Part shown: one piece after another, positions 1-29,429 of the stretch
How positions within the stretch are numbered: the stretch's first letter is position 1
How the letters are laid out: every line of letters begins with the position of its first letter
From: a virus
Length of the DNA stretch: 29,429 bases
Direction: 5' to 3' (one strand)
IMG/VR virus record: IMGVR_UViG_3300033182_000953
Coordinates: 1 to 29,429 of that record
Made by a program: the position numbers and the translations under genes
Notes under the pieces: generated by a model
Database searches by the model: none
Seen by the model: the letters and a program-made list of their open reading frames with translations, nothing else
Told to the model about the DNA's origin: nothing

Positions 1-321
1 ATGATAGCTGGGTCTAAATCATTTTATCGTAAAGAACACGAAGGTGATTTAATCGTATTTAATGCCAATGTGGTTATGCCTCTATTCGGAAAAGTGTGGC
101 ACGGTGATTTAAATCTTACAGAAGATTATTTAGTATTACGAGAAATTGCAGAGTGTTTAGATACTACACTTCATATCCTTTGGGAAATGTCAGGTAGGTT
201 TGGAGAAGAGAATAGACCATTTAAAGAATTGATAAGTGATGAAGTTTGGAATACAAATGACGAAATACCAACTGGAGAATGGTATAGAGAAAAAATGGAT
301 AAAAAATGGATAAGAAAATAA
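1..321 (+). CDS. Hypothetical protein, possibly truncated at the window edge
   Basis: An open frame of 106 codons starts with ATG at the very first base. The real start could lie upstream, and no ribosome binding site can be checked. The product is mixed acidic/aromatic and soluble-looking, with no signal peptide or membrane segment. I recognise no catalytic motif. It ends in a basic stretch (MDKKWIRK). A further open stretch follows in the +1 frame immediately after the stop (see 314-433), so the true C-terminus may have been altered by a frameshift. It belongs to the run of small accessory genes that fills the first 5.8 kb. Function unknown. Confidence 0.55.
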   Translation: MIAGSKSFYRKEHEGDLIVFNANVVMPLFGKVWHGDLNLTEDYLVLREIAECLDTTLHILWEMSGRFGEENRPFKELISDEVWNTNDEIPTGEWYREKMDKKWIRK

Positions 322-433
322 ACCTGTAAAGGAATTAATTGTTGGTGAAAGTGTAGATTACTTTCTATGGATATTTGTATCTGAGGATAAGGTTGAAGAA
401 TTTATTAGTAAGTATAATTTAAAACAACTGTAG
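314..433 (+). other. Short coding-like open stretch without a start codon, +1 of the preceding gene
   Basis: Frame 2 is open for 39 codons (ENKPVKELIVG... to ...YNLKQL) and ends TAG at 431-433, just before the Shine-Dalgarno of the next gene. Its composition looks protein-like, but it has no ATG, GTG or TTG at a sensible place. Slipping +1 at the A-run of the previous gene's terminal AAA-TAA would join the two. It could be a C-terminal piece detached by an indel, a sequencing error, or chance. Seen: the open frame. Inferred: any link to the upstream gene. Confidence 0.25.
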
Positions 434-441
434 GAGAAACA

Positions 442-669
442 ATGGAAAAACCTAATCAAACACATTGGGAAGAATTACGAAAGCGAGCAATGGAAAACTA
501 TTATAAAATGGCAGGTCAATATGGAGAATATAATACTTTCATTGAAGACGCCATAGATAATCATACAGAAAAAGAGCCTGATATATATTGGGCTGAAGGT
601 TTTTTAAGTGGTGCTGGAATGGTAGCTTTTATGGCTGCTTTAATTTACTTAATACTAAGAGTCGTATAA
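442..669 (+). CDS. Small single-span membrane protein
   Basis: This 75-residue product has a clear AGGAGA ribosome binding site about 7 bases before the ATG. Residues 1-50 are hydrophilic and probably helical, and they contain several acidic residues and tyrosines. Residues about 53-74 (GAGMVAFMAALIYLILRVV) form one hydrophobic membrane segment at the extreme C-terminus, so it would be a tail-anchored inner-membrane protein with its N-terminus in the cytoplasm. I recognise no family. It is one of several tiny membrane proteins in this block (1256-1360, 2641-2811, 2822-2983 are others), a pattern typical of phage early genes that act on the host envelope. The membrane call is from sequence; the role is unknown. 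Confidence 0.7.
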   Translation: MEKPNQTHWEELRKRAMENYYKMAGQYGEYNTFIEDAIDNHTEKEPDIYWAEGFLSGAGMVAFMAALIYLILRVV

Positions 670-695
670 TGAAAAAAAATTAAAGAGTAAAGAAA

Positions 696-1238
696 ATGAA
701 TAAAGTACATATTTCTAAAATGAAATACACCATCAAAGGAAAGAGCAACAAAGGGTCACTAACAACTTCCATAGAAGCTTCAACGAAAGAAGAAGCTCGG
801 ACACTATATTTAAAAGAAAATCCAGAATATTCTAATATTTTGTATATTAGAGAATCAGGTAGATATAGTTATTCAACCGTTGGATATGGCATTTTTTCAT
901 TGATGGGATATTTTTATGCAAGCGGTAGAATAGAAATTTATGATGATGAAGATGAAAGTGAATATGCAATAGATGAAGGCAGTTATTGGGTGCCACTAAA
1001 AGATGAATGGAAAGTAAGAGATTTTTTTGATGATTTAGAGACTACTGACCCACTATATATTAGAGTAGGGAGTTTTGAAGATTGTCAAAAGGCAGTATCA
1101 GATAAAGTTGGTGTTGAAGTAGATAAATTAAATGATAAAGAAGAAGTTAAAAAGTTTAGTAAAAAAAGATACCAAGAATATCTGAATGGACTTGATGATG
1201 AAGAAAGAAAAAGATTAGAAGAAACTTATGGGAATTAA
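696..1238 (+). CDS. Hypothetical acidic protein, 180 aa
   Basis: Translation from ATG 696, preceded by a weak AAAGAG-type site, gives 180 residues. Residues 7-50 (KYTIKGKSNKGSLTTSIEA, then a helix with EEARTLYLKENPEY) resemble the small beta-beta-alpha element seen in many phage hypothetical proteins. A middle section (about 52-75, YSYSTVGYGIFSLMGYFYA) is aromatic and mildly hydrophobic. The remainder is rich in Asp and Glu and ends in a charged helix. There is no signal peptide and no recognisable active site. An in-frame ATG at 720 is an alternative start. Function unknown; the length and codon use match its neighbours, so it is very probably a real gene. Confidence 0.7.
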   Translation: MNKVHISKMKYTIKGKSNKGSLTTSIEASTKEEARTLYLKENPEYSNILYIRESGRYSYSTVGYGIFSLMGYFYASGRIEIYDDEDESEYAIDEGSYWVPLKDEWKVRDFFDDLETTDPLYIRVGSFEDCQKAVSDKVGVEVDKLNDKEEVKKFSKKRYQEYLNGLDDEERKRLEETYGN

Positions 1239-1255
1239 AATAAAGGAGATGAATA

Positions 1256-1360
1256 ATGAATGAATTTATACAAACTCAAATTTGGGTTTGGGCTTTATGT
1301 GTAGTTGTTGCAACAATTAGTTTTATTATAGGATATTTAACTGGAAAGGAAAAAGAATGA
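1256..1360 (+). CDS. Tiny membrane protein, 34 aa
   Basis: A short gene lies in the gap between two larger ones. ATG 1256 follows AAAGGAG with good spacing, and the frame runs 34 codons to TGA at 1358-1360. It overlaps the next start as ATGA, which is translational coupling and strong support that it is real. The product MNEFIQTQIWVWALCVVVAT continues through a hydrophobic stretch to a charged tail (GKEKE), so it is a single membrane span with only about eight residues before it. It could be a small holin-like, antiholin or toxin-like peptide, but nothing in the sequence decides this. Confidence 0.65.
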   Translation: MNEFIQTQIWVWALCVVVATISFIIGYLTGKEKE

Positions 1361-1929
1361 AAGCACATACAGAAGAATGTGAAGGTTGCGTATCAACTAT
1401 CGGAGAAGATATTTGTTTTGATAACATTGGAGAAATGATGGAATATCATAAAGCACAACGAAACTGGTTTGTTGCCAAATGGGAAGATTATATCTATTAT
1501 CCTGTTTACCATTTTGTAAGATGGAAGTTTTGGGAACGAGTACGACCAGGTAAACTTAAACATTATTATCAAAGAGCACGATACGGACATAGCTATATGG
1601 ATGCTTGGGGAGTAGATTATTTTTTAGTTGATAACCTTATTCCGTTATTAACTAAATTAAAAGAAAACCATATTAGTGTTTCAACTACATTCTTTAGAAA
1701 AAAAGATGGTGTTGATGAAAATGGAAATCCTACTGATGAAGCATGGAAGTTAGCAGAACAGCGTTTCAACAACTTACTGAATGAAATTATTTATGGGTTG
1801 AAGTGTGCGAAACGAGTTCACGATGTTGATTATGATATTAAAGAACCTGGTGAAGCAAAACGGTTGATGAAATCTGCTGAACGCTCCTTTCAACTGATTG
1901 GAAAACATCTTTTTACTTTGTGGGATTAA
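1357..1929 (+). CDS. Conserved-type phage hypothetical protein, 190 aa
   Basis: The start codon overlaps the stop of the 34-aa gene (ATGA). The N-terminus has three cysteines (ECEGC and DIC within residues 8-20) that might bind a metal. The middle is unusually rich in aromatic and basic residues (VYHFVRWKFWERVRPGKLKH). It is followed by a pattern, roughly YxDxWxxDxFLxxxLxPLLxxL at residues 80-103, that recalls a family of uncharacterised phage proteins in which a W-x-x-D motif sits before a helix. The C-terminal half is helical (ERSFQLIGKHLFTLW). No function is known to me. It ends 44 bases before the metallophosphoesterase gene, and that gap holds a promoter. Confidence 0.7.
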   Translation: MKAHTEECEGCVSTIGEDICFDNIGEMMEYHKAQRNWFVAKWEDYIYYPVYHFVRWKFWERVRPGKLKHYYQRARYGHSYMDAWGVDYFLVDNLIPLLTKLKENHISVSTTFFRKKDGVDENGNPTDEAWKLAEQRFNNLLNEIIYGLKCAKRVHDVDYDIKEPGEAKRLMKSAERSFQLIGKHLFTLWD

Positions 1930-1967
1930 AAAAAAAGCTTGACTTTAATAAAAATATTTCGTAAGTT
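1928..1967 (+). promoter_or_regulatory. Sigma70-type early promoter with A-tract
   Basis: A nine-base A tract (1928-1936) leads into GCTTGACT. The -35 box is TTGACT (1939-1944) and, 17 bases on, the -10 box is TAAGTT (1962-1967). The string AAAAAAAAGCTTGAC recurs exactly at 9971-9985 in front of another gene, which suggests a phage promoter family with an UP-like A tract. The predicted transcription start falls at about 1973-1975, essentially on the ATG of the next gene. Confidence 0.6.
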
Positions 1968-1973
1968 CTATCT

Positions 1974-2606
1974 ATGAAATTAGTAGTTTTATCAGACAAT
2001 CATTGTGATTATAATTTTGAAGTACCAGACGGTGATGTGTTGATTCATGCAGGGGATGCAACATTTACAGATAAACCAAATGAGATACAAGATTTTATAG
2101 AATGGATGAAAAATCAAACTCAATTTGACCACAAATTATGGATACCAGGAAATCATTCTTTGGCATGTGAAGATTTTCCATATAACATTGAAGTAATAGA
2201 AAATGAAACCAATTCCATTTGCATTCATAATAAAGAATATGAAATAGATGGAGTTAAGTTTTTTGGAACTGCACATACACCAGAATTTATGGGATGGGCT
2301 TACGGATTTAGTAAAAGACAATCGGAGATTTTTTGGGAAAACGCACCAGAGGCAGATGTAGTGGTTTGTCATGGGCCTCCAAAAGATATTCTTGATAGCC
2401 CAACTCCGGATTATCCAATGGATAGATTTGGATGTGAATTTTTTAGAGAATATGTTGAAAGAACTTCACCTAAAGTCGTAGTGTTTGGACACATTCATGG
2501 TTCAGGTGGACAAACAAAAAAAGTTAATGATACAATATGTGCGAATGTGGCAGTAATGGATGAGGATTACAATGTTGTTAGAGAACCAACCGTAATAGAA
2601 ATATGA
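1974..2606 (+). CDS. Calcineurin-like metallophosphoesterase (MPPED/Icc type)
   Basis: This 210-residue product carries the dimetal phosphoesterase motifs in order: SDNH (D8, H10), GDAT (D28), GNHS (N60, H61), CHGPP (H133) and GHIHGSGG (H173, H175). These ligands usually bind two metals (Fe, Mn or Zn) and cleave phosphodiesters or phosphomonoesters in the cytosol. The layout, with GDATFTDK and a late CHGPP, is closest to the MPPED/UPF0046-like group, some of which act on cyclic nucleotides. The third motif ends in Ser instead of the usual Asp or Glu (GNHD/GNHE), a change at a residue near the active site. No Shine-Dalgarno precedes ATG 1974, and the promoter implies a nearly leaderless mRNA. 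The family is secure; the substrate is unknown. Confidence 0.88.
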   Translation: MKLVVLSDNHCDYNFEVPDGDVLIHAGDATFTDKPNEIQDFIEWMKNQTQFDHKLWIPGNHSLACEDFPYNIEVIENETNSICIHNKEYEIDGVKFFGTAHTPEFMGWAYGFSKRQSEIFWENAPEADVVVCHGPPKDILDSPTPDYPMDRFGCEFFREYVERTSPKVVVFGHIHGSGGQTKKVNDTICANVAVMDEDYNVVREPTVIEI

Positions 2607-2640
2607 AACAAATAAATTTAATTAAAAATGGAGAAGAAAT

Positions 2641-2811
2641 ATGAAATTTCCAGAAATAAACACATTAGAAGATATGAAAGAAACCATTGAAGTTACTCAA
2701 TGGAATTTAATTGAATTGGTAGAAGAATCTAAAAGAAGAGGATTCTATCAAGGAATTTGGGTTGGTATTGGGCTGATTGGTTTCTTTACTCTTTTAAGAA
2801 ACGTATTTTAG
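2641..2811 (+). CDS. Small membrane protein with helical N-terminus, 56 aa
   Basis: ATG 2641 follows GGAGAAG at good spacing, and the frame runs 56 codons to TAG. Residues 5-33 form an amphipathic, coiled-coil-like helix (INTLEDMKETIEVTQWNLIE and on), then a basic patch (KRRG), then one hydrophobic span from about residue 37 (QGIWVGIGLIGFFTLLRNVF). The product would be C-terminally anchored with the basic patch on the cytoplasmic side. It is too short for any family assignment, but the ribosome site, codon use and clear topology support a real gene. Confidence 0.6.
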   Translation: MKFPEINTLEDMKETIEVTQWNLIELVEESKRRGFYQGIWVGIGLIGFFTLLRNVF

Positions 2812-2821
2812 TATTGAAAAA

Positions 2822-2983
2822 ATGAAAAGAAATTGGTACGGAAAAAGAATTTATAATTCAGAGTCTAAAAGATATCATAAAATTACCGACGCTGATATTA
2901 GAAGCGAGCTGGTAAAGATGGTTATATTTATTCTTTTAGCACTAATTTATTTTTATTTTGTAATAATAGGAAAAACTGTATGA
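2822..2983 (+). CDS. Small membrane protein, 53 aa
   Basis: The frame runs from ATG 2822 to TGA 2981-2983 and overlaps the next start as ATGA. The first 32 residues are strongly basic and polar (MKRNWYGKRIYNSESKRYHK and on). Residues about 33-50 (MVIFILLALIYFYFVIIG) are a single membrane span. The ribosome site is weak (TTGAAAA), so translation may be coupled to the preceding gene. It resembles its neighbour at 2641-2811 in topology but not in sequence. Function unknown. Confidence 0.55.
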   Translation: MKRNWYGKRIYNSESKRYHKITDADIRSELVKMVIFILLALIYFYFVIIGKTV

Positions 2984-3186
2984 GTAAAAAGAAAACAATT
3001 TTTAATAAAAAATCCGACGCTGGGAAGGGTGACGTTCCGAGAATTGGAATTTCACAAAAAGAGTGGGATGAGCGTTGGGAAAAAATATTTAATAAAAATA
3101 ATACAAGCGGAAGTAATAATGTAGGCGAAAGCTGCAGTGCTTCAGCTGAATTAGAAAAGAATAATTTTGGAAGGAGAGAAGAATGA
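2980..3186 (+). CDS. Small hydrophilic hypothetical protein, 68 aa
   Basis: The gene is coupled by ATGA at both ends: it starts inside the stop of the 53-aa gene and its own stop overlaps ATG 3183. Residues 1-38 are basic with an N-terminal KKKTIFNKKSDAGKGDVPR and a helix KEWDERWEKIF. The second half is low-complexity Ser/Asn/Glu and probably disordered. Short proteins containing KSDAGKGDxPR are common in marine phage genomes, but I know of no function. Confidence 0.6.
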   Translation: MSKKKTIFNKKSDAGKGDVPRIGISQKEWDERWEKIFNKNNTSGSNNVGESCSASAELEKNNFGRREE

Positions 3187-3455
3187 AAGTAGGAATAGAT
3201 GCATTTAACGATTTAGCTAAATCACACGATGCTCATGTTAAAGAAGTTGAGAGATTACAAAAAGAATTGGATGAGTTAAAGAATCTAAAGTTAGTAGACC
3301 AAAAAGGTGAACTATTGTTAGAATGTAGAATAGGTGATAAATATCATCAATTACTTTTGGAAGTTGGGTTGAACACTATATTAGAAAAGTTTTTAAAAAA
3401 TATACGCAGTGAATATAAGGAGAAAAATGGAAAACGAAAAAGTAGTGATATGTAG
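3183..3455 (+). CDS. Small coiled-coil protein, 90 aa
   Basis: The start overlaps the previous stop (ATGA) and follows GGAGAGAAG. Residues about 8-40 show a heptad pattern (DLAKSHDAHVKEVERLQKEL) typical of a short coiled coil. The rest is a charged alpha/beta segment ending in a basic tail (EKNGKRKSS). The last 29 bases overlap the nucleotidyltransferase gene, whose ribosome site lies inside this frame. Possibly an oligomerising adaptor; function unknown. Confidence 0.6.
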   Translation: MKVGIDAFNDLAKSHDAHVKEVERLQKELDELKNLKLVDQKGELLLECRIGDKYHQLLLEVGLNTILEKFLKNIRSEYKEKNGKRKSSDM

Positions 3456-3882
3456 TGGATACTTTGACCCACTTCATGTAGGTCATATTGAGTATTTAAA
3501 GATGGCAAAATCAATGGGCGATACATTAGTGGTTATTGTGAATAATCGTAAACAAGCACTTTTAAAAAAGACTGATGAGTTCATGGATGAAAGAGATAGA
3601 TTGGATATTATCTTTCATTTAGATATGGTAGATGAGGCACTCTTATCAGTTGATGAAGATAAAACCGTATGTAAATCATTAGAGTTAGTTGCTCAGTTTA
3701 AACCACATGCAGAATTAACTTTTTGTAATGGTGGTGATAGACACTTTGGTGATATACCTGAAGCTGAAGTTTGTAGTAAACTAAAGATTAAAATGGTAGA
3801 TGGATTAGGAGAAAAAATTCGTTCATCATCAGACATGACTGGATTAGTTGAGTATGATGAACCTAATGCTTTCAGAAGATAA
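3427..3882 (+). CDS. HxGH nucleotidyltransferase (TagD/RfaE-C-like cytidylyl/adenylyltransferase)
   Basis: ATG 3427 is preferred over ATG 3409 because AAGGAG sits immediately upstream at correct spacing and family members begin close to the first strand. The product is about 151 residues. Residues 6-20 (VVICSGYFDPLHVGH) hold the hallmark FDxxHxGH loop (H17, H20) that binds the nucleotide triphosphate. Near the C-terminus, KIRSSSDM matches the second family signature (usually ISSS or similar). The family joins CTP or ATP to a sugar, polyol or choline phosphate and releases pyrophosphate. The length matches the stand-alone GCT/HldE-C type. The following gene, an oxygenase-like protein, starts within the stop codon, which suggests a joint pathway, perhaps sugar- or alcohol-nucleotide based. 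The substrate cannot be told. Confidence 0.85.
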   Translation: MENEKVVICSGYFDPLHVGHIEYLKMAKSMGDTLVVIVNNRKQALLKKTDEFMDERDRLDIIFHLDMVDEALLSVDEDKTVCKSLELVAQFKPHAELTFCNGGDRHFGDIPEAEVCSKLKIKMVDGLGEKIRSSSDMTGLVEYDEPNAFRR

Positions 3883-4529
3883 TGAAAAAAATAATATATA
3901 ATATCGGATGGTTTAACTTTAGAGAAAAGATACAAAAACATTATAATGTTGCATTTGAGTCTTTTCACATTGTACAAGATTATGAATTACGAACAAGAGA
4001 AACCGACCAACAAACTGAGTTTCACAAAATATTCTATAATGCTTGGGATAATGATTCTGAGTTAAGAGAGATGTATGATGAGTTCATGGTAAAGGTAGTT
4101 AAACCATTATTTGATAATGATGAAATAGTCTATCAGGCCAAACCATCATTTAGGGTTCAACTTCCAAATAACCTTGGTGTGGGTGAATTTCATAAAGATA
4201 GTAAGTATCGTGAAGATAAAGAATGGGTAAAGAAAATCAAAGAACGAAATTTCTTTTTACCATTAACAAATGCAAAGAATACTGCAACGATTTGGGTAGA
4301 GAGTGAACCTGATAAAGGTGACTACTCACCTATGGATTGTGAGTATGGAGATTTAGTGATGTGGGATGGGGCAAATCTCACACATGGTAATAAACAAAAT
4401 AAGACCGAATTTACAAGAGTATCTATGGATTTTAGAGTTATGAAGAAAATGAATTATTCTGAGACTTCCGCCGTGTCTATAAACACAAAGATACCTTTTA
4501 AGATTGGTGGATATTATAAAACAATATGA
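3882..4529 (+). CDS. 2-oxoglutarate/Fe(II)-dependent oxygenase-like protein
   Basis: The start overlaps the preceding stop (TAATG). The 215-residue product has a double-stranded beta-helix signature: R91-V-Q-L, then GEFHKDSKY with the HxD iron pair (H104, D106), then the strand NFFLPLTNAKNTATIWVES, then GDLVMWDGANLTHGN with the distal H168, and FTRVSMDFRV with R179 in the position that binds 2-oxoglutarate. This resembles the StrG/phytanoyl-dioxygenase-type proteins found in sugar biosynthesis clusters. These enzymes hydroxylate or oxidise small molecules or protein side chains using O2. Pairing with the nucleotidyltransferase is seen; shared metabolism is inferred. Confidence 0.75.
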   Translation: MKKIIYNIGWFNFREKIQKHYNVAFESFHIVQDYELRTRETDQQTEFHKIFYNAWDNDSELREMYDEFMVKVVKPLFDNDEIVYQAKPSFRVQLPNNLGVGEFHKDSKYREDKEWVKKIKERNFFLPLTNAKNTATIWVESEPDKGDYSPMDCEYGDLVMWDGANLTHGNKQNKTEFTRVSMDFRVMKKMNYSETSAVSINTKIPFKIGGYYKTI

Positions 4530-4536
4530 GGTTATA

Positions 4537-4737
4537 ATGAGTGGTAAACAAATGACAAAAAAAGAATGGTTGGACGAAATGGTATTTAGAGATACCTTTG
4601 GTAGACCATATAATTTATCTGATGTTCCTATGACAATGATGACTCGTAGAGAATCATTTGAAAAACAAGGTGGAACAAAAGAAGATATTAATGAGTATTG
4701 GAATGAAAATAAACATCTATATGTAAAGGAGAAATAA
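4537..4737 (+). CDS. Small hypothetical protein, 66 aa
   Basis: The open frame extends back to ATG 4504 inside the oxygenase gene. ATG 4537 is the better start because it follows TGAGGTTATA just after the upstream stop. The product (MSGKQMTKKEWLDEMVFRDT) is helical and charged, with FGRPYNLSDVPMTMMTRRE in the middle and a tail rich in Tyr, Trp, Glu and Lys. There is no signal or membrane segment and no recognised motif. One base separates it from the next gene, so the two are co-translated. Confidence 0.6.
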   Translation: MSGKQMTKKEWLDEMVFRDTFGRPYNLSDVPMTMMTRRESFEKQGGTKEDINEYWNENKHLYVKEK

Positions 4738-4738
4738 G

Positions 4739-4948
4739 ATGGCATATTTTGAAGCACAAGTTGTATTTACAGAAGAGATACCAACAAAGAATGGAGTTCG
4801 TGAAAAGAAAACTCGTAGAAGTTTTTTGATTGGTTGTGATTCTGTAAGTGTAGGAGAAGCAAAAGTGAATGAGGTATTAAAAGATTCACCTTATCCTTTT
4901 GAAGTTAAAGTAGTTAAAGAATCTAAAATAGTAGAGGTAATAGAATGA
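4739..4948 (+). CDS. Small hypothetical protein, 69 aa
   Basis: AAAGGAG lies about 8 bases before ATG 4739. The product is a compact beta-alpha-beta protein: strand AYFEAQVVFTEE, basic turn KNGVREKKTRRS, strand FLIGCDSVSVGEAKVNEVL, and a final strand FEVKVVKESKIVEVIE. The order of elements fits a small phage ferredoxin-like fold protein known only as hypothetical. The stop overlaps the following start (ATGA). Function unknown. Confidence 0.62.
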   Translation: MAYFEAQVVFTEEIPTKNGVREKKTRRSFLIGCDSVSVGEAKVNEVLKDSPYPFEVKVVKESKIVEVIE

Positions 4949-5091
4949 AATTTGTAGAGGCATGTGAATTACTAACTGAGATATTAGTTGGTAAGAAAAA
5001 AGAAACTCTTTTGGAAGCGAAAAAGAGAACAAGAAAAATAAAACCTAATCTTAAACCTAAAAGAAAATATACAAGGAAGAAAAAGAAATGA
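4945..5091 (+). CDS. Tiny basic protein, 48 aa
   Basis: ATG 4945 overlaps the upstream stop, and the TGA at 5089-5091 overlaps ATG 5088. Both junctions are ATGA, which argues that this short frame is translated. The N-terminus (MKFVEACELLTEILVG) is an amphipathic helix. The C-terminal half is dominated by Lys and Arg (e.g. RKYTRKKKK), so the net charge is very high and nucleic-acid binding is plausible. No family recognised. Confidence 0.55.
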   Translation: MKFVEACELLTEILVGKKKETLLEAKKRTRKIKPNLKPKRKYTRKKKK

Positions 5092-5684
5092 TTTTACAAT
5101 CATTACTTAGTGGATTAGTATTGTTCACTTCATTTAGTGCAAGAACACCTAATGATGATACAATCACCAAAGATGATTATGAGATTGCTCTTGGATTTAA
5201 GAGTGAGAACATTTATCTTAAACGAGATTGGGAACGAGAGTTAGGACAATCTTATATTGATGATGAGATATGGTTTGAATGGGAACCTAAGAACTTTTAT
5301 TTCAAACCACAATATGTTAATAAAACATCTCGTGATTTGAAATATGGTAAGGCTGATATTCGTTATCGTAATGGTGATTATTCTTTAGGATATACAGTAT
5401 TATATTCTGAGGATAAATTTGAAAGTGGTATCTCAATGGGTATTCAAAAGAAAAAAGAAATCAATGGTAGATTTTCTATGGAGGCTAAATGGGATGGTTA
5501 TTATTTTCGTGATGAGTTATTAGGAATTGATAGATTTGATATGGAAGATTATGCTCAATTAAATTGGAAAATTTCTGATAAGTTGATACTTACTAATATC
5601 TTTGATTACAATGATATCAAAGGTAGAAAATATTACAAGTTTAAAGTAGGAGTAGAATATGAACTTGGCAGAAATAAAAAGTAG
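5088..5684 (+). CDS. Secreted beta-rich protein, outer-membrane-barrel-like
   Basis: This 198-residue product begins with a short signal peptide (MILQSLLSGLVLFTSFSA, cleavage plausible after A18). The rest is a run of alternating polar/hydrophobic strands with aromatic residues: YEIALGFKSENIYLKRDWE, WFEWEPKNFYFKPQYV, YSLGYTVLYSEDKF, SGISMGIQKKKE and the last strand YYKFKVGVEYELG. Strand-turn-strand patterning with Tyr/Trp girdles is typical of small 8-strand outer-membrane barrels. A final aromatic residue is missing, because the protein ends GRNKK. A phage product sent to the periplasm or outer membrane could block superinfection, alter receptors or aid lysis. The signal peptide and strand pattern are seen; the barrel and role are inferred. 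The next gene starts inside its 3' end. Confidence 0.65.
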   Translation: MILQSLLSGLVLFTSFSARTPNDDTITKDDYEIALGFKSENIYLKRDWERELGQSYIDDEIWFEWEPKNFYFKPQYVNKTSRDLKYGKADIRYRNGDYSLGYTVLYSEDKFESGISMGIQKKKEINGRFSMEAKWDGYYFRDELLGIDRFDMEDYAQLNWKISDKLILTNIFDYNDIKGRKYYKFKVGVEYELGRNKK

Positions 5685-5817
5685 ATTAGAAGAAGCATAT
5701 AATACAGAAGATTGGAATCTTATAGAAGATTTAATTGATATATTAGATACCCATATCACAATAGGTGAAGGTGATGAAGTTTTTGAGTGGGAAGATGACC
5801 ATGATGAAATTGATTAA
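5659..5817 (+). CDS. Small acidic protein, 52 aa
   Basis: ATG 5659 lies inside the last 26 bases of the barrel-like gene and follows AGGAG. The frame runs 52 codons to TAA, ending just three bases before the tmRNA. The product is helical and very acidic (IKSRLEEAYNTEDWNLIEDL, then EWEDDHDEID), without membrane segments. It resembles short acidic phage proteins of unknown role; charge mimicry of DNA is a guess only. Confidence 0.6.
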   Translation: MNLAEIKSRLEEAYNTEDWNLIEDLIDILDTHITIGEGDEVFEWEDDHDEID

Positions 5818-5820
5818 TAT

Positions 5821-6163
5821 GGGGCCGACTGGTATTGACAGGTATTGGAAGGGATTGAGTGCAACGAGGTTTGAACAAGACCTACTAAAAAAGGTTCACT
5901 ATTGTTTAATTGGCACAGAGTTCAATTACGCTTACGCTTAAGTCGTAAGCCGTCACACCATGACACCGATAATGGAATGTGGCGTCGTAATCGGTAAGAC
6001 CACTCACTTCAGGTTTAGAGTCTAAATGAAATCTCAGTTAAACCATTCTGAACAAAATGGGACATGGTGGGTTGTTGGTGACTACCGATTTGGAACCAAC
6101 TAAGTTGTGAATGACTTAACTTGGAAGATAGGCTGGACGCGGGTTCAATTCCCGCCGGCTCCA
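5821..6163 (+). ncRNA. ssrA: tmRNA (one-piece), tag GTEFNYAYA
   Basis: This is a complete transfer-messenger RNA, which rescues stalled ribosomes. The 5' GGGGCCG pairs with CGGCTCC (6156-6162) to give a 7-bp acceptor stem whose third pair is G-U, the alanyl-tRNA synthetase identity element. A6163 is the discriminator. The next bases are CTA, so the CCA tail is not encoded and must be added. The T arm is GCGGG-TTCAATT-CCCGC (6139-6155), and a reduced D-arm-like ACTGGTATTGACAGG follows the 5' strand. The reading frame resumes at about 5912 (GGC) and reads G-T-E-F-N-Y-A-Y-A then TAA (5939-5941). The stop sits in the loop of a 7-bp helix GCTTACG/CGTAAGC, as in other tmRNAs. Complementary blocks downstream (such as ACCGAT/ATCGGT) fit pseudoknots. 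It is one-piece, not permuted. The tag end YAYA differs from the common ALAA. Confidence 0.95.
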
Positions 6164-6185
6164 CTAAAAAAAATAGAGGTTACAA

Positions 6186-6506
6186 ATGGTTATAGAATAC
6201 TTATTATTAGGAATATTATCACCGATAATTTTAAACTTAATGCATCTGATGGTTGGATTATATGTAGTGGTACAAAGAGGTAATGTTTTATCTTTAGGTT
6301 TTTCGGCTTTGGGTTTTCTTACTAAATCCATGGGTATGATATTTTTAGTTTACTTGGGAGTAGCAATACTACACTTAGATATTAAAATATTTATACCATT
6401 GATAACTTTCTTTTGGTTCTTTACTCATGTGGTTGAGGGATTTGTTATCCAACATTATATGAGACAGAACGAAAGTGAATACATAAAAAGTATACAAATA
6501 AAATGA
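6186..6506 (+). CDS. Small polytopic membrane protein, 106 aa
   Basis: The gene starts 22 bases after the tmRNA with an AGAGG ribosome site. The product has about three membrane segments: residues 3-31 (VIEYLLLGILSPIILNLMHL and on), about 42-64 (LGFLTKSMGMIFLVYLGVAI) and about 69-92 (FIPLITFFWFFTHVVEGFVI), followed by a polar tail. There is a vague likeness to the small AtpI-type subunits that sit beside ATP synthase, but I do not consider it assignable. Its stop overlaps the next start (ATGA), so it is coupled to the membrane-anchored 3D-domain protein and may partner it at the inner membrane. Function unknown; a lysis or envelope role is possible. Confidence 0.7.
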   Translation: MVIEYLLLGILSPIILNLMHLMVGLYVVVQRGNVLSLGFSALGFLTKSMGMIFLVYLGVAILHLDIKIFIPLITFFWFFTHVVEGFVIQHYMRQNESEYIKSIQIK

Positions 6507-7090
6507 ATTTTAACAACATTAGAAGATATTTATACATGACTATTGTAAAGGATTTCCTTAACTTTAGGAATTTTGAAATGAACAAATTAAAACTATCAAT
6601 AATGATATTAATACCAATGTTGGTATTTAATACTTTTGTTTGGACAATATTTTTTGAAAAGTATAAGGAAAATATGTTATTAATGACATCTGAACTTCAG
6701 AAAGAAAACGAGAGATTAAATTCTCTTGTAGAGGAGTTCAAATTAGAGGGAATGGAAGTGACGGTAACTATGTATCACCCTGTTAGTCGTCAGACAGATT
6801 CTACACCGAACATTCTCGCGGATGGAACGCGAATAAGAGTCCACAAGGCAAGTAAATATAAATTTATTGCGGTGAGTAGAAATCTTCTGAAACGATATGG
6901 TGGATTTTTAGACTATGGTGACTTCATTGTTCTAAAAGGTACAGATGGTAAAGATGGTGTGTATCAAGTTAAAGATACGATGAATAAACGATTTGTGAAT
7001 CGTATTGATATCTTGGAATCACCTGATATCAAACCTTACAAATTTGATAGTGCAAAAATAGTAAAGACAAATTTAGTATTGAATAATTAA
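6503..7090 (+). CDS. Membrane-anchored 3D/double-psi beta-barrel protein
   Basis: This 195-residue product has an N-terminal cytoplasmic part, one membrane span (about 31-51, LSIMILIPMLVFNTFVWTIF), a short coiled coil (about 52-82, with KENERLNSLVEEFK) and a C-terminal domain at about 86-172. That domain begins VTVTMYHP and contains ILADGTRI, FIAVSRNLL, a GD-turn (Y138-G-D) and DTMNKRFVNRIDI. This pattern is the 3D domain, a double-psi beta-barrel also found at the C-terminus of MltA and in RlpA-like proteins. Such domains act on or bind peptidoglycan glycan strands using conserved Asp residues; D158 is the candidate here. The topology would place the domain in the periplasm. It could assist cell-wall degradation or remodelling at lysis. 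The family is fairly secure; catalytic activity is not demonstrated. Confidence 0.75.
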   Translation: MNFNNIRRYLYMTIVKDFLNFRNFEMNKLKLSIMILIPMLVFNTFVWTIFFEKYKENMLLMTSELQKENERLNSLVEEFKLEGMEVTVTMYHPVSRQTDSTPNILADGTRIRVHKASKYKFIAVSRNLLKRYGGFLDYGDFIVLKGTDGKDGVYQVKDTMNKRFVNRIDILESPDIKPYKFDSAKIVKTNLVLNN

Positions 7091-8643
7091 TGAAAAAACA
7101 AAAATGGTTTTATGAAAAGTCTAACATTGCAAGTAAAGACAATCCAATCAATATAACCTATGATGAATTACTTCACAAAAGTGATTCAGAAGTAGAAGAG
7201 TGGATTGATAATTTACGAGACTATGTTATTACCCAATGGGATGAGAATGGTCAACCACCAGTTATTGGTCAGAATGAAAGTGAGATAATCAGTAATTGGA
7301 GAAAGTTATTTGGGTATGATGTTGAAAGTTTTTTTGATGAAAAAACAAAAGTAGTCAAGAACTTCAATAAGTATGCAAGTGGAGTGAATCAATTCTTTCC
7401 TACAATGTTAAAGACAAAGATTAGTAGTGGTGTAAGTAGTGAGGGTGCTACTTCTATATATGACCACTTCAAAGATGATGACCTACGAGATACATTTAAG
7501 AAGGCAATGTTAAGGTCATTGTTTAAAGACTCAATGTATACTTTTAGTTTGAGTGTTAAGGTTAAGGAAATGGGTGTGAGTAATGTATCTGATTTCTTAA
7601 CACAAACCAACCAAGACCCAACTTATGGAATCATGGTGGTGAGACAAAGTGATACTAAACCTGTAGATATAGATTCACAATATCTTATATTGAAAAAAAG
7701 TGAAGTGGAAATGTATTTATCTACAGGATGTTTAACAGAACAAAACCTTAGAACAATTGGTGATGAATTAAAAGATAGTTATGAGTTAAAGAATGGTGAT
7801 AAAAGATATTATCATTATTATATTAGAAAGTATAAAAGAAAACAAAGAATTTTTCCAAGTGCTCTTCAAGTATTTAGATTAGGACTTGGACAACCAGCAG
7901 TAAACTTTCCACCCTTGACCGCGAAGTTCTTGTATGAACATTTTACCAAGCATATCAAGGACTCTAATTTAATTATAAGCGATCCGTCAAGCGGTTGGGG
8001 TGGAAGAATTTTAGGTGCTATGAGTAGTGATAGAAATATTCACTATGTTGGTATTGACCCAAATCCTGATAACGAGGGTAGATACGAGGCAGTAGCAGAC
8101 TTCTATAATGAACATTGTTTCAATCCAAATCCATTTTGGGGTAAGGCGGAACCTAACACATACGAAATATTTAGAGAGGGTAGTGAAGAAGTTGGGAACA
8201 ATCCTAAGTTTCAGAAGTATAAGGGACGCTTGGATATGGTTTTCACATCACCACCGTACTTTAACAGAGAACAATACTCTCAAGATGAAAATCAAAGTTT
8301 TAAAAAGTTCGGTACATATGATGATTGGAGAGATAACTTTTTGAAACCAACCTTAACAACAATGTATACATATTTAAAACCTGATAGATATTTGTGTTGG
8401 AACATTGCAGATATCAAAGTAGGTAGTGATAAATACATTCCATTAGAACAAGATAGTATAGATATCGTGGAAAGTCTTGGTGGTGAATATCAAGGTATTT
8501 ACAAGATGTTGATGACGAGAATGGTTGGGATAGATGCATCCAATGTAAAGAATTCAGTAATGATAAAATCACATCCACTTAGTCGTGGTGGTGATTACTT
8601 TAAGTTTGAACCAATATTGATATTTTATAAACCAAAGGAGTGA
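7090..8643 (+). CDS. DNA methyltransferase, motif order I then IV
   Basis: The start overlaps the previous stop (TAATG). The protein has 517 residues. The first 270 have no domain I can name and are partly helical, probably target recognition or a phage-specific module. A SAM-binding motif I follows as DPSSGWGGRILGA (about 298-310), then an acidic post-strand (GIDPNPDNEG), and the catalytic motif IV TSPPYFNREQYS (S387-Y390). SPPY is typical of N4-cytosine or N6-adenine methyltransferases. Motif I before IV is gamma-like. The substrate is presumably phage DNA. Codons around motif I are atypical (AGC, CCG) and include the only GATC found in the window. The next gene begins six bases after the stop. 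The target site is unknown. Confidence 0.85.
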   Translation: MKKQKWFYEKSNIASKDNPINITYDELLHKSDSEVEEWIDNLRDYVITQWDENGQPPVIGQNESEIISNWRKLFGYDVESFFDEKTKVVKNFNKYASGVNQFFPTMLKTKISSGVSSEGATSIYDHFKDDDLRDTFKKAMLRSLFKDSMYTFSLSVKVKEMGVSNVSDFLTQTNQDPTYGIMVVRQSDTKPVDIDSQYLILKKSEVEMYLSTGCLTEQNLRTIGDELKDSYELKNGDKRYYHYYIRKYKRKQRIFPSALQVFRLGLGQPAVNFPPLTAKFLYEHFTKHIKDSNLIISDPSSGWGGRILGAMSSDRNIHYVGIDPNPDNEGRYEAVADFYNEHCFNPNPFWGKAEPNTYEIFREGSEEVGNNPKFQKYKGRLDMVFTSPPYFNREQYSQDENQSFKKFGTYDDWRDNFLKPTLTTMYTYLKPDRYLCWNIADIKVGSDKYIPLEQDSIDIVESLGGEYQGIYKMLMTRMVGIDASNVKNSVMIKSHPLSRGGDYFKFEPILIFYKPKE

Positions 8644-8648
8644 CGGAA

Positions 8649-9962
8649 ATGAAATTTAGAGATTACGATGTAGAGATACCAAAACCATATCATAATGGTA
8701 AACAATGGATTTATGATGATACACCAACATATCAAAATTTATTAGATTGTTTTATGGAAACACAAAGACCAGAGGGTGAGAAAAAAATTCGTGAACAATA
8801 TGGTAACACGAGATTACGAGACCCATTTAGAAAAATAAATAAAATGGACTTACAATTAGCATTTGACCATGTAGAGGGTCGTGAGGGTCATGCATATGAA
8901 GTTGATTGGGTTGAGAACAACGATGGTAAAATTGTTGCATGTATTTTGTATTATAATATGAAGAACATAAAAACACAATTTAAAAAAATTAAATCCTTCA
9001 CAGGAGCAGAATATAAATTAAATTGTAAAACCGATGCATACATTCGTGAGATTGCATGTTATCCTGGTAATGAACAACACTTATATGATTTGATAAAAAG
9101 ACATGAATCAGAGGGTGGTGGTTTCTTTGATGAGGGAACAACCGTAGTTGAGTGTGATATGCAAAACAGAAGAATGGTTGGTATACTAAGAGACTTAGGT
9201 TATGAAAGAAGAGATAACTTGATTACGAGCTTTGCAGATATGTATGGTTATTGGTTCAAAGGAGAACATACAGGTGAACTTGCAAAATCACAAGAAATCT
9301 CATTACAGAGATTAGACTTAGATGTTCAAGATACAGACCCATTGATGGAACAAATCTTTGCACTACAAGAAGACTTTGCTAACCACTATAGTAATTACAA
9401 CAAAGGTAATTCATGGAGTGGTATTGTGGTTCGTGGTTATGGTGGTAAAGAAGACTTTATTATCAAACCTGCCGAGATGAATCAAAAGTGGAGAAAAGAA
9501 AATGCAGAAAAGTTAGAGTGGAAAGTAGAAGATACACCACTTAGAGAAAGACTTACTGAAGTAGAGAAGTTTGCTAAACTCTTACCATTTGAACATGAAA
9601 GAATTCGTATCTTGAAATTAAGTCAAGGTGAGGGTGAACTTGAAAGACATACTGATAGACAAGATGTAGAGGCTGGTATTGGTGATGGACAATGGGCAAG
9701 ACTACACTTTCCATTAAAGACAAATCCAAAGGTTGAGTTTACTCAATGGAATTGTGATGGTAGTGTTACTAAATCAAAAATGGGTAAAGGTGAGTTGTGG
9801 TATTTAGATATGAGAAAACCACACACTGCTATTAATTTTGGTGAAGAGGATAGATATCATTTAATCATAGATGTTAAGTCAGGACCAGAATTAAGAAAAT
9901 GGTTAGTGGATAGTAGTTACAAATATCCAAGTGACAAACAACCAGATTGGTATGTTGATTAA
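8649..9962 (+). CDS. GNAT-like plus aspartyl/asparaginyl beta-hydroxylase-like fusion
   Basis: ATG 8649 is chosen because AAAGGAG lies 8 bases upstream. An in-frame GTG at 8640 has no room for a ribosome site. The product has 437 residues. The N-terminal part (about 65-195) looks like an acetyltransferase fold, with the strand KIVACILYY, the strand YIREIACYP and, at its end, a helix-turn ECDMQNRRMVGILRDLGYERR like the GNAT NxxAxxxYxxxGF signature. The C-terminal part (about 305-420) has the cupin-type dioxygenase signature: ELERHTDR (H334, D336), a strand ARLHFPLKTNP, and KPHTAINFGEEDRYHLIIDV with distal H392 and R402. This is the layout of aspartyl/asparaginyl beta-hydroxylases. The fusion lies between a DNA methyltransferase and an early promoter. 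The target (protein, small molecule or DNA) is unknown. Confidence 0.72.
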   Translation: MKFRDYDVEIPKPYHNGKQWIYDDTPTYQNLLDCFMETQRPEGEKKIREQYGNTRLRDPFRKINKMDLQLAFDHVEGREGHAYEVDWVENNDGKIVACILYYNMKNIKTQFKKIKSFTGAEYKLNCKTDAYIREIACYPGNEQHLYDLIKRHESEGGGFFDEGTTVVECDMQNRRMVGILRDLGYERRDNLITSFADMYGYWFKGEHTGELAKSQEISLQRLDLDVQDTDPLMEQIFALQEDFANHYSNYNKGNSWSGIVVRGYGGKEDFIIKPAEMNQKWRKENAEKLEWKVEDTPLRERLTEVEKFAKLLPFEHERIRILKLSQGEGELERHTDRQDVEAGIGDGQWARLHFPLKTNPKVEFTQWNCDGSVTKSKMGKGELWYLDMRKPHTAINFGEEDRYHLIIDVKSGPELRKWLVDSSYKYPSDKQPDWYVD

Positions 9963-9970
9963 AAAAAGTG

Positions 9971-10025
9971 AAAAAAAAGCTTGACAACAGCGGTAAAAAT
10001 GTTGTATATTAAGGGTATATAAATT
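9971..10025 (+). promoter_or_regulatory. Sigma70-type early promoter with late-like TATAAATT box
   Basis: An A tract (9971-9978) is followed by GCTTGACA, giving the -35 TTGACA at 9981-9986. After 18 bases comes the -10 TATATT (10005-10010). AAAAAAAAGCTTGAC is identical to the promoter at 1928. TATAAATT (10018-10025) differs by one base from the T4 late octamer TATAAATA and might give a second, late start. The leader then carries AAAGG 9 bases before ATG 10050. Confidence 0.65.
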
Positions 10026-10049
10026 GGGAAATTATAAAGGTTATATAAT

Positions 10050-10829
10050 ATGAATCTAACAGAACAACAACTATTGGACAATTACACCAAGTTAAGAAAC
10101 ATTGTGAATGAAACATTTACAGGTGAACGACTTGATAACTTAAATAAAATGTATGACTTCTTTGAAGAAAGAATTATCGTTGCTCCCGCAAGTGGTAAAC
10201 CAAATTATCACTATGCATTTGCAGGTGGTTATGTTCTTCATGTGTTACACTTAGTGGACACTGCAAGGAAGTTAACAAAAGTATATGAATCTATCGGTGC
10301 AGTCATTGACTATACTGATGAGGAATTAGTTTTTTGTGCATTACATCATGACTTAGGTAAAGTCGGTGACTTAGAACATGAGTATTACTTGGTTCAAGAA
10401 GATGATTGGAGACGAAAGAAACTCAACGAGTGGTTTACACAGAATCCTGAAATGCAGTTTATGGGTGTTACAGATAGAGCATTGTATTTACTACAACACT
10501 TTGATGTTAAAGTATCACAATTAGAGTGGTTGGCAATCAAAGTTAGTGATGGTATGTATGATGATGCAAATGTTCAGTATTTAAAAACATTTAAACCTGA
10601 ACATAGTTTTCATTCAAGTTTACCTTATCTTATCCATTGGGCAGACCACATGGCAACAAGAGCAGAGTATACTGAATGGAAATACTCAGAACAGAAATCT
10701 ACTGAGAAAGTAAATAAATCTGTTACTAACATCAAACAGGCAGTAGGTAAACAAGTAAAAGAAAAAGTAGAGACACAACCAAGTGCATCTGCTAAGGATT
10801 TATTTGATGAGTTATTCGGAAAAAAGTAG
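10050..10829 (+). CDS. HD-domain phosphohydrolase
   Basis: This 259-residue product begins at ATG 10050 with AAAGG upstream. HD-superfamily metal ligands are visible in order: YVLHVLH (H64 or H67), ALHHDLGK (H100, D101) and HWADH (D199). HD enzymes hydrolyse phosphate esters, including dNTPs, nucleotides and (p)ppGpp, with a bound divalent metal in the cytosol. Residues 205-245 are a charged, helical linker. The last ten (SAKDLFDELF, then GKK) look like the short hydrophobic/acidic tails that phage polymerases of the T4/RB69 type use to bind the sliding clamp. The gene has its own promoter. The downstream methyltransferase start lies inside its 3' end. Family sure; substrate unknown. Confidence 0.82.
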   Translation: MNLTEQQLLDNYTKLRNIVNETFTGERLDNLNKMYDFFEERIIVAPASGKPNYHYAFAGGYVLHVLHLVDTARKLTKVYESIGAVIDYTDEELVFCALHHDLGKVGDLEHEYYLVQEDDWRRKKLNEWFTQNPEMQFMGVTDRALYLLQHFDVKVSQLEWLAIKVSDGMYDDANVQYLKTFKPEHSFHSSLPYLIHWADHMATRAEYTEWKYSEQKSTEKVNKSVTNIKQAVGKQVKEKVETQPSASAKDLFDELFGKK

Positions 10830-11478
10830 TATCTATAACGAAGATTGTCTTATAACTTTAGGTAGGGATTTAGAATACGATTATGTATTCTTTTCCCCAC
10901 CTGAGTATAGTGAGTTGGGATTAGAACCAATTAAAGATGATGATAAATATTTTGGTTGGATGGAAGAAGTTTATAGTAAGTTTAATCCAAGAAAAAATAT
11001 TGTAACAATTGTGATTAGTGATAGAAGATTTAAAAGAAAGACAATACCAAAACATCAGATTTGTACAAATATTATGAAAAATTTAGGTTATGATTTATTA
11101 AATCAAAAGATATGGGAAAAGTCAAGAGAGATAAATATGTTTAGATACAATTATGCTTTTGTTATGTCTTATGCACGAAAGAGTTTTAAATCAAAAAACA
11201 CAAAATTATTTAAATATGACACATGGTATCATCCACATCATTCTTACAAAGGGTATTCATATAATATGCCTCAAGAAGTTGCAGAAAGATGTATAGAGAA
11301 TTATACTGAAGAGGGTGACATTGTGTATGACCCATTCATGGGGATAGGAACTACGGCACTTGCATGTAATAAATTAAATCGTAGGTATTTAGGTTCCGAG
11401 ATAGATAGTGAAACATTTGAAATGGGTATGAATAGAATTAATCAATCAACAATAGGGAGTATAGAGAAATGGTATTAG
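10807..11478 (+). CDS. DNA methyltransferase, beta-like motif order
   Basis: ATG 10807 is preferred over ATG 10783 because AAGGA precedes it by 7 bases. It overlaps the HD gene by 23 bases. The 223-residue product has motif IV first (VFFSPPEYSE, S30-E33), then motif I near the end (DPFMGIGTTALACNKLNRRY from D175, followed by LGSEID). This permuted order is that of beta-type N6-adenine or N4-cytosine methyltransferases. The aromatic residue normally closing the catalytic tetrad (S/D-P-P-Y/F/W) is replaced by Glu, with Tyr next, which may change activity. There is no separate target-recognition domain beyond the central 130 residues. Presumed to modify phage DNA; the recognition site is unknown. 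Confidence 0.82.
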   Translation: MSYSEKSSIYNEDCLITLGRDLEYDYVFFSPPEYSELGLEPIKDDDKYFGWMEEVYSKFNPRKNIVTIVISDRRFKRKTIPKHQICTNIMKNLGYDLLNQKIWEKSREINMFRYNYAFVMSYARKSFKSKNTKLFKYDTWYHPHHSYKGYSYNMPQEVAERCIENYTEEGDIVYDPFMGIGTTALACNKLNRRYLGSEIDSETFEMGMNRINQSTIGSIEKWY

Positions 11479-11720
11479 ATATAATTTTTGGATGTCTCGC
11501 AGTTACATTTGGATACACAACATTTAACCTTACGAGAAAAGTAGAGAGGTTAGAAAGTTGGGTTGAAGAATATGCAGACAGAGTGATACAGACTAAGACT
11601 ACACTTGACCAATTAGATTCAGAGGGTAAATTTGAAGCCGATGATGAAATCGGTGTAGTATTTGAAGGTATCAAACAAACAATTGAAGAGTTAAACACAA
11701 TAACAGAAAAGGATATATAA
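11469..11720 (+). CDS. Small membrane-anchored coiled-coil protein, 83 aa
   Basis: The start overlaps the methyltransferase end by 10 bases and follows AGGGAG. Residues 1-20 are hydrophobic (MVLDIIFGCLAVTFGYTTFN). A helix with heptad spacing follows (RKVERLESWVEEYADRVIQT), then an acidic helix ending IKQTIEELNT. It is a signal-anchor membrane protein with a coiled-coil tail. Similar short proteins occur beside late sigma genes in marine myoviruses, but no function is known to me. The stop overlaps the following ATG. Confidence 0.65.
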   Translation: MVLDIIFGCLAVTFGYTTFNLTRKVERLESWVEEYADRVIQTKTTLDQLDSEGKFEADDEIGVVFEGIKQTIEELNTITEKDI

Positions 11721-12445
11721 TGCCAAGAAAAGCAGCTAAAGGTTCACCAAGATATTACTTCCATCAAGGAACAGAAGATGCAATCATTCGTCATAATAAG
11801 GAAACTCGTCCTTATATGAGACAACGAATATACAATGAACATATTAGAGTTCCATTTGAAAAGTTGGCTGAGAATATCATTCACACATTTAAGTTTTATT
11901 ACTTTGATGTTCCAAGTGAAGATGTGAAACACGAGGTTGTAAGTTTCTTGTATATGAATATGCATAAGTTCACAGAGGGTAAGGGTAAGGCATTCTCTTA
12001 CTTTAGTATTGTTGCTAAGAATTATTTGATTCTACATAACAACAATAACTACAAACGAATGAAACAACACGATGGTGAAGAAGTTACGGATTACAAACGA
12101 GACCCTGTTCGTGAAACCGATATACTTGATATGAAGAGTGCAAAGAAAGAATATCTTGATTTGTTTGTTGAGTATTGGACAAATAACTTAACTACCGTAT
12201 TTAAAAGAAAACAAGATATAGATGTTGCAAATGCAGTTGTATATTTGTTTGAAACTCGTCAAAATATTGAGAACTTCAATAAGAAGGCTTTGTATATTTT
12301 GATTCGTGAGATGACTGGTAGTAATACTCAACATATTACTCGTGTGGTTAATGTGATGAAGAAACATCATGTTAATCTTCAGAAAAATTATCTTGCTACT
12401 GGTTCTGTGGAGACACGATATACTGGTAGTTGGAATAATCTATAA
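11720..12445 (+). CDS. gp55: Late-transcription sigma factor, T4 gp55-like
   Basis: The start overlaps the previous stop (TAATG), with AAGGA upstream. This 241-residue product resembles the minimal sigma factors of T4-type phages, which replace host sigma70 on RNA polymerase to read late promoters. Region 2-like features are visible: FEKLAENIIHTFKFYYFDVP, then EVVSFLYMNMHKFTEGKGKA, then FSYFSIVAKNYLILHNNNNY ending in a basic KRMKQH (residues about 47-116). The SYFSIVAKNY signature is the most diagnostic. The C-terminal half is a helical module with basic patches and may bind the DNA or the sliding clamp. An exact TATAAATA box occurs at 12800-12807. A strong terminator follows 4 bases after the stop, so it ends the middle operon. 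Confidence 0.85.
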   Translation: MPRKAAKGSPRYYFHQGTEDAIIRHNKETRPYMRQRIYNEHIRVPFEKLAENIIHTFKFYYFDVPSEDVKHEVVSFLYMNMHKFTEGKGKAFSYFSIVAKNYLILHNNNNYKRMKQHDGEEVTDYKRDPVRETDILDMKSAKKEYLDLFVEYWTNNLTTVFKRKQDIDVANAVVYLFETRQNIENFNKKALYILIREMTGSNTQHITRVVNVMKKHHVNLQKNYLATGSVETRYTGSWNNL

Positions 12446-12449
12446 AACA

Positions 12450-12479
12450 AAAATGGGAAGTTTTTACACTTCCCATTTT
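12450..12479. terminator. Bidirectional intrinsic terminator
   Basis: The arms AAAATGGGAAGT (12450-12461) and ACTTCCCATTTT (12468-12479) form a 12-bp stem with a 6-base loop. The T-run on the + strand and the A-run/T-run on the other strand make it work both ways. It separates the sigma factor gene from the convergent minus-strand gene. Confidence 0.85.
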
Positions 12480-12499
12480 CATTTCTATCCGAATTAGTA

Positions 12500-12721
12500 C
12501 TATTTACGGAATAAACCCACTAACACCAACAATGCGACTAATCCAGCAAATCCAGATTCGCCGAATGTGTTGATTATTTGTGTTAGGTTACCGATAACAT
12601 TAACACCGAAGATACCACTTCCAAATATTACTTCAGAAATCGCACCTATGGCCACCAAAGATAACATCAAATCCGCTAGGTCATTGACATATCCCTTAAC
12701 TATTGTTATGATTTCCTTCAT
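12500..12721 (-). CDS. Small two-span membrane protein, holin-like
   Basis: This is the only convincing minus-strand gene in the window. ATG is at 12721 and GGAGAAACAATA precedes it. The 73-residue product has two membrane segments, about residues 17-41 (LMLSLVAIGAISEVIFGSGI) and about 57-71 (GFAGLVALLVLVGLF). A short amphipathic N-terminus (KEIITIVKGYVNDLA) precedes the first, and the tail ends GLFRK. Two spans and a short basic end fit class II holins, but many marine myoviruses carry similar small proteins whose role is not known. It faces the terminator at 12450-12479 and has its own late-type promoter upstream. Expression against the + strand operons would give it separate timing. Holin is a hypothesis only. 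Confidence 0.75.
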   Translation of the reverse strand: MKEIITIVKGYVNDLADLMLSLVAIGAISEVIFGSGIFGVNVIGNLTQIINTFGESGFAGLVALLVLVGLFRK

Positions 12722-12739
12722 TATTGTTTCTCCGTTATA

Positions 12740-12756
12740 GTCGGATTTTCACCGAC
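12740..12756 (-). promoter_or_regulatory. Leader hairpin of the minus-strand gene
   Basis: GTCGG and CCGAC make a 5-bp stem with a 7-base loop in the 5' leader, about 18 bases before the start codon and just upstream of the GGAGA ribosome site. It may stabilise the mRNA or shape translation, but could be chance. Confidence 0.35.
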
Positions 12757-12799
12757 AGATATAATTATAATATATATTGGACTTTTGTGGTCTCATATA

Positions 12800-12807
12800 T
12801 ATTTATA
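12800..12807 (-). promoter_or_regulatory. T4-type late promoter, TATAAATA
   Basis: Read on the minus strand these eight bases are TATAAATA, the T4 late promoter consensus recognised by gp55. They lie about 79 bases upstream of the minus-strand start at 12721. The spacing and the presence of a gp55-like gene next door support a real late promoter. AT-rich surroundings mean chance cannot be excluded. Confidence 0.5.
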
Positions 12808-12828
12808 TACAACGAATTTTTTGAAGTT

Positions 12829-12842
12829 TTAATATTTATTAA
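12829..12842 (+). promoter_or_regulatory. Palindromic AT element before the structural block
   Basis: TTAATATTTATTAA is a perfect inverted repeat 21 bases before ATG 12864. It contains TATTTATT, a word that recurs in the gaps before the genes at 24538 and 27359. It could be a late promoter or a regulator site. No sigma70-type -35 box is visible at the right distance. Confidence 0.3.
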
Positions 12843-12863
12843 TGATAACAAACAGGCAAAATT

Positions 12864-13256
12864 ATGGTAAACGACTACGAAATATTTGAAGGTAAAACCT
12901 TATCTGATGTGTTCAAAGACATCTATGACAATTCCAAAAACAATAAAAAACAATTAGAAGTATTGATGAAAGAGGTAGTTGGGTTTATCAAAGATGGTGA
13001 CACTGCTGTTCAAATCATTCCAATGTTGAAAGAATACTTAGAAATCAATGTTAAGAATGATGAACAATTGGTTAAACTCGCTACGGTTGTACAAAGAATC
13101 ATGGCTGCCGAAGGCAGAGTAAGTGATGATAGTGGTAATGAATTTGGTTTAACTGATGCAGAGAAGAAACAATTAATGGATGCCATAGAAGGAGATGTTC
13201 AAGATTTACAAGACTATCAGGATAATATTATCTCATCATTATCAAAGGGTGATTAA
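12864..13256 (+). CDS. Hypothetical helical protein, 130 aa
   Basis: First gene of the late block. The only candidate ribosome site is a weak AGGC. The 130-residue product is almost entirely helical (VFKDIYDNSKNNKKQLEVLM, IIPMLKEYLEINVKNDEQLV, KLATVVQRIMAAEG) and acidic at the C-terminus. It lacks cysteine, signal peptide and membrane segments. Its position before the spike gene and its all-helical size could suit a small terminase-like or DNA-packaging accessory protein, but I cannot support that from motifs. The stop overlaps the next start as TAATG. Confidence 0.65.
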   Translation: MVNDYEIFEGKTLSDVFKDIYDNSKNNKKQLEVLMKEVVGFIKDGDTAVQIIPMLKEYLEINVKNDEQLVKLATVVQRIMAAEGRVSDDSGNEFGLTDAEKKQLMDAIEGDVQDLQDYQDNIISSLSKGD

Positions 13257-14434
13257 TGTCAGTAACAATAAAACTTAAAGAAACCAAAGGAACAGGTGTA
13301 TCTAAAGATAAAACAGGTTTAGTTACAGCTCAAAATCAAAATCTTTTTAACAAATTAAATGAAACAAATGAATTGTTCTATGAATTAGAACCACTTGAAG
13401 TTTTAAATGTTTGTTTACAAGAAGACGATTTACCACTAAATAATGAAACTGGTGAACCAGACTATACATATTATGGTGGCATTAGAGGTAGATTTTTAAT
13501 AAGTGAAGATAATTTAAATATAAGTAATTGTAAATTTTATAGACCATTAATGCCAGACATTCAAAGAGTTCCTGTAGCAGGAGAAGTAGTATATGGTTAT
13601 GTAGATGGTAGTAATAGATATTATTTAGGATTTGTTCATTTAAATAATTCAGTAACTAATATGGCAAGGCCAGGTATAAGTAACTTAACAGATAATTCTG
13701 CAAACATTCCTAATAGTACTGATACATGGCATAGGTCACCGATGGTGAATCCAGATAATTATAAACCTGGTTATTATTATAAAGAAAATTTAAATATACA
13801 ACGACCTGTAATGTTTGAAGGTGATACAATTGTTAATGGTAGACATGGACAAATAATTAGATTAGGTAGTAATCAAGTTGATGAAAAAGAATTATCACCA
13901 AGTATAAAAATCACTAATGGTTTTACAGGATTAATTGGTGATAACCTAAGTTCTGAATATCCTAACACAGATTTAAGTTCTATCAATATGACTTTTAATG
14001 AAAAGATAAATATTGAACTACCAATGGAACCAAAAAAAATTCAAGATATTATAGATTATGATAAATCACAAATACAAATTCGTAGTGATAGATTAATATT
14101 TACTTCACGAGATGATAGTATTGGATTATACTCAAACAATAATGTAGAGATAAGTTCAGTAAATGAGATTTATATTGATACACCTAACTTAAGTATAACA
14201 CATGACTCAACAAAGATAGGTAGTAGAGATGCACAAGAACCACAAGTATTGGGACAGACTTTATATGATAAGTTGGAAGCCTTAGTAACTGCAATTGGTG
14301 GTGTTACTGGTATACCAACACCAACAGGCCCAACACCAGGACCTGTAAGTGCAGCTCCTAATTGGAGTTCAGTAACATCTGCATTAAGTGCAGTCAAAGA
14401 TGCATTAAGTGAGAAACATAGAATTGATAAATAA
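13256..14434 (+). CDS. Baseplate spike/hub protein, gp5/VgrG OB-fold type
   Basis: This 392-residue product combines a central OB-fold-like segment (residues about 90-130, PLMPDIQRVPVAGEVVYGYV then NRYYLGFVHLN) with a C-terminal stretch of short beta-repeats (SIGLYSNNNVEISSVNEIYI, then DTPNLSIT). This is the pattern of contractile-tail spikes, in which the OB domain sits on the hub and the beta-helix forms the membrane-piercing needle. T4 gp5 carries an inserted lysozyme; none is seen here. A Pro/Gly-rich segment (IPTPTGPTPGPVSAAPNW) and a charged tail follow. It starts inside the upstream stop codon and is followed by small structural genes and gp25. The spike assignment is an inference from sequence pattern and context. 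Confidence 0.6.
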   Translation: MSVTIKLKETKGTGVSKDKTGLVTAQNQNLFNKLNETNELFYELEPLEVLNVCLQEDDLPLNNETGEPDYTYYGGIRGRFLISEDNLNISNCKFYRPLMPDIQRVPVAGEVVYGYVDGSNRYYLGFVHLNNSVTNMARPGISNLTDNSANIPNSTDTWHRSPMVNPDNYKPGYYYKENLNIQRPVMFEGDTIVNGRHGQIIRLGSNQVDEKELSPSIKITNGFTGLIGDNLSSEYPNTDLSSINMTFNEKINIELPMEPKKIQDIIDYDKSQIQIRSDRLIFTSRDDSIGLYSNNNVEISSVNEIYIDTPNLSITHDSTKIGSRDAQEPQVLGQTLYDKLEALVTAIGGVTGIPTPTGPTPGPVSAAPNWSSVTSALSAVKDALSEKHRIDK

Positions 14435-14868
14435 TGGCGTTTAATACATTACAAAACAATTACAGAAATAGAATGAACAATGGTCAGTTTTTCAACACTA
14501 CTGATGAATGTGCAGAGTTTATTGTAAATCAATATCACTCTACTATTACGAGTGGTGGTGGTGCATACAATCAAACACTTGGAAATAAAAATGTGATTTT
14601 AACACCAATGAAGGCAGGACTTAAATCACAATCCACATCAACATTACTGAGTGGTGTTGGTTTAGGATTAGTAACTTATTGGACAGGATTATCAAATGGA
14701 GTATTCACTACAATTGGTGGAACACCACCAACATCAACATGGGAAGATGATACCTTAGATGGATTTTTATCAAATGTAGGTGATTATTTTAAAGAACATT
14801 TAGATACGGTGATATTTACTAATATAAGTAGTGGTGCAACATTTAGTGGTGTATACACGGTTACATAA
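14434..14868 (+). CDS. Putative tail/baseplate structural protein, 144 aa
   Basis: The start overlaps the spike gene stop (TAATG). The N-terminus is helical (NTTDECAEFIVNQYHSTITS). The middle is Gly/Thr/Ser-rich with a hydrophobic stretch (LLSGVGLGLVTYWTGLSNGV), and the protein ends in beta-like FTNISSGATFSGVYTV. I recognise no family. Its position between spike and gp25 suggests a baseplate hub or cap component. Codon use matches the neighbours. Confidence 0.55.
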   Translation: MAFNTLQNNYRNRMNNGQFFNTTDECAEFIVNQYHSTITSGGGAYNQTLGNKNVILTPMKAGLKSQSTSTLLSGVGLGLVTYWTGLSNGVFTTIGGTPPTSTWEDDTLDGFLSNVGDYFKEHLDTVIFTNISSGATFSGVYTVT

Positions 14869-14880
14869 AGGAGTAATAAA

Positions 14881-15354
14881 ATGAAAAAACAAGAACTAAT
14901 AAAAATAATAGAATTAGTAGTTCGTAAAGAAGTTAAAAAACAAGTTAACGAGATATTTATAAAGGAGAACAAACAATCTCTTAAGTCTCTCGCAAAAGAA
15001 ACCATACAACAAAAACCTAAACCTGTTGTAAAAAAGGAAAAGGTTACCTACACATCAAATGATTCATTGAATGATATCTTGAATGAAACGGTAGGCTTAT
15101 CCAAAGGTGATACCGAAGAGTATCCAACATTGGGTGGTGGTGTATTTGATTCAAGTAGAGTATCAGAGTTGTTAGGTTATGGTGATACAATGAGAGCAGG
15201 TGGTGATAAAGAAACTCAAAGAAATATAAATGCTGCGATAACTATGAAAGAAGCAGGAGTTTCTTCTGAACAAGTACCTGAATCTTTAGTGAATGCATTA
15301 ACTCGTGATTATAGTGATTTAATGAAACACGATAAGTTCAAAGGGAAAAAATAA
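14881..15354 (+). CDS. Structural-block protein with basic coiled coil, 157 aa
   Basis: AAAGGAG precedes ATG 14881. Residues 1-45 form a highly charged helix (ELIKIIELVVRKEVKKQVNE and on), then a linker rich in Lys and Pro (QQKPKPVVKKEKVTYTSNDS). The second half contains GDTEEYPTLGGGVFDSSRVS and a final helical stretch ending KHDKFKGKK. Proteins of this layout are frequent between spike and wedge genes of marine myoviruses and remain uncharacterised. Possibly an assembly chaperone or scaffold-like factor. Confidence 0.6.
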   Translation: MKKQELIKIIELVVRKEVKKQVNEIFIKENKQSLKSLAKETIQQKPKPVVKKEKVTYTSNDSLNDILNETVGLSKGDTEEYPTLGGGVFDSSRVSELLGYGDTMRAGGDKETQRNINAAITMKEAGVSSEQVPESLVNALTRDYSDLMKHDKFKGKK

Positions 15355-15357
15355 TAA

Positions 15358-15777
15358 ATGAGTGTAAGAGCAACAGATAAAAATCCTGATAAGTTTATTG
15401 GATTAAGTTTTCCATTAACAAGTAATTTGTTTTCAACTTTCAATCAAAGTAAAACATTATTGGAACAAACTAAATCTAATCTTAGAAATTTATTATTAAC
15501 ATCAAAAGGTGAAAGACCATTTCAACCAGAGTTTGGTTCTGATTTAACTGATTTATTATTTGAACCTATTATTGATAATCTGGATGATAGAATTGAAGAA
15601 ACCATAAGAGATGCCATAGATAATTGGTTACCATATGTAAATGTTTCTAATGTGTTTGTTGTTCAAGACCAAGGTAATCCTAATTTAATACAAGTACAAT
15701 TGGAGTATTTTATAGAGACTGATAGAGAATCTTTGGAGAGTGTTACATTTAATTTTAATAGAAGTATTGGAGAATAA
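15358..15777 (+). CDS. gp25: Baseplate wedge protein gp25-like
   Basis: This 139-residue product matches the GPW/gp25 family. The N-terminal FIGLSFPLTSN is followed by a helix SKTLLEQTKSNLRNLLLTSK, the hallmark GERPFQPEFGSDLTDLLFEP (residues 52-71), the helix RIEETIRDAIDNWLP, and a beta hairpin IQVQLEYFI. In T4, gp25 joins wedges to the central hub at the sheath-binding face of the baseplate. The gene sits three bases after its neighbour and three before gp6, the same order as other contractile systems. The lysozyme name sometimes attached to the family is not supported here. Confidence 0.92.
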   Translation: MSVRATDKNPDKFIGLSFPLTSNLFSTFNQSKTLLEQTKSNLRNLLLTSKGERPFQPEFGSDLTDLLFEPIIDNLDDRIEETIRDAIDNWLPYVNVSNVFVVQDQGNPNLIQVQLEYFIETDRESLESVTFNFNRSIGE

Positions 15778-15779
15778 AG

Positions 15780-17756
15780 ATGCCTGATTATGGTACAAAT
15801 AAAAAAATAATTAGTAAGGAAGTTTCTTATCTTGGTAGAGACTTTTCTTCAATAAGACAGAACTTGATTGAGTTTGCTAAATCATATTTTCCAAACACAT
15901 ATAATGACTTCAATGAATCAGACCCTGGTATGATGTTTATTGAAATGGCATCTTATGTTGGTGATGTTTTAAATTTCTATGTTGATAATCAATTTAGAGA
16001 AACATTAATTTTACAATCAGAAGAAAAGAAAAATATTTATGAGATTGCACAATCATTAGGATACAAACCAAAAACCGCTTCACCTGCAAGTGCAGAAATA
16101 AATATATCAATGAATGTTCCTGCAAAACAAAATAGTAGTGGGACTTATATACCAGACTTATCTTATAGTGGTGTGGTATCATCAAATAGTATATTGAGTT
16201 CAACAAGTGGTGTAGAGTTTACTTTATTAGATGATGTTAATTTTAAAGTATCAAGTTCATTAGACCCACTTATTGTAGAGGTGGTAGAACCAAGTTCAGG
16301 AGTTGTTCCTACAGAATTTAAATTGACTAAAAAATCAATTGTAAAAAGTGGTAAAAGAAAATCAGAAACTTTTACATTTAGTAGTGCAAAGAAATTTGAT
16401 AAACTTGTTTTATCAGAACCTAATGTTACTGAGATTATTTCTGTTACAGATAGTGATAGTAATAAGTGGTATCAAGTACCTTATCTTGCACAAGATACCG
16501 TATTTGAAGATGAAGAAAATTCTTCAACTAATGACCCAAATCTTTCACAATTTCAAAATGACACACCCTATTTATTAAAACTTATTAAAACATCAAGAAG
16601 ATTTACAACTAAGGTTAGAGGTGAAGATTTAAAAACAGAATTACTTTTTGGTAGTGGTGTGAGTGACAATCCAGACGAAGTAATTATTCCAAATCCAGAT
16701 AATGTTGGTTCATCTTTAGGTACAGGAGTTTCTAAAATTGATGAAACATTTGACCCAAGTAACTTTTTAAAAACAAAAACATTTGGACTTGCACCAAGTA
16801 ACACAACACTAACCGTAGTTTACAATCATGGTGGTGCAGTTGAACATAATGTGATATCAGATTCAATTACAAATCAAAATGATGTTACATTTACAATATC
16901 TGCAGATAATTTAGATTCAACTAAAAAATCTACCGCAGAAGAAAGTTTAACTTTTACAAATCCAAAACCAGCAAGTGGTGGTAGTGGTGAAGAACCAATT
17001 GAGTCAATTAGATTAAATGCAGCATCAACATTTAATGCACAAGGTCGTTCTGTAACTCAAAAAGATTATATTACAAGAGTTTATTCATTACCACAAAAGT
17101 ATGGAAATATTGCGAAATGTTTTATTGTACAAGATGAACAATTACATCAACAAACTCAAAAGGTAGTTGATTCAACAACAGGTGAAGTTGTAGACCAAGT
17201 TAATGTTAGTATAAATCCAAATCCATTAGCATTGAATATGTATATTCTTGGATACGATTCAAACAAAAAGTTAACGAGTGTTAATAGAGCAGTTAAAGAA
17301 AATTTAAGAATTTATCTATCACAATATAGAATGGTGACAGATGCAATAAACATTAAAAGTGGGTACATTATTAATATTGGTGTTAGGTTTAATATAATTA
17401 CAAAAAGAGGATATAATAAAAATGATGTATTGTTCAGAGCTATTCAAAAAGTAAAAGATTACTTTAATATTGATAAATGGCAAATGGGACAACCAATCGT
17501 ATTGAGTGATATTGCATATCAAATTTCATTAACTGAAGGTGTGGCAAGTATTGTTCCACCTGATGTTAATAATCCAAACAAAGATATAGTTGTGATAGAA
17601 AATAAACATTTAGTTGCAGATGGATATAGTGGTAATATTTATGATATAAACTCTGCCACAAGAGATGGGGTTTTATATCCATCAAAAGACCCAAGTTGTT
17701 TTGAAGTAAAATATCCAAATTCAGATATTGAAGCTAGAGTAGTAGGAGACTTTTAA
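15780..17756 (+). CDS. gp6: Baseplate wedge protein gp6-like
   Basis: This 658-residue product starts three bases after gp25. The N-terminus has the gp6/Baseplate_J-type signature: LGRDFSSIRQNLIEFAKSYF, then DFNESDPGMMFIEMASYVGD, then a helix with YVDNQFRETLI and a turn GYKPKTASPAS (residues about 19-105). The middle is beta-rich with long insertions. The C-terminal third (SVTQKDYITRVYSLPQKYGN to the end) resembles the J-like domain of contractile tails, which dimerises to form the wedge ring. T4 gp6 is 660 residues, so the length fits well. The stop overlaps the next start (TAATG). Confidence 0.92.
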   Translation: MPDYGTNKKIISKEVSYLGRDFSSIRQNLIEFAKSYFPNTYNDFNESDPGMMFIEMASYVGDVLNFYVDNQFRETLILQSEEKKNIYEIAQSLGYKPKTASPASAEINISMNVPAKQNSSGTYIPDLSYSGVVSSNSILSSTSGVEFTLLDDVNFKVSSSLDPLIVEVVEPSSGVVPTEFKLTKKSIVKSGKRKSETFTFSSAKKFDKLVLSEPNVTEIISVTDSDSNKWYQVPYLAQDTVFEDEENSSTNDPNLSQFQNDTPYLLKLIKTSRRFTTKVRGEDLKTELLFGSGVSDNPDEVIIPNPDNVGSSLGTGVSKIDETFDPSNFLKTKTFGLAPSNTTLTVVYNHGGAVEHNVISDSITNQNDVTFTISADNLDSTKKSTAEESLTFTNPKPASGGSGEEPIESIRLNAASTFNAQGRSVTQKDYITRVYSLPQKYGNIAKCFIVQDEQLHQQTQKVVDSTTGEVVDQVNVSINPNPLALNMYILGYDSNKKLTSVNRAVKENLRIYLSQYRMVTDAINIKSGYIINIGVRFNIITKRGYNKNDVLFRAIQKVKDYFNIDKWQMGQPIVLSDIAYQISLTEGVASIVPPDVNNPNKDIVVIENKHLVADGYSGNIYDINSATRDGVLYPSKDPSCFEVKYPNSDIEARVVGDF

Positions 17757-18931
17757 TGCATTATTTTGAATATATAAAAAGAGATACAACAATTTATTCT
17801 GGTGGTATAACTGCATCATTAAACTCAGGTCATGATGAAATACTTGAAGTTGTTAAAGAGGTAAGTAACGATAGTAGTACGATTAATATTTCTCGTATAT
17901 TGTTAAGTGCAGACTATTCTTATATCTCACAATCAATTCAAGATGGTAAAATACCAACCACTGCAAAATTTTATTTAAATTTATATGATGCAGGTTCAAA
18001 AGATATTGAGGCAGAACAAAAACTACATATCTATATGATTAGTGGTAGTTGGAAAAGTGGTACTGGTAAAAAGTTTGATAGTCCTGTAACAGAGGATGGT
18101 GCATCATTTAAATATAGAGACCAAGAAAGAGAACTACCTTGGGTTACAGGTTCAGTATTAACTGATGGTGGTTCATGGTTTACTGGTTCACAAGATTCAT
18201 ATTCACAATATAATATAAGTCAATCTTATGATTTAACCTATGATAAAAGAGATGTTAGATTTGATGTAACTGATATGGTTAGAAATCATATATTCTCAAG
18301 TTCTATTTATCCAAATAATGGATTTATAATTAAACGAGAATCTACAGGTTCATATGGAACGACTTACTCTTATAGTGGAGACACTAATTCAGATGAAGGT
18401 GGAACATCAAGACTTGGAACTTTACAATTCTTCTCAAGAGAAACACATACAATTTATCCACCATCATTAGAAGTTGTTTGGGATGACTCAAAGTGGACAA
18501 CAGGAAGTTTAGCACAACTTACAGGTAGTGCATTAGATGATACCGTAATTTATTTTAAAGGTATAAGAGAAGAATATTTAGAAAAATCAATATCAAGATT
18601 TAGATTAGTGGGTAGACCAAGATACAATGATAGAGTGTTTGGAACAACACCCGAAGGTCTTACCGTAAGAACATTACCAAGTGGTTCAACTTACTATTCA
18701 ATTAAAGATTCTGTAACTGAAGAAACAATCGTACCATTCGGTACAGGTTCAGTTGTGAGTTGTGATGGTACTGGTAATTACTTTAATTTAAGAATGGATA
18801 GTTTCCAAACAGAGAGACATTACGATATACATATTAAAGTAGTTAGTGGTAGTGGAACCGTAGATGAATTGATAAATTACTATAGTGACCCAGCATGGTC
18901 ATTCAAGGTTGTAAGAAACATTGAGAGATAA
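17756..18931 (+). CDS. Virion protein with DNRLRE-like jelly-roll pattern
   Basis: The start overlaps gp6 (TAATG). The protein has 391 residues. Its N-terminal half has the pattern of DNRLRE-type beta sandwiches: DTTIYSG, then a strand ISRILLSADYS, then KFYLNLYDAGS, then a GSWKSGTGK turn, and the strand DVRFDVTDMVRNH (about 165-178). Such modules occur in secreted and virion proteins. The second half is Ser/Gly/Thr-rich beta structure ending WSFKVVRNIER. The position is that of T4 gp7/gp8, so a peripheral wedge or fibre-attachment role is likely but not proven. Confidence 0.55.
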   Translation: MHYFEYIKRDTTIYSGGITASLNSGHDEILEVVKEVSNDSSTINISRILLSADYSYISQSIQDGKIPTTAKFYLNLYDAGSKDIEAEQKLHIYMISGSWKSGTGKKFDSPVTEDGASFKYRDQERELPWVTGSVLTDGGSWFTGSQDSYSQYNISQSYDLTYDKRDVRFDVTDMVRNHIFSSSIYPNNGFIIKRESTGSYGTTYSYSGDTNSDEGGTSRLGTLQFFSRETHTIYPPSLEVVWDDSKWTTGSLAQLTGSALDDTVIYFKGIREEYLEKSISRFRLVGRPRYNDRVFGTTPEGLTVRTLPSGSTYYSIKDSVTEETIVPFGTGSVVSCDGTGNYFNLRMDSFQTERHYDIHIKVVSGSGTVDELINYYSDPAWSFKVVRNIER

Positions 18932-18933
18932 CA

Positions 18934-19440
18934 ATGCCATATACAAAAGATGAGGCAATAAAAAATTCCGAATTATACGATAGAATTGTTAATGAGGAAC
19001 GAATAGCCTTAAATCGTGAAATAGAAACCAATAGAGAACTTATGAGAATAAGTGGTTCTTATGATGCCACAAAACCATTGAGAGATGGTAATGGTGTGAT
19101 ATTATCCTATGAAGACCCAGATAATCTTGGAAATGCAGTTGATAAAATTTATCAATATGTTCGTGTTATCAATCAACAACAATTTTTTAACGATGAGAAA
19201 TTACCAGATATAGATAAAGAAAGGGAGTTTAAAACTTTTATTTTTGAACAATTTTTTGAATACTATACTTCTGGTAGAGTAATACGACCAAGACCTGATG
19301 AGGAAATTTCTTTTAACCCACCACCAAACTTACCAGAACCTGATGAAGAATCAATAGGTGGTAGAGATGATACTTTTGGTCAACCTGAAACACCATCTGG
19401 TTATCAACCAAGAATTCCATTAAAAGAGCATTTACAATAA
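18934..19440 (+). CDS. Putative baseplate protein with Pro-rich C-terminus, 168 aa
   Basis: It starts two bases after the upstream gene. The N-terminal 110 residues are helical and charged (NSELYDRIVNEERIALNREI and on). Residues about 125-168 are a Pro/Glu/Asp linker-like tail (FNPPPNLPEPDEESIGGRDD, then PETPSGYQPRIPL). A similar proline-rich acidic segment occurs in the next protein before its Hint domain, so the two may share a linker style. No family recognised; a structural role is inferred from position. Confidence 0.55.
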   Translation: MPYTKDEAIKNSELYDRIVNEERIALNREIETNRELMRISGSYDATKPLRDGNGVILSYEDPDNLGNAVDKIYQYVRVINQQQFFNDEKLPDIDKEREFKTFIFEQFFEYYTSGRVIRPRPDEEISFNPPPNLPEPDEESIGGRDDTFGQPETPSGYQPRIPLKEHLQ

Positions 19441-19448
19441 GGTAAGTA

Positions 19449-22400
19449 ATGGCAGAATACGGATTTAATAAACAAGAGAAAGAACAATATTATAAACCTG
19501 AAAGGGTGTATAGTAGTTTTGGAAGAGATAGTGGAGACTATATTGTCTTAGAGGTTTACCAAAATGATGAACTTGTGCTCACAGATAAATTTAATCCTGA
19601 TATCAATGCAACTGGATTTTTAGATTTAAATATAGGACAACATTTAAGAGATAATGGATTATCTGATGGTGAGTATATTGTACAATATAGATTTTTAAGA
19701 AAATTAGCAGGTAGAGACCATTTAGTAATGGTAAATGGAAATGGTGAATTATATGCAGGTAAAGTTATCACAAGAAATATAAATGATGAAACAAGATATT
19801 ATACTGCACCACCACCAAATGCATCTGCACAATCCTTAACAGATAATCCACCACAAGAATTATTCATACGAGATTTAAAATATTCAATTGATAAAATTAG
19901 TGGTGATAGGACAGAAGTCGTAGTTAAAACACAAGATTTTAAAAACCGAACATATCATAGAAACTTTAGAGAAATGAATACTATAGTGAAGTATCAACCA
20001 TTTCTTACTGCAGATAGTGGAGCAAATGGTTCTATTAAGTTTGATGAGAATCAACCAGGAGTATTAGTAGCAAATCTACAAGATAATGATAGAGGGTTTA
20101 CACAAAATATGGTTGGTGCAGAAATAAGAATACCAAGAATATTTGAAAAAACAATCACAAGGGAATATCTTGAATCAGTATTAACAGAAATACAGGTACC
20201 AGTAGAAGTACCACCTGATTTACCACCACCAAATCCTCCACCAAGTTATAATGACCCACCACCTGAACCAGACCCACCACCTGAACCAGACCCACCACAA
20301 GATGACCCACCTGAAGATGATGGTTGGAGTGATTTTGATTATGATGGAGTTTGTTTCCATCCTAATACAAAAGTAACATTAAGTAATGGTAGACAGATTC
20401 CAATCAAGATGATGAAGATTGGTATGAAAGTCAGAACTGATAAGGGTGTTGCAAGAGTAAAGAAAGTCATAAAGAGTGAAAGAGGTTTTGGTGACTTGAT
20501 GGTTAAGTATAAAAACCTTATTGTTACCGACCACCATCCAATCAGAACAAAAGATGGTTGGTTCATGTCAAGAGAGATTGGTAAAGTATATTATCAGAAA
20601 CCACCTTTTAAAGTATGGAACTTAGTATTAGATAAATACCATACAATTTTTGCAAACAATATAGTTGCAGCGACTCTTGGTAAATGGAAGACTACTGAGA
20701 CTAAACATTGGCAAGAAAGATTTCTTGAAGAGAGAAATAGATTTAGATGTGCACAAGCTGCATACATTGATGTTGATGCAACAGGTAATGCAGATTTAGG
20801 TGGAGGTGGTTCAGACCCATTTGCACCAGATAGTGGTGATAATTTGGGTATGTATGGTGCAAGCAATAATAACACATATCAAAATGAAGTTATTGTAGAT
20901 GATATAAATCAAGAGATTTTAGGACATGCAGAGATAGAACCTTTTAGAGAGTTTATTCTAAATACACCAGTACCTGAAGGAACACAAGATTTCACAACTG
21001 AGATTGTTGAAAGTTGGGTTACAAGATTTGAAGATGAGACATTTCATTTTGATTATGTTGCGACAATTACAGAAGTACTTGATTATAATAAAGTAAAAGT
21101 AAGTTTAACATACCAAGATGCTGCAGATAATGTTGGACATGACGGCCCAAGTGGTAGAGATTTAGACCATTATGGTTGGAATGTTTTATATGAGAAAAAC
21201 AATATAGAAAGATTTAAAACCTATATGGTTTGTGATAATGATTATTATTTAATCACAAATGAAAACAAAGAGTTTTTTGATTCTCAAAATGAAAAAAGAG
21301 TATTTAAATTAAAACAACCATTATCTGATGATACACAAGAATTAGATAAAGTATATTTTGTAGAGAAAAGACTACCATCTCATGTTGAGGTAGTTAGATT
21401 AATACCATTTATTGATGAAGACCCAGATGGATTGTTTTTACAATTACCTAATTTAAATTCAGTTGATAATCCTATAAACTTTAGGTCAACAAGATTAGAA
21501 ACACACAATACTTTATTAGGAAGTGATGATTTACTTAATAAAGATATTGAACGAAAATTAATAAGTGGTAGTTTATTAGATATACAAGTCAACACAGAAT
21601 TTAATAGAACATCAGTTGATTTAAATCAACAGAACGATGATATTGGTTTTGGTAATTTCATACATTACTCAAGTGCAGAAAGAAGAATAAGAAATTTTAA
21701 AAAGAAAATTGAGCTGATTGAAGGTTATACTAAAACAAGTCAATCATTAGAACCTATTTCATCTTCAGTAGATAAAATTACATCTGTTGAAAATCAAAGA
21801 CAACGAGTAATTAATTCTTTTGACCCGTTTGAACATTATATGTATTTTGAAAGTTCTTCTTATGTTAGTTCTTCTTTAGGACAATATCATTCAAATACAT
21901 GGCCAAAAACAAATTCATCTAAACCATATACATTATTACACTCTACAGGTTCCGAATCTGTAACTTGGTTTGATAATATGATATTAAGTTCATCAACATA
22001 TGACCATGAAAATCCTGATAGACTTGTGAATAATTTACCTTTACATGTGGTGGATGATTCTCAAAATAATCCATTCTTAGAATTTATGGATATGACAGGA
22101 CAACAATTTGATGAAATATGGACTTATACAAAACATCTAACAGATGTCAACAATAGGTCTGCGAATATTTCTGAGGGTATATCAAAAGATATTGCATCAG
22201 AATATGCAAGGTCACTTGGATTAGAACTTGTGAATGGTAATGACTTGATGATATTACCAGAATATCTTGAGGGTAAAAATCCTGATGGTTCTACAAAATA
22301 TGAATCACCACAAGAAAAAGTAACAGAAGAAATATGGAAAAGACTATTAAATAACTTACCTTTCTTTGTCAAATCAAAGGGTAGTGTGAGATGTCTAAAG

Positions 22401-24467
22401 GGTATTTTAAATTGTTATGGTATTCCAAGTTCAATTTTAAGAGTGAGAGAATATGGTGGCCCAAGTAATCAATCAAGAGTTAGTTATGAAGTAAAAAGAA
22501 AGTTTACATATGCATTGGACTTTCATAGTTCACAATATGTAAAAACTTTATGGACAACAGATACAAATGGTTTATATCCACAAACCTTAGAACTTAGATT
22601 TAGAACACCATATAGTGCTGGTAGTTCTGGTAGTATGGTGATTGCACAAAAAGAAAACGATTGGGCGATACACTTAAAAGATAATGGTACTAATGATGAT
22701 TATGGATATTTGAAATTTAGTGTTAGTGCCTCAACAGGTGTTTATGGAATAACATCATCACTACAACCATTTTACAATGATGATATGTGGAGTGTGATGT
22801 TAACAAGAGTTAGTGCAAGTGGTGCACAAATGACAGATGACTTGATAACAAGAAATGTAAAATATGAATTAACTACAAAACAATATGATGCCACAAGAGA
22901 AAAGATTAAATTCCAAACAAGTTCAAGTTTAACAACAGGACAAGGACACGCAAGTAGTAGTGCTATCAATGCAGCATTTAGTGGTAGTGGTGGTTCAAAG
23001 TTTATTTATCTTGGTGGACAAAATACAAACTTTGGTTCAAGATATAGTGGTTCTTTAATGGAATATCGTTTATGGTCAGAACCATTAAGTCAAAGTATTT
23101 TTAATAATCATGTTAGAACACCAAAATCATATAATGGAAATACATATAGTTCTTCTTATCATGATTTATTAGTTAGATATCCACTTGATAATAATGTTGA
23201 TTTATCATCTACATCTTTTGTGAGTAATGTTGCAAACAAACAAAATTATTACATATCTTCACAAATGGATACATCAGGTTCTGTAAATGGATTTACATCA
23301 AATACATTTAGAAGTTTAGTTGATAAAGAACAATTAAGAGTTCCGAACATTGGCCCAAGTCGTAGAAATGCAACTAAAATTAGAGTTGAAGATACGACAT
23401 TGACTGGTAATTTAAATCCTGATGTTAGTAAAGAACAATCATCACAAGATTTTGCACCGATTGATAGTGAAAAGGTAGGTATTTATTTTTCACCAGTTGA
23501 TGTTGTGAATGAAGATATCATGTATAGTATTGCAGATTTTAATTTTGATGATTACATTGGTGACCCAAGAGACCAATACAAACAAAACTATAGAGGTTTA
23601 CAAAAATTAAGAACTGAGTATTGGCAAAAGTATTCAAGTCCTAATAATTTTTGGGATTATTTAAGGATACTTACATATTACGACCCAAGTGTATTCACAC
23701 AATTAAAGAATTGGGTTCCTGCGAGAAGTAAGGCCACAACAGGTATATTAATTGAACCAAATATTTTAGAAAGAAGTAAACAAGTAATTGGTGATAGACC
23801 TACATTCAATAATCGTTTTTATGAAAATGCAAGTGAGTATGAAGATGGTGTACCTGTGACAAGATTTATTAGTGGTTCAAAAGAGGATGCATACTTTGAT
23901 ATAGGTGGTGAAACACCATATTATGAAAGTGAATTAAATGGAGGATTTCATGATAATAGTGGTTCACTCGGTGCATTAGGTGAACCTACATTAGTTAAGT
24001 TGGGTGTTATAGACCCAAAAACACCACACTCTTACAATTATGCAACTGCAAGTGTAACATTTGGTGGAGAAGGTGTAACCTTTGGTGAAGTATTACAACC
24101 AGTAATTACAGGTTCAAGATTATCAGAACATAATCAAGAAAAAGTATTCTTTTATTCATCAAGTTTGAGTGCATCAAGAGGACTATATTATAGTTCTTCA
24201 TTTGTACCAAGTGAACACCAAAGTGTTTATTATGATACAAGATTATTTAGGTCATTTATTGGTGGTTCTGTAACAAGAGACGATGGACAAACAAGTCATC
24301 CTACATCAAGTAAATCACCATTTATTGGTAGTGTGGCTATCGGTAGTTCTCAGTTGACTGCACAATCAAATACTATTGATGGTGGAGAACCAGTTGAAAC
24401 AACCACAACAACACCAACACAATTGATAACAAAAGAACCAGGAGATTCTAAACTTAAAGTAAATTAA
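19449..24467 (+). CDS. Giant baseplate/tail protein with internal Hint (Vint-like) domain and lectin-like domain
   Basis: This 1672-residue product is the largest complete one in the window. Visible parts in order are: a beta-rich N-terminal region (1-250); a Pro/Asp/Glu-rich linker (about 250-291); a Hint domain (302-411) with Cys302 and T360-x-x-H363; a beta-rich middle; a tail-protein-like segment (about 870-1010, including LNNLPFFVKSKGSVRCLKGI) that recalls P2-I-type baseplate proteins; a concanavalin/LamG-like segment (about 1017-1265, with YPQTLELRFRTPYSAGS and GGSKFIYLGGQNTNFGSRYS); and a long Ser-rich C-terminal part ending in a Thr-rich tail. Position after gp6 matches T4 gp7/gp10. 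Hint domains cleave or splice proteins, so this one may be processed at residue 302. The lectin-like part could bind host glycans. All domain calls are by eye. Confidence 0.8.
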   Translation: MAEYGFNKQEKEQYYKPERVYSSFGRDSGDYIVLEVYQNDELVLTDKFNPDINATGFLDLNIGQHLRDNGLSDGEYIVQYRFLRKLAGRDHLVMVNGNGELYAGKVITRNINDETRYYTAPPPNASAQSLTDNPPQELFIRDLKYSIDKISGDRTEVVVKTQDFKNRTYHRNFREMNTIVKYQPFLTADSGANGSIKFDENQPGVLVANLQDNDRGFTQNMVGAEIRIPRIFEKTITREYLESVLTEIQVPVEVPPDLPPPNPPPSYNDPPPEPDPPPEPDPPQDDPPEDDGWSDFDYDGVCFHPNTKVTLSNGRQIPIKMMKIGMKVRTDKGVARVKKVIKSERGFGDLMVKYKNLIVTDHHPIRTKDGWFMSREIGKVYYQKPPFKVWNLVLDKYHTIFANNIVAATLGKWKTTETKHWQERFLEERNRFRCAQAAYIDVDATGNADLGGGGSDPFAPDSGDNLGMYGASNNNTYQNEVIVDDINQEILGHAEIEPFREFILNTPVPEGTQDFTTEIVESWVTRFEDETFHFDYVATITEVLDYNKVKVSLTYQDAADNVGHDGPSGRDLDHYGWNVLYEKNNIERFKTYMVCDNDYYLITNENKEFFDSQNEKRVFKLKQPLSDDTQELDKVYFVEKRLPSHVEVVRLIPFIDEDPDGLFLQLPNLNSVDNPINFRSTRLETHNTLLGSDDLLNKDIERKLISGSLLDIQVNTEFNRTSVDLNQQNDDIGFGNFIHYSSAERRIRNFKKKIELIEGYTKTSQSLEPISSSVDKITSVENQRQRVINSFDPFEHYMYFESSSYVSSSLGQYHSNTWPKTNSSKPYTLLHSTGSESVTWFDNMILSSSTYDHENPDRLVNNLPLHVVDDSQNNPFLEFMDMTGQQFDEIWTYTKHLTDVNNRSANISEGISKDIASEYARSLGLELVNGNDLMILPEYLEGKNPDGSTKYESPQEKVTEEIWKRLLNNLPFFVKSKGSVRCLKGILNCYGIPSSILRVREYGGPSNQSRVSYEVKRKFTYALDFHSSQYVKTLWTTDTNGLYPQTLELRFRTPYSAGSSGSMVIAQKENDWAIHLKDNGTNDDYGYLKFSVSASTGVYGITSSLQPFYNDDMWSVMLTRVSASGAQMTDDLITRNVKYELTTKQYDATREKIKFQTSSSLTTGQGHASSSAINAAFSGSGGSKFIYLGGQNTNFGSRYSGSLMEYRLWSEPLSQSIFNNHVRTPKSYNGNTYSSSYHDLLVRYPLDNNVDLSSTSFVSNVANKQNYYISSQMDTSGSVNGFTSNTFRSLVDKEQLRVPNIGPSRRNATKIRVEDTTLTGNLNPDVSKEQSSQDFAPIDSEKVGIYFSPVDVVNEDIMYSIADFNFDDYIGDPRDQYKQNYRGLQKLRTEYWQKYSSPNNFWDYLRILTYYDPSVFTQLKNWVPARSKATTGILIEPNILERSKQVIGDRPTFNNRFYENASEYEDGVPVTRFISGSKEDAYFDIGGETPYYESELNGGFHDNSGSLGALGEPTLVKLGVIDPKTPHSYNYATASVTFGGEGVTFGEVLQPVITGSRLSEHNQEKVFFYSSSLSASRGLYYSSSFVPSEHQSVYYDTRLFRSFIGGSVTRDDGQTSHPTSSKSPFIGSVAIGSSQLTAQSNTIDGGEPVETTTTTPTQLITKEPGDSKLKVN
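20253..20298 (+). repeat. 18-bp tandem repeat encoding the Pro-Glu-Pro-Asp linker
   Basis: The 18-base unit GACCCACCACCTGAACCA occurs at 20253-20270 and 20271-20288, and a third copy matches for 10 bases. It encodes repeats of D-P-P-P-E-P before the Hint domain. In-frame unit number could vary between relatives and change linker length. Confidence 0.8.
20352..20681 (+). other. Hint (Vint-like) domain coding segment
   Basis: The region encodes residues 302-411 of the giant protein. C302 begins CFHPNTKVTLSNGRQIPIK, the first Hint block. LIVTDHHPIRTKDGWF holds the TxxH block (T360, H363). VWNLVLDKYHTIFANN then AATLG closes the fold. The final block lacks the His-Asn and Cys/Ser/Thr of splicing inteins. 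Its N-x-VLD...H...N...TLG pattern matches Vint-type Hint domains instead. No homing endonuclease is inserted. The domain is embedded and in frame. Confidence 0.8.
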
Positions 24468-24484
24468 TATAAGAAAAATTAGGT

Positions 24485-24513
24485 ATAACACTATTTATCT
24501 ATAGTAAAGTTAT
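24485..24513 (+). promoter_or_regulatory. Bulged stem-loop in the gap before gene 24538
   Basis: ATAAC-ACTAT (24485-24494) pairs with ATAGT (24501-24505) and GTTAT (24509-24513), giving ten pairs with a 3-base bulge and a loop TTATCT. It includes TATTTATC (24492-24499), the word shared with two other intergenic gaps. It may be an RNA processing or pausing signal, or a promoter site. There is no T-run, so it is not a classical terminator. The gap is 70 bases and otherwise holds only the AGGAG ribosome site. Confidence 0.4.
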
Positions 24514-24537
24514 ATCTATTCATACAGGAGTAAAATA

Positions 24538-25200
24538 ATGGGATTTTTAGATAACACAAGTATAACCGTAGATGCCGTCTTGACTAAAAAAGGTCGTGAA
24601 TTATTGGCAAGAGGACAAAACGAGTTTCAAATAACAAAATTTGCATTGGCAGATGATGAGATTGATTACAATCTTTGGGATGTAACACATCCAAATGGTT
24701 CATCTTATTATGGAGCAGTGATTGAAAACATGCCTCTATTAGAATCATTTGTAGATGAGAATCAAGTAATGAGATACAAACTTATTACTTTGAATAAAAA
24801 CACAACAAAGATGCCTAAGATACAGATTGGTGTAACTTCACCAGTACCTTTAAATTCAGGTGGGGTTGCAATCATATCACCATCTACCGATAATTCTACC
24901 TTGGATGACCAAGTAGGATATAGGTTTACATTACATAATAGTGATGCAGCAACTCTTCAAGTTGAAGTAGCAGGTACAGAACCAGATACTGGTCAAACCG
25001 TAAACTTTACTGCACCATTAGATTCAACTAAATCAGTAACTATAAATGCAAAAGCTGCAAAACTGATTGGTAAAAGTTTAAATTCTGCAATCACAACAAA
25101 TTTAACAATTCAAGGTCTTGGAACTGGTGTTGTATCAAATATAACAGTTGAAGTATCTGCGGCTCCAGTACTTACGACCACATCCACATCAGCGAGTTAA
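24538..25200 (+). CDS. Virion structural protein, 220 aa
   Basis: CAGGAG precedes ATG 24538. The N-terminus (MGFLDNTSITVDAVLTKKGR, then ELLARGQNEFQITKFALADD) is a pattern I associate with abundant structural proteins of marine myoviruses: a TKKGRELLA helix followed by ITKFALADDEIDY. The second half is an immunoglobulin-like beta segment (VGYRFTLHNSDAATLQVEVA then QTVNFTAPLDS) ending in a Thr/Ser-rich tail. Probably a fibre or baseplate accessory protein. It is the first gene of a three-gene run with close spacing (13 and 9 bases). Exact role unknown. Confidence 0.7.
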   Translation: MGFLDNTSITVDAVLTKKGRELLARGQNEFQITKFALADDEIDYNLWDVTHPNGSSYYGAVIENMPLLESFVDENQVMRYKLITLNKNTTKMPKIQIGVTSPVPLNSGGVAIISPSTDNSTLDDQVGYRFTLHNSDAATLQVEVAGTEPDTGQTVNFTAPLDSTKSVTINAKAAKLIGKSLNSAITTNLTIQGLGTGVVSNITVEVSAAPVLTTTSTSAS

Positions 25201-25213
25201 GGGAGATTAAGTA

Positions 25214-26251
25214 ATGTCAGTATTTCAAAGATTTGATGAAGACAATGATGTAGTAAAAAATCAGAGAACCATTGTTTCAAGTGGTGTATTTACTGGTGGA
25301 AGTGGAACATTAACATCGTTCTTCAGTCAGTCAGCACAAGGTGCATCAACAGGTTCATATATTGATGTGTATCATCAAGACCCAACATCAGGAGCTGCAA
25401 CTGCAGACACTGCAGAGATACAATTCTCATTAGGATATGCACATAGAGAAGGTAGTGGTTCGGCTGGTAATACAACTAAATTAAATAGTGGTGGAAGACA
25501 AACTGCAGCACTTTACAGACAATTTGCTAATGTTATCCTACCATCATTAACTACAAAATTTACATTTGCAAACACCACAACAGGTAGTGAAGACTTTTAC
25601 TTTATATCTTTCCAAAGAGCACGACAAAGAGAAAAGATTGACCCAGGTAATTGGGAACTACACTTAAGTGGTAGTGGTAATACTGAAGGAGGAATCAAAC
25701 TAATTGATGATAGTGGTGCTACAACAAACCCAACCGTAAATGAAGCAGGTAGGGTGTTTAATGTTGTTAGTGGTTCAATAAGTACAGGAACTGCAGTAAC
25801 AGAAACTGCGGCAGCATCTGAAACAGGTGGTGCATATGGATTATTTTATCCTGACTTAGGAATTATATTATTACATCCACATACATTAGCAATTAATGGT
25901 GGACTTAAAACCACAAGAAGTTCAGATACATTTGATGGTAATCCACATAACTTCTTCCTATCAGTTGCGACAGGTTCTTACTTCCAAGTTCGTAGAGAAG
26001 AAGAGATTAGTTCTACTAACTTCTTCTGTAGAGTTAATAACAAAAAATTTAACTTTAGTAATAATCCTACTTTCTCAGATACAAATGGTAACTTAACACA
26101 ACAAACATTTGTAAGAGACCCTAAGACTTTTATTACACAAGTTGGTCTTTATAATGATAACAATGACTTATTGGCAGTAGCAAAAGTTAGTAAACCACTA
26201 TTGAAATCTTATTCAAGAGAAGCTATTATCAAAGTAAAACTTGACTTTTAG
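25214..26251 (+). CDS. Virion structural protein, paralog A, 345 aa
   Basis: AAGGGAG precedes ATG 25214. The product is Gly/Ser/Thr-rich and beta-structured. Features shared with the following gene are the segment FISFQRARQREKIDPGNWEL (paralog B: VFSIPKDLFGERIKPGTFEL), a YGLFYPDLGIILLH strand, and the C-terminal VGLYNDNNDLLAVAKVSKP (paralog B: IGLYDDKNNLLVVGKLAHP). These shared blocks show that the pair arose by duplication. Such proteins are likely tail-fibre or outer virion components. The stop precedes the paralog start by nine bases. Confidence 0.7.
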   Translation: MSVFQRFDEDNDVVKNQRTIVSSGVFTGGSGTLTSFFSQSAQGASTGSYIDVYHQDPTSGAATADTAEIQFSLGYAHREGSGSAGNTTKLNSGGRQTAALYRQFANVILPSLTTKFTFANTTTGSEDFYFISFQRARQREKIDPGNWELHLSGSGNTEGGIKLIDDSGATTNPTVNEAGRVFNVVSGSISTGTAVTETAAASETGGAYGLFYPDLGIILLHPHTLAINGGLKTTRSSDTFDGNPHNFFLSVATGSYFQVRREEEISSTNFFCRVNNKKFNFSNNPTFSDTNGNLTQQTFVRDPKTFITQVGLYNDNNDLLAVAKVSKPLLKSYSREAIIKVKLDF

Positions 26252-26260
26252 GATAATCTA

Positions 26261-27256
26261 ATGTTTAGAGACATTGATAGAAAAAATGTTTCCATCAAAA
26301 GATTTGAAACTAACAAAACATTTACTCTCACTAATAACGATAGTGGGAGTGGATTGTTTGCAGTAAGAGCAGTTTCAAAATCACTTTACAATTATGATTC
26401 TGGTTCTGATATCATAACAACAATCACATCAGGTTCCATAACTACAAATTATTACGCCTTACCAACATGGCACACAATTAATAAAATGTATTATAAAGAT
26501 GCATCTAATCCTATAGGTGTATTTGGAAATTCAAACACCACAAGTACAAAAAGAGAACTTCACACAAGTGCTTCTGTATTTAGTATTCCAAAAGATTTAT
26601 TTGGAGAAAGAATTAAACCTGGTACATTTGAATTAAGTGATACTTCAAGAGGTACAACATTTGATATAAGAGATGATGGTGATGGTAATCTATATGACTT
26701 TGCCTTCTCATCAAGTTTCTCTGCATATAAATCAAGTTCTTTTACACAAGGTCAAGGTGTATTATCTAATAATAGTGGTTCACAAGTTGGTAATATATTT
26801 TATGAACATGGGATTGCAGTTGTTAATAACTCAGGTTCATATGGTGATGTTGGATTCGGTACAGGATATGATATAAAGTATAAGGCAACTCATAGACATT
26901 ATGAATACTTATACGAAGTTATGGTTCCTGCGAATAATTTCAACACAAGTATGAATGTTAGTATCACTAAAGATTATAGTGGTAGTATAACATTAGATAG
27001 TACAACTCAAAGACCAGACTTATTCTTCCCACCAGGTGATAATCCAAGTGGTCAAGGAACAGGTAGTTTTAATACATTTTACAATGCTACCGATACTCAA
27101 TTGTCATTCGTGACAAGTTCAGATTTTTATCCATATGTCTCAACAATAGGACTATATGACGATAAGAATAACTTACTTGTTGTAGGTAAGTTAGCCCATC
27201 CAATTAAACTAAGTGATGAATTAGATACTACATTCGTCATAAGGTTTGATGTCTAA
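26261..27256 (+). CDS. Virion structural protein, paralog B, 331 aa
   Basis: AGGA precedes ATG 26261. The product is 331 residues and shares the RIKPG and GLYxDxNxLLxVxK blocks with paralog A at similar relative positions (about 114 and 301). Between them it has its own Ser-rich beta repeats (YDFAFSSSFSAYKSSSFTQG). Divergence is strong at both the DNA and protein level, so the duplication is old. The stop is followed by a 102-base gap with regulatory signals. Role: structural, probably host-contact; not proven. Confidence 0.7.
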   Translation: MFRDIDRKNVSIKRFETNKTFTLTNNDSGSGLFAVRAVSKSLYNYDSGSDIITTITSGSITTNYYALPTWHTINKMYYKDASNPIGVFGNSNTTSTKRELHTSASVFSIPKDLFGERIKPGTFELSDTSRGTTFDIRDDGDGNLYDFAFSSSFSAYKSSSFTQGQGVLSNNSGSQVGNIFYEHGIAVVNNSGSYGDVGFGTGYDIKYKATHRHYEYLYEVMVPANNFNTSMNVSITKDYSGSITLDSTTQRPDLFFPPGDNPSGQGTGSFNTFYNATDTQLSFVTSSDFYPYVSTIGLYDDKNNLLVVGKLAHPIKLSDELDTTFVIRFDV

Positions 27257-27270
27257 ATAATTTTTACCTT

Positions 27271-27330
27271 TCTTATATTTATTATTGAACTAAATTAAGG
27301 CTACACACATTATTCCCATAGTTCAGGGAA
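27271..27330 (+). promoter_or_regulatory. Candidate late promoter region with hairpin
   Basis: The gap before the last gene contains TATTTATT (27276-27283) and a small hairpin TTCCC/GGGAA (27313-27317 and 27326-27330, 8-base loop). No TTGACA-type -35 is seen. A GGAGAAG ribosome site follows, 7 bases before ATG 27359. Weak on its own; supported by the same octamer at 12833 and, nearly, at 24492. Confidence 0.35.
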
Positions 27331-27358
27331 ATGTTTACAAATATATATGGAGAAGACG

Positions 27359-29429
27359 ATGATTCGTTTGATAAAAACAATGGTTATGACCATGACTTTG
27401 TTAAGTTCTTTGTCTGCACAAGAACCAATTATAAGAGTCAAACAATTAGGAACCTGGTCTACACCAGCAATGTGGTGGAAAGACTCGGTTACACAAGATT
27501 TAGATGATTTCTTAGCACAAGATGTTACTAAACCTGCACTTGATAACAACAACTTTGATATTTGGAGAGATAAAGTATTGGAGATGGAAGTTACATTAGA
27601 TGATAATGGTGCAGATATCACAACATTCAGAATAGATATAGCATTTGATAACGATTTAATCACTTGGGTGGAGAGTGGTGAAACATCAGTTAATGCTTGG
27701 ACACAAGGAAATTCAAGAGTTATTAAAGGTTCACACATAAGTGGTTGGACAGAGGGGGATGAAAGTTCTAATGCAGATTATTCTTTTGAAGTAGTTCATT
27801 ATGCAAATGTAGGATATCAAGATTCATTGGCAGTTGGTAGTTCTAATTCATTAGTAGAAGAATCTATAACAGATAATAGATACGATTGGTTAAGAATAAC
27901 TGCAGTATCTCATGGAGTTGATTCAGATAACGACGGAACCCCAGATAAAACATTTGGTGGTGGTGATGGAGTACAAAAACAAATCGTAAAATTTCAATTT
28001 TTAATCAATGATGTTGTTGATGATTTTGCACCAAGAGCATTTAGAGTTGCAACTCAATACGATGGAGCAGAGGGATACTACACATATGTTTCAGATGATT
28101 ATCTTTTAGATTATAAAGTATACATTGATGGTAATTGGGGTGATTCATACACAGCACGAAGAACTTATAATGGAGCTGCTCGTGGTGATATCACACTACA
28201 TCCAAAACTTGTGCAACTTGAGGGATACTTAAGATACATTGGTGAATGGATTGATACTGATAAAGATGGAACAAAAGATGTAGGTGAAGATTTCTCACAA
28301 AACAAATATGCTATGATGAAAGTTATCTTTGAGGTAGATGAAACTAATCCAGATAATCTTTCTAATTGGAGAAACATAAGAGATATTAATTATCCAACAA
28401 GTTTAACAGATGAATCTTTAAACGATGATGTTATGGGAACTTATGATGAGTATGGAACAAGTGCATTAGGGTATTATCATATGAGATATTATGAACAAAA
28501 TGCAGGTTCAACATCAGACCAAAATATTCAGAATCAAGGATTTAAAGATGTAAGTTATTGGTATTGGACATATACAGATGATAAAGGATATTTCAATATA
28601 TCTTTACCAAGAAACAACAGATATAAAGTATCGTTCTGGCCACCAGAAGCAGATGATGTGGTTGGTGACCATACCACTTATTTATTAGATAGAGATGCAA
28701 TCACAAATATCAATGATGCGATTGCAGCATTTAATTTCCAAAGTAATAAATTTGATAACGAAACAAATATTGAGATAGAATCACCAAGTGGATATTTAGT
28801 TGGTGATGTTGATGGTGATGATAAATACCAATTAAATGATGCCTACTTCTTATGGGCATACACAAGTGGAGTGTTTGATACAGATTACACACATTATAAT
28901 GGTGAAACTTATCAACAATGGTCAAGTATAGATAATTTAAATGGAACTAATGACACTTATACTTACAAACAAGATTATGATGGATTCACAAGAAACCAAA
29001 GAGGAGAGTTCAGTATCTTTGTTGATGGTGATTTAAATCAAGAAACTACAGAACTAACTACTGATGGTGGTGGTGTTATTAGATTGAATCCATTAATGAA
29101 TGATGTTGAGACCAGATTAGATGTATTAAGTATTAAGGTTGGAGCAGGTAGTTCTACATTTGGAGATGATGTAAATCCCGATTATTATTTTGATGAACCA
29201 GATGGTGGAGATGGTTCTAAACAAGTAGATATTATTGGAACTACAAATGATTCAGATATCGCATATTACTTTACAGGTGATGTAAACCTAACAGGTGTTA
29301 AAGTTGATTCAAGTGGAACAGCAATAACACCAACCGTAGATGGAACAACATATTATCGTTGGGGTAATAATCCACCAAATGAATGGAGTAGAATATCTGA
29401 TGGTGGTATGGGTAGAATGGCAATGAAAT
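27359..29429 (+). CDS. Secreted protein with Ca-binding and dockerin-like repeats, incomplete at the window end
   Basis: ATG 27359 follows GGAGAAG. The frame stays open for 690 codons to the last base, so the C-terminus is missing. Residues 1-20 are a signal peptide (MIRLIKTMVMTMTLLSSLSA, cleavage before QEP). Residues about 74-215 are beta-rich and somewhat cohesin-like (EMEVTLDDNGADITTFRIDI then AFDNDLITWVESG). Asp-rich calcium loops occur at DSDNDGTPD (188-196) and DTDKDGTKDVGED (299-311). Residues 481-503 (VGDVDGDDKYQLNDAYFLWA) look like a dockerin/type I Ca-binding repeat, and FVDGDLN (554-560) is similar. The sequence resembles secreted bacterial surface proteins more than known phage structural proteins. 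Codon use and AT content match the phage. It may be a virion adhesin exported in the host or a host-surface effector. Confidence 0.75.
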   Translation, partial: MIRLIKTMVMTMTLLSSLSAQEPIIRVKQLGTWSTPAMWWKDSVTQDLDDFLAQDVTKPALDNNNFDIWRDKVLEMEVTLDDNGADITTFRIDIAFDNDLITWVESGETSVNAWTQGNSRVIKGSHISGWTEGDESSNADYSFEVVHYANVGYQDSLAVGSSNSLVEESITDNRYDWLRITAVSHGVDSDNDGTPDKTFGGGDGVQKQIVKFQFLINDVVDDFAPRAFRVATQYDGAEGYYTYVSDDYLLDYKVYIDGNWGDSYTARRTYNGAARGDITLHPKLVQLEGYLRYIGEWIDTDKDGTKDVGEDFSQNKYAMMKVIFEVDETNPDNLSNWRNIRDINYPTSLTDESLNDDVMGTYDEYGTSALGYYHMRYYEQNAGSTSDQNIQNQGFKDVSYWYWTYTDDKGYFNISLPRNNRYKVSFWPPEADDVVGDHTTYLLDRDAITNINDAIAAFNFQSNKFDNETNIEIESPSGYLVGDVDGDDKYQLNDAYFLWAYTSGVFDTDYTHYNGETYQQWSSIDNLNGTNDTYTYKQDYDGFTRNQRGEFSIFVDGDLNQETTELTTDGGGVIRLNPLMNDVETRLDVLSIKVGAGSSTFGDDVNPDYYFDEPDGGDGSKQVDIIGTTNDSDIAYYFTGDVNLTGVKVDSSGTAITPTVDGTTYYRWGNNPPNEWSRISDGGMGRMAMK

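Follow-up and report, generated by a model that had tools for sequence, protein, structure and literature searches.

Transfer-messenger RNA (tmRNA, ssrA) genes carried by phages are commonly regarded as duplicates of the host's own. The uncultivated marine phage analysed here, a 29,429-base IMG/VR record taken whole (the window), encodes at positions 5821-6163 a candidate tmRNA whose tag ends in YAYA, and the locus raises two questions: whether the gene specifies a complete and functional RNA, and whether its tag copies the host signal or gives rescued proteins another fate. The reason why phages carry tmRNA at all thereby becomes testable, as ribosome release alone versus control over the tagged protein.

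The locus matches the tmRNA family RF00023 of Rfam on the + strand, where the RNA elements, the 52-aa ORF, the 195-aa protein gene and the anchor methylase gene described below also lie, from 5821 to 6166 and over model positions 1-374 of 374 (Infernal, 89.7 bits, E 7.5e-34; gathering score 47). This is the sole Rfam match in the window, and ARAGORN reported no tmRNA gene there. The original prediction of a complete ssrA gene with a G3-U pair, a T arm and a tag helix, at the coordinates given for it, is thus confirmed by the full-length match and by the sequence. The acceptor stem is formed by GGGGCCG (5821-5827) and by CGGCUCC with the discriminator A (6156-6163); all seven pairs form, and G3 pairs with U, the mark of alanine identity. 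The CCA of the mature tmRNA is not encoded, the discriminator A6163 being followed by CUA. The T arm, GCGGG-UUCAAUU-CCCGC (6139-6155), shows double changes at 4 of its 5 pairs among relatives. The first stem of pseudoknot 1, AGGUU/GACCU (5867-5871 with 5879-5883; alignment columns 53-57/65-69), covaries, and the second, UGAAC/GUUCA (5872-5876 with 5894-5898), was read from the alignment, where it is exchanged for UGAGU/ACUCA and UGGGU/ACCCA in relatives.

The A at position 5908 lies at -4 of the resume codon and is the equivalent of E. coli A86, mutation of which dramatically reduces or abolishes activity (PMC2481249). From the resume codon GGC (5912-5914), the tag frame reads GTEFNYAYA (5912-5938), exactly as had been predicted, up to a UAA stop codon (5939-5941), and its position and length are the same in the 17 short-tag relatives. 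A few relatives use AGC, and one GAC, as the resume codon. The possibility that resumption at another codon yields a standard tag was also examined; no LAA-type frame was found, and a shifted frame reads AQSSITLTLKS. The AYA codons and the stop are enclosed by a nearly invariant hairpin, CUUACG/CGUAAG (5931-5949; columns 118-123/133-138).

Taken singly, the sequence folds modestly better than its shuffled versions (z = -1.96). RNAalifold, applied to the 17 short-tag genes, gave 62 pairs, 33 of them with compensatory double changes, including pairs of the T arm, of P2 and of the first stem of pseudoknot 1. Among 78 unique relatives, the third acceptor pair is G-U and the -4 base is A without exception (78/78 each), while the full acceptor stem forms in 77. 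It is therefore the covariance model, the covariation and the invariance of G3-U and A(-4), and not the single-sequence fold, that make the evidence for a tmRNA strong. Judged from sequence, 5821-6163 is a complete and structurally conserved one-piece tmRNA, with the marks of a functional gene rather than of a decaying fragment. A two-piece (permuted) tmRNA is ruled out since the linear model matched from its first position to its last, and so is an ssrA fragment left at a prophage attachment site, since the gene is complete and no integrase was found among the scanned window proteins.

The gene fits tightly between protein genes, the gaps of 3 and 22 bases noticed at the outset corresponding to an upstream ORF that ends at 5817 and a downstream ORF that starts at 6186. 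Homologues of the upstream 52-aa ORF (5659-5817) adjoin tmRNA in many loci, and a 195-aa protein further downstream (6503-7090; phrog_21574) is likewise syntenic. Placement in an early block was checked by looking for promoters, and no signal above chance was found. The DNA methylase-like protein encoded at 7090-8643 (PF01555, 5.5e-8) served as the anchor for collecting relatives: it led to 70 viral loci and a 5'-end pattern to 10, the loci being partly redundant. A tmRNA above the RF00023 cut-off was present in 35 of the 49 records searched. Among the loci where 2.4 kb or more of upstream sequence is available and which belong to the group sharing the adjoining 195-aa protein or the tmRNA, all on uncultivated marine phage contigs, the tmRNA precedes the methylase in 33 of 35, at a distance of 14-2,397 bases; where the methylase is 46-48% identical and the 195-aa neighbour is absent, there is no tmRNA. 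Rarity, which the original prediction had also asserted, is thus contradicted within this clade, and tmRNA is known from phages generally, having been reported in 402 of 18,146 phage genomes (PMC9004378). When complete genes were extracted, 82 unique tmRNAs were obtained, 78 of them with a readable tag of this family.

Several other features of these genomes may be recorded. Beside the methylase, the product of 8640-9962 has an aspartyl/asparaginyl beta-hydroxylase domain at its C-terminus (PF05118, 3.4e-9). The window carries two separate N6/N4 DNA methylase-like genes (7090-8643 and 10783-11478) with no evident restriction partner. A 1,672-aa protein of the tail/baseplate region (19449-24467) contains at residues 301-412 a Vint-type Hint domain (PF14623, 1.5e-15), the fold by which inteins and hedgehog proteins process themselves. 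In three relatives (L091; L029, 4872-5379; L134, 4583-5139), tRNA-Thr(tgt) and/or tRNA-Tyr(gta) genes lie a few to tens of bases from the tmRNA. Three short-tag tmRNAs (L012, L032, L042) have a 3' pseudoknot region common to some long-tag genes, which suggests, from the sequences compared, recombination between tmRNA alleles.

The tags of the family fall into two classes. The short class comprises 17 tags, all of 9 residues and all ending in AYA: GTEFNYAYA, GTQFNYAYA, GNQVNFAYA (once with the GAC resume codon), GNTANFAYA, GNTANYAYA, GNTYNFAYA, GNYANVAYA, GNMSNFAYA and GTYSNVAYA. In the sister group the tags have 34-42 residues (one containing Ns reads 30), for example GDNSLDGLDIDWHLAEYDYSPMVPVSNDQPSYAYAA. 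They share a conserved core, GD-SL-GL--DWHLA, and most of them end in QP[ST]YAYA(A); in the tmRNA database, 10 aa is the commonest length (PMC11915505). Conservation of the long-tag core is partly by construction, most members of the class having been found by a pattern for the DWH region. The DWHLA core is also present in loci found through the methylase, including one that falls outside the pattern (L050, GEALLAGLIIDWHLAEYD...). In 17 long-tag sequences found independently of the tag, differences within the first 15 codons number 385, 361 and 695 at the first, second and third codon positions, and there are 187 conservative replacements, compared with 81 in each of the two other frames. This bias and these replacements indicate that the tag frame is translated from GGC onward. 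The idea that the long tag copies a phage protein was rejected: in a set of 2,084 ORFs, the sole DWH matches appear to be the tmRNA frame, and the same is probably true of the few ORFs with YAYA-type endings. Searches of the PDB and Pfam with the long tag gave nothing significant.

The claim that the tag lacks ALAA is borne out by the whole family. The 62 distinct family tags end in AYA (29), YAA (27), ANA (2), VYA (2), YAS (1) or AFA (1), and none in the canonical LAA. The Bacteroidota tags called by ARAGORN, 71 in number, end in LAA (51), MAA (19) or FAA (1), and never in YA; they come from 72 loci in a sample, not a census, of 395 genomes and represent the better-scoring part of the list. 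All nine tags from other phyla end in -AA. Since all 17 short-tag and most long-tag relatives retain the AYA or YAYA(A) end, it is a trait of the clade, and since three other phage tmRNAs (G002, G004, G047) keep ALAA, the change is specific to it. A 287-kb jumbo phage contig (L109) carries a tmRNA with the flavobacterial-type tag GVNNYALAA and tRNAs nearby.

What holds the tag end in place is less simple than the peptide suggests. The hairpin stem CUUACG/CGUAAG overlaps the codons GCU-UAC-GCU, and tyrosine within the last five tag residues is encoded by UAC in 134 of 134 cases. At other positions of the tags the counts are 49 UAT and 43 UAC, and in the genes of the window 320 UAT and 79 UAC. 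In tags ending AYAA the alanine codons covary perfectly, GCA/TCA going with GCU or GCC with GCG, with no mixtures. RNA structure thus constrains the tag end, and conservation of the peptide cannot be credited to a protease alone. From here it is one step to supposing that structure is the main force, and that the peptide end is a by-product tolerated because the phages need only ribosome release. We think this unlikely, since bacterial tags end in -AA with L, M or F just before, the rare variants AFA and ANA alter bases 1 and 2 of the codon while keeping C3, the same peptide end recurs in the short and long structural contexts, and the core of the long tag is under coding constraint. If, on the other hand, the peptide is what matters, AYA or AYAA could be a rerouting signal, poorly recognised by host ClpXP and read instead by another protease (Lon-like) or by a partner of the DWHLA tag, so that the phage would separate rescued chains from the host pathway. 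In favour of this are the lack of Leu at the ALAA position in all 62 phage tags, set against -AA in 71/71 Bacteroidota and 9/9 other tags, the existence of long tags with a conserved core, and the precedent of Mesoplasma florum, whose longer tag is orthogonal to that of E. coli and is read by its cognate Lon (PMC3439342), in a lineage devoid of ClpXP (PMC8138137). Rerouting is nevertheless somewhat doubtful: AYAA still ends in AA, and 32 tmRNA-bearing records, all of them fragments, yielded no homologue of ClpP, Lon or SspB. The original suggestion that the tag redirects rather than copies trans-translation is accordingly not shown, given the available contigs, which yield no protease or adaptor gene, and the placement of the AYA codons in a hairpin with invariant UAC. 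That the clade has evolved its own tags (9-aa AYA; 34-42-aa with the DWHLA core and YAYA(A)) to send rescued proteins to a fate other than that of ALAA, such as another protease or a binding partner, is a tentative proposal. In ending, and in the sister group also in length, these tags differ from every bacterial version sampled, which is why the phages may handle unfinished proteins differently from their hosts.

The origin of the gene bears on a last alternative, namely that it is functionless and in decay, having been picked up from a host ssrA through recombination. It is known that ssrA serves phages as an integration site and that they can carry it as a copy or in part (PMC11590407), but the full length, the compensatory changes, the invariant functional positions and the synteny across divergent phages make this highly improbable, as do the absence of an integrase among the scanned proteins and the failure to find a cellular tmRNA with such a tag. 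A pattern of the short tag and its leader, scanned over 84,980 species, gave 10 matches, none a tmRNA, and a scan of the 395 Bacteroidota genomes for the long tag, run without a positive control, gave none. When cultivated relatives were sought, the long tag was likewise missing from 50,697 phage records; a long-tag tmRNA query gave no match, and the tmRNA of the window matched only short stretches of ssrA 3' ends. Judged by the baseplate protein, the closest isolates are Microcystis phage Mel-JY01 and Flavobacterium phage immuto, which have no full tmRNA. Comparing the tag with bacterial tags, as proposed to suggest a host, gave a divided answer. The Gly resume codon, the leader and the 9-aa length resemble flavobacterial tags, which is Bacteroidota-like; however, Shine-Dalgarno-like sites precede 46% of the window ORFs against 7% in phage immuto, which argues against a typical flavobacterium, and a tree of full-length tmRNAs places the phage clade on a separate branch and not inside Bacteroidota.

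The account that we favour, and consider fairly probable, is that of a working phage tmRNA of the one-piece form, which would use host SmpB for ribosome rescue, the tagged proteins probably still being cleared with an altered specificity. Expression, charging, the use of host SmpB and rescue during infection are predicted from sequence. Host AlaRS would charge the RNA with alanine through G3-U, the CCA tail and SmpB coming from the host. No SmpB (PF01668) was found in 36 tmRNA-bearing contigs, all fragments, so that the predicted function depends on the host. The charged tmRNA would enter ribosomes stalled on truncated mRNAs, translation resuming at GGC under the control of A(-4), and A-GTEFNYAYA would be appended before termination at UAA. 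Ribosomes would in this way return to use during the shutdown of host gene expression. As to the fate of the tagged proteins, our guess is that host proteases probably remove them, with a specificity unlike that for the host ALAA tag. In E. coli, plaque formation by lambda-immP22 needs tmRNA for ribosome release only and not for its tag function (PMC2481249), which offers a straightforward explanation for its presence in a phage.

These phages form a coherent clade that has retained the RNA machinery in full and changed the tag end consistently, the tag of the sister group having grown to 34-42 residues. Phage tmRNAs were already known (PMC4131195; PMC9004378); the AYA-ending tags and the 34-42-aa tags with a DWHLA core appear to be new, neither being described in the papers to which the search was confined. 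In L083-L112, about half of the phage tmRNAs go unreported by ARAGORN, which also calls the tag start too late in long-tag members. Surveys based on it would therefore miss about half of the family and misplace the long-tag starts, so that phage tmRNA is undercounted.

Compared with the bacterial ssrA of RF00023, the phage RNA has the same G3-U acceptor, T arm, pseudoknot 1, tag frame set by A(-4), tag hairpin and long P2 helix, but its D-region reads GGUAUUGAC instead of GGAUUCGAC, ARAGORN misses it and its tag ends in AYA. With flavobacterial tmRNA (GENNYALAA) it shares a GGN Gly resume codon after a TAA(T/A)T leader, a 9-aa tag and an N-Y-A stretch, whereas the flavobacterial tag ends in LAA and the full-length tmRNAs lie on separate branches. 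Bxz1-type mycobacteriophages and Bacillus phage G also show that large phages can carry a complete tmRNA (PMC4131195); those are cultured phages of Actinobacteria and Bacillus, and the likeness drawn is in carrying the gene. Melnitz and the pelagimyophages are likewise marine myophages encoding a tmRNA (PMC9004378), but theirs is permuted, two-piece and of alphaproteobacterial type, while the one described here is one-piece. The Lon-read tag of Mesoplasma florum resembles the phage tags in having an aromatic residue among its last three and in being longer, although it is cellular and belongs to a bacterium without ClpXP. It ends in NYAFA.
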